Shown: positions 1-64,000 of the stretch, one piece after another
Position numbering within the stretch: position 1 is the stretch's first letter
How the letters are laid out: each line of letters opens with the position of its first letter
Assembly: GCF_013372225.1 (NCBI RefSeq)
Contig: NZ_CP053832.1
Coordinates: forward strand, 496,001 to 560,000
From: Campylobacter ureolyticus
GTDB taxonomy: Bacteria; Campylobacterota; Campylobacteria; Campylobacterales; Campylobacteraceae
DNA length: 64,000 nt
Direction of reading: 5' to 3'
Notes under the pieces: model-generated
What the model was told of the DNA's origin: nothing
The model's input: the letters and a program-made list of their open reading frames with translations, nothing else
Databases searched by the model: none
Program-made: the position numbers and the translations under genes

Positions 1-2357
<2,357 letters not shown>

Positions 2358-2584
2358 TATTTTTATCTACTTTTAGCAGTCGAACAAAGTCCGACTTAAA
2401 GTAGCAAATACTAAAGATTTGTTGCACAAATGCAAGAAGTAGAGTTAAGCATCACTTCCTTGTTAAGGATAAATACTATTCTTTAAACAAGTTTTACAGT
2501 TTTAAATATTAAAACTTAGACTTTTAACAATTTAACTAACAGTGTTTAATAAGAGTATTTATTTAAATATTTTTATTTAACACT
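2358..2584 (+). other. 23S-5S rRNA spacer
   Basis: AT-rich spacer with no tRNA gene or convincing open reading frame. It is presumably removed during maturation of the rRNA precursor. A U-rich and A-rich stretch near 2500-2580 could pair but I see no strong long hairpin. Confidence 0.7.
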
Positions 2585-2703
2585 GTCCGTGGTTATACAG
2601 ATGTGGAAACGCCTTGCTCCATCCCGAACCAAGAAGCTAAGCACATCGTGGCTGATGATACTCTCCCTTACTGGGATGCTGGGAAAGTAGGTCACTGCGG
2701 ACT
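2585..2703 (+). rRNA. rrf: 5S ribosomal RNA
   Basis: The sequence has the typical 5S layout. The closing stem is GTCCG at 2585-2589 with CGGAC at 2698-2702. Inside are the conserved CCGAACCAAGAAGCTAAGC segment near 2623-2643 and the GGGAAAGTAGGTC segment near 2680. The ends are accurate to about 2 nt. It closes the rRNA operon; the CRISPR-Cas locus starts about 300 bp downstream. Confidence 0.96.
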
Positions 2704-2972
2704 TTGTTTTTATTTATACTATCTATATATTTTTAATTATTAATTTATCCAGTATTTATTGCAATGTTTATTTTAGAAACATATCTAATGGAATTAATCT
2801 TTTAAAGACTTTTATCTGTTTGCTTTTTTATTTCTTTTATCCTATTTATGTGTTTTTATATAATGGTGGTTTAGTGGTTTATTATGCTATCTGCGTATCT
2901 AATTACAATGCTAATTTTATATACAAACATATAAAGTATTATTTTAATATGTATATTTATTTAAATTCTTAA
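2704..2972. other. AT-rich intergenic region between 5S rRNA and cas6
   Basis: No open reading frame, tRNA or clear terminator hairpin. A T-rich run directly follows the 5S gene (from 2703). Several TATAAT-like words occur, as expected in such AT-rich DNA, but only the one just upstream of cas6 is well placed. This is the junction between the conserved rRNA operon and the accessory CRISPR-Cas locus. Confidence 0.6.
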
Positions 2973-2981
2973 TGATATAAT
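2973..2981 (+). promoter_or_regulatory. extended -10 promoter for cas6
   Basis: TGATATAAT is a perfect extended -10 element (TGnTATAAT). It lies about 32 nt before the cas6 ATG at 3013, with an AAAGGGG ribosome-binding site at 3001-3007. There is no -35 match, which is usual for Campylobacter sigma70 promoters. It implies that cas6 is transcribed separately from cas8b-cas1. Confidence 0.6.
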
Positions 2982-3012
2982 ATTTTACTTTTTTTATTTT
3001 AAAGGGGTTAAT

Positions 3013-3689
3013 ATGTTAAAAATAGAAAGTAAAATATATTCAAAAAATCTTAAAATTTATAAAGGCTTGTCAAAATTAATTCAAGGTTTTTTTATGCAAA
3101 TCTGCCAATAGCTGAGCACATTGGCTACAGGCATAGTAGTGGCAAAATATTTAAAAAAACAAATTTTTGTTTTAGTTTGTATAATGGTTTTTTGACAATT
3201 AAATTTAGTGCTTTGGAAAAAGAACTTGAAGAAATAGTAGCCGTATCGCTACTAAAAAATGACTTAAGACTCGGAGAAATTCGTCTTGTTGATACCTCTG
3301 TAAATTTAAGTGATCACAACACAAATAAAACTGAGATAAATTTTAATGGATATGTAGTTTGTAATGTAAAAAGCCTCTTAAATAAAAAAATCTATCTTGA
3401 ACCGCAAGACTCCAGACATCTTGAGATAATGAAAAACAACCTACTTCAAAAATACGAAACTTTTTATGGTAAAAAATACAACGAAAAGTGTGAGATAACT
3501 CTACTTTCACAAGACTTTGAAAATTACAAAAAATTCTACTATGGAAATAATGTAAATTATATGAAAGCTTGGCTTGCAACTTGGAATATAAAAGCCAGTA
3601 ACGAGCTTATAAATTTAGCACTATCTACGGGTCTTGGAGCAGGAGTAATGAGTTATGGATGTGGATTTGTAGAAGAAATTAAAGCCTAG
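3013..3689 (+). pseudogene. cas6: Cas6 pre-crRNA endoribonuclease, reading frame broken by -1 shift at a T7 tract
   Basis: Cas6 cuts the CRISPR transcript within each repeat, leaving the 8-nt handle. The gene starts at ATG 3013 behind AAAGGGG and reads 27 codons (MLKIESKIY...LIQGFF), then hits TAG at 3109. The -1 frame continues from the T7 tract (3087-3093) with YANLPIAEHIGYRHSSGKIF and runs to 3689, giving a normal ~225-residue Cas6. The C-terminal glycine-rich segment GLGAGVMSYGCGFVEE is typical of the family. The tract in frame is T TTT TTT, a canonical -1 slippery heptamer, and a 6-bp hairpin (3104-3125) follows. So the shift may be programmed or phase-variable rather than a loss; a one-base sequencing error is equally possible. 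Confidence 0.85.
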
Positions 3690-3697
3690 TTTTTTAT

Positions 3698-3767
3698 AAA
3701 ATAATAAAATTTAGCAAGGCTAACAACATATTATAAATTTCAAAATCTACAAGATTTCCTTGCTAAA
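3698..3767 (-). ncRNA. crRNA-like small RNA (CreR/CreA-type candidate)
   Basis: This lies on the minus strand, opposite to the cas genes. After a consensus promoter the transcript would begin near 3767. It contains a degenerate CRISPR repeat: its last 20 nt match the array repeat at 15 positions. The stem is ATCT-TGT-AGAT (array: ATCC-TAT-GGAT), a compensatory change, and extends to AAATCT/AGATTT (3752-3757 with 3743-3748). The handle TTTGAAAT (3744-3737) follows, then a pseudo-spacer from 3736. A 10-bp outer stem (3758-3767 with 3710-3719) followed by a U-rich stretch looks like a terminator. Known family: CreA/CreR RNAs of type I-B loci, which guide Cascade to repress promoters. No toxin gene is evident, so regulation of cas (CreR) fits better than a CreTA toxin-antitoxin. 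No expression evidence is available. Confidence 0.7.
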
Positions 3768-3773
3768 AGAGTG

Positions 3774-3802
3774 ATTATAATAAAAATATATATGAATGTC
3801 AA
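3774..3802 (-). promoter_or_regulatory. consensus sigma70 promoter for the crRNA-like RNA
   Basis: On the minus strand TTGACA (3802-3797) and TATAAT (3779-3774) are both perfect and separated by exactly 17 nt. The predicted start is near 3767, at the first base of the outer stem of the crRNA-like RNA. A perfect -35 is exceptional in Campylobacter. Confidence 0.82.
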
Positions 3803-3806
3803 AATA

Positions 3807-3825
3807 TAACTACATATTATAATAA
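3807..3825 (-). promoter_or_regulatory. pseudo-spacer target site (protospacer seed plus flanking TTA) between divergent promoters
   Basis: Read on the minus strand from 3822 to 3807, this site matches the first 16 nt of the pseudo-spacer (3736-3721) at 15 positions. The only mismatch is position 12. The base triplet 5' of the protospacer is TTA (3825-3823), where a PAM would lie. A Cascade bound here would cover the -35 of the minus promoter (3797-3802) and sit within a few bases of the -35 of the cas8b promoter (3829). Matching stops after position 16, which in known CreR systems allows binding without Cas3 cleavage. Function is inferred. Confidence 0.65.
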
Positions 3826-3828
3826 AAT

Positions 3829-3857
3829 TTGACAAAAAATTTATTTTTATTTATAAT
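3829..3857 (+). promoter_or_regulatory. consensus sigma70 promoter for cas8b-cas1
   Basis: TTGACA (3829-3834), a 17-nt spacer and TATAAT (3852-3857) give a perfect sigma70 promoter. The start point would be near 3864, some 20 nt before the cas8b ATG at 3883. It therefore excludes the longer frame that opens with TTG at 3829, whose first codons overlap the promoter. Confidence 0.85.
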
Positions 3858-3882
3858 TCTTGAAATTTTAAAAAGGCTTGAA

Positions 3883-5265
3883 ATGAGTTTGGTTCAAAAG
3901 CTTCATAATATTGGCAATTTAGTAAGCGATGATGATTTTATAAATTTATTAAAAACTGATTTTGATGCGTCAAGTTATACGGTTTTAAGCCTTAATTTTA
4001 ATATAAACAATCAAGTTCTTGTTAAAAAGCCAACTCTTACAAAAACTTCACTTGATAAACTAGATACGTTTTTTACAAAAGCGATTGGTGGAAGAGGAAG
4101 TGGATACTTCTATCTTTATCCGAATTTCACCTATCAAAAAGAGAGTGATCTTTATAAAAAGTTTAAAAATACAGCTCCAACTTTTGAAAAATCGGTGCTT
4201 GTTTTTGCAAATGAACAAAATCAAAATTTAGCAAAACCTGTTTTTGAATATATAAAAAACTATGAAAAAGATGAGCTTGAACTTAAAGCTTTTGCTAAAA
4301 ACGACTATTTGCTGATATTTACAATAAATGGAAAAACCATAAGAGAGTTAATGCCTGAAATTTTAACAAATTTCATCCAAGATTGTGCTTTTCCTCACTC
4401 TGATATTAAACTGCAAAAAAGTATTGATTTTATAACTAAAAAAGAAGATATTTGCGGATACAATCCTGATGTCAAGTTTTTTACATTTGACAATTATCAT
4501 GATAAATTTAAAGAACAAATTACTACCAAACTTCCACTTTCTCAAAAAAGTGCATCTACGATAAAAAAAGGTTGGATTTATGTTATTAATAATCTTAGAT
4601 TTTATCATAAAGGGCTTGAGTATATCATCATCCCATCGATGATCAAATTTGATAAAAAAGCATATAAAATTATATTAGACGGTTTTAAAAAGGCACAAAA
4701 AACTTATAGCTTAGAAGATAAAGCCTCAAAAGAAGATAGTTTTATAAGAAAACTTCAAAAAGAAGTGGGTGACTTGGAGATGATAAAATCAAGCTATGTT
4801 GATTTGTATTTTACTGATATAAATATAGTAAATTTATCGGTTAAAATTCTTGGAAGTATGGAAAATCTTTTGCCAAGCAAGATAAGAGATGTGGGAGCAA
4901 AGATGATGGAACAAAGGGTTTGTGATTATTATTCCATAGAAAAGAAAAAAGATGGTTTTTTGTGCCTTAGTGATTATTTTTCTGTAGATGAGCTTTTTAC
5001 GCGTTTTAAAAAGATTAAAGGCTTAGAAAACAAAGTCTTGCAAGAAAAAATATATCTTACAAAGCTGCTTTTGGGATATGAAAAGATTGAGTATTCAAAA
5101 CTTTTGGATAAATTTGAGCACTTTAGAGAATTTGATTTTGAAAACAAAAAAAAGTTAAACGATAAAAATATAAAAGAGTGGATTGAATTTAGTGATAATT
5201 TTATTCAAAACGAAGATAGAACTATAAAGTTTTTAGATAATATAAATGCGATAAAAAGGGGTTAA
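3883..5265 (+). CDS. cas8b: Cas8b, large subunit of type I-B Cascade
   Basis: The product (460 aa) resembles the Csh1/TM1802 family, the large subunit that recognises the PAM and helps load Cas3. Visible family features are the glycine-rich GGRGSGYFYLYP segment near residue 70-80 and the conserved central core GWIYVINNLRFYHKGLEY. The start is ATG 3883 with AAAGG at about 3872-3875; an in-frame TTG at 3829 lies inside the promoter and is rejected. The protein is shorter than many Csh1 proteins because the C-terminal helical part is encoded by the next gene, one base downstream. It is the first gene of a tightly packed operon to cas1. No zinc-finger cysteines are evident. Confidence 0.85.
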   Translation: MSLVQKLHNIGNLVSDDDFINLLKTDFDASSYTVLSLNFNINNQVLVKKPTLTKTSLDKLDTFFTKAIGGRGSGYFYLYPNFTYQKESDLYKKFKNTAPTFEKSVLVFANEQNQNLAKPVFEYIKNYEKDELELKAFAKNDYLLIFTINGKTIRELMPEILTNFIQDCAFPHSDIKLQKSIDFITKKEDICGYNPDVKFFTFDNYHDKFKEQITTKLPLSQKSASTIKKGWIYVINNLRFYHKGLEYIIIPSMIKFDKKAYKIILDGFKKAQKTYSLEDKASKEDSFIRKLQKEVGDLEMIKSSYVDLYFTDINIVNLSVKILGSMENLLPSKIRDVGAKMMEQRVCDYYSIEKKKDGFLCLSDYFSVDELFTRFKKIKGLENKVLQEKIYLTKLLLGYEKIEYSKLLDKFEHFREFDFENKKKLNDKNIKEWIEFSDNFIQNEDRTIKFLDNINAIKRG

Positions 5266-5266
5266 A

Positions 5267-5665
5267 ATGGAACTTTTCTCAGAGTATTTTAAAAATCTAA
5301 ATATAGAAGATGATTTTAAATTTGCATATTTAGTAGGAGCTTATTCAAAAGCTATTATTGATAGTTCGTATTATTCTGAAATTTCAAAACAAAATGAAAC
5401 ATTTAAAAAATGGCTCTCAAATAGGCAACTTATAAAATCAAATTTGATTAAAATTTTTAATAAAGCAAATGAATTTGAAAGAAAACTAAAACTTGAAAGT
5501 GTAAGAAACAGCGACCTTTCAGAGCTGATTACTTCAAATTACAATGAAAATGCAAATTTAAGAAATAGCGAAGTATCGTTTTATTTTTTAAGAGGTTTTA
5601 ACGATTACAAAAAATTTAAACAACAATATCCAAGCAAAGGAGTTAATGATGATAGCAAAGCATAG
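5267..5665 (+). CDS. stand-alone small subunit-like protein (probable Cas11b, detached Cas8b C-terminus)
   Basis: A 132-residue, mostly helical protein with no recognised catalytic motif. Its segments FAYLVGAYSKAII near residue 20 and EVSFYFLRGFNDYKKF near residue 103 resemble the C-terminal domain that in many Csh1 (Cas8b) proteins forms the small subunit or is made from an internal start. Here it is a separate gene with its own strong site AAGGGG (5256-5261) five bases before the ATG and one base after the cas8b stop. It overlaps the start of cas7 by about 17-20 nt. I infer that it forms the Cas11 filament of Cascade. Family assignment is by position and these motifs only. Confidence 0.65.
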   Translation: MELFSEYFKNLNIEDDFKFAYLVGAYSKAIIDSSYYSEISKQNETFKKWLSNRQLIKSNLIKIFNKANEFERKLKLESVRNSDLSELITSNYNENANLRNSEVSFYFLRGFNDYKKFKQQYPSKGVNDDSKA

Positions 5666-6515
5666 TGAGTTACTTTTTATCTGGGATGCAAAGATGACAA
5701 ATCCAAACGGCGATATGCTAAATGACAATGCGCCAAGATTTGATGAAACTGATAGGAAGGCTATAGTTAGCGATGTTAGAGTTAAAAGAACAATTAGAGA
5801 TGATTTACAAGATAGAAAAAATAAAACAATTTTTGTAAATAACCCAGAAATTGTTCAGTCTGCAGAAACAAGATTTAATGAGCTTAAAAAATCATCAAAT
5901 TTAAAAGATGATAGAGAAGTGTTTTTAAGCTGTATTGACAATAGGCTTTTTGGCGGAGTTGCACCAAAAAGTAATATCCAAATAATTGGCTCAGTGCAGT
6001 TTTCTTGGGCAAAATCCTTAAACCAAACAGAAACTATTTTAAGTCAAGGAACTGGAGCGTTTGGAAGAGATGGAAGTGATAATAAGACTTTTAGAACCGA
6101 TAATTACTTGCCTTATGCACTTTTTGCAATGTATGGAACTATAAACTCTATAAACGCCAAAAAATCAAATGCAAGCGAAGATGATATAAATGAGATGATT
6201 GATTCTATGTGGAATGGAACAAAACTTTTAAATACAAGAAGTAAAATTGGTCAAAAACCAAGAGCGCTTTTTAGAATAATTTATAATGATGCCTATGTTA
6301 TAGGGCTTCTTGATGAATTAATCAGTATTAAAAATAAAAATTCCGATGATATTAGAAAATTTGACGAATGTGAAATTTGCTTCGATGAGCTTATAAAAGC
6401 AGTAAAAATAGCAGATGAAAAGATAGAAAAAATAGAAATTTACTACGATGAAAGCATAAAAGAAAAGCTTAGTGTTTTTAAAGATTTAGCTAAAGTTGAT
6501 ATGAAAGTTATGTGA
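5649..6515 (+). CDS. cas7: Cas7 (Csh2 family), Cascade backbone subunit
   Basis: Cas7 polymerises along the crRNA spacer. The N-terminus ELLFIWDAKMTNPNGDM is the hallmark of the Csh2/DevR family, followed by DVRVKRTIRDDL and the glycine-rich GTGAFGRDGSDNKTFRTDNY loop. Length is 288 aa, normal for the family. ATG 5649 is preferred over the adjacent ATG 5646 because AAAGGAG (5636-5642) is then 6 nt away. The stop TGA overlaps the ATG of cas5 (TGATG), so translation is probably coupled. The frame is intact. Confidence 0.93.
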   Translation: MIAKHSELLFIWDAKMTNPNGDMLNDNAPRFDETDRKAIVSDVRVKRTIRDDLQDRKNKTIFVNNPEIVQSAETRFNELKKSSNLKDDREVFLSCIDNRLFGGVAPKSNIQIIGSVQFSWAKSLNQTETILSQGTGAFGRDGSDNKTFRTDNYLPYALFAMYGTINSINAKKSNASEDDINEMIDSMWNGTKLLNTRSKIGQKPRALFRIIYNDAYVIGLLDELISIKNKNSDDIRKFDECEICFDELIKAVKIADEKIEKIEIYYDESIKEKLSVFKDLAKVDMKVM

Positions 6516-7254
6516 TGTTTGCTTTTAAAATTTGGAGTAAATTTGGAGCTTTTAAAGACCCGATGACGATTAGTCAAAATATAACTTTAAATTTCCCTCC
6601 AAAAACAGCCGTTGCAGGTATGATGGCTGCGATTTTAGGTGTAGATGAGTATTTAAAAGATGATGGTTTTAATAGCTTTAAATATAGCGTAGTTACAAAC
6701 AGCAACACTTTAAAAAAGAGTTTTTCGCAAAATTACATAAATGACTATACTAAAAAAACAAACTCACATCTTGCTAACTTGCAAATACTAAATTTAAAGC
6801 GATAAAAGATGGCCTAAGAGATACAAAAGCACCACAAAAACCAATAAATAGAGAGCTTTTAATAAATCCAGCTTTTACTATTTTTATAGATGGGTTTAAA
6901 TTTGAAGATGAAATTGTAAAAAGCTTAAAAAGCCGTCTTTTAAAATATAATTTATACATGGGCAATAGCGAGTTTAGTGCAAATTTTAGCTTTTTGCCGC
7001 TTGAAAGTTTTTCAATGAAGAAATTTGATTTGGTAAACTTGGACTCATTTTTAGAGCAAAGCTTGGTTGAAAGTATTGAGTTTGATGAGAATGTGTTTTA
7101 TAAAAACACTCTCATTACGACAAAACTTAACCACAAACGCTCTCCTATAGAATCTATTAATTTAGTCCATTCAAATAGCAAAATAACGGCTAAAAACATA
7201 GAAGCTTATGAGATTTTGGCAAATGATAGGAAGTATTTTTGTAGGTTTGTGTGA
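6515..7254 (+). pseudogene. cas5: Cas5 (Cas5h), Cascade handle-binding subunit, reading frame broken by -1 shift
   Basis: Cas5 caps the 5' handle of the crRNA in Cascade. The first frame starts at ATG 6515 (MFAFKIWSKFGAFKDPMTI, then NFPPKTAVAGMMAAILG, the typical Cas5 N-terminus) and stops at TAA 6803. The -1 frame continues without a gap as KAIKDGLRDTKAPQKPINRE...LINPAFTIFI and ends at 7254; together about 246 aa, a full Cas5. The junction in the first frame is A AAT TTA (6790-6796), a canonical -1 slippery heptamer, but I see no strong hairpin after it. A one-base deletion, a sequencing error or programmed frameshifting would all explain this. Its stop overlaps the ATG of cas3. Confidence 0.85.
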
Positions 7255-9461
7255 TGCTTTATTCTCATCCAAAAAAAGAGTATAAAAACCATATCAAAAA
7301 TCTAGTAGATAGTTTTGATGATAAAGAGTTTGCAAAGTGTGCTTTTTATCATGATTTTGCCAAACAATCAGATAATTTTCAAAAATACATCACACTAAAA
7401 AAGGAAAATTTTAACACCAAAGAAGAATTTGAAAAAGAACGAAATAGACTAAAAACAACGCACTCTTTGGAAAGTGCTTATATATATTTTTTTATGCAAA
7501 ATGATAAAAATATTGATTTTATTATAAATTTATGTGCTATTTTAAAACATCATTCAAATTTAGAAAATTTTGAAAGTATGCTAAACTACCTTACTTGTAT
7601 AGAAAATAATTTAAACTCAGATGAAAATATAAGCAACATCACTTCATCTTTAAAAGTGGCAGATTTAAAAGATTTTTTAGAGATTATACAAAAAGATAAA
7701 ATATACGAATTTGCCGACTTTTTTGATGATATTTTGGACGAAGTAAAAAATTTTTTTAAAATAGAAAATTTCTTTAAATTTAAAGATAGATATTCAAAGT
7801 TGATTTTGGCTGATAAATTTGAAGCTATTTTTGATGAGCCATATAAAGACTTTGATTTTATATCGTCCAAAATTTGTGAAAATATCATCCAAAACATACA
7901 CGCACAAATTTCAAACAAACCACCAAATAACTACAAAAATAGCTCAAGAAAAATTATATTTAAAAATTATGAAACTAACAAAGACAAAGATAAATTTATA
8001 ATAAAAGCTCCAACTGGCATTGGAAAGACATATATTGCACTTGAGCTTGCGCTAAAAATTGCCACACAAAAGCCTAAAAAACGCATAATCACAGCTATTC
8101 CATTTACTTCTATAATAGATCAGACTTTTTTAGAATATGAAAAAGTTATCCCTGAAAATTTAGGTCTTTTAAAATATCATTACCTATCAAAATATACCGA
8201 TGATGAAAAAGAGCAGTTTTCTAAAAAGATATTTTTAGCAGACATTTGGCATGAGCCACTTATCATAACTACTTTTAATCAGCTTTTAAACATCTTTTTT
8301 TCAAACTCAAACAAAGATAACTTAAAACTTCAAACTCTTAAAAATAGCGTTATTATTGTTGATGAAATTCAAAACATATCTAGAGTTTTGCTGCAGGATT
8401 TAGCGTTTGTGTTTAATGAGTTTAGTAAAATTTATAATATAGATTTTATAATTATGTCAGCAACAATGCCCCATCTTAATTTAGAAAATTTCACAATTAT
8501 TTCAGAAAGTGACTTTTACAAGTCGAAACAAAACAGATATAAAATTTCATTTTTTGATGAGATAAAAAATATCAAAGATTTGGTTTGTGTATTAAACTCG
8601 CAAACTAAAAGTACGATTTGTGTTGTAAATACCATAGCAAAAGCTCAAGCTATATATAAAGAACTTAAAAAAGATGAAAATCTCTATCTTCTTACAACCC
8701 ATCAAACGCCAAAGCACAGAATAGAGCTGCTTAAAGAAATATATAAAAAATTAGAAGAACAAAAGCCAGTTAAGCTTATCGCAACGCAGCTTATAGAAGC
8801 TGGAGTTGATCTTGATTTTAGCGTTGGGTTTAGAGAATTTGCTCCATTTACTTCTATAGTGCAGATGGCAGGACGTGTAAATAGAAACGGTATAAAGAGT
8901 AAAATAAGTGAGTGTTTTGTTTTTGATTTTTTGGAGTTTGAAAATGTAGATAAAAAACTTCCATATCATGGTATAGACTTACAAGAGGAGTTTGTAAAAA
9001 ATAGCCTAAAAAATGGCATTTATGAAAATGAGATATTTGAAATTTTAGAGGAGTATTTTAAAAGAGTAAAAGATGAAACAACTCACACTAAAATTAATGA
9101 AAAAATGCGAAAACTTGAATTTACCACAATTTATGGTGATTTTACAGCGAATTTCATGCCAAAACAGCCATGGAAAGTTTCGGTTTTTATAGAGGAAAGA
9201 AAAGATGAGTTTAAAGAGTTTATAGAAAAAAGAGATAATATTTTAAACTCGTATGATGATAAATTTGAAGCTTTGGCAAAGATAAAAGATTTGGAAAAAA
9301 CTCTTTTAGGCCAAACGATAAACATAAATCACAAACTAATCGAAAATTTGCAATTAAAAGAGATATTTGGAAGATATATACTTAATTTTGGTTTTAAAAA
9401 CTATACAAAAGAGTTTGGATTTACAACGGATTTAACAATAAAAGAAGAGGCGTTTTCATGA
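7254..9461 (+). CDS. cas3: Cas3 helicase-nuclease (HD domain fused to SF2 helicase)
   Basis: Cas3 is recruited by target-bound Cascade and degrades the DNA. The 735-residue product starts with an HD nuclease domain (YHDFAKQSDNFQKYI near residue 34, HHSNLENF near 105). The SF2 helicase follows: Walker A APTGIGKTYIAL near 249, a DEIQ box (IVDEIQN near 368), MSATMP near 400, and motif VI QMAGRVNRNG near 540. The start is ATG 7254, which overlaps the cas5 stop, rather than GTG 7251. All key motifs look intact, so if cas5 and cas6 are really dead this gene has not yet decayed. It overlaps cas4 by 4 nt. Confidence 0.95.
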   Translation: MLYSHPKKEYKNHIKNLVDSFDDKEFAKCAFYHDFAKQSDNFQKYITLKKENFNTKEEFEKERNRLKTTHSLESAYIYFFMQNDKNIDFIINLCAILKHHSNLENFESMLNYLTCIENNLNSDENISNITSSLKVADLKDFLEIIQKDKIYEFADFFDDILDEVKNFFKIENFFKFKDRYSKLILADKFEAIFDEPYKDFDFISSKICENIIQNIHAQISNKPPNNYKNSSRKIIFKNYETNKDKDKFIIKAPTGIGKTYIALELALKIATQKPKKRIITAIPFTSIIDQTFLEYEKVIPENLGLLKYHYLSKYTDDEKEQFSKKIFLADIWHEPLIITTFNQLLNIFFSNSNKDNLKLQTLKNSVIIVDEIQNISRVLLQDLAFVFNEFSKIYNIDFIIMSATMPHLNLENFTIISESDFYKSKQNRYKISFFDEIKNIKDLVCVLNSQTKSTICVVNTIAKAQAIYKELKKDENLYLLTTHQTPKHRIELLKEIYKKLEEQKPVKLIATQLIEAGVDLDFSVGFREFAPFTSIVQMAGRVNRNGIKSKISECFVFDFLEFENVDKKLPYHGIDLQEEFVKNSLKNGIYENEIFEILEEYFKRVKDETTHTKINEKMRKLEFTTIYGDFTANFMPKQPWKVSVFIEERKDEFKEFIEKRDNILNSYDDKFEALAKIKDLEKTLLGQTININHKLIENLQLKEIFGRYILNFGFKNYTKEFGFTTDLTIKEEAFS

Positions 9462-9955
9462 GCTTTCCAAAAGAGCAGATCTCAGGCACACTTGTAAATT
9501 ACTATGCAACTTGCAAAAGAGAAGCGTGGCTTTACTCAAGAAAAATTCACGCAAGACAAGATGATGAAAATGTGTTGATTGGCAAATCCTTGTCTGAATT
9601 AAAAGAAAATTTAGATGATTTTCCATACTCAAATCTGCGATTTGACAAAGTTTCAAGGCAAAAAGGACATTATGAAATAACAGAATATAAAAAAACTTTA
9701 AAAAATAAAAATGCTGCAAAAATGCAACTTCTTTTTTATATCTATACTCTTAAAAACGCACTAGGATTAAAAAAGGTTTATGGAAAAGTTGTGAGTTCAA
9801 AAACCGTTATAACTGTAGATGATAGTGATGAAAACTTTGATTTTATGAAACGGATTTTATCTGATATGAGTGAGTTTTTAAGTCTTGATTTGCCACCAAA
9901 AGCTATAAAAACTAAATTTTGTAAAAACTGCGCTTATAATGACTACTGTTTTTAG
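9458..9955 (+). CDS. cas4: Cas4 PD-(D/E)XK exonuclease, adaptation protein
   Basis: Cas4 trims and orients pre-spacers with Cas1-Cas2 so that PAM-correct spacers are inserted. The 165-residue protein has one N-terminal cysteine (YYATCKREAWL near residue 19) and three C-terminal cysteines (FCKNCAYNDYCF), the set that binds a 4Fe-4S cluster. Nuclease motifs are EITEYKK near 71 and QLLFYIYTL near 88. Start ATG 9458 overlaps the cas3 stop by 4 nt; cas2 follows after 8 nt. Confidence 0.93.
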   Translation: MSFPKEQISGTLVNYYATCKREAWLYSRKIHARQDDENVLIGKSLSELKENLDDFPYSNLRFDKVSRQKGHYEITEYKKTLKNKNAAKMQLLFYIYTLKNALGLKKVYGKVVSSKTVITVDDSDENFDFMKRILSDMSEFLSLDLPPKAIKTKFCKNCAYNDYCF

Positions 9956-9963
9956 AGTGTAAA

Positions 9964-10242
9964 ATGTATGTGATTTTGTTTTATGATATATCAAGCAGTG
10001 ATGAAAAAGCAAAAAAGAATGCAAATAAAGTAAGAAAACTTGTCGAAAAATACCTTCCAAGAGTGCAATTTAGCGTATTTGAAGGTGAGATTAGAAAAAG
10101 TGATTTAATAAAACTTAAAGGTATGCTTAAAAAATTAATCTATGATGAGTTTGACTCGGTTGTGATTTATACTTTTGAAAAGCCAAGTTACACAACAAGA
10201 GAGGTTATCGGAATCGATAAAAACGAAACGCTTTTTAGCTAA
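9964..10242 (+). CDS. cas2: Cas2, adaptation complex subunit
   Basis: Cas2 dimerises and bridges two Cas1 dimers in the spacer integrase. The 92-residue product has the ferredoxin-like fold signature MYVILFYDIS with the conserved aspartate at residue 8, then RKLVEKYLPRVQFSVFEGEI. Length is typical. Here it lies upstream of cas1, whereas the usual order in type I loci is cas4-cas1-cas2. Confidence 0.95.
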   Translation: MYVILFYDISSSDEKAKKNANKVRKLVEKYLPRVQFSVFEGEIRKSDLIKLKGMLKKLIYDEFDSVVIYTFEKPSYTTREVIGIDKNETLFS

Positions 10243-10251
10243 GGAGCTAAT

Positions 10252-11250
10252 ATGAAAAACGATAGAACACATTTTATACTAAACAACGGAAAACTCTACC
10301 GAAAAGACAACAACATTTATTTTGATAAATTTGATGAGCAAAACTTAGTTGTAGATACGAAAATTTTACCGATAAATGGAATCGATGAAATTTACATCTT
10401 GGGAAAAGTTGAGCTAGATACTTACACGATGTCATTTTTAAGCACAAACAATATCTTGCTTCATATCTTTAGCGCACACGGTAGTTTTCGTGGAAACTTC
10501 TACCCAAACTCGCCAAATTCCGTAAATAAAAGTGGTTTTGTCTTTTTAAACCAGCTAAGAAGTTTTGATGATGAGATAAAAAGAGTTGCAATCGCTAAAG
10601 AAATTACAAGAGCAAGGATGAAAAATGCAGCAAATAACTGCATAAAAAAAGCGGTCAAATTTGAAACGCAGAAATATTTAAATGCACTTGATAAGGCAAG
10701 CTCTATTGCAGAAATTATGGCGTGCGAGGGAGCTTTTGCAAAAGAGTATTATCAAAAGTGGAATGAAATCATTAAAGATCAAAAAAGCTTTAAATTTATA
10801 ACCCGTTCAAAACGTCCACCAACAGATAAAATTAATGCTTTTATAAGTTATGTAAACACGCGGATTTATAATGTTTGTCTAAGTGAAATTTATAAAACCG
10901 AGCTTGATCCTAGGATTTCGTTCTTACATGAGCCAAACTACCGCTCACTTAGCTTACATCTTGATTTGGCTGAGATTTTTAAGCCACTTATTGGGGATAA
11001 TTTGATTTTTAATATGCTAAATAAAAAAGAAATAACACCAAAAGACTTTAAAACAAATGCTGGACGGATTCGTTTTAGCAACGACGCAGTACAAAAAATA
11101 GAGTTAAATATGATAAAGTCTTTAACCTCTGTTGTAAGTCTTGGCAAACAAAACCTTACATATAGGCAAATCATAAGGCGTGAGGCAAACAGGATAAAAA
11201 AGTGTATTTGTGAAAATTATCCTTACGAGGGCTTTGTGGGTGAGATTTAA
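10252..11250 (+). CDS. cas1: Cas1 CRISPR integrase
   Basis: Cas1 catalyses insertion of new spacers at the leader end of the array. The 332-residue protein has the expected catalytic triad: Glu about 159 (ACEGAFAKEYY), His about 226 (SFLHEPNYRSLSLHLDL) and Asp about 238 in the same segment. The ribosome-binding site AAGGAG lies just before ATG 10252, 9 nt after the cas2 stop. The frame is intact, so adaptation may work even if interference is broken. The array leader follows directly. Confidence 0.96.
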   Translation: MKNDRTHFILNNGKLYRKDNNIYFDKFDEQNLVVDTKILPINGIDEIYILGKVELDTYTMSFLSTNNILLHIFSAHGSFRGNFYPNSPNSVNKSGFVFLNQLRSFDDEIKRVAIAKEITRARMKNAANNCIKKAVKFETQKYLNALDKASSIAEIMACEGAFAKEYYQKWNEIIKDQKSFKFITRSKRPPTDKINAFISYVNTRIYNVCLSEIYKTELDPRISFLHEPNYRSLSLHLDLAEIFKPLIGDNLIFNMLNKKEITPKDFKTNAGRIRFSNDAVQKIELNMIKSLTSVVSLGKQNLTYRQIIRREANRIKKCICENYPYEGFVGEI

Positions 11251-11516
11251 GCGATTTGGTTGATTTATATATTGAAACAGCAGCCTAAATTATAAATTTG
11301 TGAGCTAGACTCAAAGGTTTGAGCTATTTTTATATTTTGTGAAAAATTCATTTTAATGCCTCTTAGTGAAAAGTTATTTTAAAGCAAAGATTAAGTTTTC
11401 TAAAACTTAGATATAGCTTTATTTCAAGTTTTTATTTTTATAAATTCAGCGATTTTAAAGGAAAATAATTTATAATTTTACAGCAACAACCGCTTTTATA
11501 TGGAGGTTTGGTTGCT
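11251..11516 (+). promoter_or_regulatory. CRISPR leader with -10 element and leader-end inverted repeat
   Basis: This AT-rich 266-bp stretch lies between cas1 and the first repeat. A TATAAT at 11471-11476 is placed to start the array transcript about 35 nt before the first repeat; no -35 is seen. An inverted repeat abuts the first repeat: CAGCAAC 11481-11487 with GTTGCTG 11511-11517, extended by AACC/GGTT. It includes the first base of repeat 1. Leader polarity agrees with the degenerate repeat at the far end of the array. Confidence 0.7.
11310..11333 (+). terminator. possible terminator of the cas operon
   Basis: CTCAA at 11310-11314 can pair with TTGAG at 11319-11323 around a 4-nt loop, followed by CTATTTTTATATTTT. 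The stem is short, so the call is weak, but it is placed 60 nt after the cas1 stop and before the array promoter. Confidence 0.4.
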
Positions 11517-12133
11517 GTATAAATTTGATCCTATGGATTTTGAAACAAAGAACTAGGATTAAACGACTTGCAAATCGCTGGTATAAATTTGATCCTATGG
11601 ATTTTGAAACTCAATATTTAAAAAGTATTTTATCTCATTATCAAGTCGTATAAATTTGATCCTATGGATTTTGAAACAAATATGATCATTCATATTCAAA
11701 TTTACATAGATTAGGTATAAATTTGATCCTATGGATTTTGAAACGAACAAAAAGGTGGGTTGTTTTCAATAAAATCTCCGTATAAATTTGATCCTATGGA
11801 TTTTGAAACTCTTTGCTAGATGAAAGCTTAGAAGCTTTAGAGAAAGTATAAATTTGATCCTATGGATTTTGAAACTCGCCACTGTCGGTCTTATAAAGAG
11901 CAGCTATACTTGTATAAATTTGATCCTATGGATTTTGAAACCTCAAAAAAGTGATAAAAGAAGTGATGGAATGAAGTATAAAATTGATCCTATGGATTTT
12001 GAAACTAAATTTGGCAAAAGCATACTTTGAGGCAGGATTGTATAAATTTGATCCTATGGATTTTGAAACATGAGTGATAATATGAGTAATTCAAATTCAT
12101 CATGTATAAATTTGATCCTATGGATTTTGAAAT
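11517..12133 (+). CRISPR. type I-B CRISPR array, 10 repeats and 9 spacers
   Basis: The 30-nt repeat begins GTATAAATTTGATCC and ends TATGGATTTTGAAAC. Repeats start at 11517, 11581, 11648, 11715, 11780, 11846, 11912, 11976, 12040 and 12104. Spacers are 34, 37, 37, 35, 36, 36, 34, 34 and 34 nt. Repeat 8 has one substitution (T to A at position 8) and the last ends in T instead of C, so 12104 is the old, leader-distal end. The repeat holds the mini-stem ATCC-TAT-GGAT, leaving the 8-nt handle TTTGAAAC after Cas6 cleavage. Spacer targets cannot be determined without a search; I saw no obvious match inside this window. Confidence 0.99.
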
Positions 12134-12827
12134 TCAACTTTCTGCCAGTTATTGTGGCAGTAAATGTCGGCAAAGCAGTCTTAATTTTGGCTAATTTTGA
12201 TTAAAAAACTAAAGCATGGTATAGCCAATTAAGACTATGTCCTGCAATTTTACTTTTAATGAGTTTGTAGATTATTATGAGATGTCAAAAGAGTTATCAA
12301 AGCTTACGATTTAAAGCTTGGTGTTTAATGGTTTTTTTGTTTTTATATTTTGGTTCATCGCATGTTGGTTTCTCATATACTGGTTTCTCGTGTTCTAAGT
12401 CCTCATATTTTAGCCTACCATCAGATATAAGCAAATCCAAAAAAGTTACAAGAGGAAGAATTATAAATATGAACAAGACTGAAAGAGCACAAAACAAATT
12501 ATTGTAAGAATTGCAACTAAAATTATATTTTTTAAATATAATCACTTCTTTAAAATTTGATAATACCATTTATTGCAAAAATGTAAATTATGACAAAAGC
12601 AACTTTAACCTTTGGAATGGACTTAAGCGAGTTTAATACCGCTTTTAATAAAATAAATTGAATTTTATCTCATTGTTTTCAAACTAAAAAGCAAAATACT
12701 TGTAAGGATAATTTGTATATAAATATAAAAGTATCTAATTTCTATTTATCTGATAGATTTTGTAAGCTTTTAAAATAATTTTTTAGTTTAAAAGAAAAAG
12801 CGATGATTGCAAAAATATATTTGACCA
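12134..12827. other. gene-poor region downstream of the CRISPR array with small hairpins and possible gene remnants
   Basis: No convincing full gene. A perfect hairpin CTGCCA-N7-TGGCAG lies at 12142-12160, and an imperfect inverted repeat pairs 12177-12193 with 12222-12236 (AGTCTTAAT...ATTAAGACT). Two tiny frames look like gene scraps: 12237-12314 (25 aa, NFTFNEFVDYYEMSKEL) followed in the same frame by hydrophobic residues broken by stops, and 12590-12661 (23 aa, MTKATLTFGMDLSEF), which resembles the start of phage tail tape-measure proteins. The longer frames at 12277-12507 and 12297-12569 have no recognisable features. Confidence 0.45.
12142..12236 (+). repeat. two inverted repeats directly after the array
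   Basis: The first hairpin (12142-12160) has a perfect 6-bp stem 9 nt after the last repeat. The second (12177-12236) has arms AGTCTTAATTTTGGCTA and TAGCCAATTAAGACT, complementary except for a 2-nt bulge. They may terminate the array transcript or mark the edge of a decayed mobile element. No T-run follows the first; the second is followed by a mixed sequence. Confidence 0.6.
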
Positions 12828-12855
12828 GCTTATGTTTTAGCAGCAAAACATAAGC
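12828..12855 (-). terminator. strong hairpin downstream of the minus-strand lipoprotein gene
   Basis: GCTTATGTTTT (12828-12838) and AAAACATAAGC (12845-12855) form a perfect 11-bp stem with a 6-nt loop. It lies 77 nt past the stop of the lipoprotein gene at 12933. The T-rich stretch on the minus side is not immediately adjacent, so it may be a terminator or simply a stabilising 3' structure. Confidence 0.45.
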
Positions 12856-12932
12856 CTAAGATCATTAAAGATGCGATTATTGAAATATAGGCAACTTTAA
12901 GCTACATATTAATTATAAATAATTATATTTTT

Positions 12933-13448
12933 TTATTTTTCAGGACAAACTGAGTTTGGCTGGATTCTTGTTTCATTTTGTTTTGTAATGATCATTAGAG
13001 CCTTGCCTGTTTGAAATTCGCACAATTTTCCTCCCTGAGTTGAAGTTTTTATTTTTCCATCAATACTGGTTTTATATGCGATCGTTACTCCATCAACTAT
13101 TTTTTTATCTCCTACCATGCTTCCAGCTACTGCTCCACCAGCAGCACCTGCTACACCGCCAGCTGTTGTTCCAGCCACGCTTCCACCACTTCCTACATTA
13201 TATCCTATAACTGCACCTGCAACCGCACCAAGAACTCCGCCAGCTGTTTGAGCCAACCTTCTATTTTCGCTATTATCAACAGCTATTTTTGCAGGCGATA
13301 TATGCACGATTTGAACATTTTGAGCATTTTGTTCTTGGTTAAGCTGTGAGGCATCATAAACATTTCCACCAACTGGGTTTGATGTTGTTGAACAACCACT
13401 CACAAATATTGCACCAATTATGCTAGCTGAAATAATATATTTTTTCAT
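12933..13448 (-). CDS. glycine-zipper outer-membrane lipoprotein (17 kDa antigen/SlyB-like)
   Basis: The 171-residue product has a signal peptide with lipobox FVSGC, giving a lipidated cysteine at about residue 19. A glycine-zipper segment (AGGVLGAVAGAVIGYNVGSG and the following AGTTAGGVAGAAGGAVAGSM) spans about residues 69-111. This is the pattern of 17-kDa surface antigen and SlyB proteins, which sit in the outer membrane and are linked to envelope integrity. It is a single gene on the minus strand between the CRISPR region and thiM. Confidence 0.8.
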   Translation of the reverse strand: MKKYIISASIIGAIFVSGCSTTSNPVGGNVYDASQLNQEQNAQNVQIVHISPAKIAVDNSENRRLAQTAGGVLGAVAGAVIGYNVGSGGSVAGTTAGGVAGAAGGAVAGSMVGDKKIVDGVTIAYKTSIDGKIKTSTQGGKLCEFQTGKALMIITKQNETRIQPNSVCPEK

Positions 13449-13610
13449 AAAAAAATCCTTCCAATATATAAATTTTATTTACTATATAAAAATAGAAATA
13501 ATTGTCATTTAATATTTTATAAATACTATAAAATTAGCCTATTTTAAAAAATAAAGCTAAAATTAACTGCTTTTTGATAAAATATCATAATTTTAATATA
13601 AAGAAAAAAT

Positions 13611-14444
13611 ATGGAAAATGAAGAGATAAAGACCTATTTAAGCAATTTAAAAGAAAAAAACCCTTTAATTCATTGCATAACAAATTATGTAACAGTAAAT
13701 GATGTCGCAAATTCGCTCATTGCAATTGGTGCAAGTCCTGTTATGGCTGATGAACCAAGCGAAAGTGGTGAAATAACTGCTATTTCAAACGGGCTTTTAA
13801 TAAATTTGGGAACTTTAAATTTAAATACTATAAAAGCCATGCAAAACTCTATAAAAATAGCAAATTTTCTAAATTTACCAGTAGTTTTGGATCCTGTTGG
13901 AGTTGGAGCAAGCACTCTTAGAAACGAAACTGCCATAAATTTTTTAAAAGAGTATAAATTTAGCATCATAAAAGGAAATATTTCAGAAATTAAGTTTTTA
14001 AATGGCGAAAAAAGTATAGCAAAAGGCGTTGATGCTAGCTTGAAAGATTTAAATGATGATATTTTAAATAGAGTAAATTTAGCAAAAGAACTTAGCATAA
14101 AAACAGATGCAGCTATTGTGATAACTGGCAAAATAGATGTTGTTGCTTTTGAAAATGAGGCTTACTTATTAAAAAATGGAAGCTCTTTAATGGGTAAATT
14201 TTCAGGAAGCGGGTGTATTTTAGGAGGAATTTGCGCAGCCTTTTTAGCTTCAAATACAAATCCTTTAAAATCCGCTATTATGGGAGTTTTAACCGAATGC
14301 ATAGCAGGTGAATTAGTAAGAGGAAAAAATGTTTTAAGCGATATGGGAAGTATGAAATTTAAAAATGGCTTAATAGATGAAATTTATCTTATTGACGATA
14401 AAAAAATACAAGATTTAGCAAAAATTGAAAAGGTTATAAAATGA
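13611..14444 (+). CDS. thiM: hydroxyethylthiazole kinase
   Basis: ThiM phosphorylates 4-methyl-5-hydroxyethylthiazole in the thiamine salvage pathway. The 277-residue product begins with the family signature NPLIHCITNYVTVNDVANSL, followed by ASPVMADEP and VVLDPVGVGAS. The C-terminal GSGCILGGICAAF holds the catalytic cysteine/aspartate-type loop. Length is normal. Only a weak A-rich ribosome-binding site precedes the ATG. The last 4 nt overlap mlaA. No other thi genes or TPP riboswitch are seen nearby. Confidence 0.93.
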   Translation: MENEEIKTYLSNLKEKNPLIHCITNYVTVNDVANSLIAIGASPVMADEPSESGEITAISNGLLINLGTLNLNTIKAMQNSIKIANFLNLPVVLDPVGVGASTLRNETAINFLKEYKFSIIKGNISEIKFLNGEKSIAKGVDASLKDLNDDILNRVNLAKELSIKTDAAIVITGKIDVVAFENEAYLLKNGSSLMGKFSGSGCILGGICAAFLASNTNPLKSAIMGVLTECIAGELVRGKNVLSDMGSMKFKNGLIDEIYLIDDKKIQDLAKIEKVIK

Positions 14445-15127
14445 GAATTTTAGCTATTTTTATCCTTACTTTAAGCATTGGCTTTTCAAATGCAAATAGT
14501 GAGTTTGAAAACAAAGCCAATGATGAAATTTATGACCCACTAATTGGATATAACCGCGTTATGACATCTATAAATTCAGCATTTTATAACTATATCATGT
14601 ATCCTGTAAGCTACACATACGATTATGTAATGCCAGATCCAATTCAGGGGGCTTTTAGCAATTTTTTTGATAATTTAATGTATCCAATAAGACTTGTTAA
14701 TAATCTTTTACAAGCAAAATTTGAAAACTCATGGAATGAAACAAAGCGTTTTTTGATAAATACAACTGTTGGATTTGCTGGTTTTAGCGATGCTGCTACA
14801 ATGCATTTTAACATGCCTAAACACAATGAAGATTTTGGGCAAACTCTTGGAGTTTGGGGTTTTTCAGATGGATTTTATATAGTTTGGCCAATACTTGGGC
14901 CATCTAGTTTAAGAGATAGTTTTGGACTTGTTGGAGATTATTTTACAAATCCTATAAGCTATGTAAATGATGATGCTAAGAGGCTTTACATAAATATAGG
15001 AAAAGAGGTAAATCAAGAGTCCTTAGATCCTGGAGCTAAAAAACGAGCAGTTGAAGGGAAAGAAGATCCATATATTTTTATAAGAGATAGCTATTTTAAA
15101 AAAAGAAGATTTGAAATTTTAGAATAA
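14441..15127 (+). CDS. mlaA: MlaA/VacJ family phospholipid-asymmetry protein
   Basis: MlaA proteins remove phospholipids from the outer leaflet of the outer membrane and pass them to MlaC. The 228-residue protein has a signal peptide, then the family features YDPLIGYNRVMTSINSAFY, LINTTVGFAGFSDAA and FGQTLGVWGFSDGFYIVWPILGPSSLRDSFG. There is no lipobox cysteine at the end of the signal peptide, unlike classical MlaA lipoproteins. Its ATG overlaps the thiM stop. No mlaBCDEF genes lie in the window. Confidence 0.88.
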   Translation: MRILAIFILTLSIGFSNANSEFENKANDEIYDPLIGYNRVMTSINSAFYNYIMYPVSYTYDYVMPDPIQGAFSNFFDNLMYPIRLVNNLLQAKFENSWNETKRFLINTTVGFAGFSDAATMHFNMPKHNEDFGQTLGVWGFSDGFYIVWPILGPSSLRDSFGLVGDYFTNPISYVNDDAKRLYINIGKEVNQESLDPGAKKRAVEGKEDPYIFIRDSYFKKRRFEILE

Positions 15128-15218
15128 TGTTTAAAATGTAATTTTAATATTTGTTTGAAATTTATTTCTAATAAGAGTTATTTCTTTAAAATTTATAAAA
15201 ATTTAACTCTAAATTTTG

Positions 15219-15224
15219 TATAAT
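15219..15224 (+). promoter_or_regulatory. -10 element for tRNA-Sec
   Basis: A perfect TATAAT lies 9 nt before the first base of the tRNA gene, with a T-rich stretch and no -35 match upstream. Confidence 0.6.
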
Positions 15225-15233
15225 GCACACTTT

Positions 15234-15331
15234 GGAGAGTAAAACGATCTGGCGGCGTTCACGGACTTCAAATCCGATGACGGAGCAGTTGACTGTTTCG
15301 TGGGAGGTTCGATTCCTTCACTCTCTCGCCA
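15234..15331 (+). tRNA. selC: selenocysteine tRNA (anticodon TCA)
   Basis: A 98-nt tRNA with CCA encoded. The anticodon loop CTTCAAA (TCA at 15268-15270) on stem CGGA/TCCG, the long variable arm, and the T loop GTTCGATT identify tRNA-Sec. The acceptor arms GGAGAGT (15234-15240) and ACTCTCT (15320-15326) pair with one G-T, but this leaves an extra C before GCCA; the canonical 8-bp register does not close perfectly. It implies that the organism makes selenoproteins, probably formate dehydrogenase, although selA, selB and any selenoprotein gene lie outside the window. Confidence 0.95.
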
Positions 15332-15354
15332 ATTATAATTATCACGGATTTTAT

Positions 15355-16677
15355 ATGAACAAACAGCAAGTTACTATTTCATCATTATTATTTTTAATTT
15401 TTATTTTAGCAACATTTTTAACTTTAAATTTTGCAAAAGATAAGCTAAAGTTAGAAGCTGCGCTCTTAGAAAATGATGAAAATTTCAAAAGACAAAGCAA
15501 TTTGGAATATATAATTTTTGATAATGAATATAAAATCATAGAACAATTTAGTCCAAATTTAGGTAATTTAAATGAAATTTATAAAAATATAAAATTTGAA
15601 AAGATTAATTTTAAACAAAATAAAAAAACAAAAAAATTTGAGTTTTTTTACATCACTAAAAATAATAATTTAATAATTGTCATTTATAAAAGTTTTTTTG
15701 AAATTTTTAATAAATGGATTTTTTGCATCTATTTTTTACTTTTTATTACTGCTCTTTTATTTTTAAAATTTAGTCGTAAAAAAAACGAAAATATGAAAGA
15801 AATTCTACTTAAAAATATATTTGAAAATTCCTTTGAGGCTATTTTTTTAACTGATAAAAATGGTTTTATAAAAAATGTAAATGATGTTTTTTTAAAAGCT
15901 ACTGGTTATCAAAAAGACCAAATTTTAGGAAGTAAGTATATTCTTTTTAATGAAACTAGATCTTCAAGAAGTGCAGAAAAGGAGATGAATAGTGATCTTT
16001 TAAAAAAAGGTTTTTGGAGTGGAGAACTTGATATTATAAATAAATATAGAGAAAAAGTTCCAACTATTTTAAAAGTTAAGTTCTTGAAAAATCAAAATTT
16101 ATATCTTGGTATGTTTTTTGAAACATCAGCTTTTAAAGAAAAGCAAGATCACTTAGAGCAAATGGCATTATATGACCAACTTACAAATTTGCCAAATAAA
16201 TTTTATTTCGAGAGACTTTTGGTAAAGACTATAAAAGATACACAAAAAGCTTATAAGAAAAGTCTTGCTGTGTTATTTATAGATTTTGATGGATTTAAAA
16301 ATATAAATGATACTTATGGACATAAAGTTGGTGATATATTCTTACAAAAAGCAGCTGATGAGATGAAAACAGCGATAAAAGATGGAGATGTTTTAGCAAG
16401 ATTTGGTGGTGATGAGTTTGGTGTGATAGTTAAAAATTTGAAAGATGAAAAAGAGATAATTTTTGATATAAAAAGGCTTTTAAGACAAACAAGTGTAAAA
16501 TTTAAAATAGGCGATCACATTATAAAAACAAGTATTAGCATTGGAGTTTCATTTTATCCACAAGATGAAGAAATAGGTTTTGTTGAACTTATCAGGCAAG
16601 CTGATAGTGCGATGTATGTTGCAAAAAAGGACAAATTTTTAAAATATCACATATATAGTTCTAATTCAGTTATATAA
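15355..16677 (+). CDS. membrane PAS-GGDEF diguanylate cyclase
   Basis: The product (440 aa from ATG 15355) would make cyclic di-GMP. It has an N-terminal membrane helix, a short periplasmic part, a second membrane helix (about residues 118-136), a PAS domain (NSFEAIFLTDKNGFIKNVND) and a GGDEF domain with intact active site RFGGDEFGV. The DxxN/D metal segment FIDFDGFKNINDTYGH is also present. The autoinhibitory I-site position reads KDGD, not RxxD. An earlier in-frame ATG at 15223 lies before and through the tRNA gene and is rejected. Function is assigned by domain; the signal is unknown. Confidence 0.88.
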   Translation: MNKQQVTISSLLFLIFILATFLTLNFAKDKLKLEAALLENDENFKRQSNLEYIIFDNEYKIIEQFSPNLGNLNEIYKNIKFEKINFKQNKKTKKFEFFYITKNNNLIIVIYKSFFEIFNKWIFCIYFLLFITALLFLKFSRKKNENMKEILLKNIFENSFEAIFLTDKNGFIKNVNDVFLKATGYQKDQILGSKYILFNETRSSRSAEKEMNSDLLKKGFWSGELDIINKYREKVPTILKVKFLKNQNLYLGMFFETSAFKEKQDHLEQMALYDQLTNLPNKFYFERLLVKTIKDTQKAYKKSLAVLFIDFDGFKNINDTYGHKVGDIFLQKAADEMKTAIKDGDVLARFGGDEFGVIVKNLKDEKEIIFDIKRLLRQTSVKFKIGDHIIKTSISIGVSFYPQDEEIGFVELIRQADSAMYVAKKDKFLKYHIYSSNSVI

Positions 16678-16741
16678 TTTAAATTTAAATAAGGAAATTT
16701 TAGATATCCTTATGTTTTAAGTTAGTGAAAAAGGAAGTGTT

Positions 16742-17596
16742 ATGGATAGGGCTGATTTAGACCACGAAATACCAAATGGCTCAAGGCTTTATTTTGGAGA
16801 ACTTGCAAAAACAAAAAGGGAATTTGAGAGTTTTGCTGCTAGTGTTTTTATTAAATATGGATTTGATGAGATTGTAACTCCATATTTTTCGTATCATCAG
16901 CACTTAAGCGTTCCGAATGAGCAAATTTTAAAATTTCAAGATAAGATAAATCATACCATATCCCTAAGAGCTGATAGCACAGTTGATGTTGTTAGGATAA
17001 TTTTAAGGAGAATAAAAGATAAAAATTTAAATAAAATTTTTTACATTCAACCAGTTTTTAAATATCCAAGTTTAGAATTTTATCAAATAGGCGCTGAAAT
17101 GATAGGGAAAAGGGATTTAAAACTTGCACTTGAAATTTGCTCAATAGTTTTAGATCATTTTAAAATAAATTCAACTCTTCAAATCAGCAATATAGAAATT
17201 CCTCGTATAATTTGCAAGCTTTTAAATATTGAAATAGAGGAGTTTGAAAAAGGCAATGGAACTTTATTTTTAGGCTCAGATAAAAAATGGCTAAGAGAAC
17301 TTTCTAGAATAACTTCTTTAAGTGATTTAAAAAATGTCAAAAATAATATTCCAAATGAGCTTAAAGACCCACTTGAAAAAATGGAAGATTTATCTTGTAA
17401 TTCAACTCATAAAAATATAAAACTAGCACCATTATATTATTCAAAAATGCGTTATTATGATAGTTTATTTTTTAGATTTTTAGGTGGAAATTCCATTTTT
17501 TGCAGCGGTGGGGATTATGAAATAGATAGTCTTAAATCTAGTGGTTTTGCTATAATGAGCGATCAAGTAATACAAAATTTATCAAAAAAGGATTAA
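16742..17596 (+). CDS. hisZ: ATP phosphoribosyltransferase regulatory subunit
   Basis: HisZ is a catalytically inactive histidyl-tRNA synthetase paralogue that pairs with short-form HisG at the first step of histidine synthesis. The 284-residue protein shows class II synthetase motifs 2 and 3-like regions (ISLRADSTVDVVRI and FYIQPVFKYP) without a C-terminal anticodon-binding domain. It is encoded 3 nt before purA, so the two are probably cotranscribed. hisG is not in the window. Confidence 0.88.
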   Translation: MDRADLDHEIPNGSRLYFGELAKTKREFESFAASVFIKYGFDEIVTPYFSYHQHLSVPNEQILKFQDKINHTISLRADSTVDVVRIILRRIKDKNLNKIFYIQPVFKYPSLEFYQIGAEMIGKRDLKLALEICSIVLDHFKINSTLQISNIEIPRIICKLLNIEIEEFEKGNGTLFLGSDKKWLRELSRITSLSDLKNVKNNIPNELKDPLEKMEDLSCNSTHKNIKLAPLYYSKMRYYDSLFFRFLGGNSIFCSGGDYEIDSLKSSGFAIMSDQVIQNLSKKD

Positions 17597-18853
<1,257 letters not shown>

Positions 18854-18865
18854 TTAGGAGTAAAA

Positions 18866-19417
18866 ATGAAAATAAAATTTCCACACATTCCTTATGTGTC
18901 ACGAAAAATCGGCATTGATATGTATAATTCGGGTTTTATAAAATTTAATCAAGGCATAGAAGGCGTTGTAAAAATTGCAGAAGAAGTTATAACAAATGAT
19001 GCTTTAAAAGAAAAAGCTCTTGATGAAAAAACAGAAAATATCTTAGAAGAAAACAGTGAAGATATGCATATTATGCAAGTCGATAGAAGAAGTATGTTTT
19101 GGATGGTTAAAAAAAGACTTGCAGATGAGAGTGATTTTGTTTTAAAACATGATGATAGATACAATAAGCTTTCACATGAAATTTTAGAGCTTTCTTGGAA
19201 AAAAAACTATATTGATTATAGCGTTTCTGAAAATAGAGCCAGAAATATTATTTACTCATCTATTGAGGAATATTTAAAAAATTTTGAAAAAATAGAGGAT
19301 ATTGTTGTTGAAAAGCTTGAAAATAGTTCCAAAAAATTGATTCCAGGAACTCCTGAATATGATTTGGCATTTGAAAAATATTATCAAGATGAGCTCAAAA
19401 AAAGAGGAATGTTCTAG
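18866..19417 (+). CDS. DUF507 family protein
   Basis: A 183-residue, charged, mostly helical protein of the DUF507 family, which is found next to purA in Campylobacter. The conserved N-terminus is PHIPYVSRKIGIDMYNSGF and a second conserved piece is RARNIIYSSIEEYL. No signal peptide or membrane helix; probably cytoplasmic. Function is unknown. Confidence 0.8.
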   Translation: MKIKFPHIPYVSRKIGIDMYNSGFIKFNQGIEGVVKIAEEVITNDALKEKALDEKTENILEENSEDMHIMQVDRRSMFWMVKKRLADESDFVLKHDDRYNKLSHEILELSWKKNYIDYSVSENRARNIIYSSIEEYLKNFEKIEDIVVEKLENSSKKLIPGTPEYDLAFEKYYQDELKKRGMF

Positions 19418-19423
19418 TTTTTA

Positions 19424-20095
19424 ATGGATTTATTAAGTCTAATTTTTTACATTGTGCCCACAGCTTTTTTGCTTAGCTTTGGGCATTGTGCTGGAATGTG
19501 TGGTGGATTTGTTCTAGCCTATAGTGTGAGACTTAATGATTTAAACAGGTTTAAAGCTTTTGTTTACTCTTTAAGCTACCATCTTTTTAGGACATTTGCT
19601 TATATTTTACTTGGTGTAATTGCTGGATATTTTAGCTCTATTTTTGCAATAAGTTCAAAACTTATGGGTTATATTCATTTTTTTATAGGTATTTTTTTAG
19701 TTATTTTAGGTGTTGGTTTTATAAAAAGAGGTGAAATTTTAAAATTTATAGAAAATGATAAAATATGGAAAAAACTATTTAAAAAGCCAATGCTAATTGC
19801 TAGCAACATGCACTCTTTATTTGGCTTAATGTTGCTTGGTTTTTTAAATGGATTTTTGCCATGTGGAGTTGTTTATACATTTTTATCTATGGCAATTTTA
19901 TCAAAAAGTGTTTTGGTAGGAGCTTTTATAATGGGGATTTTTGGTCTATCTACAATTCCTATTATGTTAATTATTTCTTCTTTATCAAATTTAATAAGTT
20001 TAAAATTTAAAAAAATAGCTCTTAATATTTCGGCCTTTATTATAATTTTATTTGGAATATATAATTCATATATTGGTTTTTTGGCTACAAATTAG
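19424..20095 (+). CDS. SafE/DsbD-like membrane transporter (COG2836 family)
   Basis: The 223-residue integral membrane protein has about six helices and the family motifs LSFGHCAGMCGGFVLAY (residues 17-33) and FLNGFLPCGVVYTFLSMA, each with cysteines in or near a helix. Relatives are annotated as sulfite exporter TauE/SafE family or as copper/heme-related transporters located near cbb3 oxidase genes. Its place three genes before ccoN supports a role in oxidase assembly, but the substrate is not known. Confidence 0.78.
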   Translation: MDLLSLIFYIVPTAFLLSFGHCAGMCGGFVLAYSVRLNDLNRFKAFVYSLSYHLFRTFAYILLGVIAGYFSSIFAISSKLMGYIHFFIGIFLVILGVGFIKRGEILKFIENDKIWKKLFKKPMLIASNMHSLFGLMLLGFLNGFLPCGVVYTFLSMAILSKSVLVGAFIMGIFGLSTIPIMLIISSLSNLISLKFKKIALNISAFIIILFGIYNSYIGFLATN

Positions 20096-20215
20096 CAAAA
20101 TTAATAATATATAATTTTTTTAAAAAAATAATAACATTTTAAGTTGTTATTAATAACAATATTAGTAAGATTTTAATTGCAGTTTTATAAAACATAAGGA
20201 AAATTTTTAAATATC

Positions 20216-21439
20216 ATGGATAGAAATCAAAGTCGTTTAATACAGTATCAAAACGCAATAGATGCTAGTAACATCGTATCCAAAACTGATATTCATGGAT
20301 ATATAACTTTTGTAAATGACGAGTTTTGTAATATAAGTAAATACTCAAGAGATGAATTAATTGGTCAAAACCATAATATCGTTCGTCATCCAGATGTTAG
20401 CCCCGAAGTGTTTAAAAGGCTTTGGAAAACAATTTTGGCAAAAAAAGTTTATAAAGGAATTATAAAAAATTTAGCAAAAGATGGTTCTGTTTTTTATCTA
20501 AATGCAACTATTATCCCAATTTTAGATGAAAATGGAAATATTGAAGAATTTGTTGCGATTCGTCATGATGTTACAGAGGTAATTGAACTTAATGAAAGAC
20601 TTATGGCAACAAGAATTGAACTAAAAGAGTTAAATTTATCATTAGAAGAAAAAGTAAAAGAACAAACAAAAGAGCTTTTAGAGCTTAATAAAAGCTTAGA
20701 AAACAGAGTAAAAGAAGAAATTTTAAAAAATGAAGAAAAAAACCGTCTTCTTTCACAACAAGCAAGACTTATAAGTATGGGTGAAATGATAGGAAACATT
20801 GCTCACCAATGGCGTCAGCCGCTAAGTGAACTTGGAATTGATTTGTTTAAGATGAAGCAAAACCTAAAAGATGAAGAGAAATTTATCCATACTTATGAAC
20901 ATGCGAAAACTGTTATAAAAAATATGTCAAATACAATAGATGATTTTAGAAATTTTTTTAAATCAGATAAAGAAAAAGAGGAATTTAGCATAAAAGAGGC
21001 TATTGATAAGAGCCTTGGAATGCTTGAGGGCACTTTTAAGAAAGAGGGAATTTGCGTTGAAATTTTAAAAAATGAAGATGTTAAAATCTCTGGAATTAAA
21101 GCTGAGTTTTCTCAAGTAATTATTAATATTTTAACTAATGCAAAAGATGCTATGCAAAATTTAGATCCAAAAGACAAAATAATTAAAATAAAAATTTATA
21201 AAAATGACAAATTTGCTTTTGTTAGTATTTCCAATAATGGTGAAAATATCAAAGATAGTATTATGGATAAGCTTTTTGATCCATATTTTACAACAAAACA
21301 TAAAAGTGTAGGAACTGGTATAGGACTTTATATGTGCAAGATGATAGTAACAAATATGAACGGAAATATATATGTTAAAAATTTGAAAAACGGAGTTGAT
21401 TTTTGTATAGAAATACCACTAAAAAAGGAGAAAAAATGA
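20216..21439 (+). CDS. bumS: PAS-domain sensor histidine kinase (probable BumS orthologue)
   Basis: The 407-residue cytoplasmic protein has an N-terminal Aer-like PAS domain (TDIHGYITFVNDEFCNISKY ...NIVRHPDVSPEVF), a coiled coil of about 60 residues, an H-box NIAHQWRQPLSELG, an N-box NILTNAKDAMQNL and a G-box GTGIGLYMCKMIV. There is no membrane segment. Position directly upstream of ccoN matches C. jejuni BumS (Cj1492c), a butyrate-responsive sensor reported to act as a phosphatase without kinase activity. Orthology rests on synteny and domain order, so the symbol is provisional. It overlaps the regulator gene by 4 nt. Confidence 0.75.
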   Translation: MDRNQSRLIQYQNAIDASNIVSKTDIHGYITFVNDEFCNISKYSRDELIGQNHNIVRHPDVSPEVFKRLWKTILAKKVYKGIIKNLAKDGSVFYLNATIIPILDENGNIEEFVAIRHDVTEVIELNERLMATRIELKELNLSLEEKVKEQTKELLELNKSLENRVKEEILKNEEKNRLLSQQARLISMGEMIGNIAHQWRQPLSELGIDLFKMKQNLKDEEKFIHTYEHAKTVIKNMSNTIDDFRNFFKSDKEKEEFSIKEAIDKSLGMLEGTFKKEGICVEILKNEDVKISGIKAEFSQVIINILTNAKDAMQNLDPKDKIIKIKIYKNDKFAFVSISNNGENIKDSIMDKLFDPYFTTKHKSVGTGIGLYMCKMIVTNMNGNIYVKNLKNGVDFCIEIPLKKEKK

Positions 21440-22107
21440 GTGATTTAGGAAAACTTAGAATTTTAATAGTTGAAGATGAAGATAGCATCAGAAAGTCTAT
21501 GGCTGAGGCTTTAGATGGTCTTTTTGAAGAAATTATTTTGGCAAAAAATGGAGATGAGGGTGTTAAGAAATTTAAAAAACACAATCCTCATATTGTAATA
21601 ACTGATATAGCAATGCCTATAATGAACGGTCTTGATATGGCAAAAAATATTAAAGAAATTTCAAGTAATACTCCAATTATTGCATTGAGCGCCTTTAGCG
21701 ATAAAGAAAAGCTTTTAAAAGCGATAGATGTAGGAATTGATAAGTATTTAATAAAACCGATTGATATGGATGAGCTTTTAAAGGTTATTGAAGATATTGT
21801 AAGGCGAAAAATAGGACTTTTGAATGATGTTAAATTTGGTGATGGGTTGGAGTTTAACCAAACCACAAAAGCCTTATCTAAAAATGGAGTTGAAATTCCT
21901 TTAACAAAAAAAGAGCTTGCTTTTGTTTCACTTTTAGTTGAAAGGATTGGCACTTTAGTTTTACATGAAGATATTAAACAAAATATCTGGGGAAGTGAAA
22001 ATGTAAGCGATGCAGCCATTAGAACTTTTGTAAAAAGAGTAAGAGATAAGGTCGGAGCAAAAGTTATAAAAAATGTTCCAGGGCTTGGATATAAAATAGA
22101 TTTTTAA
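21436..22107 (+). CDS. bumR: OmpR/PhoB-type response regulator (probable BumR orthologue)
   Basis: The receiver domain shows the acidic pocket VEDED, the phospho-acceptor in VITDIAMPI, and LKPID-type lysine (YLIKPID). The C-terminal winged helix ends IRTFVKRVRDKVGAKVIKNVPGLGYKIDF, typical of OmpR-family DNA-binding proteins. The start is ATG 21436 behind AAAGGAG (21424-21430). In C. jejuni the homologous BumR (Cj1491c) lies immediately before ccoN. Assignment by synteny; target genes are unknown here. Confidence 0.78.
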   Translation: MSDLGKLRILIVEDEDSIRKSMAEALDGLFEEIILAKNGDEGVKKFKKHNPHIVITDIAMPIMNGLDMAKNIKEISSNTPIIALSAFSDKEKLLKAIDVGIDKYLIKPIDMDELLKVIEDIVRRKIGLLNDVKFGDGLEFNQTTKALSKNGVEIPLTKKELAFVSLLVERIGTLVLHEDIKQNIWGSENVSDAAIRTFVKRVRDKVGAKVIKNVPGLGYKIDF

Positions 22108-22229
22108 CAAAAAATATAAAAAAGTTAGATTTTTTCTTTAAATTTAAGAATAAATCTAGCTAAATAACAATATAATTACTTAGTTATGTTTAATTTATGT
22201 TTAACATACAATTTATATAGGAGGGTGCA

Positions 22230-23696
22230 ATGCGACCTGGTGATGTATTAAATTACGATTACACAATTTCAAAGTGTTTTTTATTTACAACCATAATCTT
22301 TGGAATTGTAGGTATGCTTGTTGGAGTAATTATCTCTTTTCAGTTAGTGTATCCAGACTTAAACTACATAGCAGGAGAGTTTTCTAACTTTGGTAGACTT
22401 AGACCGCTTCATACTAATGCAGTTGTTTATGGATTCATGCTTTCAGGTATTTTTTCAACCTGGTATTATGTAGGACAAAGAGTCTTAAAAGTATCAATGG
22501 CAGAATCAAAATTTCTTATGATGATTGGAAAACTTCATTTTATTTTATATGTTATTGTTATACTTTTAGCTGTTGTTACACTACTTGCAGGAATAACAAG
22601 TTCTAAAGAATATGCAGAGCTTCAATGGCCTATCGATATTTTGGTTGTTATCGTTTGGGTTTTATGGGGAGTTAGCATTTTTGGACTTATTGGTATAAGA
22701 AGAGAAAAAACTCTTTATATTTCATTGTGGTATTATATAGCAACATTTTTAGGAATTGCTATGCTTTATTTGTTTAATAATATGGCTATTCCTACAAGAC
22801 TTTTAACAGGTATGGGTGATTGGATGCATGCAGTTTCTATGTATGCTGGATCAAATGATGCTATGGTTCAATGGTGGTGGGGACACAATGCTGTTGCGTT
22901 TGTTTTTACAGTTGGAATTTTAGCTCAAGTTTATTATTTTCTACCAAAAGAGAGCGGTCAAGCAGTTTTCTCATATAAATTATCACTATTTTCATTTTGG
23001 AGTTTAATGTTTGTTTATTTATGGGCTGGTGGTCACCACCTTATTTATTCAACTGTTCCTGATTGGATTCAAACATTAAGTTCGGTGTTTTCTGTTGTTT
23101 TAATTTTGCCTTCTTGGGGTTCAGGTATTAATATACTTTTAACTATGAAAGGTGAGTGGAATCAATTAAGAGAAAATCCATTAATAAAATTTATGATTTT
23201 GGCAACAACATTCTATATGTTCTCAACACTTGAGGGACCAATTCTTTCTATTAAATCAGTTAATGCTTTAGCTCACTTTACAGATTGGATTCCAGGACAC
23301 GTTCATGATGGAACACTTGGCTGGGTTGGCTTTATGACTGTTGGAGCGCTTTATCACATGGTTCCTAGAATGTTTAAAAAAGAGCTTTATTCAAAGTCAT
23401 TAATGGAAGCACAATTTTGGATTCAAACAACAGGTCTTGTAATGTTCTTCTCATCTATGTGGATAGCAGGTATTACTCAAGGTATGATGTGGAGAGCAAC
23501 AAACGAGTTTGGAAGTTTAGCTTATACATTTATTGATACTGTTAATGCGCTTAAACCATATTTCTGGATTAGAGCAGTTGGTGGATTTTTATATTTGTTA
23601 GGCTTTTTCATGTTTGCATATAATATGTTTAAAACATTTAGCTCAGGTAGAGTGCTTGAAAAAGAACCACAAAGCACATCTCCAATGGCAGCTTAA
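22230..23696 (+). CDS. ccoN: cbb3-type cytochrome c oxidase subunit I
   Basis: CcoN is the catalytic heme-copper subunit of the high-affinity oxidase used in microaerobic respiration. The 488-residue protein has about 12 membrane helices and the heme/copper histidines in RPLHTNAVVYGF, WWWGHNAVAF, WAGGHHLIYS and PGHVHDGTLGW. A strong site AGGAGGG precedes ATG 22230, and a TATAAT at 22171-22176 may be the operon promoter. It heads ccoN-ccoO-ccoQ-ccoP. Confidence 0.98.
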   Translation: MRPGDVLNYDYTISKCFLFTTIIFGIVGMLVGVIISFQLVYPDLNYIAGEFSNFGRLRPLHTNAVVYGFMLSGIFSTWYYVGQRVLKVSMAESKFLMMIGKLHFILYVIVILLAVVTLLAGITSSKEYAELQWPIDILVVIVWVLWGVSIFGLIGIRREKTLYISLWYYIATFLGIAMLYLFNNMAIPTRLLTGMGDWMHAVSMYAGSNDAMVQWWWGHNAVAFVFTVGILAQVYYFLPKESGQAVFSYKLSLFSFWSLMFVYLWAGGHHLIYSTVPDWIQTLSSVFSVVLILPSWGSGINILLTMKGEWNQLRENPLIKFMILATTFYMFSTLEGPILSIKSVNALAHFTDWIPGHVHDGTLGWVGFMTVGALYHMVPRMFKKELYSKSLMEAQFWIQTTGLVMFFSSMWIAGITQGMMWRATNEFGSLAYTFIDTVNALKPYFWIRAVGGFLYLLGFFMFAYNMFKTFSSGRVLEKEPQSTSPMAA

Positions 23697-23710
23697 AAAA
23701 GGAGGATAAT

Positions 23711-24370
23711 ATGTTTAGTTGGTTAGAAAAAAATCCATTCTTTTTTGCGGTTTTTCTATTTATAGTAATAGCCTACGCAGGTGTTGTGGAAATTTTGCCA
23801 AGTTTTGCCGATAGCGCAAGACCTTTAAAGGATACTAAGCCTTACAGTGTTTTAGAGCTTTCAGGTCGTCAAATTTACATAGCAAATAGCTGTAATGCAT
23901 GTCACTCACAGCTTATAAGACCGTTTAAATCAGAAACAGATAGATACGGTGCTTATTCAAAAAGTGGTGAATATGCTTATGATAGACCATTTTTATGGGG
24001 ATCAAAAAGAACAGGACCTGATCTTTGGAGGATGAATAAAACTACAAAATGGCATGAGCGTCATATGAAAGATCCTTTATCAGTGATTCCAGGCTCAATT
24101 ATGCCTAATTATAAATTTATGTTTAAGAAAAATGCTGATATTGAGACAGCTTATGCTGAAGCTTTAACGGTCAAAAAAGCTTTCAATGTTCCTTATGATC
24201 AAAAGGGTATGCCAAAACTTGGTACTTGGGAAGAAGCACAAGCACTTGTTATGGAAGAGGCAAAAGTTGTAGTTGATCAAATGGAAGATGAAGAGGTTAA
24301 AAGTGCTTTTGAGCGTGGTGAAATAAAACAAATTGTAGCTCTTATAGCATATTTAAATAGCTTAAAATAA
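23711..24370 (+). CDS. ccoO: cbb3-type cytochrome c oxidase subunit II (monoheme)
   Basis: The 219-residue protein has one N-terminal membrane anchor and a c-type heme site SCNACHSQLIRPF, with GPDLWR and a distal methionine region SIMPNYKFMF. It passes electrons to CcoN on the periplasmic side. AAAAGGAGG precedes the ATG. Length is typical for Campylobacter. Confidence 0.97.
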   Translation: MFSWLEKNPFFFAVFLFIVIAYAGVVEILPSFADSARPLKDTKPYSVLELSGRQIYIANSCNACHSQLIRPFKSETDRYGAYSKSGEYAYDRPFLWGSKRTGPDLWRMNKTTKWHERHMKDPLSVIPGSIMPNYKFMFKKNADIETAYAEALTVKKAFNVPYDQKGMPKLGTWEEAQALVMEEAKVVVDQMEDEEVKSAFERGEIKQIVALIAYLNSLK

Positions 24371-24379
24371 GGAAAAAAG

Positions 24380-24610
24380 ATGAGTATAGAAACTATGAGA
24401 ACACTTCAAGCTTATGGATATGTTGTTTTAATAATATCCTTGTGCATAGGGCTTTATGCTTATTTTTTCCATCTTAGAAGATCGGAAAAAACAGGTAGAA
24501 GAAACTATGAAAAATATGGAAATTTAGCCCTTAATGATAGTATTGATGATGAGATTATAGAAACTAACTCATCAAAAGATAATGAATGCAAAAAAGGAGC
24601 TAAAAAATGA
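24380..24610 (+). CDS. ccoQ: cbb3 oxidase small subunit CcoQ
   Basis: A 76-residue protein with one membrane helix (YGYVVLIISLCIGLYAYFF) followed by a short polar tail with HLRRSEKTGRRNYEKY, the CcoQ pattern. It helps keep the oxidase complex stable. It overlaps ccoP by 4 nt. Confidence 0.85.
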   Translation: MSIETMRTLQAYGYVVLIISLCIGLYAYFFHLRRSEKTGRRNYEKYGNLALNDSIDDEIIETNSSKDNECKKGAKK

Positions 24611-25470
24611 AATGGTTTAACTTAGAAGATAATGTAAATCTACTCTCTATAATAGCTGCTATTGTTTTGGTTGTTGCAACTATTGCTGTTGTTGGGCTTT
24701 ATGTTCGCAAGATGAAAACAGAAAAAAGTAGTGGAGAGTTGAAAGAAGGCGTTGAGTATGATGGTATAAAGGAATATAAAAATCCTTTACCAATAGGCTG
24801 GGCTGTTACTTATATCCTAATGCTAGTTTGGGCTATATGGTACTTTTTATTTGGTTATCCACTAAACTCATACTCTCAAATTGGTGCTTATAATGAAGAA
24901 GTAAAAGCATATAATCAAAAATTTGAACAAACTTTTGCAAGTCCTGATAAAGATACTTTATTTGCTATGGGAAAAGGGATATTTTTGGTTGAGTGTTCTG
25001 CTTGCCATGGAATTACAGGTGATGGTGTTAATGGCGTGGCAACAGATCTTACGATTTGGGGTTCTGAAGCAGGTATTATAGATGTTATTAAAAAAGGTTC
25101 AAAAGGACTTAACTATCCTCTTGGAGAGATGACTGCAGACAATGTTACAGGCGATGATGTGATTTCAGTAGCTGCGTTTATGGCTAAAAATATATCAGCC
25201 TTGCATGATACTAAAAATCCAAACCGCGTAAGTCAAGGCAGTGAAAGCTGGATGATTTGTGCTGCTTGTCACGGTGAAGACGGTAAAGGCATGGAAGGAA
25301 TGGCGCCTGATCTTACCAAATACGGCTCAGCTGATTTCGTGGTTGATGTATTAAATAAAGGAAAGCAAGGTTTCATAGGTGAAATGCCTGCATTTAATGA
25401 CGGAAGACTAACCGATGTTCAAAAAAGAGCGGTTGGTGAGTATGTAATATCATTGTCAAAAGATAATTAG
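24607..25470 (+). CDS. ccoP: cbb3-type cytochrome c oxidase subunit III (diheme)
   Basis: The 287-residue protein has two N-terminal membrane helices and two c-type heme sites, CSACHG and CAACHG, each followed by a methionine-containing distal segment (GEMTADN and GEMPAFNDG). CcoP takes electrons from soluble cytochrome c or the bc1 complex. Start ATG 24607 overlaps the ccoQ stop. Frame intact. Confidence 0.98.
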   Translation: MKWFNLEDNVNLLSIIAAIVLVVATIAVVGLYVRKMKTEKSSGELKEGVEYDGIKEYKNPLPIGWAVTYILMLVWAIWYFLFGYPLNSYSQIGAYNEEVKAYNQKFEQTFASPDKDTLFAMGKGIFLVECSACHGITGDGVNGVATDLTIWGSEAGIIDVIKKGSKGLNYPLGEMTADNVTGDDVISVAAFMAKNISALHDTKNPNRVSQGSESWMICAACHGEDGKGMEGMAPDLTKYGSADFVVDVLNKGKQGFIGEMPAFNDGRLTDVQKRAVGEYVISLSKDN

Positions 25471-25480
25471 GAGAAAAGTC

Positions 25481-25714
25481 ATGGAAAACGAAAATAAAAA
25501 TAGAAATGTTTTTAGCATTCACGGAGTTACAGGTATGCTTATAGCCACAGTGTTACTTATCTCTATTCTTGTGATTTTGACTATACTTGGCATTAAAACG
25601 CAGCAAAAAGTAGCAAAAGAACCTTATGTTTTAAAAGATGTAAGTAGCGTTCCAATGAAAGCAAATATGAAAATTGCAAATGATGTTATGGAGGTTGAAA
25701 ATGGCACAAAGTAA
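25481..25714 (+). CDS. DUF4006 family small membrane protein
   Basis: A 77-residue protein with one membrane helix (GMLIATVLLISILVILTILGI) and a short C-terminal domain. DUF4006 proteins occur next to ccoNOQP in Campylobacterota, so a part in oxidase assembly is likely but not shown. It overlaps the next small gene by 14 nt. Confidence 0.75.
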   Translation: MENENKNRNVFSIHGVTGMLIATVLLISILVILTILGIKTQQKVAKEPYVLKDVSSVPMKANMKIANDVMEVENGTK

Positions 25715-25823
25715 CAACGGTTCATCAAAAATTTTTGAAATTATAATTTTAGTTGGGCTTATCATAACAGCCATAATAAGCGCGTGGGCGGTTTTAACGC
25801 CTAATAGTCTTTTTATCGGTTAA
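25701..25823 (+). CDS. small single-helix membrane protein in the cco operon
   Basis: A 40-residue frame (MAQSNNGSSKIFEII...SLFIG) behind a strong site GGAGG at 25690-25694. It has one membrane helix (about residues 12-32). It overlaps the DUF4006 gene, and the next gene starts 8 nt after it, so it is embedded in the operon. A small gene occupies the equivalent place in C. jejuni. Function unknown; possibly an oxidase assembly or stabilising peptide. Confidence 0.75.
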   Translation: MAQSNNGSSKIFEIIILVGLIITAIISAWAVLTPNSLFIG

Positions 25824-25831
25824 GGATAAAA

Positions 25832-26425
25832 GTGAAAAAATTAATAATAGGTGCAATTTTTTGCACCTTTTTTTTGAATAATTTATTTGCAAATAATAAT
25901 GTAATTATTGAAAATGATGGAATTTTAGAAAGTATCACTACTTCTCAAATGCAACTTATTGGCGATGAGCTTTTTGAAAAAACAGGAGTTTTTTTAGGCG
26001 TTGCGGCTTTTAAAGACTTAAACGGCTCAAATATACATAAAATTTCAGATGAAATTTCAAAAAGTTTAAAATCTCCTTATGCTTTTATAATTATTTCTAC
26101 AAATGATAAAAAAATCGACATTGTAACTGATGTGAATTTTGACAAAGACGCGGTTTTAAGCCCGTATCCCAACAAAGGAACAATTATCCCGCTTTTAGTA
26201 TCTACAAAAAAAGGAAAAGATTCTTTTAATCCAGCACTTTTAAACGGTTATGCGGATTGCGCAGAAAAAATAGCAAAAGTATATAGTGTAAAGCTTGAAA
26301 ATTCTTTTGGAAATACAAATAGAATAATTTTAGATCTTATAAGACTTTTTGTCTACGGATCGATAGTTTTGGTAATTGCAAGTAGATTTTATTATAAAAG
26401 GATAAAGAAACATGAAGAAAAATGA
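25832..26425 (+). CDS. periplasmic/membrane protein of unknown function (TPM-like)
   Basis: The 197-residue product starts with GTG and AAGGA. It has a signal peptide, a domain of about 130 residues (ELFEKTGVFLGVAAFKDLNG, then a beta-rich FIIISTNDKKIDIV) that recalls the TPM fold, and a C-terminal membrane helix. It belongs to the cco accessory cluster by position and overlaps the FixH-like gene by 14 nt. I do not recognise a defined function. Confidence 0.65.
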   Translation: MKKLIIGAIFCTFFLNNLFANNNVIIENDGILESITTSQMQLIGDELFEKTGVFLGVAAFKDLNGSNIHKISDEISKSLKSPYAFIIISTNDKKIDIVTDVNFDKDAVLSPYPNKGTIIPLLVSTKKGKDSFNPALLNGYADCAEKIAKVYSVKLENSFGNTNRIILDLIRLFVYGSIVLVIASRFYYKRIKKHEEK

Positions 26426-26909
26426 TAAAAAAACATTTTGGCCTTATGGTATATTAATTGCATTTGCTTTAATTGTGATATCTTGTATAATCACCGTAAT
26501 ACTGGCGCTTAAAAACCCTGTTCATATTGATAATTACTATTTTGACACGATTGAAAATGTCGATAGAAATTATAATGAAATAGAAGCTTCACAAGAGAGA
26601 TTTGATGAAAAATACAGCGTAAAACTCGTAAAAGACAGCTTTGATTTGCATGAAGATATAAATTTACAAATAAGCGTTTTGCCAAAAACACAAAATAGCG
26701 ATAAATTGAATTTTAAACTTCTTATAACAAGACCCGAAACTTCAAAATTTGATATCTTGCCAAATGCTAAATTTAATGGAAATATTTTAGAGCTTGATAG
26801 CTTTAAAGTTCCAAAAGTTGGCAGATGGAGAGTGGATATAAAATTAAATGATGGAAAAGATACAGGATTTTATAGAATGGAATTTATTGCTTATGAGTCA
26901 AAATCTTAA
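26412..26909 (+). CDS. CcoH/FixH family protein
   Basis: The 165-residue protein has one N-terminal membrane helix (WPYGILIAFALIVISCIITV) and a periplasmic beta-rich domain ending GRWRVDIKLNDG...FYRMEF, the FixH pattern. FixH/CcoH proteins assist cbb3 oxidase assembly. The gene follows the oxidase genes and its end overlaps the start of addB by 17 nt. Confidence 0.8.
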   Translation: MKKNDKKTFWPYGILIAFALIVISCIITVILALKNPVHIDNYYFDTIENVDRNYNEIEASQERFDEKYSVKLVKDSFDLHEDINLQISVLPKTQNSDKLNFKLLITRPETSKFDILPNAKFNGNILELDSFKVPKVGRWRVDIKLNDGKDTGFYRMEFIAYESKS

Positions 26910-29244
26910 AGTTTTTAGTAGCACAAGGCGTATTAAATCTTACATAGCTTCTCTTGATGATGGTAAAATCCCAAAAACTCTTTCAACAAATGAGTTTTTT
27001 AAAAAATCTATTTTTGTAAAAGACAAATTTCAAATTTCAGATATAAATAGACTTCTTTGCATGCAAAGAGCTGTTAAAAATACAAAAAAACTTGAAAAAG
27101 AGCTAAAAATAAGCTCTTTAAATTTCTTACAAAATAGTGATTATCTTTTCTCGTTTTTTAAAGAACTTACCATTACAAAAACTTCAATAAATGATCTTAA
27201 AAATAGTGATATTTATGCTCAGTATGATGAGCATTTAGATATTTTAGAAGATTTGCTAAATAACTATAAAGCTGAATTAAACTATAAAAATGCCTATGAT
27301 GATATAACAGTTTGTGATGATTATGAGATAAATTTAGAATTTATAAAAAGCTTTAATAGTATTGAGATTTATGTAGATGGAGTTTTGAGTGATTTTGAGC
27401 TTGATATTATAGATAAAATCAAAAATTTAACCTCCATAAAACTTATTTTAGAAGATAATGAGCTTGTTAGTAAAAAAATAATTAAAAAATTTATTGAAGA
27501 AATTCCTGATGATTTCAGTGATAAAATTTGTGAATTAGATTTATCAAATTTAAAGCTTAATTTAATTGAAAAAAATACAAACAAACCAGATGAAATTCTT
27601 CATCGTGGTTTTTTGACAAAAAGCTTGGAGTGTTTTTATATCTTTGAAAAAATATCATACTTTGTAAATTTGGGAATTGATCCTAAAAACATAGTTGTTA
27701 TTTTGCCAGATGAAAGTTTTAGTGAGCTTTTAAAAAGTTATGATTTTAACAATATGCTAAATTTTGCAATGGGAAAGCCATTAAATAAAACTTTATTTGT
27801 TCAAATTTTAAAAACAATAATAGAAGCTATTTTAGAAGATGAAGAGCTTTGCTTAGAAGAAAACTATTTATCGCAAAAAGAATTTACAACAAAAAATCTT
27901 TTTTTAAACAAGCTAGAAATAGATAATGAGTTTTATAAAGACTTTAAGTTAAATTTTAATAAAAATATAAATTTTGAAAAATTTGAGTATTTTGTAAATA
28001 AAATTTTAAATTATTCAAAAGAGGAGATAAAAGATCAAATTTTTGAAATTTTGTTTGAAATAAAAATTTATATAGATCAAAGTTTGCCAACCTTAAAAGA
28101 TGCTTGTGAGATATTCTTGCTTTATTTAAATACAAAATCAATCGATCATGTTGGTGGTGGTGAAGTCAGTGTAATGGGTCTTTTAGAAAGTAGGGGACTT
28201 GAATTTAACGCAGTTATAATACCTGAGTTTAATAAAAACTTAGTTCCAAAAGCTTCAGTTAATGAGATGTTTTTAAACTCAAATATTAGAAAAAAAGCAG
28301 GACTTATAAGCTATGAAGATAGACTAAATTTGCAAAAATTTTACTACAAAAAACTTATTTTAAATGCTAAAAAAGTCGCTATTTGTTATCTTGAAAATGA
28401 TGATTTTAAACCCTCTGTTTTTTTAAAAGATTTTGAAAATTTTAATTTAAAAAAAGATGATTATTTTAGCGATGAAGAGTATTTAAGTATTTATAAAGAT
28501 TTATATAAAGATACAAATGAGCCAAATTTAAAAAGAAATTTTATTTTAGAGCACGATTTTTTTAAAGAGCCTCTTTCTTTTTCAAGACTTGATCTATTTT
28601 TAAGATGTCCAAAATGCTATGCTATAAAATATATTTATAATATAAAAGAAGAAAAAGGTGTAAATTTAGAACTTGATAATAAAGATAAAGGCACGCTAAT
28701 TCATAAAGTTTTGGAAGGGACCTATAAGGCAAATAAAACTTTTGATTATGAAGTTTTTAAATCAAATCTTTTAAAATATTCAAAAGATTTAAACATAAAT
28801 GAGCTTGAAAAAAATATAATTTTAAAAGAGTTTAAAGAATTTGCTAAAAAGATGGAAGATCATGAAAAAAGTGGTTGGAAATTTTTAGAAGGTGAAGAGG
28901 AAAAAATTACTGATTTTAACGGTATAAAAATAAAAGGTAGAATTGATAGAATCGATGTAAGTGATAATGGTGATAAATTAGTAATTGATTATAAGACTGG
29001 AAATGCCGATGCTAAATCTTTACAACTTCCTTTCTATGAAGCTCTTTTAGGCGGTGGAGATAATATAAAATCTTGCTTTTTTTCTACAAAAAATATGGAA
29101 TTTATAAATGGTGAAAAAACTCTTAGTGATTTGCAAACAGTTATTGATGAGCTAAAGCAAAAGTTTAAAAATCCTTTTGATTTTGGCAATAATGAAGGTT
29201 GTAAATATTGCGCTTATGATATACTTTGCGGATGTGAAAAATGA
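26893..29244 (+). CDS. addB: AddB subunit of the AddAB double-strand-break helicase-nuclease
   Basis: AddAB resects broken DNA ends to start recombination. The product (783 aa from ATG 26893) has a degenerate N-terminal helicase-like part beginning FSSTRRIKSYI and a C-terminal PD-(D/E)XK nuclease: KGRIDRIDV then KLVIDYKTG. Cysteines in RCPKCY near residue 560 and GCKYCAYDILC at the end would bind a 4Fe-4S cluster. An earlier in-frame start at 26848 lies inside the FixH gene and is less likely. It overlaps addA by 4 nt. Confidence 0.92.
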   Translation: MSQNLKVFSSTRRIKSYIASLDDGKIPKTLSTNEFFKKSIFVKDKFQISDINRLLCMQRAVKNTKKLEKELKISSLNFLQNSDYLFSFFKELTITKTSINDLKNSDIYAQYDEHLDILEDLLNNYKAELNYKNAYDDITVCDDYEINLEFIKSFNSIEIYVDGVLSDFELDIIDKIKNLTSIKLILEDNELVSKKIIKKFIEEIPDDFSDKICELDLSNLKLNLIEKNTNKPDEILHRGFLTKSLECFYIFEKISYFVNLGIDPKNIVVILPDESFSELLKSYDFNNMLNFAMGKPLNKTLFVQILKTIIEAILEDEELCLEENYLSQKEFTTKNLFLNKLEIDNEFYKDFKLNFNKNINFEKFEYFVNKILNYSKEEIKDQIFEILFEIKIYIDQSLPTLKDACEIFLLYLNTKSIDHVGGGEVSVMGLLESRGLEFNAVIIPEFNKNLVPKASVNEMFLNSNIRKKAGLISYEDRLNLQKFYYKKLILNAKKVAICYLENDDFKPSVFLKDFENFNLKKDDYFSDEEYLSIYKDLYKDTNEPNLKRNFILEHDFFKEPLSFSRLDLFLRCPKCYAIKYIYNIKEEKGVNLELDNKDKGTLIHKVLEGTYKANKTFDYEVFKSNLLKYSKDLNINELEKNIILKEFKEFAKKMEDHEKSGWKFLEGEEEKITDFNGIKIKGRIDRIDVSDNGDKLVIDYKTGNADAKSLQLPFYEALLGGGDNIKSCFFSTKNMEFINGEKTLSDLQTVIDELKQKFKNPFDFGNNEGCKYCAYDILCGCEK

Positions 29245-32171
29245 GTGATTTTAAAACATACGAAGCACTTAGTGCAAGCGCTGGAAGCGGAAAAACATTT
29301 GCTTTAAGTATAAGGTATTTAGTTTTGATTTTTAAAGGTGTTATGCCAAATAAAATTCTAGCCCTAACCTTTACAAGAAAAGCTGCAGCCGAGATGGAAA
29401 ATAGGATAATAGAGACATTTTTAGGCTTAAAAAAATATAGTCCAAATACTCCAAGCAAAGAGCGAAAATTTGAAGCTGAAAAAGAGGAGCTTTTAAATAT
29501 ATTAAATCTAAGCGAAGATGAGCTTATAAAAAAAAGAGATGATTTAAAAGAAAGACTTTTAAACTCAGATATTAAAATTTCAACATTTGATTCATTTTTT
29601 TCAACTATTTTAAAATCGTTTGCTCTAAATTTTGGTATAAATCCAAACTATGAGATAGAAAACAATGATGCTAGTTTAAGGCAGATTATAGATAAAGAGT
29701 TTATAAAAAAAATCGCAAAAAACCAAATTTTTCTTGATGAAATAAGTAGTTTTATAGTAAATACAAAAAGTAGTAGTTATGATTTTTTAAACTCATTAAA
29801 TGAACTTTCAAGTGAAATTGGAAAAGTAAAAATAGATGGATTAGATACAGCCAATGAAAATTTAGAAAATTTAAAGGAAAATATTAATAAAAAAATAGAT
29901 GATTTTAAACATATCAAATCGCAAATAAAAAAATATTGCGATGATATCATTAATAACGCTTCGCCAAAAGGTTCGACAAAAACAGCTCTAAAAGAACATA
30001 ACTCAACAATAAATCAAGCACAAAATTTAAAAAATCAAATAAATAAGCCTATTTATGAAGTTGTAAAAAATGACCTCATAAGAAGGGAAACTTTAAATTA
30101 TAGAACATATTCTAAAATTTATACTGAACATTTAGGTGTTCTTTGGGATGATCTTAGAAAAAGCTTAAAAGAGTTTTTAAATGAGCTTGAAAAATATAAA
30201 ATAACTGTATTTTTTAAAATTTTAAATCTTTATTTGCAAGTAAAAGATGATATAAATGTTAGATTAAACAAACTAAGTTTTAATGATTTAAGCACAAAAA
30301 TTTATGAGCTAATTAGCCAAAAAGATATTTTAAATATGATTTATTTTAGGCTTGATGCAAGGGTTGAGCATATTTTAATCGATGAGTTTCAAGATACAAA
30401 TGTTATGCAGTATCAAATACTTTTTCCTCTTATTGAAGAGATTGTTTCAGGGCTTGGGCAAAGTGGAATTGGAAGTTTTTTTTATGTTGGAGATATCAAA
30501 CAAAGTATTTATAGGTTTCGTGGTGGCAAAAAAGAACTTTTTGAAAAACTGATGAGTGATTTTAAACAAATAAAAAAATCAGAACTCGATAGAAATTATA
30601 GAAGTGAAAAAGCTTTAGTTAAATTTGTAAATAGTATTTTTAAAAAACCTTTTGATGAAGTTTTGGGCTATAAAGATCAAATTCCATCTAAAAGCTACAA
30701 TAAAGAAGAAAGAAAAAATATTAAAATTTTAAAACCTGAAAATTTTGATATTTTTGATGTGGAAAATGATGATTATGGGTATATAAAAGTTTTAAGCAGC
30801 GATGATGTCTTAGAAAGTGCAGTTAGTGAGGTTAAAAATCTACTTAATAAGGGAGTAAAAGAAGAAAATATCGCTATACTTTGCTGGAAAAATGACAACA
30901 TTGATACTTTAAAATCTCTTTTAAAGCAAGAAAAAATTGAAGCAAATGGTATAGGAAATCAAAATTTATTTTCTATTCCTAAAATAAGAGCTATTTTAGA
31001 ATATGCTAAGTTTTGTATAACAAATGAAGAAATTTATAAATTTAACACAGAAGAGCTTCTTGGTATAGAAGTTAAAAAACTAAACTTAAATTTACAAAAA
31101 TCAACTACCCAAAATATATTATATCTGCTTAAAAAACTAGGGATAAATGCAGATAATGCAAACATTTTACACTTTATAGAAGAGTCAAAAAACTATGAAA
31201 ACATTATAGAATTTGCCTTTAATAAAGATGAAAAAAATATTTCCTCTAGTGATAGCTTTGGTGTAAATTTGCTAACTGTTTTTAAATCAAAAGGTCTTCA
31301 GTTCAACCATGTTATTTTGTGTGATAAATTTCAAAAAGATAGAAATGATATATCAAATTTCATAAAAGAATATGATGTAGAAAACTCAAAATGGCAGATA
31401 AAATATAGGGTTAAAAATAGAGAATATTTAGATGAAGATTATAAAAATTTTATACAAAAATCAAAAAATCTCGACAAAGAAGAGGATTTAAACAAGCTTT
31501 ATGTTGCATTCACAAGAGCAAAAAATTCATTTATTTTAATAAAGTCAAATAATTCAAATAGTTATTTTGGAGATAACAAACTTTTAGATATAAAGGATTT
31601 TGAATTTGGTGAAGTAATGGACTACGAGCTAGATAAAAATAAAGATGCTAAAAAAGAGGAAAAGAGTATAAATTTAGTAAAAATAAAACCTCAAAAAGTA
31701 GTAGCTATAAAAAAAGAAACTATACCAAATATCCACTCTGTCAAATTTGGTTTGGCTTTTCACTACGCTCTTGAAATGAGTGATTTTAATATAAAAAATT
31801 TAGATATTGCACTAACAAAATCAAAAAATAAATTTGCAAAATATCTAAAAGAAAATGACTTTGAGGATATAAAAAATAGATTAAAAAAATTATTTTTAGA
31901 AAAAAACTTTATAAATATTGTAAAAGATGCTGAAATTTTAAAAGAACAGCCTTTTAAGACAAGAGGAGAAATAAAGCAAATTGATCTTTTAGCTATAAAA
32001 AACAGTGAAATTTATATAGTTGATTACAAGAGTGCAGTTGGCTTTGAAGAAGAAAATAAAATACAAGTTTTAGAGTATAAAGAAATTGTTTCAAATTTTT
32101 ATAAAAATAAAAATGTTAAAGCTTTTATATTTTATATCTTAAAAGATAAAATTTCACTCTTAGAAGTTTAA
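29241..32171 (+). CDS. addA: AddA UvrD-type helicase-nuclease
   Basis: The 976-residue protein carries SF1 helicase motifs in order: Walker A SASAGSGKTFALS near residue 12, ALTFTRKAAAEM, STFDSFF, Walker B ILIDEFQDTN near 383, GDIKQSIYRFRGG, TVFKSKGLQF near 680 and YVAFTRAKN near 760. A C-terminal nuclease follows (QIDLLAIKN, IYIVDYKSA). Together with AddB it is the RecBCD-like enzyme of Campylobacter. ATGA overlap with addB implies coupled translation. Confidence 0.95.
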   Translation: MSDFKTYEALSASAGSGKTFALSIRYLVLIFKGVMPNKILALTFTRKAAAEMENRIIETFLGLKKYSPNTPSKERKFEAEKEELLNILNLSEDELIKKRDDLKERLLNSDIKISTFDSFFSTILKSFALNFGINPNYEIENNDASLRQIIDKEFIKKIAKNQIFLDEISSFIVNTKSSSYDFLNSLNELSSEIGKVKIDGLDTANENLENLKENINKKIDDFKHIKSQIKKYCDDIINNASPKGSTKTALKEHNSTINQAQNLKNQINKPIYEVVKNDLIRRETLNYRTYSKIYTEHLGVLWDDLRKSLKEFLNELEKYKITVFFKILNLYLQVKDDINVRLNKLSFNDLSTKIYELISQKDILNMIYFRLDARVEHILIDEFQDTNVMQYQILFPLIEEIVSGLGQSGIGSFFYVGDIKQSIYRFRGGKKELFEKLMSDFKQIKKSELDRNYRSEKALVKFVNSIFKKPFDEVLGYKDQIPSKSYNKEERKNIKILKPENFDIFDVENDDYGYIKVLSSDDVLESAVSEVKNLLNKGVKEENIAILCWKNDNIDTLKSLLKQEKIEANGIGNQNLFSIPKIRAILEYAKFCITNEEIYKFNTEELLGIEVKKLNLNLQKSTTQNILYLLKKLGINADNANILHFIEESKNYENIIEFAFNKDEKNISSSDSFGVNLLTVFKSKGLQFNHVILCDKFQKDRNDISNFIKEYDVENSKWQIKYRVKNREYLDEDYKNFIQKSKNLDKEEDLNKLYVAFTRAKNSFILIKSNNSNSYFGDNKLLDIKDFEFGEVMDYELDKNKDAKKEEKSINLVKIKPQKVVAIKKETIPNIHSVKFGLAFHYALEMSDFNIKNLDIALTKSKNKFAKYLKENDFEDIKNRLKKLFLEKNFINIVKDAEILKEQPFKTRGEIKQIDLLAIKNSEIYIVDYKSAVGFEEENKIQVLEYKEIVSNFYKNKNVKAFIFYILKDKISLLEV

Positions 32172-32247
32172 ATTTTGCTTAAATTAAGCTATATTTAAGC
32201 ATATTTTAAATACAATCTCGTTTTATAAAATTTATGAAGGTAAAAAA

Positions 32248-32682
32248 ATGACAAAAATTACAAAACCTACTGAGGTTAAACGCGATTGGATTGTTATAGA
32301 TGCAACAGGTAAAAGATTTGGTAGAATGCTGACAGAAGTGGCTACCTTACTTAGAGGCAAACATAAGCCAAGTTACACTCCAAATGTTGATTGTGGTGAT
32401 TATGTGGTTATAATAAATGCTTCAAAAGCAGTTTATACAGGACTAAACAAGGGTGAAGATAAACTTTATCATAGGCATTCAGGATATTTTGGAAGCGTAA
32501 AAAGCGAAAAATTTGCAGAACTTTTAGAAAAAAATCCTGTTAAACTTTATAACTTAGCAGTTAGAGGAATGCTTCCAAAAACAAAACTTGGAAAAGAGAT
32601 GATAAAAAAACTTAAAGTTTATGAAGGAAGTGAGCATCCTCACACAGCACAAACAAATAAAGCAAATAAAGAAGGAAAATAA
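32248..32682 (+). CDS. rplM: 50S ribosomal protein L13
   Basis: A 144-residue L13 with [19 protein letters not shown], the GDYVVIINA core and the typical [15 protein letters not shown] segment. GAAGG precedes the ATG. It is followed 2 nt later by rpsI, the usual pair. Confidence 0.98.
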
Positions 32683-32684
32683 TT

Positions 32685-33074
32685 ATGGCAACAGTTTATG
32701 CAACAGGCAAAAGGAAAATGGCAGTAGCAAAAGTGTGGGTTAAACCAGGAAGTGGTAAAATAACTGTTAATGATATGGATTTAAATTCATGGCTTGGTGG
32801 ACTTGAAGCTACAAAACTTAAGGTTATTCAACCACTACTTATAACAAAACAAGAAAAATCAATGGATATAAGAGCTGTAGCAGCTGGCGGTGGTTATAAT
32901 GCACAAGCTGAAGCTGTAAGACATGGTATTTCAAAAGCTTTAGCAGATATGGATGGTGATTTTAGAGCAGTATTAAAACCTGCCGGACTTTTAACAAGAG
33001 ATAGTAGAGTTGTTGAAAGAAAGAAATTTGGTAGAAGAAAAGCTAGAAGAAGCCCACAATTTTCTAAGAGATAA
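32685..33074 (+). CDS. rpsI: 30S ribosomal protein S9
   Basis: A 129-residue S9 with [20 protein letters not shown] at the N-terminus and the conserved C-terminal tail ending [13 protein letters not shown] that reaches the P-site tRNA. Cotranscribed with rplM. Confidence 0.98.
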
Positions 33075-33107
33075 AAATTATTCTTTAAAAAGTATTTATA
33101 TTTTTTA

Positions 33108-33116
33108 TGTTATAAT
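33108..33116 (+). promoter_or_regulatory. extended -10 promoter for the cadF-like gene
   Basis: TGTTATAAT is a perfect TGnTATAAT element 33 nt before the ATG at 33149. The leader has GGAAGG as the ribosome-binding site. Confidence 0.65.
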
Positions 33117-33148
33117 TGTAAATATATTTTTGAAAGGAAGGAAAAAAT

Positions 33149-34141
33149 ATGAAAAAAATATTACTTGCAGTTAGTTTATGTGCATCAACTGCGCTTTTAG
33201 CAAATGATGCTGATTATCACTGGGAGCTTACTCCAACAGTTGGCGGAGTTTTACCTGAGGGAAATACAGGTCTTAAAAATTCATTCACATTTGGCGCAAG
33301 AATAGCTAAAAATCTAGGAAATGATGTTTGGTTAGATCAAATTGAGCTTGGATATGATAGAGTAAGCGATTTTAGAGTTAAAGGTGATGATTCTTATAAG
33401 CCCGATTTAAATAGTTATTTTTTAAACATCGTTAAAGATATTTATAGTTTTAATGACAATTTTAAACTATATGGCTTATTAGGTGGTGGATATATGGATT
33501 TTAGCGGTGGAAGCGATGCTGATACAGGCTTTGGTCAATATGGTTTAGGTCTAAAATATTATGTAACAGATAACTTTGCTACAAAATTAGAAGTAAGAGA
33601 TGCTATAACATTTGATCACGGTAATCATTTTATGTTCTATAACCTAGGCTTTGGTGTTGATTTTGGCAAGAGAGCAGAAAATGTTGCTCCTGTAGTTGTT
33701 GCTCCAATAGGCGATGAGGATGGCGATGGCGTTCCTGACAACATAGATAAATGTCCTGGCACTCCAGCAGGTGTTGTGGTTGATGAGTTTGGTTGCGAAA
33801 AAGTTATTAGATTAAATTTAGGTGTTCATTTTGCATTTGATAGTGCAAAAGTAAATGATGCAGCTAAAAAAGAGATTGACAAGGTAACTGATTATCTAAA
33901 TACTACTGATAATTACAAAGTATTGCTTGAAGGACATACCGATAGCACAGGTAATGCAAACTACAATCAAAAACTATCAGAAAGAAGAGCTAATAGTGTT
34001 AAAAACGTATTGGTTAACCAAGGCTTAGAGGCAGATAGAATTACTACTGTTGGTTATGGCGAAACTCAACCACTTGCTACAAATGCAACAAAAGAGGGTC
34101 GTGCGCAAAACAGAAGAGTTGATGCTAAATTTAGAAAATAA
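33149..34141 (+). CDS. cadF: CadF-type OmpA-family outer-membrane protein
   Basis: The 330-residue protein has a signal peptide (cleavage near ALLA), an eight-strand beta-barrel, a TSP3-like calcium motif DEDGDGVPDNIDKCPGTP near residue 190, and a C-terminal OmpA peptidoglycan-binding domain (EGHTDSTGN, SERRANSVKNVL, GRAQNRRV). Position between rpsI and the HAD gene matches C. jejuni cadF. The fibronectin-binding motif FRLS of C. jejuni CadF is not present; the aligned place reads YYVT (in GLKYYVTDNFATKLEVRD). So it is orthologous by place, but adhesin function is uncertain. Confidence 0.85.
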   Translation: MKKILLAVSLCASTALLANDADYHWELTPTVGGVLPEGNTGLKNSFTFGARIAKNLGNDVWLDQIELGYDRVSDFRVKGDDSYKPDLNSYFLNIVKDIYSFNDNFKLYGLLGGGYMDFSGGSDADTGFGQYGLGLKYYVTDNFATKLEVRDAITFDHGNHFMFYNLGFGVDFGKRAENVAPVVVAPIGDEDGDGVPDNIDKCPGTPAGVVVDEFGCEKVIRLNLGVHFAFDSAKVNDAAKKEIDKVTDYLNTTDNYKVLLEGHTDSTGNANYNQKLSERRANSVKNVLVNQGLEADRITTVGYGETQPLATNATKEGRAQNRRVDAKFRK

Positions 34142-34154
34142 TTTCTAAAAACCC

Positions 34155-34190
34155 AAAGAGTGCTTTTTATAGCGCTCTTTATTTTATTCT
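34155..34190 (+). terminator. intrinsic terminator of the cadF-like gene
   Basis: AAAGAGTGCT (34155-34164) pairs with AGCGCTCTTT (34171-34180), one G-T pair, followed by ATTTTATTCTT. The next gene starts at 34194, only 14 nt past the stem. Confidence 0.8.
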
Positions 34191-34193
34191 TAT

Positions 34194-34838
34194 ATGCAAA
34201 AAATTATATTATTTGATCTTGATGGGACACTTATTGATTCTACAAAATCCATATTAGATGGTTTTAAATATGCTTTTGATATTCATGCTAAATCTTATCC
34301 AGGTGATGATAAAGTTTTAAATTTGATTGGGCATCCACTTGAGTTTATGTTTGAAAATCTAGATGTTAACAAAGATATGGTTGATAATTTTGTTCTATCA
34401 TACAAAAAACATTACAAATCAACTTATTTAAACACTACCACATTACTTCCAGTTGCAAAAAAAGCTATTTTAGAAGCCAATAAATTTGCTATTTTAGGAG
34501 TTGTAACTACTAAAACTTCTTTGTATTCTAAAATTTTACTTGATGAGCTTGGTGTTGGAGAGTATTTTAAAGTCATTATTGGAAGAGATGATGTAACTTT
34601 TCCAAAACCAAATGCAGAGCCTATAAATAAGGCATTAAGTTTTATGGATCAAAACATATCAAAAAATAATATTTTTATGATTGGTGATACTATAATGGAT
34701 CTAGAAGCAGCCAAAAATGCTAATGTAAATGGCATAGGACTAACTTGTGGATATGGCAAATTTGATGATTTAAAAAACTATAGTACTAATATTTTCAAAA
34801 CTCCACTAAAGGCTGTTTTATATATAAAAAATTTATAA
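34194..34838 (+). CDS. gph: HAD-superfamily hydrolase, phosphoglycolate phosphatase-like
   Basis: The 214-residue protein opens with the HAD motif I ILFDLDGTLIDS, then motif II VVTTKT, a lysine in FPKPNAEP and motif IV GDTIMDLEAAKNA. It probably dephosphorylates a small metabolite such as 2-phosphoglycolate. The start must be near 34194 because motif I begins at residue 5, but there is no Shine-Dalgarno sequence and the cadF terminator ends just upstream. Position matches C. jejuni Cj1477c. Confidence 0.85.
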   Translation: MQKIILFDLDGTLIDSTKSILDGFKYAFDIHAKSYPGDDKVLNLIGHPLEFMFENLDVNKDMVDNFVLSYKKHYKSTYLNTTTLLPVAKKAILEANKFAILGVVTTKTSLYSKILLDELGVGEYFKVIIGRDDVTFPKPNAEPINKALSFMDQNISKNNIFMIGDTIMDLEAAKNANVNGIGLTCGYGKFDDLKNYSTNIFKTPLKAVLYIKNL

Positions 34839-34948
34839 CTCTAACTTTTTTAAAACTGCTTGTTTTTTTGTTCACCTTTTTTTTAACAATTTTAGATAAA
34901 ATATCATAATTATAATTAGTTGAAAAAACCAAAGGAGCAGATATAAAT

Positions 34949-37900
34949 ATGAATAATAAAATAACAAAAACAATGGATGGAAACGAAGCAGCGGCATACG
35001 CATCATACGCTTTTACTGAAGTTGCTGGAATTTATCCAATAACCCCAAGTTCTCCAATGGCTGATTACACAGATGTTTGGGCAAGTATGGGTAAAAAAAA
35101 TATTTTTGGAATGCCTGTTAAAGTTGTGGAAATGCAAAGTGAAGCTGGTGCTGCTGGCTCAGTTCATGGCTCACTTCAAGTAGGAGCTTTGACAACAACT
35201 TACACAGCATCACAAGGGCTTTTACTTAAGATCCCAAATATGTATAAAATAGCAGGACAACATCTTCCTTGTGTTATACATGTTGCAGCTAGATCTTTGG
35301 CAGCTCAAGCACTTTCTATATTTGGAGATCACCAAGATATTTATGCCTGTAGACAAACAGGTTTTGCAATGTTAGCAAGTGATAGTGTGCAAGAGGTTAT
35401 GGACTTAGCAGGAGTTGCACATCTTTCAGCTATTAAGGGTAAGGTTCCATTTTTGCATTTTTTTGATGGTTTTAGAACAAGCCATGAAATTCAAAAAGTT
35501 GAAGTTATTGATTATAGCGATTTTGAAAGACTTTTAGATAAAGATGCAGTAAAAGAATTTAGGGATAATGCTCTAAATCCTAACCATCCAAAAACAAGAG
35601 GAACTGCACAAAATGATGATATTTATTTTCAAACAAGAGAGCTATCAAACAGATTTTATGATGAACTTCCCGATATTGTGGCTAATTATTTAAAAGAAAT
35701 TTCAAAAATTACTGGAAGAGATTATAGACCATTTAATTACTACGGGGAGCATGATGCAACTCGTATTATCATAGCTATGGGTTCAGTTAATCAAGCATTA
35801 GAAGAAGTTGTTGATTATTTAAATAAAAAAGGTGAAAAAGTAGGCCTTATAAAAGTTCATCTTTATAGACCATTTAGTTTAAAATATCTTTTTGATGTTA
35901 TGCCAAAAAGTGTTCAAAAAATAGCAGTATTAGATCGCACAAAAGAGGCAGGTAGCATTGGCGAGCCACTTTATTTGGATGTTAAAGCAGCATTTTATGG
36001 CAAGGATAACTCACCATTAATAGTAGGTGGAAGATACGGGCTTAGTTCAAAAGATACTGATCCAGCACAACTTATAGCAGTATTTGATGAGTTAAAAAAA
36101 GATAATCCTAAAAATGGATTTACAATTGGAATTAACGATGATGTAACTCATACTTCTCTTAAAGTTGGAGAAAAAATATCGCTTGGAAATGATGATGACA
36201 TAGAGTGCTTGTTTTATGGGCTTGGGGCTGATGGAACAGTTGGGGCAAATAAAAACTCTATTAAGATAATTGGAGATAAAACTAATCTTTATGCACAGGC
36301 ATATTTTGCTTATGATAGTAAAAAATCAGGCGGATATACAAGAAGTCATTTAAGATTTGGTAAAAAGCCTATTAGATCAACATATCTTGTATCAAACCCA
36401 CACTTTGTTGCCTGTTCAGTTGCTTCATATTTGGAAATTTATGATGTTATTGATGGTATTAGAGAAAATGGAACTTTTCTTTTAAATTCAATTTGGGATG
36501 CCAAAGAAACAGTTGAAAAATTACCAAATAAAGTTAAAAAAATATTAGCTTTAAAAAATGTAAATTTCTTTATTATAAATGCTACAAAATTAGCTCACGA
36601 CATTGGTCTTGGAAATAGAACAAATACTATTATGCAATCAGCATTTTTTAAACTTGCAAATATCATACCTTTTGATGAAGCAAAAAACTATATGAAAGAG
36701 TATGCTAAAAAAACTTATGGTAAAAAAGGCGATAAAATAATTGAGATGAACTATAAGGCAATTGATGAAGGAGCAGATAAACTAATTCAAGTAAAAGTTG
36801 ATAAAGAATGGGTAAATTTAGAAGATGAGATAAAAAAAGAAGACTTTTATAAAGGAAGTGAATTTGTAGAAAACATTGTAAAACCAATGAATTCTGCAAG
36901 AGGTGATAATTTGCCAGTATCAGCTTTTTTGGGTTATGAGGATGGAAGTTTTGAAGCAGGAACTACAAAGTATGAAAAAAGAGGTGTTGGTGTAACTGTT
37001 CCAAAATGGATAAAAGAAAATTGTATTCAGTGCAATCAATGCGTCTATGTATGTCCACATGCTGTTATAAGGGCTTTTTTGCTTGATGAAGATGAAGAAG
37101 CTAAAGCAAATTTAAGTGATGATTTGCTTGAAGCAAAAGGCAAGGAATTAAAAGGATTAAAATACAAAATTCAAGTAAGCCCACTTGATTGTACTGGCTG
37201 TGAGCTATGTGCTCAAAACTGTCCAAGTAAAGAAAAATCTTTAGTAATGGTTCCTTTAGAAGAAGAGCTTAAAAAAGGAGAGCAAGAAAAAGCAGATTTT
37301 TTATTCGAAAATGTAAAATATAAAGATGATTTAATGAATAAACAAAGCGTTAAAGGTATTGGTTTTTCAAGACCTTATTTTGAATTTCATGGAGCATGTC
37401 CAGGATGTGGCGAAACGCCGTATATTACGCTTTTAACTAGACTTTATGGAGATCATTTGATAATTGCCAATGCAACTGGTTGTAGCTCTATATATGGTGG
37501 TTCAGCTCCTTCAACCCCATATACTAAAGATGAAACTGGAAAAGGTGTAGCATGGGCAAATTCGCTTTTTGAAGACAATGCTGAGTTTGGTATGGGCATG
37601 AAAGTAGCAAATGAAACTATTAGGCATAGAATTGAAAATATAATGCTTGATAATATTGATAAAGTCCCAAATAATTTAAAAGCTTTATATAATGATTGGA
37701 TTACAAATAAATTTGACTTTTTTAAATCAAATGAAATTTCAAAAACATTAGTTCCTATTTTAAAACAAAATCAAAATATTGAAAGTGTTAAAGAAATTTT
37801 AAATTTAAAAGACTATTTGCCAAATATTTCCCAATGGATTATCGGAGGTGATGGTTGGGCGTATGATATTGGTTTTGGTGGACTCGATCATGCGCTAGCA

Positions 37901-38497
37901 AGTGGAGAAAATATAAATATTTTAGTTCTTGATACAGAGGTCTATTCAAATACTGGCGGACAAAGTTCGAAATCTTCAAGGACTGGATCTATTGCACAAT
38001 TCACAGCTTCTGGAAAAAGAATGCAAAAAAAAGATTTGGGCATTATGATGATGACTTATGGAAATATTTTTGTTGCACAAATTAACTCAAATGCCTCACA
38101 AGCAAATACAATAAAGGCAATTATTGCAGCTGAAGCTTATGATGGACCTAGCTTAATTATAGCATATAGCCCATGTATTGCTCATGGTATAAAAGGCGGA
38201 CTTGGATATTCTGGAAATCAGGCAGAACTTGCCACAAAATGTGGATATTGGCCAACCTATACTTATGATCCTGCTTTGATTAAAGAGGGTAAGAACCCTT
38301 TAAAACTAACTTCAAAAGAACCAAATTTTGACCTTTATGAAGAGTTTTTACTAAACGAAACAAGATACAACGCTCTTAAAAAGATAAATCCAGATCATGC
38401 AAAAGAGCTTTTTGAAAGAAATAGGCTTGATGCCATAAGAAGATACAAACAACTAAAGCGTCTTAGCAATGCTGATTATAGCGACGAGCTAGTTTAA
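34949..38497 (+). CDS. por: pyruvate:ferredoxin/flavodoxin oxidoreductase, single-chain
   Basis: This 1182-residue enzyme decarboxylates pyruvate to acetyl-CoA and passes electrons to flavodoxin or ferredoxin. Domains in order: pyruvate-binding alpha part (AAYASYAFTEVAGIYPITPS), gamma part near 420-600, a ferredoxin-like insert with two 4Fe-4S sites (CIQCNQCVYVCP and CTGCELCAQNCP near 690-755), and the TPP-binding beta part (ACPGCGETPY, GGDGWAYDIGFGG). AAAGGAG precedes the ATG. The usual Campylobacter electron carrier, FldA, is encoded three genes downstream. Confidence 0.97.
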   Translation: MNNKITKTMDGNEAAAYASYAFTEVAGIYPITPSSPMADYTDVWASMGKKNIFGMPVKVVEMQSEAGAAGSVHGSLQVGALTTTYTASQGLLLKIPNMYKIAGQHLPCVIHVAARSLAAQALSIFGDHQDIYACRQTGFAMLASDSVQEVMDLAGVAHLSAIKGKVPFLHFFDGFRTSHEIQKVEVIDYSDFERLLDKDAVKEFRDNALNPNHPKTRGTAQNDDIYFQTRELSNRFYDELPDIVANYLKEISKITGRDYRPFNYYGEHDATRIIIAMGSVNQALEEVVDYLNKKGEKVGLIKVHLYRPFSLKYLFDVMPKSVQKIAVLDRTKEAGSIGEPLYLDVKAAFYGKDNSPLIVGGRYGLSSKDTDPAQLIAVFDELKKDNPKNGFTIGINDDVTHTSLKVGEKISLGNDDDIECLFYGLGADGTVGANKNSIKIIGDKTNLYAQAYFAYDSKKSGGYTRSHLRFGKKPIRSTYLVSNPHFVACSVASYLEIYDVIDGIRENGTFLLNSIWDAKETVEKLPNKVKKILALKNVNFFIINATKLAHDIGLGNRTNTIMQSAFFKLANIIPFDEAKNYMKEYAKKTYGKKGDKIIEMNYKAIDEGADKLIQVKVDKEWVNLEDEIKKEDFYKGSEFVENIVKPMNSARGDNLPVSAFLGYEDGSFEAGTTKYEKRGVGVTVPKWIKENCIQCNQCVYVCPHAVIRAFLLDEDEEAKANLSDDLLEAKGKELKGLKYKIQVSPLDCTGCELCAQNCPSKEKSLVMVPLEEELKKGEQEKADFLFENVKYKDDLMNKQSVKGIGFSRPYFEFHGACPGCGETPYITLLTRLYGDHLIIANATGCSSIYGGSAPSTPYTKDETGKGVAWANSLFEDNAEFGMGMKVANETIRHRIENIMLDNIDKVPNNLKALYNDWITNKFDFFKSNEISKTLVPILKQNQNIESVKEILNLKDYLPNISQWIIGGDGWAYDIGFGGLDHALASGENINILVLDTEVYSNTGGQSSKSSRTGSIAQFTASGKRMQKKDLGIMMMTYGNIFVAQINSNASQANTIKAIIAAEAYDGPSLIIAYSPCIAHGIKGGLGYSGNQAELATKCGYWPTYTYDPALIKEGKNPLKLTSKEPNFDLYEEFLLNETRYNALKKINPDHAKELFERNRLDAIRRYKQLKRLSNADYSDELV

Positions 38498-38510
38498 AAC
38501 ACATTTAAAT

Positions 38511-38540
38511 TTGAAAGTCTTTACTAAAAAAGACTTTCAA
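38511..38540 (+). terminator. hairpin after the POR gene
   Basis: TTGAAAGTCTTT (38511-38522) pairs perfectly with AAAGACTTTCAA (38529-38540) around a 6-nt loop, 14 nt after the stop codon. No strong T-run follows on the plus strand, so it may terminate less efficiently or protect the mRNA end. Confidence 0.6.
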
Positions 38541-38695
38541 AAATTTATAATAAATTCATTTAATTTACAACATCTTTTCAATATAAAATTTAAAACTCAA
38601 CATTTTTTAATTAATATTTAAAAACGATAATGAGTATCAGATTTTTTTAAGTAATAATTTTATATAATATCTAAAAATAACAATAAGGAGAATAA

Positions 38696-39013
38696 ATGTC
38701 AGTTTTAGTCATAGGAGCTGATGAAATAACACCTATTAAAGCTGTTTTAAAAGATCTTGGAGCTAGTAAGATAGAGCACTGGGATGCTAGAAATGAAAAC
38801 AGAGTTAACAGAAAGTCAATTCCTCAAGATGTTGAATGTGTGGTTATGTTAACTTCATTTTTAAATCACAATACTATGAAAAAAATTAAAAGTGATGTTA
38901 AGAAAAGAAAAATTCCTTTAGTTTGCGCTAAAAGAAGTGTGAGCTGTGTATTTTGTGAGTTTTGTAAAATTTTTAATTTAAATAAAGAATTTTGTTCACA
39001 AACTGGTTGCTAA
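38696..39013 (+). CDS. DUF2325 domain protein
   Basis: A 105-residue protein with a Rossmann-like start SVLVIGADEITPIKAVLKDLG and a cysteine-rich end (CAKRSVSCVFCEFC, then CSQTGC). DUF2325 proteins are small, possibly metal- or nucleotide-binding; function unknown. AAGGAG precedes the ATG. In C. jejuni the same gene (Cj1384c) clusters with fldA. Confidence 0.82.
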   Translation: MSVLVIGADEITPIKAVLKDLGASKIEHWDARNENRVNRKSIPQDVECVVMLTSFLNHNTMKKIKSDVKKRKIPLVCAKRSVSCVFCEFCKIFNLNKEFCSQTGC

Positions 39014-39016
39014 GAG

Positions 39017-39709
39017 ATGAAATTTGGTTTTTTAGCTGGAGGTGGCGAGTTTGTGCCAAGTGTTTTTAAGGAATTTTCAAAAGAAGAAATTAGACTTTTT
39101 TTTCTAGTTTTTTATAATGCTTTTGTAGAAGATGATTTGAAAATTCCTTTAAAATATGCAAAATTAGCTAATTCTTTAGAAGAAATTTTTTTACTTTACA
39201 TAGCAGAGTTTTTACCGAAAAACCCAACTTGTAAAATTTCAAATAAAATTTATGAAGAACATGCTAGTAAAAACTACTCTTTTTTGCTTAGCACGCCAAA
39301 AGATAGCGTAGCTAAGATAATAAAAATGATTTATTATAAAAATTTAAAAGGGCTAATTTTTGAAGCAGATTTTATGTTTAAAAACTATGTTTTTAATAAA
39401 ATTTATAAAACCCATCTGGGAAAAAATATTTTCATAAAAGATGAGATTTTATATCTAAAAAAACCAAATAATGGATATTTGTGTGTTATGCCTTGTTTTA
39501 ATAAATTTGATTTAAAGGAAAAAGATTTACAAGAAAAGATAAATTTTGCTTTTAGTTTAAGTAACCAGTTACACGAAATATACATAGTTTTGCCTAGGCA
39601 AAAAGGATTTTGCAGGCATTTACAAATACAAGGACCAATTTTAGATGGTAAAAAAAGTATAAAGTTGGTTCCTTATTCAATTACAAATAAAATAATTCAA
39701 AGGAGTTAA
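39017..39709 (+). CDS. Campylobacter-specific hypothetical protein
   Basis: A 230-residue protein without signal peptide or clear membrane helices. It begins KFGFLAGGGEFVPSVFKEFSKEEI. No catalytic motif is recognised. It sits between the DUF2325 gene (3 nt gap) and fldA (1 nt gap), the same place as C. jejuni Cj1383c, so a link with flavodoxin or redox metabolism is possible. Confidence 0.7.
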   Translation: MKFGFLAGGGEFVPSVFKEFSKEEIRLFFLVFYNAFVEDDLKIPLKYAKLANSLEEIFLLYIAEFLPKNPTCKISNKIYEEHASKNYSFLLSTPKDSVAKIIKMIYYKNLKGLIFEADFMFKNYVFNKIYKTHLGKNIFIKDEILYLKKPNNGYLCVMPCFNKFDLKEKDLQEKINFAFSLSNQLHEIYIVLPRQKGFCRHLQIQGPILDGKKSIKLVPYSITNKIIQRS

Positions 39710-39710
39710 T

Positions 39711-40208
39711 ATGAGTTTGGCGATAGTTTATGGAAGTTCAATGGGAAATACTGAAAATGCAGCAAACCTAATATGTGAAAAACTAGGCATAAAAGCTGAT
39801 GTTTTGGATGTGGCAAACACAAGTGTAGATACAATAAATGGTTATGATAAATTAATCTGTGGTACTTCTACTTGGAATAATGGCGATATGCAAGATGATT
39901 GGGATAGTTTTGATTTTGCTTCACTAAAGCTTAGCGGAAAAACTGTAGCTGTTTTTGGCGTAGGAGATAGTCAGGGTTATAGTGATGAGTTTTGCAATGG
40001 TATGGCTAAGCTTTTCAATGAACTTAAAAATGCAGGAGCTAATTTAGTTGGAGAGATAAGCACTGATGGATATAGCTTTGATGAAAGTGAGGCTTTAAAT
40101 AATAATGGTAACTTTGTTGGTTTAGCTCTTGATTATGATAACGAAGAGGAAATGAACGAGCAAAGGATTGATAGTTGGATCAAAATTATAAAACCTCTGT
40201 TTTCTTAG
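39711..40208 (+). CDS. fldA: flavodoxin
   Basis: A 165-residue long-chain flavodoxin with the FMN phosphate loop YGSSMGNTENAA, the isoalloxazine loop TSTWNNGDMQDDW and the GVGDSQGYSDEFC segment. It is the probable electron acceptor of the pyruvate oxidoreductase encoded upstream. AAAGGAG precedes the ATG. Confidence 0.96.
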   Translation: MSLAIVYGSSMGNTENAANLICEKLGIKADVLDVANTSVDTINGYDKLICGTSTWNNGDMQDDWDSFDFASLKLSGKTVAVFGVGDSQGYSDEFCNGMAKLFNELKNAGANLVGEISTDGYSFDESEALNNNGNFVGLALDYDNEEEMNEQRIDSWIKIIKPLFS

Positions 40209-40210
40209 AT

Positions 40211-40241
40211 TAAATTTGGTGTTTTTTAAACACCAAATTTA
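40211..40241. terminator. bidirectional terminator between fldA and the minus-strand membrane protein gene
   Basis: AAATTTGGTGTTT and AAACACCAAATTT form a perfect 13-bp stem with a TTT loop (arms extend one more pair). It serves two convergent genes; the stop codon of the minus-strand gene (40239-40241) lies within the right arm. Confidence 0.85.
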
Positions 40242-41129
40242 AATCTCATTTTTACTTTTACAAATTTTTAAAAATTCTCTAAATTTATCTTTATCAACAA
40301 TCATATTTTCATAGATATTTTGTGGAATTTCACTATCTAGGAGTATGAAGCTTAAATATACTTTCCCATCACTTTTTATCAGTAAAACTTCTTTTTCATC
40401 GCTAATTTTTTCTTGGTAAATTATGCTTGCATTGCTTTGATACTCGTTTTTATAAAGCTCATTGTGAGTTTTTATCTCTTTGTTAAGCATTTTTTCTTCA
40501 AAATTTTCTTCTTTATCTGGTTTATCGTCTTTAATATCATCATAATCATCTAAATCATTTGATGTTTCATTTGCTTCTTCTTTATCTTGTCTATTTTCCA
40601 TAGCGTTACTAAAAGTATCAAATTCTTCGTTTTGTTTTTTTATTTTTTTATAAATTATAAAGGCTATTATAAAAATTAAAAACACAATAGCGATTAAAAA
40701 CTTATAAATACCACTTGATTTTTCACTACTTTTTTTATCATCTTTTAAAACTTTACTAGTGTTATTTACTATTTTATTTGTAAATTTGACATTTAGCTCT
40801 AACCCATCTTGTAAGATAGAAGCATTTGTTTCTAAATTTGGACTACCTTTTATGCTTATTTCGGCATTATTTTTATTGTTTTGAATTACAAATTCTTTTA
40901 TAATATTTGAGTTTAATTGGTTTGTAAATTTCTCATTAGTTTGAGTGTTTTCAAGTATGATAATAAGATTATCTTTATCTTTTTTTTCAAATATTCCACC
41001 TTCAAAAGCTGAGTCGAAAAAAAGTTTTAAAACTACATCATTATCGTTTTCAACAGTATCATATTTCATCAAAGTTGCTGAGTTTAAAAAACTAAATAGC
41101 ACAAAAATGCTAAAAATTATTTTTTTCAT
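40239..41129 (-). CDS. membrane-anchored protein of unknown function
   Basis: The 296-residue product starts best at ATG 41129, with AAGGATT just upstream; an earlier in-frame start at 41153 overlaps trpA. It has a signal peptide (KKIIFSIFVLFSFLNSA), a periplasmic part of about 120 residues, one membrane helix (FLIAIVFLIFIIAFIIY), and a very acidic, probably disordered cytoplasmic linker before a small C-terminal domain (SDGKVYLSFILLD). No family recognised. It is the last gene of the trp transcription unit. Confidence 0.7.
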   Translation of the reverse strand: MKKIIFSIFVLFSFLNSATLMKYDTVENDNDVVLKLFFDSAFEGGIFEKKDKDNLIIILENTQTNEKFTNQLNSNIIKEFVIQNNKNNAEISIKGSPNLETNASILQDGLELNVKFTNKIVNNTSKVLKDDKKSSEKSSGIYKFLIAIVFLIFIIAFIIYKKIKKQNEEFDTFSNAMENRQDKEEANETSNDLDDYDDIKDDKPDKEENFEEKMLNKEIKTHNELYKNEYQSNASIIYQEKISDEKEVLLIKSDGKVYLSFILLDSEIPQNIYENMIVDKDKFREFLKICKSKNEI

Positions 41130-41130
41130 T

Positions 41131-41895
41131 TTAATCCTTAAAAATTTCATCAATTCTTACTAAAGCTTCTTCCACACTAAATTTGTTTAAAAGTTTAACT
41201 ATAGATGTTCCTACTATAACTCCATCAGCATACGTTTTAGTTAGTTTTACATCTTCATTTGTTCTTATACCAAATCCAACAGCAATTGGCAAATCGCTCG
41301 CTTTTTTAATATCAGATATCATATTTTTTAGTCTGCTTATTGGGGTTTGTTTGCCACCTGTTACGCCAATTGAGCCAATTGCATATATAAATCCACTCGA
41401 TTTTTCTAAAAGTTTTTTTAATCTGTATTCTGACGTTATGCTTATAAGTGGAATTAAGCTAATTTCATATTTTTTACAAATTTCAAAAAGCTCATCGCTT
41501 TCCTCACAAGGAAGATCTGGAACTATAAGACCGCTAATGCCTACCTCTTTTGCTTTTTTTACGAAATTTTCTAACCCATAGCAAAAAATTAAATTATAAT
41601 AAACTAAAAAAACTAAGCATTTATTAGTTTTACATTCTCTTAGCATTTCAAATACTTTATCAGTATTTACATCATTTTGACAAGCCTTAAAGCTTGCATC
41701 AAATATGACTTTGCCATCAGCTAAAGGATCGGTGTATGGAATACCAAGTTCAAGAATGTCAATTGAACACTTATCAAGATTATTAATAAGTTCTTTTGTA
41801 TAGTTTAAATCTGGATATCCAGCAACTATATAACCAATATTTGCTTTTTTGCCATTTTTTAATTTTTTGTCAAAAGACTCTTTTATTTTATCCAT
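41131..41895 (-). CDS. trpA: tryptophan synthase alpha chain
   Basis: TrpA splits indole-glycerol phosphate to indole, which is channelled to TrpB. The 254-residue TIM barrel has the catalytic glutamate in [15 protein letters not shown], the loop [12 protein letters not shown] and the phosphate site [10 protein letters not shown]. It overlaps trpB by 8 nt. Confidence 0.97.
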
Positions 41896-43069
41896 AAATT
41901 TTTCCTTTTTTATAGTTCATTACAGTATCCATATCTTTATCGCCTCTACCTGAAACATTTACAACTATTGTTGATTTTTTACTTAGTTTAGGACAAAGTT
42001 TTTCTAAGTATGCTAGGGCATGAGCACTTTCAATAGCTGGTATAATTCCTTCTTTTTGCGATAAAAGTTTTAAAGCATTTATGCATTCATCATCAGTTAC
42101 TGCATAATAATTTGCTCTTTTTGTTTTAAATAGATTTGAATGTTCTGGTCCAACACCAGGATAATCAAGTCCTGCAGAAATACTATGCACAGGTAAAATT
42201 CTACCAAATTTATCCTGTAAAACAATAGTTTTCATGCCATGTATTATTCCTTCTTTTCCATTTGTAAGAGTTGCTGCGTTGTATGGTGTACTTGCTCCAA
42301 GACCACCTGCTTCAACACCTATTAAGTTTATATTTTTATCATCCAAAAAAGCTGAAAATATTCCCATTGCATTGCTTCCGCCGCCAACACAAGCGATTAT
42401 ATAATCAGCATTTATACCTTTTTCTTTTAGTTGGAATTTTGTTTCATTTCCAATTATGCTTTGAAAATCTCTTACCATGGTAGGATATGGATGTGGTCCA
42501 ACAACTGAGCCAATTACATAAAAAACACTTTCTATTTCATTAACCCATGCTTGGATTGCTGCTGTGGTAGCTTCTTTTAATGTTTTTAAACCATCTTTTA
42601 TTTCGACTACATTAGCACCTAGAAGTTTCATTCGAAATTTATTAAGCTCTTGTCTTTGAGCATCGACTTCACCCATATAAACATCACACTCAAGTCCTAA
42701 AAGTGCTGCAGCTGTAGCTGTGGCTACTCCGTGCTGTCCAGCTCCTGTTTCAGCAATCACTTTCTTTTTACCCATTTTTTTTGCTAGTAAAGTTTGGCCT
42801 AGGGCGTTGTTTATTTTATGTGCTCCTGTATGATTTAAATCTTCTCTTTTTAAGTAAATTTCATGCCCATAGTATTTACTTAAATTTTTGGCATGATACA
42901 AAGGAGTTGGGCGTCCAACATACTCTTTTAAAAGATAATTAAGCTCATCTTTAAACTCTTTTGATTTTGCTATTTTTTTATATGCACTTTCAAGTTCTTC
43001 AACTGCAAACATTGCGGTTTCTGGAATAAATTGACCACCAAAATCACCAAAATATGCTTTTTTATTCAT
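41888..43069 (-). CDS. trpB: tryptophan synthase beta chain
   Basis: TrpB condenses indole with serine using PLP. The 393-residue protein has [13 protein letters not shown] at the N-terminus, the PLP lysine in HTGAHKINN, the phosphate-binding loop GGGSNAMG and [10 protein letters not shown] at the C-terminus. Length is normal. trpF lies 60 nt upstream. Confidence 0.98.
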
Positions 43070-43129
43070 GTACTACCTTCTTTTTTGTATGATTATATAT
43101 AAATTTATTTAAATTTAAGCTAATATTCA

Positions 43130-43750
43130 CTATTTATATTCGTTTTCTTTCAAAATTTTTAAAATTTCCATTATTAATTTAGGATCTTTGATACCGTTTT
43201 TATCTTCAACAAGGCTATTTATATCTAAAATTTTTGGATTATACTTTGCAGCTTCTAAGACATTATTAGCGCATATTCCTCCAGCCATAATAAAGCTAAA
43301 TGGTTCTAGGTTTTTTAAAATTTCCCAACAAAAATTGACTCCATTTCCACCAAGTTTTTTTCCTTTGTAATCAAATAATGCTAAATCGAATTTAGAATTT
43401 TTTAAATTCGGTAAAACATCTAGAACGTTAAAAACTTTCCAAACTTTTATATTGTTTTTATTCAAATTTTTATATAAGTTTAAACTATAATCCCCGTAAA
43501 TTTGAGCAGCATAAAGTTTTGCTTTTAATGAGTTGTTTAAAATTTCATCTTCTTTTGAATTTGCAAAAACCCCAACACATTTTTTACCACTATTTTTTAC
43601 AAAGTTTGAAATTTCAGTAGCTGTTTTAAGACTAACTTTTCTAATTGATTGGGCAAAAATAACACCTAAATAATCAATATCTAAATTTATAATGCTTTTT
43701 GCCTCCTCAAGGCTTTTAATACCACAAATTTTAACCTCTATTTTTTTCAC
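43130..43750 (-). CDS. trpF: phosphoribosylanthranilate isomerase
   Basis: A 206-residue (beta/alpha)8 enzyme of tryptophan synthesis. The signature VKICGIKSLEEAK holds the catalytic cysteine; YLGVIFAQSIRKVS and FIMAGGICANNV are the other conserved segments. The gene starts 1 nt after the trpD stop, so translation is probably coupled. Confidence 0.93.
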   Translation of the reverse strand: MKKIEVKICGIKSLEEAKSIINLDIDYLGVIFAQSIRKVSLKTATEISNFVKNSGKKCVGVFANSKEDEILNNSLKAKLYAAQIYGDYSLNLYKNLNKNNIKVWKVFNVLDVLPNLKNSKFDLALFDYKGKKLGGNGVNFCWEILKNLEPFSFIMAGGICANNVLEAAKYNPKILDINSLVEDKNGIKDPKLIMEILKILKENEYK

Positions 43751-43751
43751 A

Positions 43752-44771
43752 TTAAGCCTTATTTAAATTCTTATAATTTTGATAAAATTCCCAAACTTTT
43801 CCATTTTTTATGGCATTTAAAATGATTTCTTTTGCATCATTTGGACTTTTAACTTTATCGGCACAATACATGCCAAACATTGCATTTAATATGACTATGT
43901 CAAATTTTGCTCCGCTTATTTCACCCTTTAAAGTTGCTTCTAAAATTTTAGCATTTTCATCACCTGTACCACCTTCCATATCTTTGTGAAACGCTCTTTG
44001 AAAACCAAATTGCTCAGGTGTAATTTTATATTCTAAAATTTTACCATCTTTTACTTCATGAACTAGTGTTTCATCACAAATTGTTATTTCATCCATCCCA
44101 TCCATTCCATGAACTACCAAAGCATGTTTTCTTCCTAGATGCATCAAAGTTTCGGCCATTAAACCATTAACTTCTTCTAAATAATTGCCAGCTAGTTGAT
44201 AAGAAAGACTTAGGTTTGGATTTAAAAGTGGTCCTAACATATTAAAAACAGTACCGATTTTTAAGCGGTTACGAACTTCTTTAACTTCGGCTGTAATTTT
44301 GTGAAAAAGTGGTGCATGAAAAAAGGCTAAATTTGTTTTTTCTATAAGTTTTTCGTTTTCTTCTATGCTTGAACTAAAGTGGATATTTAAGGCTGATAGT
44401 GCGTCACTGCTTCCGCTTTTGCTAGTTATTGCTCTATTTCCGTGTTTGGCTATTTTTACACCAAGAGCTGCTAAGATAAATGCTGAGGTTGTCGAAACAT
44501 TTATTGTTTTTAACTTGTCTCCACCAGTTCCTACTATGTCAAAATAATCATTTGGATTATTGTATGTGACTGAGTATTTTAAGATATTTTTAACAAAGGC
44601 AGCCAGACTATCTGGGTAAAGACTTTTTTCACTTATTAAAACTAAAAGCCCTCCGAGTTGAACTATGTCATAATCTTTATTATGTATCGTCTCGCAAATT
44701 ATCCCATAATCGCTACTATCAAGTGGGTAGCCTTTTTGTAGTTTTATCATAAACGGTGCAAAATCTTGCAT
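43752..44771 (-). CDS. trpD: anthranilate phosphoribosyltransferase
   Basis: TrpD joins anthranilate to PRPP. The 339-residue protein has the glycine-rich GTGGDKLKTINVSTTSAF loop, KHGNRAITSKSGSSDAL and FNMLGPLLNP. It is a stand-alone enzyme without the N-terminal TrpG glutaminase fused in C. jejuni TrpD. It heads the minus-strand operon trpD-trpF-trpB-trpA with AAAGGA before the ATG; no trpE or trpG precedes it. Confidence 0.96.
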   Translation of the reverse strand: MQDFAPFMIKLQKGYPLDSSDYGIICETIHNKDYDIVQLGGLLVLISEKSLYPDSLAAFVKNILKYSVTYNNPNDYFDIVGTGGDKLKTINVSTTSAFILAALGVKIAKHGNRAITSKSGSSDALSALNIHFSSSIEENEKLIEKTNLAFFHAPLFHKITAEVKEVRNRLKIGTVFNMLGPLLNPNLSLSYQLAGNYLEEVNGLMAETLMHLGRKHALVVHGMDGMDEITICDETLVHEVKDGKILEYKITPEQFGFQRAFHKDMEGGTGDENAKILEATLKGEISGAKFDIVILNAMFGMYCADKVKSPNDAKEIILNAIKNGKVWEFYQNYKNLNKA

Positions 44772-44971
44772 ATTTCATTCCTTTTTTTGCTAAATTTTGT
44801 AAAAAATTAATTAAGCCTGCAGATATAATATTTATATAATAAAATAATGGTTTTTTCTAAAAGCATAAAATTCCCAAAAGTAAATTTCACCACATTATAT
44901 CAAAAAATAACTTTTGCTTATATTTAGCTACTTTTTGATACAATTTTTATAGTTTTATTTTTGGAAAATTT

Positions 44972-45721
44972 ATGGAAAGCTTATTTGATATTTTTATATT
45001 TTTGGTCTTTGGAACTGTTGTTGGTATAATTTCAGGTTTTTTTGGCATAGGGGGTGGAAGTGTTGTTGTGCCAACTATGATTTTTATGGGATATAGTATA
45101 AAAACTGCAGTTGGAGTTTCAGTTGTTCAGATGCTTTTTAGCTCTATTTTTGGCTCATATTTTAATTATAAAGCTGGAAAACTTAGGATAAATGAGGGAA
45201 TTTTTGTTAGTTTTGGAGGGTTTATAGGAGCTATTTTTAGTGGATTTATCGTATCAAATGTCAGTGAAATAGCTTTAGAAATTTTTCTATCATTTGTGCT
45301 TTTAGTTTCAATTTTAAAATTTTTCTTTTCTACTGAGCAGGCTAAAAAAGAGATTGATTCAAAACCACTTTTGTTTTTATTAGGGCTTTTTATAGGAGCT
45401 TTTGCAGTTAGCACTGGTGTTGGTGGAGCTGTTTTTTTAACACCTATTTTAGTAGGATTTATGGGATTTGATATAAAAAAAGCTATTTCGATGGGGTTAT
45501 TTTTTGTAATATTTTCTTCTATATCGGGATTTGTGAGCATGTCATTAAATGGGCTTGTGAATTTTAAATACGGAATTATGCTAGGATTTGGATCGCTTTT
45601 GGGTGTTTATTTTGGTATAAAGTTAAGCCATAGGGTAAATAAAAAATTACAAAAAAACCTTCTTTTAGCCCTATATTTATTAATGCTTTTATTTATGCTT
45701 AAAAAAATTTTTGTGTTATAA
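44972..45721 (+). CDS. TauE/SafE family permease
   Basis: A 249-residue integral membrane protein with about eight helices and the family repeat GIISGFFGIGGGSVVVPTM near residue 18, with a second copy AFAVSTGVGGAVFLTPILV near 140. TSUP-type transporters move sulfur-containing or small organic anions; the substrate here is unknown. It is divergent from trpD. Confidence 0.85.
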   Translation: MESLFDIFIFLVFGTVVGIISGFFGIGGGSVVVPTMIFMGYSIKTAVGVSVVQMLFSSIFGSYFNYKAGKLRINEGIFVSFGGFIGAIFSGFIVSNVSEIALEIFLSFVLLVSILKFFFSTEQAKKEIDSKPLLFLLGLFIGAFAVSTGVGGAVFLTPILVGFMGFDIKKAISMGLFFVIFSSISGFVSMSLNGLVNFKYGIMLGFGSLLGVYFGIKLSHRVNKKLQKNLLLALYLLMLLFMLKKIFVL

Positions 45722-45758
45722 TACCAAATTTAAAATTTTATAAAAGAATAGGAAAATT

Positions 45759-48581
45759 ATGAACGATTTTATAGAAATTTATGGTGCAAGAGAAAATAAT
45801 CTAAAAAATTTAAATTTAAAAATTCCAAAGAATAAATTTGTAGTTTTTACAGGACTTAGTGGAAGTGGAAAAAGCACGCTTGCCTTTGATACCTTATATG
45901 CCGAAGGACAAAGGCGTTATATGGAAAGCTTAAGTTCATACGCAAGACAGTTTTTAGATAGGGCTGGAAAACCAGATGTTGATAAGATAAATGGACTTAC
46001 TCCAGCCATTGCAATTGACCAAAAAACAACTTCTAAAAATCCTCGTTCAACAGTTGGAACGATAACTGAGATATATGATTATCTAAGGCTTTTATTTGCA
46101 CGAGTTGGAGTTCAGCACTGTCATAAGTGTGGTAAGCCAATTTCTAAAATGAGTGCAAGTGATATAATAAATGAAATTTTAAAGCTTCCTGAAAATTCTA
46201 AAATAATTATCTCATCTCCAATTGCAAGAGAAAAAAAAGGAACTTTTGTTGATGAGCTAGAAAGCCTAAGAAGCAAAGGCTTTATAAGGGCAAAAATTGA
46301 TGGAGTTATGGTAAGACTTGATGAAGATATCAAACTTTCAAAGACTAAAAAACATACGATTTTTGCTGTAATTGATAGAGTTGTAGTAAATGTTGAAAAT
46401 AAAGAAAGAATTGCCTCTGATGTAGAAAAAGCTTTAAATTTAAGCTATGGAGAGCTGGAGGTTGAAGTGATGAATGCTGATGAGGTTGGAGTAAAAGAAG
46501 CAAATATTCACTATAGTGAGCATATGGCTTGTTTTGATTGTAAAATTTCTTTTACACCGCTTGAGCCACTGACTTTTAGTTTTAACTCAGTTAAAGGAGC
46601 TTGTGAAGATTGCGATGGGCTTGGAGTTAGATATACAATTGATATAAATAAGATAGTAAATGAACAAAATAGTGTCCAAAAAGGTGCTGTTAAACTATTA
46701 TATGGTTTTAATAAAAGTTATTATCATAAATTTATGATTGCATTTTGTGAACAAAATAATATTCCCACAAACATACCTTATGGTGAGCTTAAAGAAAGCG
46801 ATAAAAAACTTATTTTATATGGAAATAGCAAAGAGATAAAATTTGTATGGAAAAGACATGCATTAACTCGTAAATTTGAAGGTGCGTTGAAATACGTTTA
46901 TGAAATGCTCAAAAATGAGAGTGATTTTGAGGATTTTATGACAGAAAGAACTTGTCCAGCTTGTAAAGGACATAGGCTAAAAGCACAAAGTTTAGCTGTT
47001 TTGGTTGCTAATAAAAATATAGCTGATATAATAGATATGAGTATAGAAAATTGTGTTGAGTTTTTTAAAAATAATAAGAATTTTAGTTATTTAAGCACTC
47101 AGCAAAAAACAATCGCAAAGCCAATACTAAAAGAAATAAGAGAAAGGCTTATGTTTTTAAACAATGTCGGTCTTGGATATCTAAGTTTGGGGCGCGATAG
47201 TAGGACTATAAGTGGTGGAGAGGCTCAAAGGATAAGGATTGCTTCACAAATAGGAAGTGGCTTAAGTGGGGTTATGTATGTCCTTGATGAGCCAAGCATC
47301 GGGCTTCATGAAAGAGATACTTTAAAGCTTATTAAAACACTTGATGATTTAAGGGATAAAGGAAATACCTTAATCGTTGTTGAACATGATAAAAAAACTA
47401 TTGAAAATGCGGACTTTGTGGTAGATATCGGACCAGCTGCAGGAAAAAAAGGTGGGGAAGTTATATTTGCAGGAGATGTAAAAACACTCTTAAAAAGCGA
47501 TACTCAAACTGCAAAATATCTAAATGGTATAAAAAAAATAAATCATCAAAAAAATAGACCACAAGAAAGTTGGCTTACTTTAAAAAATGTAACGATTAAT
47601 AATATTTCAAATTTAAGTGCCAAATTTCCTCTTGGAAATTTAGTCTGTTTAACAGGTGTTAGTGGAAGTGGAAAAAGCTCACTTTTACTTCAAACTCTTT
47701 TACCAACGGCATTAGAAGAGTTAAATCATGCTAAAAAAGTAAAAACTTTAAAAAATGCAAAAATTGAAGGACTTCAAAATTTGGATAAAGTTATCTATCT
47801 TGATCAAAGCCCGATAGGGAGAACTCCAAGAAGCAATCCAGCAACTTACACTGGCGTAATGGATGAGATAAGAAATTTGTTTGCACAAACCAAAGAAGCA
47901 AAAGCAAGAGGTTATAAAATAGGTAGATTTAGCTTTAATGTAAAAGGTGGAAGATGTGAAAAATGTAGTGGTGATGGTGTTATAAAAATAGAAATGCACT
48001 TTTTACCAGATATTACTGTTGAGTGTGATACTTGTCATGGAACTCGCTACAACGACCAAACTTTGGAAATTTTATATAAAGGAAAAAACATAGCTGAGGT
48101 TTTGGCAATGAGCGTGGATGAGGCTTTTGAGTTTTTTAAAGCAGTCCCAAAGATAAAAGCAAAACTAAAAACTATGAAAGATGTTGGGCTTGGTTATGTA
48201 ACTTTGGGGCAAAATGCAACTACGCTAAGTGGTGGCGAAGCTCAAAGAGTAAAGCTTGCAAAAGAGTTAAGTAAAGCAGATACTGGCAAAACTCTTTATA
48301 TTTTAGATGAGCCAACCACTGGACTTCACTTTGCGGATGTTGATAAGCTTGTTGGAGTTTTGGGTCATTTAGTTGATCTTGGAAATTCAGTTTTTGTAAT
48401 TGAACATAATATGGATATGATAAAAAATGCTGATTATATTGTAGATATGGGCCCAGAAGGTGGGAGTAAAGGTGGTAAAATTATAGCTGCTGGAACTCCA
48501 AAAGAGCTTGCCAAAAACTATAAAAAAACAGGATCTTATACAGGTGAGTTTTTAGTGCAAGAATTAAAAGATATGGATTAA
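45759..48581 (+). CDS. uvrA: excinuclease ABC subunit A
   Basis: UvrA detects bulky DNA damage and loads UvrB. The 940-residue protein has two ABC ATPase modules: Walker A FTGLSGSGKSTLAFDT near residue 32 and LTGVSGSGKSSLLLQT near 640; signature motifs SGGEAQRIRIA and SGGEAQRVKLA; and zinc-finger cysteines (CHKCGKPI, CDGLGV region CFDCKI, CEKCSGDGV with CDTCHGTRY). All motifs are intact. Confidence 0.98.
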   Translation: MNDFIEIYGARENNLKNLNLKIPKNKFVVFTGLSGSGKSTLAFDTLYAEGQRRYMESLSSYARQFLDRAGKPDVDKINGLTPAIAIDQKTTSKNPRSTVGTITEIYDYLRLLFARVGVQHCHKCGKPISKMSASDIINEILKLPENSKIIISSPIAREKKGTFVDELESLRSKGFIRAKIDGVMVRLDEDIKLSKTKKHTIFAVIDRVVVNVENKERIASDVEKALNLSYGELEVEVMNADEVGVKEANIHYSEHMACFDCKISFTPLEPLTFSFNSVKGACEDCDGLGVRYTIDINKIVNEQNSVQKGAVKLLYGFNKSYYHKFMIAFCEQNNIPTNIPYGELKESDKKLILYGNSKEIKFVWKRHALTRKFEGALKYVYEMLKNESDFEDFMTERTCPACKGHRLKAQSLAVLVANKNIADIIDMSIENCVEFFKNNKNFSYLSTQQKTIAKPILKEIRERLMFLNNVGLGYLSLGRDSRTISGGEAQRIRIASQIGSGLSGVMYVLDEPSIGLHERDTLKLIKTLDDLRDKGNTLIVVEHDKKTIENADFVVDIGPAAGKKGGEVIFAGDVKTLLKSDTQTAKYLNGIKKINHQKNRPQESWLTLKNVTINNISNLSAKFPLGNLVCLTGVSGSGKSSLLLQTLLPTALEELNHAKKVKTLKNAKIEGLQNLDKVIYLDQSPIGRTPRSNPATYTGVMDEIRNLFAQTKEAKARGYKIGRFSFNVKGGRCEKCSGDGVIKIEMHFLPDITVECDTCHGTRYNDQTLEILYKGKNIAEVLAMSVDEAFEFFKAVPKIKAKLKTMKDVGLGYVTLGQNATTLSGGEAQRVKLAKELSKADTGKTLYILDEPTTGLHFADVDKLVGVLGHLVDLGNSVFVIEHNMDMIKNADYIVDMGPEGGSKGGKIIAAGTPKELAKNYKKTGSYTGEFLVQELKDMD

Positions 48582-48601
48582 TTTTTTAAATGGGAAATTT
48601 G

Positions 48602-48730
48602 ATGAGTATATATTTAATAGATATAGAAAATGTAAATTTAGAACTATTTTTAAAAAGTAAAAATTTTGAGAAAACAGATAAGTTTTATCTTGTTGGTAAT
48701 TCAAATTTAAAATTTTTATATAAAAAATAA
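48602..48730 (+). pseudogene. 5' remnant of a PIN/NYN-like gene
   Basis: A 42-codon frame (MSIYLIDIENVNLELFLKS ... DKFYLVGNSNLKF) begins 20 nt after uvrA. It looks like the N-terminus of the PIN-like nuclease-fold protein that follows uvrA in C. jejuni (Cj0343c): the acidic start YLIDIENVN and the LVGNSN strand. The rest of the domain is missing; a premature TAA ends the frame and no continuation is evident in the following AT-rich DNA. I read it as a decayed gene. Confidence 0.55.
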
Positions 48731-48880
48731 GTTATAAATTTAGGCTTTTTAAACTATTTAATTAAAGCTTAATATGATGAATAATTAGATATTAAAAATA
48801 TTTAATAAAAATGATATAAAAAATTAAAAACTCATATAAATAGCGCTTTGGATAAAAATATGAAATTTTAAAAAATATAT
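48731..48880. other. AT-rich stretch after the PIN-like remnant
   Basis: No open frame or RNA gene. It may contain decayed sequence of the PIN-like gene, but I cannot align it convincingly. Confidence 0.5.
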
Positions 48881-48911
48881 AATTTTAGAGGCAGCTTTCG
48901 CCTCTAAAATT
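48881..48911 (-). terminator. intrinsic terminator of the minus-strand lipoprotein gene
   Basis: AATTTTAGAGGC (48881-48892) and GCCTCTAAAATT (48900-48911) form a perfect 12-bp stem with a 7-nt loop, 7 nt past the stop codon. T-rich sequence follows on the minus strand. Confidence 0.82.
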
Positions 48912-48918
48912 AAAAATT

Positions 48919-49257
48919 TTATTTAAAAATTGGTTTTTCTTTACCGTTTATATTGAAAATTCCTTCGTTGTTTTTATAGAAAATTTCAACTTTTTCATCT
49001 TTTGTAACAAGTCTTATACCATTTGCACTAACAGCTCTTTTCAAATCATAAGTTCCAAGATCTGTCACGCTTAAAATTGCATTTTCAAAATTATCATTAC
49101 TGAAAATTTTGTATAAATTTCCATTTACATCTTTAAAAACTTCTAGTGTTGTTTTTGGAGCAACTACACCGTAGTAATTTTTATAAGCACCATTGCTTCC
49201 TGCACAACCTGCCAAAAATAGCCCTACAAAAGCACAAAAAATTATTTTTTTAAACAT
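48919..49257 (-). CDS. small lipoprotein of unknown function
   Basis: The 112-residue product has a signal peptide with lipobox LAGC (cysteine about residue 18), then a small beta-rich domain. No family is recognised with confidence. It is a single gene with a clear terminator, divergent from polA. Confidence 0.75.
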   Translation of the reverse strand: MFKKIIFCAFVGLFLAGCAGSNGAYKNYYGVVAPKTTLEVFKDVNGNLYKIFSNDNFENAILSVTDLGTYDLKRAVSANGIRLVTKDEKVEIFYKNNEGIFNINGKEKPIFK

Positions 49258-49325
49258 ATTTTCTCCTTAGATAATTAAATTGTGATAGAATTATACACAA
49301 AAATCACTAAATTTAAGGAAAATTT

Positions 49326-52007
49326 ATGAAAACACTTACGATTATTGACACTTTTGGCTTTTTTTTTAGACTGTATTATGCGATGAGTTCCTTAAAAAGC
49401 AAAGATGGAAAGCCAAGTTCTATGGTTTTTGGATTTGCAAATTTTATATCAAATTTACAAAATGAATATAAAAGTGATTATTTAATTTTTGCACTTGATA
49501 GCAAGGGAAAAACTTTTAGAAGTGAAATTGACCCAAACTATAAAGCTAACCGTCAAACTCCGCCCGACGGACTTTTAACCCAGCTTCCAGTTTGTATAGA
49601 AATGATAGAAAAAATGGGACTTTGCAGTGTTTCTTATGAAGGATATGAAGCTGATGATATTATCGCAAGTGCTGTAAAAAAGCTAGAAAATGAAGATGTT
49701 TTTATAAATGTTGTAACGCATGATAAAGATCTTTATCAGCTGATAAAAGATGGAAAAGTTTCTATTTATAGTCCATCAAAAAAACTTTTTTATGATAGTG
49801 CGGCTTGCTATGAAAAATATGGCGTTTATCCAAATCAAATTAGAGATTTTTTAGCAATTACTGGCGATAGTAGTGATAATATCCCAGGAGTTAAAGGTAT
49901 TGGCGATAAGGGTGCTAAGAAGCTTTTAGATGAATTTAAAAATATCGAAGAAATTTATGAAAATTTAGATAAAGTACCAAACAAAAGACATCAAAATTTA
50001 CTTCTTGAAAGCAAAGAAAATGCTTTTTTAAGTAAAAAATTAGCATCTTTATATGATAATTTAGAAATTCCAAATTTAGAAAACGCTAAATTTCCAACTT
50101 CAAACCCACTTTTAAAAGTTACAGATATTTTAAAAAGCTACTCTCTAAGTAAAATTTTAGCTACTTTGGAAATTCATTTAAATTTTAGCGATAATGAGAT
50201 TAAAAATGATGAAAATTTTAAAGAAAATAATGATAAATTTGAAGCCATTTTACTAAATGATGAAAAAAAACTTAAAGAAGTATTAGAAAAAATAGATAAA
50301 AACACAATCGTTGCTTTTGATACAGAAACAACAGGACTTGATAGTAAAAGTGCTAAAATTGTTGGATTTTCATTTTGTTTTGAGTGTGAGAGGGCTTACT
50401 ATGTTCCACTAAATCACAACTATTTAGGTGTGGATAAGCAAATTGATTACGATGTTGCAAAAAAAGCCATTTTAAAGCTTTACGATTCAAATTTAGTTGG
50501 GCATAATTTAAAATTTGACTTTGATATTATAAAACATAATTTTGATATAGATACGCCTAAGAATTACTTTGATACTATGATTTTATCATGGCTTGAAAAT
50601 CCAGAAAAAAGTGCTGGAATGGATAACTTAGCAAAAAGATTGTTTGATTATGATACGGTTAAATTTGAAAATATGGTAAAAAAAGGAGAAAATTTTTCTA
50701 ATGTGTCTTTAAAAAATGCTAGTAAATATGCAGCTGAAGATGCTTGGATAACACTTAAATTTTATCAATATTTTAATAATAATCTTGATAAAAAACTTTT
50801 AAATTTGGCTCAAAATTTGGAATTTCCTTTTATAAAAGTGCTTTTGCATATGGAAAATTTAGGAATTTTAGCTGATTCTAAAAAATTAAAAGAAATGAGT
50901 GTTTTTTTAGATAAAGAGCTTAAAGATTTAACTAATGAAATTTATGAATTAAGCAAAGAAAAATTTAATATAAACTCTCCAAAACAGCTTGGTGTAGTTC
51001 TTTTTGAAAAACTAAATTTGCCTTCTAAGAAAAAAACTAAAACTGGTTATAGCACAGATGAAAGCGTTTTAAACTCACTTTTAAACGAGCATAAAGTTAT
51101 AAAAAAACTACTTGATTACAGAGAACTTTATAAGCTTTCAAGTACTTATGTGGAGCCACTTTTAAAATATTCATTAGAAGATAAAAGAAATGACGGTGAG
51201 GGTAGGATTTATACTCAGTTTTTACAAACTGGAACAAGTACAGGAAGATTGTCATCTAAAAATCCAAACCTTCAAAATATCCCAGCAAGAGGAAGTTTGG
51301 CAAAAGATATTAGGGATTGTTTTGTTGCTAAAAGTGGTTTTAGCTTGATTTCGCTTGATTATTCTCAAATTGAGCTTAGGCTTTTGGCTCATTTTAGTAA
51401 AGACCCATCACTTCTAAAAGCATTTAATGATGGTGAGGATATTCACACAAGAACGGCTATTAGCATATTTGGAAGCAGTGATAAAGATAAAAGAGCTATT
51501 GCAAAAAGTATAAATTTTGGACTAATATATGGAATGGGAGCTAATAAACTTTCAAATGAGCTTGAAATTTCAAGGAATGAGGCAAAAGATTATATAGAGC
51601 GTTATTTTAAGGCTTTTGTTACAATAAAAGATTTTTTAGAGAGCATAAAAACAAGTGCTAAAAATAGTGGTTTTACAACTACTCTTTTAGGAAGAAAAAG
51701 ATTTTTTGATTTTGCAAATGCTAGACCGAGGGAATTTGCTATGTATGAAAGAGAAAGTGTTAATACTAAATTTCAAGGAAGTGCAGCTGATATTATAAAA
51801 ATGGCGATGGTAAAAATTTATCCTTTGTTAAACGAAAATGCTAGAATGCTTTTACAAATTCACGATGAACTTATTTTTGAGGTAAAAGATGAAATAATTG
51901 ATGAGTTTGGAAAGATAGCTAAGGACATTATGCAAAGTATTTATAAGTTAAATGTCCCATTAATAAGCAGTCTCTGTGTTGCAAAAAGTTGGGGCGAGCT
52001 AAAGTAA
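49326..52007 (+). CDS. polA: DNA polymerase I
   Basis: The 893-residue enzyme has three domains: an N-terminal 5' nuclease (TIDTFGFFFRLYYAMSSL, YEADDIIAS, GDSSDNIPGVKGIGDKGA), a 3'-5' exonuclease with the DEDD start VAFDTETTGLDS near residue 333, and the polymerase (GTSTGRLSSKNPNLQNIPAR, SLDYSQIELRLLAHFS, HDELIFEV). The proofreading residues appear intact. A terminator follows directly. Confidence 0.98.
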   Translation: MKTLTIIDTFGFFFRLYYAMSSLKSKDGKPSSMVFGFANFISNLQNEYKSDYLIFALDSKGKTFRSEIDPNYKANRQTPPDGLLTQLPVCIEMIEKMGLCSVSYEGYEADDIIASAVKKLENEDVFINVVTHDKDLYQLIKDGKVSIYSPSKKLFYDSAACYEKYGVYPNQIRDFLAITGDSSDNIPGVKGIGDKGAKKLLDEFKNIEEIYENLDKVPNKRHQNLLLESKENAFLSKKLASLYDNLEIPNLENAKFPTSNPLLKVTDILKSYSLSKILATLEIHLNFSDNEIKNDENFKENNDKFEAILLNDEKKLKEVLEKIDKNTIVAFDTETTGLDSKSAKIVGFSFCFECERAYYVPLNHNYLGVDKQIDYDVAKKAILKLYDSNLVGHNLKFDFDIIKHNFDIDTPKNYFDTMILSWLENPEKSAGMDNLAKRLFDYDTVKFENMVKKGENFSNVSLKNASKYAAEDAWITLKFYQYFNNNLDKKLLNLAQNLEFPFIKVLLHMENLGILADSKKLKEMSVFLDKELKDLTNEIYELSKEKFNINSPKQLGVVLFEKLNLPSKKKTKTGYSTDESVLNSLLNEHKVIKKLLDYRELYKLSSTYVEPLLKYSLEDKRNDGEGRIYTQFLQTGTSTGRLSSKNPNLQNIPARGSLAKDIRDCFVAKSGFSLISLDYSQIELRLLAHFSKDPSLLKAFNDGEDIHTRTAISIFGSSDKDKRAIAKSINFGLIYGMGANKLSNELEISRNEAKDYIERYFKAFVTIKDFLESIKTSAKNSGFTTTLLGRKRFFDFANARPREFAMYERESVNTKFQGSAADIIKMAMVKIYPLLNENARMLLQIHDELIFEVKDEIIDEFGKIAKDIMQSIYKLNVPLISSLCVAKSWGELK

Positions 52008-52014
52008 ATTAAGT

Positions 52015-52048
52015 AAAAAAGCCTTAAATTTAAGGCTTTTAAATTTTT
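52015..52048. terminator. bidirectional terminator between polA and a lipoprotein gene
   Basis: AAAAGCCTTAAA and TTTAAGGCTTTT form an uninterrupted palindrome flanked by an A-run on the left and AAATTTTT on the right. It serves the two convergent genes. Confidence 0.85.
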
Positions 52049-52433
52049 AAATGCAGCTATTTACTGCCTCTTTTAGATTTTGAACATATCCATCTTTATC
52101 AGTTACTAAAGCTCTTTCACAGCAGTTTTTTTCAGGAATTGTTGAGCAGCCATCATCATCGCATACATCAACCATAGCACCTGTTGGCTTGCAGTTTTCC
52201 CAAATATAGATTTTATTTCCAGCTGAGTTTTGTCTAGTTGAGGTTGGATTTCCCCAAGTATTTATTATTGTGTCAATATGGAAGTTGTTTTTATTATTAT
52301 TTACTTCTTTTGGTTTGGATATCTCTTCTTTTTTTGTATTTTGCATTGTAGTTTTGCCAATATTCCAGTTTGAAACGCTACATCCAGATATAAAAAGAGC
52401 TATCATAAAGACACTAAGATTTATTTTTTTCAT
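52047..52433 (-). CDS. lipoprotein of unknown function with cysteine-rich C-terminus
   Basis: The 128-residue product has a lipobox ISGC (cysteine about residue 18), a linker rich in Lys and Asn, and a small domain (WGNPTSTRQNSAGNKIYIWENC) containing six further cysteines (for example DVCDDDGCS and EKNCCERA), likely disulfide-bonded in the periplasm. The WGNPT segment recalls SmpA/BamE-like small lipoproteins. Function not known. Confidence 0.72.
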   Translation of the reverse strand: MKKINLSVFMIALFISGCSVSNWNIGKTTMQNTKKEEISKPKEVNNNKNNFHIDTIINTWGNPTSTRQNSAGNKIYIWENCKPTGAMVDVCDDDGCSTIPEKNCCERALVTDKDGYVQNLKEAVNSCI

Positions 52434-52612
52434 AAATTATCCCTTTGTTTATTAAATTTTTAAAACTTTATTATATCTTAAATTTGATTAAATATTTTTT
52501 ATAAATTATGTTTCATCAATATTCAAAAAATATTTACTATTTTAAATTCATAATAATTTAATAAATATTTTTATATAATTTAATATATTTTTTAAAAAAT
52601 AAGGAGAAAATT

Positions 52613-53660
52613 ATGAAAAAGTTATCTATCATTCTTTGTTCGGCTTTAGCTCTAAATTTTGCTTTTGCAAGCTCATTAATTGATGATGCAAAAAATTCTG
52701 GTCTTATGCCTTTACCAAAAGATGAAAAAAATTTGAAAAAGTTAATTGAGGATAGTTCGCCAGATGCACAAGCTTTTCCTACAACAAAAGAAAGAGTTGA
52801 GCTTGGAAAAATGCTATATTTTGATCCAAGACTTTCTAAAAGTGGAATTTTATTCTTGTAATACCTGTCACAATTTAGGATATGGCGGAGCTGATAATAT
52901 TCCTGCTTCAACAGGACATAAATGGACTCCAAACCCACATCATGTAAATGCTCCAACAGTTTATAACTCAGTGTTTAATTCAGTTCAATTTTGGGATGGT
53001 AGAGCTGCTCACCTTGCAGAACAAGCAGCAGGTCCTATGACAGCTATGCCTGAAATGGCTTCAACTCCTGAAAGAGTAGAAAAAGTAATTAACTCTATTC
53101 CTGAATATGTCGATTTGTTTGGAAAAGCATTTGATCTTAAAAAAGACGAAGCAGTTAATTTTGATTTAATAACAACTGCAATTGGTATTTTTGAAAGAAC
53201 TTTAGTTACTCCAACAAGATTTGACGATTTTCTAAATGGAGATAAAAATGCTCTTACAAAAGATGAGCAAGATGGTTTAAAACTATTTTTAGACAAAGGC
53301 TGTGTAACCTGTCATAACGGAGTAAATTTAGGTGGCAATATGCAAGCATTTGAGGTAGTTGCTAAGTACAAATTTGCAAATGTTGGAGATTTTAAAGGTG
53401 ATGAAAATGGAATGGTAAAAACCCCTGTTTTAAGAAATGTTTTACTAACTCCTCCATATTTCCATAACGGTGCTATTTGGGAAATAGAAGATGCTATTAA
53501 AGAGATGGGAAGTATCCAACTTGGTATTAAAATTTCAGATGAAGAAGCTAGTTCGATTGCAACTTTCTTCAAATCTTTAAATGGTAAAATGCCAGAAATT
53601 GTTTATCCTATTTTACCATCATCAACAAAAGATACACCTAAACCAGAACTTGATTATTAA
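52613..53660 (+). pseudogene. di-heme cytochrome c peroxidase, frame broken by one base near 52850
   Basis: The gene starts at ATG 52613 behind AAGGAG with a signal peptide (KKLSIILCSALALNFAFA), and the family start MPLPKDEKNLKKLIED. The first frame stops at 52861. The +1 frame carries on with SCNTCHNLGYGGADN, the first heme site (CNTCH encoded at 52857-52871), and runs to 53660 with the second heme site CVTCHNG and the PYFHNGA segment; total about 348 aa. One extra T in TTTTATTCTT would explain it. Such periplasmic enzymes reduce hydrogen peroxide with electrons from cytochrome c. True mutation or sequencing error cannot be distinguished. Confidence 0.88.
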
Positions 53661-53670
53661 GTTCTATTTT

Positions 53671-53707
53671 CTTGAAAAACCAAGTTATTTGGTTTTTCAA
53701 GCCTTTT
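53671..53707 (+). terminator. intrinsic terminator after the cytochrome c peroxidase gene
   Basis: CTTGAAAAACCAA (53671-53683) and TTGGTTTTTCAAG (53689-53701) form a perfect 13-bp stem with a 5-nt loop, followed by CCTTTTAT, 10 nt after the stop codon. Confidence 0.82.
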
Positions 53708-53763
53708 ATAAAAAAACTATAAAAATTTCTAAATAAAATAAGCTTAGATTAAAATTTTTAAGG

Positions 53764-53856
53764 TATAATCATCAACTTATGGATCATTTTGGCTTATTAA
53801 AATCTTGCTAAAGCAAGTGCCAAATGGTTACTTACCAAAATATAAAGGATAGTTTG
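53764..53856 (+). promoter_or_regulatory. promoter and leader of rplU
   Basis: TATAAT at 53764-53769 (preceded by AAGG) would start a leader of about 80 nt. The leader has a small hairpin CTTGC-TAAA-GCAAG (53804-53817) before the AAAGGA site at 53845-53850. Ribosomal-protein leaders often bind their own product; that is only a possibility here. Confidence 0.5.
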
Positions 53857-54168
53857 ATGTATGCAATTATCAAACACAGCGGAAAACAGTATAAAGTTAG
53901 TGAAGGTGATTTTCTAAATTTAGATCGTTTTGAAGCTGAGAAAAAAGATACTATCGAAGTTACTGATGTTTTAGCAGTAAATAATGATGGTGATTTAAAG
54001 GTAGGCGCACCGTTTGTAGAGGGTGCAAAAGTTGTCTTAGAAGTAGTAAATCTTGGAAAAGATAAAAAAGTTATTATCTTTAAAAAAAGACGCAGAAAAG
54101 ACTCAAAGTTAAAACGCGGTTTTAGAAGACAATACACTCGCGTAAAAGTAACTAAAATTTCAGCCTAA
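53857..54168 (+). CDS. rplU: 50S ribosomal protein L21
   Basis: A 103-residue L21 starting [18 protein letters not shown], with [20 protein letters not shown] at the C-terminus. ATG 53857 is chosen because it follows AAAGGA and gives the family N-terminus; an in-frame ATG at 53824 would add 11 atypical residues. Confidence 0.97.
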
Positions 54169-54177
54169 GGAGTAGAT

Positions 54178-54435
54178 ATGGCACACAAAAAAGGTCAGGG
54201 TTCAACCCAGAATAATAGAGATTCTATTGGACGCCGCTTAGGTGTTAAGAAATTTGGCGGTGAATTTGTAAGAGCGGGAAATATAATTGTACGACAAAGA
54301 GGTACCGCAACACATGCTGGAAATAACGTAGGCATAGGAAAAGACCACACTCTTTTTGCATTAACTGATGGTTTTGTTAAATTTGAGAGATTTGACAAAA
54401 CTAGAAAACAAGTTTCTGTTTACCCAGCAGAGTAA
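54178..54435 (+). CDS. rpmA: 50S ribosomal protein L27
   Basis: An 85-residue L27 beginning [20 protein letters not shown] and continuing with [20 protein letters not shown]. The short N-terminal start without the Firmicutes-type extension is normal for this group. Nine nt after rplU. Confidence 0.98.
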
Positions 54436-54472
54436 ATTTACGGCTTAAATGCCGTAAATTATTTATTTTATT
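54435..54472 (+). terminator. intrinsic terminator after rpmA
   Basis: AATTTACGGC (54435-54444) and GCCGTAAATT (54451-54460) form a 10-bp stem with a 6-nt loop, followed by ATTTATTTTATT. It separates rplU-rpmA from obg, at least in part. Confidence 0.82.
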
Positions 54473-54518
54473 ACAAACTTATTCTTAAATTTACTTATAT
54501 TTCAAAAAGGTAAAAAAA

Positions 54519-55559
54519 TTGTTTATCGATAGTGTTAAATTTAGCGTTAAAGCTGGAAAAGGTGGCCCTGGATCAAGAAGCTTTAGAAGAGAAAAGTATG
54601 TTCCACTTGGTGGACCAGATGGTGGAGATGGTGGAGATGGTGGAGATGTCTATTTTTTAGTTGATAATAACACTCACGCACTTTTATCTTACAGAGGGAA
54701 AAAACATTTTAAAGCTAAAAACGGCGAGCCAGGCGGTGGCAAAGGAATGACCGGTAAAAATGGAGAAGATTTAGTTTTAAAAGTCCCAGCTGGAACGCAG
54801 GTTTTAGATGAAAATGGAGAAATTTTACTAGACTTAGTTGAGCCAAATAAAAAAGTTTTATTTTTAAAAGGCGGAAAAGGCGGACTTGGAAATGCAAGGT
54901 TTAAAAACTCAACCAACCAAACTCCAAACTACGCTCAGTCAGGGCTTGAAGGCGAGAGTAAAACTATTTCATTAGAACTAAAACTAATTGGCGATGTAGG
55001 ACTTGTTGGCTTTCCAAATGTTGGTAAATCAACACTTATTTCAACTATATCAAATGCAAAACCTCAAATTGCAAATTATGAATTTACAACTCTTTCGCCA
55101 AAACTTGGAATGGTTAAAATAAATGATTTTAACTCTTTTATAATGGCTGATATACCTGGTATTATCGAAGGGGCAAGCGATGGCAGAGGTCTTGGAATGG
55201 ACTTTCTAAGACATATCGAAAGAAATAAAATATTACTTTTTGTATTAGATGTTGCTAATTATAGAAATTTAAATGAGCAATTTCTAACACTAAAAGATGA
55301 AATTTCAAAATTTTCAAAAAATTTAGCAAACAAAGCTTTTGCCATAGCACTTACAAAAGCTGAAATTTGTGAAAATTTAGATACTGTTTATAATGATTTT
55401 TTAAAAGAATTTGATTTTGAAAAAAAGCAAAATTTGGATATTTCTAATAAATTCGATATAAAAAAACCATATTTTGTATTGCCAATTTCAAGCGTTTCAA
55501 ATTTAAATCTTGATAAGCTAAAAAATTATCTATTTGAAATGCTTAGAGTTTTAAAGTAG
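54519..55559 (+). CDS. obgE: Obg family GTPase
   Basis: ObgE acts in 50S ribosome assembly. The 346-residue protein has the glycine-rich Obg domain ([29 protein letters not shown]) and a G domain: [23 protein letters not shown] and TKAE. It starts with TTG at 54519 behind AAAAAGG; the N-terminus MFIDSVKF is the family start, so the rare start codon is real. Confidence 0.97.
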
Positions 55560-55568
55560 GAGTTAAAA

Positions 55569-56477
55569 GTGAGAGTTATGTTTATGGGAACACCAAGTTA
55601 TGCGGTTGCTATTTTAGATAAAATTGTAAAAAAAAATTATAATATTGTTGGTGTTTTTACTCAGCCTGATAAATTTGTAGGTAGAAAAAAAACTCTGACT
55701 CCACCTGATGTAAAAAATTATATTTTAAAAAACAGTTTAAATATCCCAATTTTTCAACCAAAAACCTTAAAAGATGATGGAATTTATAAAGAAATTTTAT
55801 CTTTAAAGCCTGATATTATAATAGTTGCAGCATATGGACAAATACTTCCAAAAAATATACTTGAAATTTGTCCTTGTATAAATTTACACGCTTCAATTCT
55901 TCCAAAATACAGAGGCGCTAGTCCTATACAATCAGCCATTTTAAATGGCGATTTAATTAGCGGTGTAACAGCTATGAAAATGAGCCAAGGGCTTGATGAT
56001 GGCGATATGCTTGGTTTTTCGTTTGTAGATATTAGTGCTTTAAAAAGCGATGAAGTTTTTGAAAAGCTTGAAGGTGTGGCTGCAAATTTAACTATTAAAA
56101 TTTTAGAAAATTTTACTAAATTAGAAAAAATTCCGCAATTTAACGCTCTTTCATCAAAATGTTCAAAGATAAAAAAAGACGATGGTTTAGTTAAATTTAG
56201 TGATGATGCAAGTTTGGTTATGAAAAAATTTAGAGCATTTTATCCATGGCCTGGTATATTTTTAGAAAATGGAACTAAACTTTTAGAAATTGAGCTTATT
56301 AATAAAGATTTAAAAAGAAATTTAGGTGAAATTGTAAATTTAGACAAAACTAGCTTTGATTTACAGTTTAAAAATGGAATCATAAGAGTTTTAAAAATTC
56401 AAGAAAAATCAAAAAAACCACTTTTCGCAAATGATTTTATAAATGGAAAAAGGCTAAAAATAGGTGATATTTTATGA
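55569..56477 (+). CDS. fmt: methionyl-tRNA formyltransferase
   Basis: Fmt formylates initiator Met-tRNA. The 302-residue protein has VMFMGTPSYAVAIL, the catalytic segment AAYGQILPKNIL and INLHASILPKYRGASPIQ. It starts with GTG. In C. jejuni proB lies between obg and fmt; here the gap is 9 nt and proB is absent. Confidence 0.97.
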   Translation: MRVMFMGTPSYAVAILDKIVKKNYNIVGVFTQPDKFVGRKKTLTPPDVKNYILKNSLNIPIFQPKTLKDDGIYKEILSLKPDIIIVAAYGQILPKNILEICPCINLHASILPKYRGASPIQSAILNGDLISGVTAMKMSQGLDDGDMLGFSFVDISALKSDEVFEKLEGVAANLTIKILENFTKLEKIPQFNALSSKCSKIKKDDGLVKFSDDASLVMKKFRAFYPWPGIFLENGTKLLEIELINKDLKRNLGEIVNLDKTSFDLQFKNGIIRVLKIQEKSKKPLFANDFINGKRLKIGDIL

Positions 56478-56671
56478 AAAAATTTTTAATTGCATTTGTT
56501 ATTTTGGCTATTGGAACAGTTCTTTATAAATATCAAAAAGCAAAAGAAGAAGCTAAAATAAAAGACGCTAAAAATTTATCAGATGAAGAACTTGAAGATT
56601 TATGTTTAAATAAATACAATAAAGCTGCTTGTTTTATAAGAAGCGTAAGATTTTTAAAAAGTAATAAATAA
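56474..56671 (+). CDS. small membrane-anchored protein
   Basis: A 65-residue protein with one N-terminal helix (FLIAFVILAIGTVLYKY) and a charged tail with two cysteines (DLCLNKYNKAACF). It overlaps fmt by 4 nt and ends directly before birA, so it is part of this operon. Function unknown. Confidence 0.65.
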   Translation: MKKFLIAFVILAIGTVLYKYQKAKEEAKIKDAKNLSDEELEDLCLNKYNKAACFIRSVRFLKSNK

Positions 56672-57307
56672 ATGCAAATTTTTCATATCCAAACTTGTGC
56701 TTCAACCCAAAGTGAGATTTTAGAAATTTTAAAAGACGGTGTTAAAAGTCCTCCATTTGCAATTGTTTCAAAGATGCAAACCAATGGCGTTGGAAGTAGG
56801 GGAAATAATTGGCAAAGCTGCGAGGGAAATCTATTTTTATCATTTTGTATTCATAAAAATGATTTAAATAGTGATATTAACACATCATCTTTAAGTATAT
56901 ATTTTTCTTATATTTTTAAAATTATTTTAAGTGAACTTGGCTCAAGCGTTTGGGTCAAGTGGCCAAATGATTTTTATATCGGCAAAGATAAGATTGGTGG
57001 AGTTATAACCACTAAATTTAGGGATATTTATATTTGTGGAATAGGGCTTAATTTAGCTTCAAATGGCGAATATACTAAACATTTAGATATAAAAGTAGAT
57101 ATCGATGACTTACTCATAAAATATTTTAAAAAACTAGAAGAAAAAATTTCATGGAAGCAAATTTTTAGCAAGTTTTTGATAGAATTTGAAAAGTCAAAAG
57201 ATTTTTGTTCGCACATCGATGGCAGGAGTGTTTTATTAAAAAATGCTATTTTGTGCGATGATGGATCAATTTTAATAGATAATAAAAAGGTGTATAGTTT
57301 AAGATGA
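56672..57307 (+). CDS. birA: biotin-[acetyl-CoA-carboxylase] ligase
   Basis: BirA attaches biotin to the biotin carboxyl carrier protein. The 211-residue, monofunctional form lacks the N-terminal DNA-binding domain of E. coli BirA. Motifs: GVGSRGNNWQSCEGNLFLSF (biotinyl-adenylate loop) and VKWPNDFYIGKDKIGGVI. It overlaps parA by 4 nt. Confidence 0.94.
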   Translation: MQIFHIQTCASTQSEILEILKDGVKSPPFAIVSKMQTNGVGSRGNNWQSCEGNLFLSFCIHKNDLNSDINTSSLSIYFSYIFKIILSELGSSVWVKWPNDFYIGKDKIGGVITTKFRDIYICGIGLNLASNGEYTKHLDIKVDIDDLLIKYFKKLEEKISWKQIFSKFLIEFEKSKDFCSHIDGRSVLLKNAILCDDGSILIDNKKVYSLR

Positions 57308-58095
57308 TTGAAATTATTACTATTGCTAACCAAAAAGGTGGGGTTGGCAAAACAACAACGGCCATAAATTTGTCAGCTTCTTTAGCGGTTGCTGGAAAGA
57401 GAGTTTTACTAATTGATGTAGATCCTCAGGCAAATGCAACAACAGGGCTTGGATTTAGTAGAAGTGAGTATGAGTTTAATATTTATCATGTTTTAACAGG
57501 TAGAAAAAAACTATCTCAAGTTATACTAAAAACTGAAATTCCAACCTTGTTTTTGGCACCTTCAAACATTGGCCTTGTTGGAATAGAACAGGAATTTGCA
57601 AATGATAATGGGGATTTTAAGTTAATTTTACAAAAAAAAATTAGTGAAGTTTTAGATAGATATGATTATATAATCATTGATTCACCTCCAACTCTTGGAA
57701 GTATAACTGTAAATGCTCTTAGTGCAAGTGATAGCGTGATAATTCCTATACAGTGCGAATTTTACGCATTAGAGGGACTCGCGCTTATTTTAAATACAGT
57801 TAAAATTATCAAAAAAACGATAAACCCAAAACTTGTTATAAAAGGTTTTTTGCCTACTATGTATAGTTCGCAAAACAATCTTTCTAAAGAGACTGTCTTA
57901 AATTTGGAGCAACATTTTAAAAACAAGCTTTTTAAAACAGAAAATGAGCATGGTTTTGTTGTAATTCCTAGAAACGTTAGACTTGCTGAAAGTCCAAGTT
58001 TTGGCAAGCCTGCTATACTTTATGATGCCAAATCAATAGGTAGTATTGCTTATCAGAATTTAGCAACTTGCGTTATGGATATACAAAATGGCTAA
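57304..58095 (+). CDS. parA: ParA/Soj chromosome-partitioning ATPase
   Basis: A 263-residue Walker-type ATPase with the deviant Walker A NQKGGVGKTTTAINL, the Walker B region YIIIDSPPTLGSITVNAL and PSFGKPA near the end. With ParB and parS it positions replication origins. No parS-like palindrome was seen in the window. It overlaps parB by 8 nt. Confidence 0.97.
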   Translation: MIEIITIANQKGGVGKTTTAINLSASLAVAGKRVLLIDVDPQANATTGLGFSRSEYEFNIYHVLTGRKKLSQVILKTEIPTLFLAPSNIGLVGIEQEFANDNGDFKLILQKKISEVLDRYDYIIIDSPPTLGSITVNALSASDSVIIPIQCEFYALEGLALILNTVKIIKKTINPKLVIKGFLPTMYSSQNNLSKETVLNLEQHFKNKLFKTENEHGFVVIPRNVRLAESPSFGKPAILYDAKSIGSIAYQNLATCVMDIQNG

Positions 58096-58948
58096 AAGTA
58101 AAAAGCTAAGTCTTGGAAGAGGGTTAGATGCTATTTTGGGTGATGTTGAAATGGCATATACAAAAGAATTTGAAAGTGGAAAAAAAGATTTGGTTTTAGA
58201 GATAAGTGTAGATAAAATAAAACCAAATCCCTATCAACCAAGAAAATATTTTGATGAAGCTGCTATAAATGAGCTTAGTGCTTCGATTAAAAGACACGGA
58301 CTTATTCAGCCAATCATTGTTTTTAAAAAAGATGACGAGTATGTTTTAATAGCTGGCGAAAGAAGATTAAGAGCTGTTAGGCTTTTAGGAAATAGCACCA
58401 TAAAGGCAATTGTTGCTGATATAGAGTCTAAAAACTTAAGAGAACTTGCGTTAATAGAAAATGTTCAAAGACAAGATTTAAATCCTATGGAACTTGCAAA
58501 CTCATATAAAGAGTTAATTGATGAGTATAAAATAACTCAAGATGATTTATCTGATATTATTAAAAAATCTCGCTCGCAAATTACAAACACGCTTAGACTC
58601 TTAACGCTTTTAGATAAAACAAAAGAAGCCCTAAGTGATAATAAAATTTCACAAGGTCATGCAAAAGTTTTAGTTGGTCTTGATAAAGAAAATGAAGAAG
58701 AGGTTTTAAATACAATAATTGGTCAAAAATTAAGCGTTAGACAAACTGAAGATCTAGTTAAAAAAATTAAAAATGGCAAAAAACTAGGAATAAAAAAAGA
58801 AAAATTAGATTTTAATTTTATCAGTGAGATTAAAAATCTAAAAACAAAACTTTTAAATTTTGGAAAAATAAGCATTAAAGATAGAAAAATTTCAATAGAA
58901 TTTAAAGATATTAATGAAGTTAAAAAACTAATCGATAAAATTAGTTAA
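58088..58948 (+). CDS. parB: ParB/Spo0J partition protein
   Basis: The 286-residue protein has the ParB CTPase box (KPNPYQPRKYFDE, GERRLRAVRLLG, ENVQRQDLNPMELA) and a helix-turn-helix (SDIIKKSRSQITNTLRLL). The C-terminus is a short dimerisation domain. It binds parS and spreads as a clamp. Confidence 0.96.
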   Translation: MAKSKKLSLGRGLDAILGDVEMAYTKEFESGKKDLVLEISVDKIKPNPYQPRKYFDEAAINELSASIKRHGLIQPIIVFKKDDEYVLIAGERRLRAVRLLGNSTIKAIVADIESKNLRELALIENVQRQDLNPMELANSYKELIDEYKITQDDLSDIIKKSRSQITNTLRLLTLLDKTKEALSDNKISQGHAKVLVGLDKENEEEVLNTIIGQKLSVRQTEDLVKKIKNGKKLGIKKEKLDFNFISEIKNLKTKLLNFGKISIKDRKISIEFKDINEVKKLIDKIS

Positions 58949-59032
58949 AAAATTTTTTAACTTTAATCAAACTTTCATAAAATTTATTGTATGATACCAG
59001 GGTTTATGTTTTTGAAATAAAAGGAGTGCAAT

Positions 59033-59455
59033 GTGATAGAAATCAGTGTATTTGCATATATCTTCACCATAGTAGTATTTATAGGACTTGTTGGTTATCT
59101 AAACAAACGCCTTTATCAGCCTATGCTTAATTTTATGGATGCAAGAGATGCCGCTATACAAAAGGATGAGAAACTAGCTAATCAAAATTTAGCAGATGTT
59201 GGTTCTGAGGCTTTAGAAATAGAAAGTATTCTAAGTAAAGCAAGAGATGAGGCTGCAAAGATAAGAGAAGCAGGACTGAGTGAGATAGAGAATGAAAACA
59301 GTAAAAAAATAGAAGAAAAAACTACTTCTTTAGAAAATGACCTAGCTTCATATTTGCAAGATTTAACTAAACAAAAAGATGAAATTAAAAAAGCTCTTGA
59401 AAAACAAATTCCTGATTTCAGAGCAGGAATAAAAGAAAAATTGGCAAGGATATAA
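59033..59455 (+). CDS. atpF': F0F1 ATP synthase subunit b'
   Basis: A 140-residue peripheral-stalk subunit with one N-terminal membrane helix (AYIFTIVVFIGLVGYLN) and a long helical stalk. It starts with GTG at 59033, 6 nt after AAAGGAG (59020-59026). An ATG two bases earlier (59031) is immediately followed by TGA in its own frame. It opens the atpF'-F-H-A-G-D operon as in C. jejuni. Confidence 0.92.
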   Translation: MIEISVFAYIFTIVVFIGLVGYLNKRLYQPMLNFMDARDAAIQKDEKLANQNLADVGSEALEIESILSKARDEAAKIREAGLSEIENENSKKIEEKTTSLENDLASYLQDLTKQKDEIKKALEKQIPDFRAGIKEKLARI

Positions 59456-59456
59456 T

Positions 59457-59963
59457 ATGAAAAAATATCTATTTTTATTTATTATTCCAGTAGCAATTTT
59501 TGCTAGTGATGGTTCAAAAAACTATGATATAATTCCAAGATTTTTTAACTTTATTTTATTTTTTGGAATTTTGTTTTATCTTTTAAAAGATTTTGCCATA
59601 AAAGCATATCATGCTAGGATTAAGTCAATTGCGGATAGATTAGATGATATCCAAAATAAATTAAGAGATTCAAAAGAAAAAAAAGAGCAAGCAAAAAAAG
59701 ACGTAGAACTTGCTAAAGTTAGAGCCAAAGATCTTTTAGAAGTTGCAAAAAATGAAGTTGAAACAACAAAGGCAAAATCAGCTGATTCATTAAAACAAAC
59801 TCTACTTGATTTGGAAAAAAATTATGAAAATAAAAAAGAATTTGAAAGCAAAAAGGTAACAAAAGAGGTTGTTGCTGATGTGCTAAGTCAAACTTTTAAT
59901 GATCCAAGTGTAAAGCTAGAGCAATCAAAACTTATAGATATCATAAATAAGAAGGTTAGCTAA
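59457..59963 (+). CDS. atpF: F0F1 ATP synthase subunit b
   Basis: A 168-residue subunit with an N-terminal signal-like hydrophobic start, a membrane helix (FFNFILFFGILFYLL) and a long charged coiled coil. With b' it forms the heterodimeric outer stalk. The last base overlaps atpH. Confidence 0.94.
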   Translation: MKKYLFLFIIPVAIFASDGSKNYDIIPRFFNFILFFGILFYLLKDFAIKAYHARIKSIADRLDDIQNKLRDSKEKKEQAKKDVELAKVRAKDLLEVAKNEVETTKAKSADSLKQTLLDLEKNYENKKEFESKKVTKEVVADVLSQTFNDPSVKLEQSKLIDIINKKVS

Positions 59964-60496
59964 TGAGTGGTGCAATAGTAGAAAAATATGCAAAAGCTGT
60001 TATGAGTGAATTTAAAGACAAAGAGCTTGATGAGTTACTATTAGATTTAAAAACCATCTCTCTTGCCTTTAGAGAGGATAAATTCAGTTCTCTTATAAAC
60101 TCTCCAATAGTTGATACAAAAACTAAAGAGCACTTGGTTATGTCTCTTTTTAGTAAAAAAACATCACAGAAATTTGAGAATTTATTAAAACTTTTATCGC
60201 AAAATAAAAGGCTTAATTTAATACCAGATCTTTTTGAAAGAGTAAGTTCTATTTTAAGAACTTCCAAAAACAAATTTAAAGGTGTTATATATTCAAATGA
60301 AGATCTTACAAAAGATCAAATTTCAAAACTCGAATCAATTTTTTCTAAAAAATTTGATGCAGATATATCTTTAGATTTTGACAAAGGAGATTATAGTGGT
60401 GTTAAGGTTGATTTAGAAGAACTTGGAGTTGAGATAAGTTTTTCTATGGATAGATTAAAACACGATATGAGTGATTATATATTAAAAGCAATATGA
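59963..60496 (+). CDS. atpH: F0F1 ATP synthase subunit delta
   Basis: The 177-residue OSCP-type subunit links F1 to the outer stalk. Typical segments are [12 protein letters not shown] at the N-terminus and the C-terminal [24 protein letters not shown]. Embedded in the atp operon. Confidence 0.94.
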
Positions 60497-60509
60497 TAAG
60501 GAGAAAAAG

Positions 60510-62027
60510 GTGAGTTCTAAGATTAAAGCTGATGAAATTAGCAGTATTATCAAAGAAAGAATTGAAAAATTTGATATCGGTATCGATATCGAAGAAACGG
60601 GAAAAGTAATAACAGTTGGTGATGGTGTTGCAACTGTTTATGGTCTTAAAAATGTTATGGTTAATGAGATGGTTGAGTTTGAAAACGGAACTCAAGGAAT
60701 TGCACTTAACCTAGAAGAGAGCATTGTTGGTGTTATTATATTAGGTAGTATGGATGGAATCTCAGAAGGTGTTAGTGTAAAAAGATTAAATAAACTTTTA
60801 CAAGTTCCAGTTGGTGATGGCTTAATAGGTAGAGTTGTAAATGCTTTAGGTGAGCCAATTGATGGCAAAGGTGCAATTGAAACAAAAGAAACAAAATTTG
60901 TTGAGGAAAAAGCTAAGGGAATTATGGCTAGGAAAAGTGTTCATGAGCCACTTCAAACAGGTCTTAAATCAATTGATGCTCTTGTTCCAATCGGTAGGGG
61001 TCAAAGAGAGCTTATTATTGGAGATAGACAAACAGGAAAAACAACAATCGCTCTTGATACTATAATAAATCAAAAAGGTCAAGATGTTGTTTGTATTTAT
61101 GTAGCTATCGGCCAAAAGCAATCAACTGTTGCTCAGGCTGTTAAAAAACTTGAAGAGTATGGTGCTATGGATTATACTATAGTTGTAGCTGCTGGAGCCA
61201 GTGATCCTGCTACACTTCAATATCTTGCACCTTATTCTGGTTGTACAATGGGTGAATATTTCAGAGATAATGCAAGACATGCTTTAATAATTTATGATGA
61301 TTTAAGTAAGCACGCTGTTGCCTACCGTGAAATATCTCTTATTTTAAGACGTCCACCAGGTCGTGAAGCATATCCTGGAGATGTTTTTTATCTTCATTCA
61401 AGACTACTTGAAAGAGCAAGTAAGTTAAATGATGAGTTAGGAGCCGGTAGTTTAACTGCGCTTCCTATTATTGAAACACAAGCAGGAGATGTTTCAGCTT
61501 ATATCCCAACCAACGTTATTTCAATTACAGATGGTCAAATTTTCCTTGAAACAAACTTATTTAACTCAGGTGTAAGACCAGCTATTAACGTTGGTTTATC
61601 AGTTTCAAGAGTTGGTGGTTCAGCACAAATAAAAGCTATTAAGAAAGTTTCAGGTACATTAAGACTTGATCTTGCTCAATATAGAGAGCTTCAAGCATTT
61701 GCTCAGTTTGCAAGTGACTTGGATGAAAGCAGTAGAAAACAACTTGATCGTGGTCAAAGAATGGTTGAAATTTTAAAACAACCTCCATATTCACCACTTG
61801 CTGTTGAAAAACAAGTTGTTATTATTTATGCGGGAACAAAAGGCTTTTTAGATGATATTGCAGTATCAGCTATTAGCAAATTTGAAGCTGAACTTTATCC
61901 ATATATAGAAGCAAGATATCCTCAAATTTTTGAAGATATAGTTAATAAAAAAACATTAGATAAAGACACTGAAGAAACTTTAGTAAAAGCATTAAATGAA
62001 TTTAAAGCGACTTTTTCTGCAGAATAG
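60510..62027 (+). CDS. atpA: F0F1 ATP synthase subunit alpha
   Basis: The 505-residue non-catalytic nucleotide-binding subunit has the P-loop [14 protein letters not shown], the alpha signature [14 protein letters not shown] and the catalytic-site arginine region in that segment. It starts with GTG after AAGGAG. Frame intact. Confidence 0.98.
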
Positions 62028-62036
62028 GAAAAATTA

Positions 62037-62927
62037 ATGGCAAATTTAAAAGACATTAAGGCTCAGATTAAAAGTGTTCAAAACACACAAAAAACAACAA
62101 AAGCCATGAAGCTTGTCTCTAATGTCAAATTAAAAAGAGCAAAATTTGCTGCCCTTCAATCAAGTGCTTATGCTATAAAAATCAATGAGGTTTTAAGCGA
62201 GATAGCAAATTATGCACAAGATATTGAAGAAGGAAGTAAATTAAAAAGACTTTTTGATACGAATAATGAGATAAAAGTAATGGATATTATCTTTGTTACT
62301 GCTGATAAGGGACTTTGTGGCGGCTTTAACGCTCACACTATTAATGCTGTTAAAAACCTTATCAAAGAGTATCAAGATAAAAAAATAAAAGTAAGATTAA
62401 GAGCTGTTGGTAAAAAAGGTATAGAGTATTTTAAATTTCAAGGCGTTGAAATTTATAAAAGCTTTATAGGAGTAAGTTCGTCACCTACATATGAAAAAGC
62501 TCAAGAAATTATCGAAGAGGCAATTGATGAGTTTAACAGAGGTGAGACAGATAAAGTTGTCATGGTTCATAATGGCTATAAAAATATGATAACTCAAGAA
62601 ATAAGGATAAATGATATAGCTCCAGTTCTCCCACCTGTTAAGTCTGATATTTCTCAAAATAATTCTGTTATAGAATTTGAACCTGCAAAAAACAGTGAAA
62701 AAATTCTTGAAGAATTAATGGTTAAATATTTGGAATACAGCATGTATTATGCACTAGTTGATAGTTTAGCTGGTGAACACAGCGCTAGAATGAACGCTAT
62801 GGAAAATGCCAGTAATAATGCAAAAGAAAGAGTGGCATCTTTAAATCTTGCTTATAATAAAGCAAGACAAGGTTCTATTACAACTGAGCTTATTGAGATT
62901 ATCAGTGGCGTTGAATCAATGAAATAA
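62037..62927 (+). CDS. atpG: F0F1 ATP synthase subunit gamma
   Basis: The 296-residue central stalk subunit has the N-terminal [20 protein letters not shown] and the C-terminal [19 protein letters not shown] signature. Ten nt after atpA and 14 nt before atpD. Confidence 0.97.
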
Positions 62928-62932
62928 TTTAA

Positions 62933-64000
<1,068 letters not shown>

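What the first reader, a model, noticed from the sequence alone, without database searches (positions are those of the whole stretch)
3698..3767. crRNA-like regulatory RNA hidden in the cas6-cas8b gap
Seen in sequence: on the minus strand a degenerate CRISPR repeat matches the last 20 nt of the array repeat at 15 positions. The changes in its stem are compensatory (ATCC-TAT-GGAT in the array, ATCT-TGT-AGAT here), and the stem is even extended to 6 bp. The 8-nt handle TTTGAAAT follows at the right place. A consensus promoter starts just upstream and a 10-bp stem plus U-rich tail closes the unit. Established: CreA and CreR RNAs of type I-B loci have this build, and in Haloarcula hispanica the creTA pair lies between cas6 and cas8. 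Inference: this is a Campylobacter CreR-like RNA that tunes cas expression to crRNA and Cascade supply. I do not know of one described in this genus.
Basis: partly seen in the sequence, partly recalled or inferred. Interest (0 to 1): 0.95.

Follow-up and report, generated by a model that had tools for sequence, protein, structure and literature searches.

The report
Guide RNA that silences CRISPR genes
Between two CRISPR genes of this Campylobacter lies a tiny gene for a CRISPR-like guide RNA whose first 16 letters point the bacterium's own CRISPR complex at the promoter of its CRISPR genes, a self-regulating switch that recurs in nearly all related Campylobacter systems in an unusual stem-closed, single-repeat form.

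Summary
Confirmed and strengthened. The minus-strand unit at 3767-3710 is real: a consensus promoter, a degenerate repeat with hairpin, an 8-nt handle, and a 10-bp stem that encloses the unit. The 15/20 repeat match alone is no better than chance. The first 16 nt after the handle (3736-3721) match the minus strand at 3822-3807 at 15/16 positions, between the RNA's own -35 box and the -35 of a perfect cas8b promoter. The one mismatch is at position 12, which crRNAs in Cascade leave unpaired. The target carries a 5'-TTA PAM, the PAM I derived independently from array spacers; PAM plus seed is unique in the genome. Nineteen species show the same design: PAM TTA in 19/19, positions 1-5, 7 and 9-11 matched in 19/19, positions 6 and 12 free. 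Guide changes are compensated in the target. This is a CreR-type cas autorepressor, new for Campylobacter as far as I could check. One new structural feature recurs in 20/20 units: a single repeat closed by an outer stem. In six species the guide aims instead at a small toxin-like gene. Caveat: cas6 and cas5 are frameshifted in this isolate.

The parts
3797..3802 (-). -35 box (TTGACA) of the guide-RNA gene
   Evidence: perfect consensus, 17-nt spacer
3774..3779 (-). -10 box (TATAAT) of the guide-RNA gene; predicted start at about 3768-3767, the first base of the outer stem
   Evidence: a -10 box (at most 1 mismatch) ends 2-9 nt upstream of the 5' arm in 20/20 units
3758..3767 (-). 5' arm of the outer stem, TTTAGCAAGG
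   Evidence: complementary arms (7-15 bp) in 20/20 units; folds (z -2.8 to -3.3)
3745..3755 (-). Hairpin of the degenerate repeat, ATCT-TGT-AGAT (Cas6-type hairpin, inferred)
3737..3744 (-). 8-nt crRNA-type 5' handle TTTGAAAT (array: TTTGAAAC)
   Evidence: handle-like in 20/20 units
3720..3736 (-). Guide (pseudo-spacer), 17 nt up to the outer stem; seed TTATAATATGTTGTTA = 3736-3721
   Evidence: 15/16 match to the cas8b promoter, mismatch only at position 12
3710..3719 (-). 3' arm of the outer stem, CCTTGCTAAA, followed by a U-rich tail
3807..3822 (-). Target (protospacer) of the guide, TTATAATATGTAGTTA, between the two divergent promoters; further on the protospacer reaches the guide gene's own -35 box
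3823..3825 (-). PAM 5'-TTA next to the target
   Evidence: PAM + seed positions 1-5, 7-11 occur once in the genome; TTA derived independently from array spacers
3829..3834 (+). -35 box (TTGACA) of the cas8b operon promoter, 3 nt beyond the PAM
3852..3857 (+). -10 box (TATAAT) of the cas8b operon promoter
3013..3689 (+). cas6, interrupted by a frameshift after about codon 27
   Evidence: TIGR01877
3883..5265 (+). cas8b (Csh1/TM1802 family), first gene of the targeted operon
   Evidence: PF09484, E 2.8e-10
5267..11250 (+). Rest of the type I-B operon: small-subunit-like ORF, cas7 (Csh2), cas5 (frameshifted), cas3, cas4, cas2, cas1
11517..12133 (+). CRISPR array, 10 repeats, 9 spacers

Best explanation
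The unit at 3767-3710 (minus) is a single-repeat CreR RNA. A sigma-70 promoter makes a short RNA whose degenerate repeat is recognised (and probably cut) by Cas6 to leave the handle UUUGAAAU. The RNA loads into the type I-B Cascade. Its guide binds the target at 3822-3807 beside the TTA PAM by seed pairing (positions 1-5, 7-11, 13-16), with too little pairing to trigger Cas3. Bound Cascade covers the -35 box of the cas8b promoter on its PAM side and the RNA's own -35 box on the other, so it represses both. When Cascade is scarce, occupied by ordinary crRNAs, or blocked by an anti-CRISPR, repression lifts and cas genes are made. Shown here: anatomy, guide-target match, PAM, uniqueness, conservation, covariation. 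Inferred: transcription, Cas6 cutting, Cascade loading, repression, relief. In the window's isolate the loop may be broken, because cas6 and cas5 are frameshifted.
For: Seed match 15/16 with the one mismatch at flipped-out position 12. TTATAATATGTNGTTA occurs exactly twice in the 1.82-Mb genome, guide and target; PAM + seed occurs once, at the target. PAM TTA found independently from array spacers and present at 19/19 targets. Across 19 species positions 1-5, 7 and 9-11 match 19/19, position 8 18/19, position 13 19/19, positions 14 and 15 18 and 17, while 6 and 12 match 10 and 8, and beyond 16 matches fall to background. That is the pattern reported by mutagenesis for CreA (PMC8501985: 1-5 and 7-11 needed, 6 and 12 free). 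Guide changes are compensated in the target: against G033 4/4, G006 5/5, G036 3/3. The PAM sits 1-4 nt from the target promoter's -35 in 17/19. Shuffle control 2/5700.
Against: No RNA data. cas6 and cas5 are frameshifted in this isolate, so Cascade and Cas6 may be missing here. The naked RNA's minimum-energy fold keeps the outer stem but pairs the repeat with part of the guide instead of forming the repeat hairpin. Two related I-B loci (G007, G102) lack the unit, so it is not essential for a type I-B locus.
Confidence: 0.9

Rival explanations
1. Decayed relic: the unit was a working CreR but, with cas6 and cas5 broken, it no longer does anything in this isolate. (This qualifies the best explanation for this strain; it does not contradict what the unit is.)
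For: Frameshifts in cas6 and cas5; a spacer matching the own chromosome 34/34 is tolerated; in relative G002 with broken cas6/cas8b the unit survives while its target is gone.
Against: In the window promoter, handle, seed, target and PAM are all still intact, so decay is recent at most; the frameshifts may be sequencing errors or vary between isolates.
Confidence: 0.3
2. CreTA-type antitoxin: the guide represses a toxin gene that makes Cascade addictive, not the cas operon as such.
For: In six relatives (G055, G208, G179, G124, G218, G185) the same kind of guide targets a promoter of a small membrane-peptide or PemK gene placed before cas8b.
Against: In the window the targeted promoter's -10 ends at 3857 and cas8b starts at 3883; there is no room for another gene, and loss of Cas5/Cas6 has evidently been survived.
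Confidence: 0.04
3. The unit is a transcription terminator or attenuator for cas6, or an inverted repeat without a guide function.
For: 10-bp inverted repeat just behind the cas6 stop; U-rich tail on the minus strand.
Against: The loop is about 40 nt; no U-run follows on the cas6 strand; 3' tails are not conserved; it does not explain handle, seed match, PAM or covariation.
Confidence: 0.03
4. Chance resemblance in an AT-rich gap.
For: 15/20 repeat matches are common.
Against: Shuffles 2/5700 against 18/19; PAM TTA 19/19; compensated changes.
Confidence: 0.01

Closest known systems
CreR (cas-regulating RNA of type I-B, I-E and V-A systems; described in PMC12737573 and PMC13131331, original paper not held)
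   Same: crRNA-like RNA, partial complementarity to the cas promoter, degenerate repeat, no toxin partner
   Different: One repeat only, and the unit is closed by an outer stem; found here across Campylobacter, where I found no earlier report in the held papers
CreA of CreTA (type I-B, haloarchaea and bacteria; PMC8501985, PMC9458426)
   Same: Seed 1-5 and 7-11 with free positions 6 and 12; PAM next to a promoter element; degenerate repeat; in six relatives a toxin-like gene is the target
   Different: Most CreA genes have two degenerate repeats giving a 5' and a 3' handle, or one repeat and a terminator; the window's target is cas8b, not a toxin
CrePA (CRISPR-repressed protein toxin, PMC12737573)
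   Same: Relative G185 has a guide aimed at the promoter of a small membrane peptide plus a PemK-family gene
   Different: Not in the window
scaRNA of Francisella type II (described in PMC9458426)
   Same: Degenerate repeat plus about 15-nt complementarity that redirects a Cas effector to repress transcription
   Different: Type II Cas9 and a lipoprotein operon, not Cascade and the cas operon

Membership tests
CreR | Degenerate CRISPR repeat outside the array, inside the cas locus | tested here: met
   cas6-cas8b gap
CreR | 8-nt 5' handle directly followed by a spacer-like guide | tested here: met
   TTTGAAAT then TTATAATATGTTGTTA
CreR | Seed complementarity to a cas promoter with a functional PAM | tested here: met
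CreR | Partial, not full, complementarity | tested here: met
   match ends at about 16 nt in nearly all pairs
CreR | RNA is transcribed and bound by Cascade | not testable with these tools
   promoter only
CreR | Cascade-dependent repression of cas genes, relieved by crRNA load or Acr | not testable with these tools
   needs expression data
CreTA | The target is the promoter of a toxin gene next to the guide gene | tested here: not met
   In the window the target promoter drives cas8b directly; in six relatives an unproven toxin-like ORF is the target
Two-repeat CreA / mini-CRISPR | Second degenerate repeat providing a 3' handle | tested here: not met
   Downstream of the guide lies the 3' arm of the outer stem in 20/20 units; no repeat-like sequence seen there on reading
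Rfam family | Match to a described RNA family | tested here: not met
   no match at E up to 1

The most novel reading that the evidence does not exclude
The outer stem is a functional replacement for the second repeat. After Cas6 cuts 3' of the only hairpin, the 5' arm plus hairpin stay annealed to the 3' end of the guide fragment, so one repeat supplies both the 5' handle and a Cas6-bound hairpin at the 3' end: a circularly permuted crRNA. A single-repeat unit of this kind cannot be lost by recombination between repeats and limits the free guide to 14-24 nt, which would allow promoter blocking but not full R-loop formation and Cas3 attack.
Probability: 0.3. Interest if true: 0.82.

Novelty: new variant of a known kind. 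Interest (0 to 1): 0.72.

Why it matters
It shows from sequence alone that Cascade-guided self-repression of cas genes is a nearly general feature of the Campylobacter type I-B loci sampled. It gives a set of 19 guide-target pairs whose pattern (free positions 6 and 12, PAM beside the -35 box) is direct evolutionary evidence that Cascade reads these RNAs. The uniform outer stem suggests a second way to build a stable crRNA-like RNA from one repeat, which can be tested. The same site carries plain autorepression in some species and a toxin-like target in others, so the group is a good place to study how CRISPR autoregulation and CRISPR addiction interconvert. CreR is said to respond to anti-CRISPR proteins, so it may explain how these bacteria adjust immunity during phage attack.

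Tried and rejected
Repeat similarity as evidence: rejected as weak (7 other 15/20 non-array sites). Tandem duplication as the source of the guide-target match: rejected, because the match starts exactly after the handle, ends near 16 nt in nearly all species and skips positions 6 and 12. A hidden second repeat downstream: not seen. Terminator reading of the 10-bp stem: not supported, since tails after the stem are not conserved U-runs. The genome-contig scan gave only C. concisus UNSWCS, which lacks the unit. The DOI I tried for a 2023 survey of CRISPR-derived regulatory RNAs is not held, nor did searches return the original CreR paper, so a prior listing of Campylobacter there cannot be excluded. 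No Rfam family matches. A repeat-like element at L025:935-964 looked like a further unit but has no guide and abuts the cas6 start codon.

Full report
WHAT WAS CHECKED. The gap between cas6 (ends 3689) and cas8b (starts 3883) was read on both strands. The repeat match of 15/20 is not significant by itself: seven other non-array sites in the window reach it.

THE GUIDE AND ITS TARGET. Directly after the handle comes TTATAATATGTTGTTA (3736-3721). On the same strand, 86 bp away, 3822-3807 reads TTATAATATGTAGTTA: 15 of 16, the mismatch at position 12. TTATAATATGTNGTTA occurs exactly twice in the 1.82-Mb genome, at these two places. The target lies between two divergent perfect promoters: the RNA's own, and a cas8b promoter TTGACA (3829-3834), 17 nt, TATAAT (3852-3857). 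The bases 5' of the target are TTA. PAM plus seed positions 1-5 and 7-11 (TTATTATANTATGT) occur once in the genome, here.

INDEPENDENT PAM. Spacers from the arrays of the window's genome and of relatives (the G179 spacers were left out of the search) were searched in 153 genomes of the family and the flanks of 40 hits were read. Well-matched protospacers are preceded mostly by TTA (for example spacers 4, 6, 8, 11, 16 and 17 of G102 and spacer 1 of G090, counted from 0; spacer 1 of the window against G002 also has TTA). The interference PAM is thus most likely 5'-TTA, the same trinucleotide as at the cas8b promoter.

CONSERVATION. Cas8b relatives were collected. A scanner requiring a handle, a 16-nt match apart from positions 6 and 12, and TTA within 400 bp found the window's unit and, without being told where to look, units in the cas6-cas8b gap of further species. 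One more (G004) and one decayed unit without target (G002) were found by eye. In total 20 units and 19 guide-target pairs were compiled. Matches per position over 19 pairs: 1-5 all 19; 6: 10; 7: 19; 8: 18; 9-11: 19; 12: 8; 13: 19; 14: 18; 15: 17; 16: 13; then close to background (0.37 at shifted offsets). PAM TTA in 19/19, though the scanner itself demanded TTA; the four units, found without it, and G004 have it too. Positions 6 and 12 were likewise not scored by the scanner, but nothing in it asks for mismatches there. They are the positions that crRNAs in Cascade leave unpaired, and mutagenesis of a haloarchaeal CreA gave the same rule (PMC8501985). The species are not all independent; some pairs are close relatives. 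Between related species, guide changes at paired positions are matched by target changes: window against G033 4/4, G006 5/5, G036 3/3; over the compared groups only positions 8 (G090/G267) and 15 (G371) are uncompensated. In 17 of 19 the -35 box of the target promoter begins 4-7 nt after the start of the PAM complement. Dinucleotide-shuffled neighbourhoods show the signature in 2 of 5700, real ones in 18 of 19. Related loci G007 and G102 lack the unit, as do several more distant loci.

THE OUTER STEM. In all 20 units the guide unit is enclosed by complementary arms of 7-15 bp. Arm sequences are often unrelated (for example CAGACACAA/TTGTGTCTG in G185, TGTAAAAGAAAATT/AATTTTCTTTTACA in G090). 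A -10 box with at most one mismatch ends 2-9 nt upstream of the 5' arm in 20/20, so the transcript should begin at about the arm. The guide before the 3' arm is 14-24 nt. In the window the outer stem folds with z about -3, but the lowest-energy fold of the naked RNA does not contain the repeat hairpin. Individual stem p-values are modest for the shortest (26/200 for G033); the strength lies in recurrence. Published CreA genes mostly have two degenerate repeats giving a 5' and a 22-nt 3' handle, the one-repeat type uses a terminator, and two-handle RNAs are more stable (PMC8501985). The outer stem may substitute for the 3' handle. That is inference.

TWO KINDS OF TARGET. In the window and most relatives the targeted promoter drives cas8b directly (CreR-like). 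In G055 and G208 (related 55-aa peptides), G179, G124 and G218 (related 45-aa peptides) and G185 (37-aa peptide plus a PemK-family protein, PF02452 E 7.2e-11) a small toxin-like gene sits between the targeted promoter and cas8b, as in CreTA/CrePA. Toxicity is not shown.

MECHANISM. Best reading: CreR. Cascade guided by this RNA binds beside the PAM, blocks the cas8b -35 on one side and the guide gene's own -35 on the other, and thus keeps cas expression and its own production low until Cascade is scarce, occupied or inhibited. Reviews in the library describe CreR this way for type I and V-A systems. Shown: the sequence features and their evolution. Inferred: expression, processing, loading, repression, relief.

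CAVEATS. cas6 and cas5 are each split by a frameshift in this isolate, and spacer 8 matches the own chromosome 34/34, so immunity may be off here; intact copies exist in relatives. No RNA data were available. Papers most likely to list Campylobacter CreR loci are not held, so 'not described before' rests on an incomplete search.

VERDICT. The finding is right and stronger than stated. It is a new variant (single-repeat, stem-closed) of a known kind (CreR), widespread in the Campylobacter-type I-B loci examined.

Noticed in passing
window 3013-3689 and 6512-7254: cas6 and cas5 are each interrupted by a frameshift, so the type I-B effector may be non-functional in this isolate.
   Followed up: partly
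window 12006-12039; L059 (G000:C1:1696230-1696263): Spacer 8 matches the organism's own chromosome 34/34 inside a TPR-like ORF beside genes that look like dnaG, rnhA and rnc; the flank reads TAC, not the TTA PAM.
   Followed up: partly
L115 about 255-1035 (G185): A crRNA-like unit targets the promoter of a 37-aa membrane peptide followed by a PemK/MazF-family gene upstream of cas8b: a CrePA/CreTA-like module.
   Followed up: partly
L022, L107, L109 (G179, G124, G218) and L028, L102 (G055, G208): Two unrelated families of small membrane-type peptides (45 and 55 aa) sit between the targeted promoter and cas8b; candidate CRISPR-regulated toxins.
   Followed up: partly
L025:935-964 (G216): A repeat-like element (17/20) ends directly at the cas6 start codon, with the handle between ribosome-binding site and ATG; possibly Cas6 control of its own mRNA.
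   Followed up: no
window 5267-5665: Separate 132-aa ORF after cas8b; in G102 the corresponding ORF matches the C-terminal part of longer Cas8b proteins, which suggests a stand-alone Cas11b-like small subunit.
   Followed up: partly
L116 (G002): Related locus with broken cas6 and cas8b keeps the guide unit but has lost its target: a decaying system.
   Followed up: partly

Follow-up and report, generated by a model that had tools for sequence, protein, structure and literature searches.

A candidate CreR-type RNA with a guide match to the cas promoter of a type I-B locus in Campylobacter ureolyticus

Known guide-RNA regulators and the locus in C. ureolyticus

CreR (Liu et al. 2023, Cell Host Microbe, cited in PMC12737573) has been described in type I systems as a crRNA-like RNA that is encoded beside the cas genes and takes Cascade to their promoter, and the locus analysed here shares these features; it differs in having one pseudo-repeat, which an outer helix closes, and a guide that, across loci, runs for about 14-24 nt before the helix. 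The CreA RNA of the Haloarcula CreTA module also combines a pseudo-repeat with a short, partly matching pseudo-spacer whose PAM adjoins a promoter element; in Haloarcula hubeiense it pairs at positions 1-5 and 7-11, mutation of position 6 or 12 being without effect, and the H. hispanica form carries a single repeat and a terminator (PMC8501985). CreA represses a toxin, however, whereas here cas8 itself stands behind the targeted promoter, pairing extends to position 13-16, and the PAM is TTA rather than TTC (PMC8501985). The type I-B system of Parageobacillus thermoglucosidasius shares the PAM TTA, and its crRNAs of at most 26 nt repress without cleaving, as we propose for the present RNA, but those guides were engineered and do not represent a natural regulator (PMC10551041).

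Our analysis concerns a stretch of 64,000 nt (hereafter the window) with a type I-B locus in which a small RNA is encoded on the minus strand between cas6 and cas8b. Outside type I, the Cas9 tracr-L of Workman and colleagues (2021) is reportedly a natural single guide whose short guide segment directs autorepression at the promoter of cas; it differs from the window RNA in belonging to type II and in being derived from tracrRNA. We hold with high confidence that positions 3767-3710 (minus strand) encode a CreR-type RNA that guides Cascade to repress its own cas promoter without cleavage. This kind of regulator is already known; new are an order-level set of loci, a natural scan of the 6-nt periodicity, and an outer helix that seals the RNA in place of a second repeat, although a prior listing of the loci is not excluded. 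The features, in window coordinates, are:

3013-3689, plus strand: cas6, which in this assembly has a frameshift in the T7 run near 3087-3093
3710-3767, minus strand: gene of the CreR-like small RNA, which is predicted to be about 58-60 nt long and starts at the predicted transcription start
3758-3767, minus strand: 5' arm of the outer helix, TTTAGCAAGG, a 10-bp perfect complement to 3710-3719
3745-3755, minus strand: pseudo-repeat hairpin ATCT-TGT-AGAT (array-repeat counterpart ATCC-TAT-GGAT)
3737-3744, minus strand: 8-nt handle TTTGAAAT (the array repeat ends in TTTGAAAC)
3720-3736, minus strand: pseudo-spacer (guide), 17 nt up to the outer helix, positions 1-16 pairing with the target except 12
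3710-3719, minus strand: 3' arm of the outer helix, CCTTGCTAAA, the RNA 3' end, with an A/T-rich stretch after it
3774-3802, minus strand: small-RNA promoter, TTGACA at 3802-3797, 17 nt, TATAAT at 3779-3774
3807-3822, minus strand: target protospacer (non-target strand), 15/16 identity to the guide
3823-3825, minus strand: PAM-side trinucleotide 5'-TTA-3', seen also at 21/21 family targets and beside protospacers matched by the G015 array
3829-3857, plus strand: cas operon promoter, TTGACA at 3829-3834, 17 nt, TATAAT at 3852-3857
3883-5265, plus strand: cas8b, first gene of the operon under the targeted promoter (PADLOC Cas8b, 1.1e-12)
6512-7254, plus strand: gene at the cas5 position, between cas7 and cas3, assigned by position with no family hit shown
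11517-12133, plus strand: CRISPR array, 10 repeats GTATAAATTTGATCCTATGGATTTTGAAAC and 9 spacers

A repeat-like element (3767-3737, compared with the array repeat) is thus present outside the array and near the cas genes, and its hairpin-plus-handle layout is common to the pseudo-repeat and the array repeat of the window. Having one pseudo-repeat, it does not qualify as a CRISPR array, which requires at least two identical repeats around spacers, and Rfam has no family for the small RNA locus.

Both divergent promoters are perfect consensus promoters, with 12/12 matches each, and the gap between the PAM and the cas -35 box is 3 nt in the window. In 16 of the 21 family loci, a TTGACA-like -35 box starts 4-7 nt from the first base of the PAM complement, a spacing that would place bound Cascade on the cas promoter. 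The promoter of the small RNA is oppositely oriented, and its -35 box falls just past the paired stretch in the window and in three relatives (G026, G015, G009).

The RNA could instead belong, as a CreA, to a CRISPR-guarded toxin module (CreTA or CrePA), in which case the targeted promoter would drive a toxin RNA or peptide and repression of cas would be incidental. The creTA of H. hispanica is likewise linked to type I-B cas genes, and three relatives (G033, G172 and possibly G171) carry an ORF of 45-55 codons for a small hydrophobic peptide between the targeted promoter and cas8, the G033 and G172 peptides being related (44% identity, E 0.001); if these peptides are toxins, the absence of a toxin gene that is expected of CreR fails in those genomes. 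In the window, however, 25 nt separate the end of the -10 box from the ATG of cas8, which leaves no space for an extra gene between target and cas, and many relatives are alike. With cas8 following the targeted promoter so directly, we reject the toxin reading for the window and regard it as very improbable.

Guide-target pairing in the window and across the family

On direct reading, the guide TTATAATATGTTGTTA (minus strand, 3736-3721) and the target TTATAATATGTAGTTA (minus strand, 3822-3807) are identical at 15 of 16 positions. The one mismatch among guide nucleotides 1-16 is at position 12, positions 17-19 are also unpaired, and TTA at 3825-3823 (minus strand) forms the 5' flank of the target protospacer, all of which agrees with the original prediction, as does its placing of the site between the -35 boxes of the small-RNA and cas promoters. 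That prediction had allowed for a chance match in AT-rich DNA, to be judged by shuffling, and the control was passed: in a 251-nt region, a match of at least 15/16 anywhere arose in 0.0002 of 5000 dinucleotide shuffles, and a match at all 14 positions except 6 and 12 in 0/5000. Base composition gives a chance estimate of 3e-5 for the guide match, or 1.4e-6 with TTA required, and the 14-position site with TTA occurs a single time in the 1.82-Mb genome.

Relatives were searched with one genome per species, so that the loci found come from distinct species. A DNA search of 150 relatives recovered the intergenic region four times, in three cases from a genome with an intact but different Cas8; the guides so found differ from the window's and from one another, and in the three genomes with intact Cas8 the targets differ likewise. 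Further loci were found by a covariance model of the RNA and then by a Cas6-anchored search, which was used in place of a wider covariance model because the linkers were poorly aligned when MAFFT was applied to 19 sequences; searching five genomes with a short pattern lacked the specificity to be informative. Cas6 was matched in 27 genomes: the 23 in which the 3' end of cas6 could be read were examined, three distant matches were left out, and one (G007) has a broken cas6.

A crRNA-like gene with a matching target was present in 21 of the 23 family genomes with a readable cas6 3' end; 16 elements were detected by script, and the rest were read from the sequences and confirmed in the target table. 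The element always lies antisense to cas6, overlapping or abutting its 3' end, and the 21 loci hold 18 distinct guides, each of which matches its own cas promoter. Loci in which cas6 runs into cas8 are without the element, and G011 and G067 have a short cas6-cas8 gap only and no element. G007 retains the RNA, but its cas6 is broken and its cas8 split into pieces, and no target was found there.

The predicted structure of the RNA is conserved together with its position. The inner hairpin has undergone compensatory changes across 19 sequences, and the arms of the outer helix differ greatly between species yet stay complementary, with a mean helix of 10.3 bp where mixed pairs of arms give 6.0. 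In most loci the RNA is predicted to start, 6-7 nt past the -10 box, on the first base of that helix or close to it. The layout of the pseudo-repeat resembles the array repeat in relatives where arrays were found, the stem letters differing from the array's in several species. Since the 3' arm of the outer helix meets or overlaps the end of cas6 on the opposite strand and covaries with the 5' arm, the inverted repeat might be mainly a terminator or an antisense control at the end of cas6, with the guide match secondary. Such a role would leave unexplained the co-evolution of guide and target described below, the TTA, and the likeness of hairpin and handle to the array repeat; moreover, no terminator-like site was found in a scan limited to short loops, and T-runs are absent in several species, so we consider this explanation very improbable.

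The pairing of guide and target follows one pattern throughout the family. Over the 21 loci, mismatches number none at positions 1-5, eleven at 6, none at 7, one at 8, none at 9-11, thirteen at 12, none at 13, one at 14, three at 15, seven at 16 and eleven at 17, so that all but one of the 25 mismatches at positions 1-13 fall at 6 or 12, the exception being position 8 in G178. Choosing the target by total mismatches, with no position omitted and no PAM required, returned the same target in 21/21. The mismatch rates at positions 6 and 12 (0.52 and 0.62) come near the free-drift expectations of 0.59 and 0.65, whereas the other variable positions, up to about 11-14, show 0-5% mismatch against 32-70% expected under drift; positions 1, 4 and 7 are nearly invariant and hence uninformative. 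In the genome pairs G162/G079 and G044/G072, the target differs at position 12 with the guide there unchanged. The 21 loci follow the CreA/CreR rule, under which positions 1-5 and 7-11 pair while 6 and 12 are left free, and the comparison strongly supports the view that positions 6 and 12 of the guide are not read in pairing.

When targets were permuted among guides, the observed 282/294 matches were reached in 0/20,000 permutations (mean 160, maximum 206). In 14 chosen genome pairs, 35 of the 37 differing sites had changed in both guide and target, although the pairs overlap and share ancestry, so these changes are not independent events. The original prediction had held that the mismatch at position 12 should not count, for which the 13/21 family loci mismatched there give strong support; it had looked to co-conservation of guide and target in relatives, and targets do follow guides between species; and its likening of the RNA to CreR and CreA is strongly supported by this co-evolution, by the 35/37 sites and by TTA at 21/21 targets. 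A decayed CRISPR-array remnant, or a match by chance, would suit an AT-rich region with one degenerate repeat, but it accounts for neither the shuffles, the permutations and the paired changes nor the conservation of promoter, hairpin and outer helix. Guide-target co-evolution refutes it for the family, and we give it virtually no credence.

Other families have the element as well. An order-wide draw of 398 genomes supplied 21 further cas6 loci for examination, three of which had it (G229 and G273 in family f7, G228 in f6), each with a TTA flank and with mismatches only at 6, 12 or beyond 15. The scan ignored positions 6 and 12, and a second form of it required TTA or TTC, so these loci support the presence of the element and not the pairing rule; reversed controls in the same scan gave no elements. 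In several other order-wide loci, cas6 leads directly into cas8 and the promoter between them is absent.

TTA as the PAM

TTA flanks the target at 21/21 family loci, against a background of 4.8%. The array of G015 (39 spacers) matches conjugative plasmids of Campylobacter fetus, and three of its spacers have protospacers with the 5' flanks TTTA, ATTA and TTTA; one further copy has TTTC, and a weaker fourth match, mismatched at position 1, has ATG. Searches of phage collections with the arrays of the window, G015, G171 and G158, and of plasmid collections with those of the window and G171, yielded no usable protospacers. The comparison of TTA with array-derived PAMs that had been suggested therefore came out in favour for the array of a relative, and could not be made with the window's own spacers. 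The PAM was measured on G015 alone, whose Cas8 differs from the window's, and in the absence of usable protospacers for the window array, the window PAM is inferred from relatives with TTA at the target, among which G051 and, judged by N-terminal sequence, G171 have the window's type of Cas8. With the PAM so taken from a relative, the guide is partly complementary to its cognate cas promoter beside the system's PAM, as CreR demands.

Two divergent types of Cas8b (window 3883-5265, and L010 1682-3157) are used by loci alike in Cas6 type, guide-RNA layout and TTA. In the G015 array, a 128-nt block of two repeats and two spacers is duplicated (L052, 8730-8985).

Proposed action of the RNA

Sequence and evolution show the gene, its promoters, the hairpin, the outer helix, guide-target co-evolution, TTA and that positions 6 and 12 do not matter for pairing. 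In the absence of expression or binding data, it is inferred that the RNA is transcribed and processed, that its complex binds and represses without cleaving, and how the loop senses its state. As the RNA has the sequence traits of CreR and the published descriptions fit, we file it as CreR, functional criteria aside, and propose the following steps:

(i) Cas6 would recognise the single pseudo-repeat hairpin and cut, leaving the 8-nt handle. Processing by Cas6 and loading into Cascade are inferred from the conserved hairpin and handle, with cas6 frameshifted in this assembly.

(ii) The short guide, with about 17 nt before the outer helix, would be taken up by the Cascade that this type I-B locus itself encodes.

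(iii) The complex would read TTA at 3825-3823, and guide positions 1-5, 7-11 and 13-16 would pair with the DNA between the promoters, which would put Cascade against the cas -35 box and beside the one that serves the small RNA.

(iv) The genes repressed would be cas8-cas7-cas5-cas3-cas4-cas2-cas1, and probably the small RNA too. Pairing over about 16 nt would be too short to license Cas3, and self-cleavage would not follow.

(v) Abundant array crRNAs, or an anti-CRISPR that removes Cascade, may lift the repression.

The frameshifts in cas6 and in the gene at the cas5 position (near 6780-6810 in this assembly) are of one base each, and the one in the T7 run of cas6 may reflect phase variation, decay or an assembly error. 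Should the frameshifts be genuine, this strain has probably lost a working loop that its relatives conserve; should they be errors of assembly, the loop is intact.

We suggest, tentatively and with more doubt than conviction, that these RNAs form a single-repeat class of CreR in which the covarying outer helix ties the severed 5' piece to the 3' end of the guide after the Cas6 cut, so that the helix replaces a 3' repeat hairpin and fixes a short guide fit for repression only, and in which, in a few relatives, the element has additionally taken control of a promoter that drives a small hydrophobic peptide ahead of cas8. The peptide ORFs themselves, in G033 and G172 (L128, L134) and in G171 (L130), may be CRISPR-repressed peptides.

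About two dozen natural guide-target pairs amount to an evolutionary mutation scan of how Cascade reads its target. Drift at positions 6 and 12, paired change between them and an end of pairing near position 16 provide independent evidence for 6-nt periodic reading in a bacterial type I-B system, and the guide-target set is evidence for a TTA PAM in Campylobacterales. Autoregulation of cas is thereby predicted in a clinically relevant group of bacteria.

Two observations lie apart from the cas locus. Away from its cas genes, G033 has a second repeat-like element (L075, 1298385) that includes a hairpin and a handle; no target was found nearby. In the window, a 23-nt inverted repeat (542-564 and 646-668) surrounds an AT-rich insert within the 23S rRNA gene, which resembles the intervening sequences known in Campylobacter.
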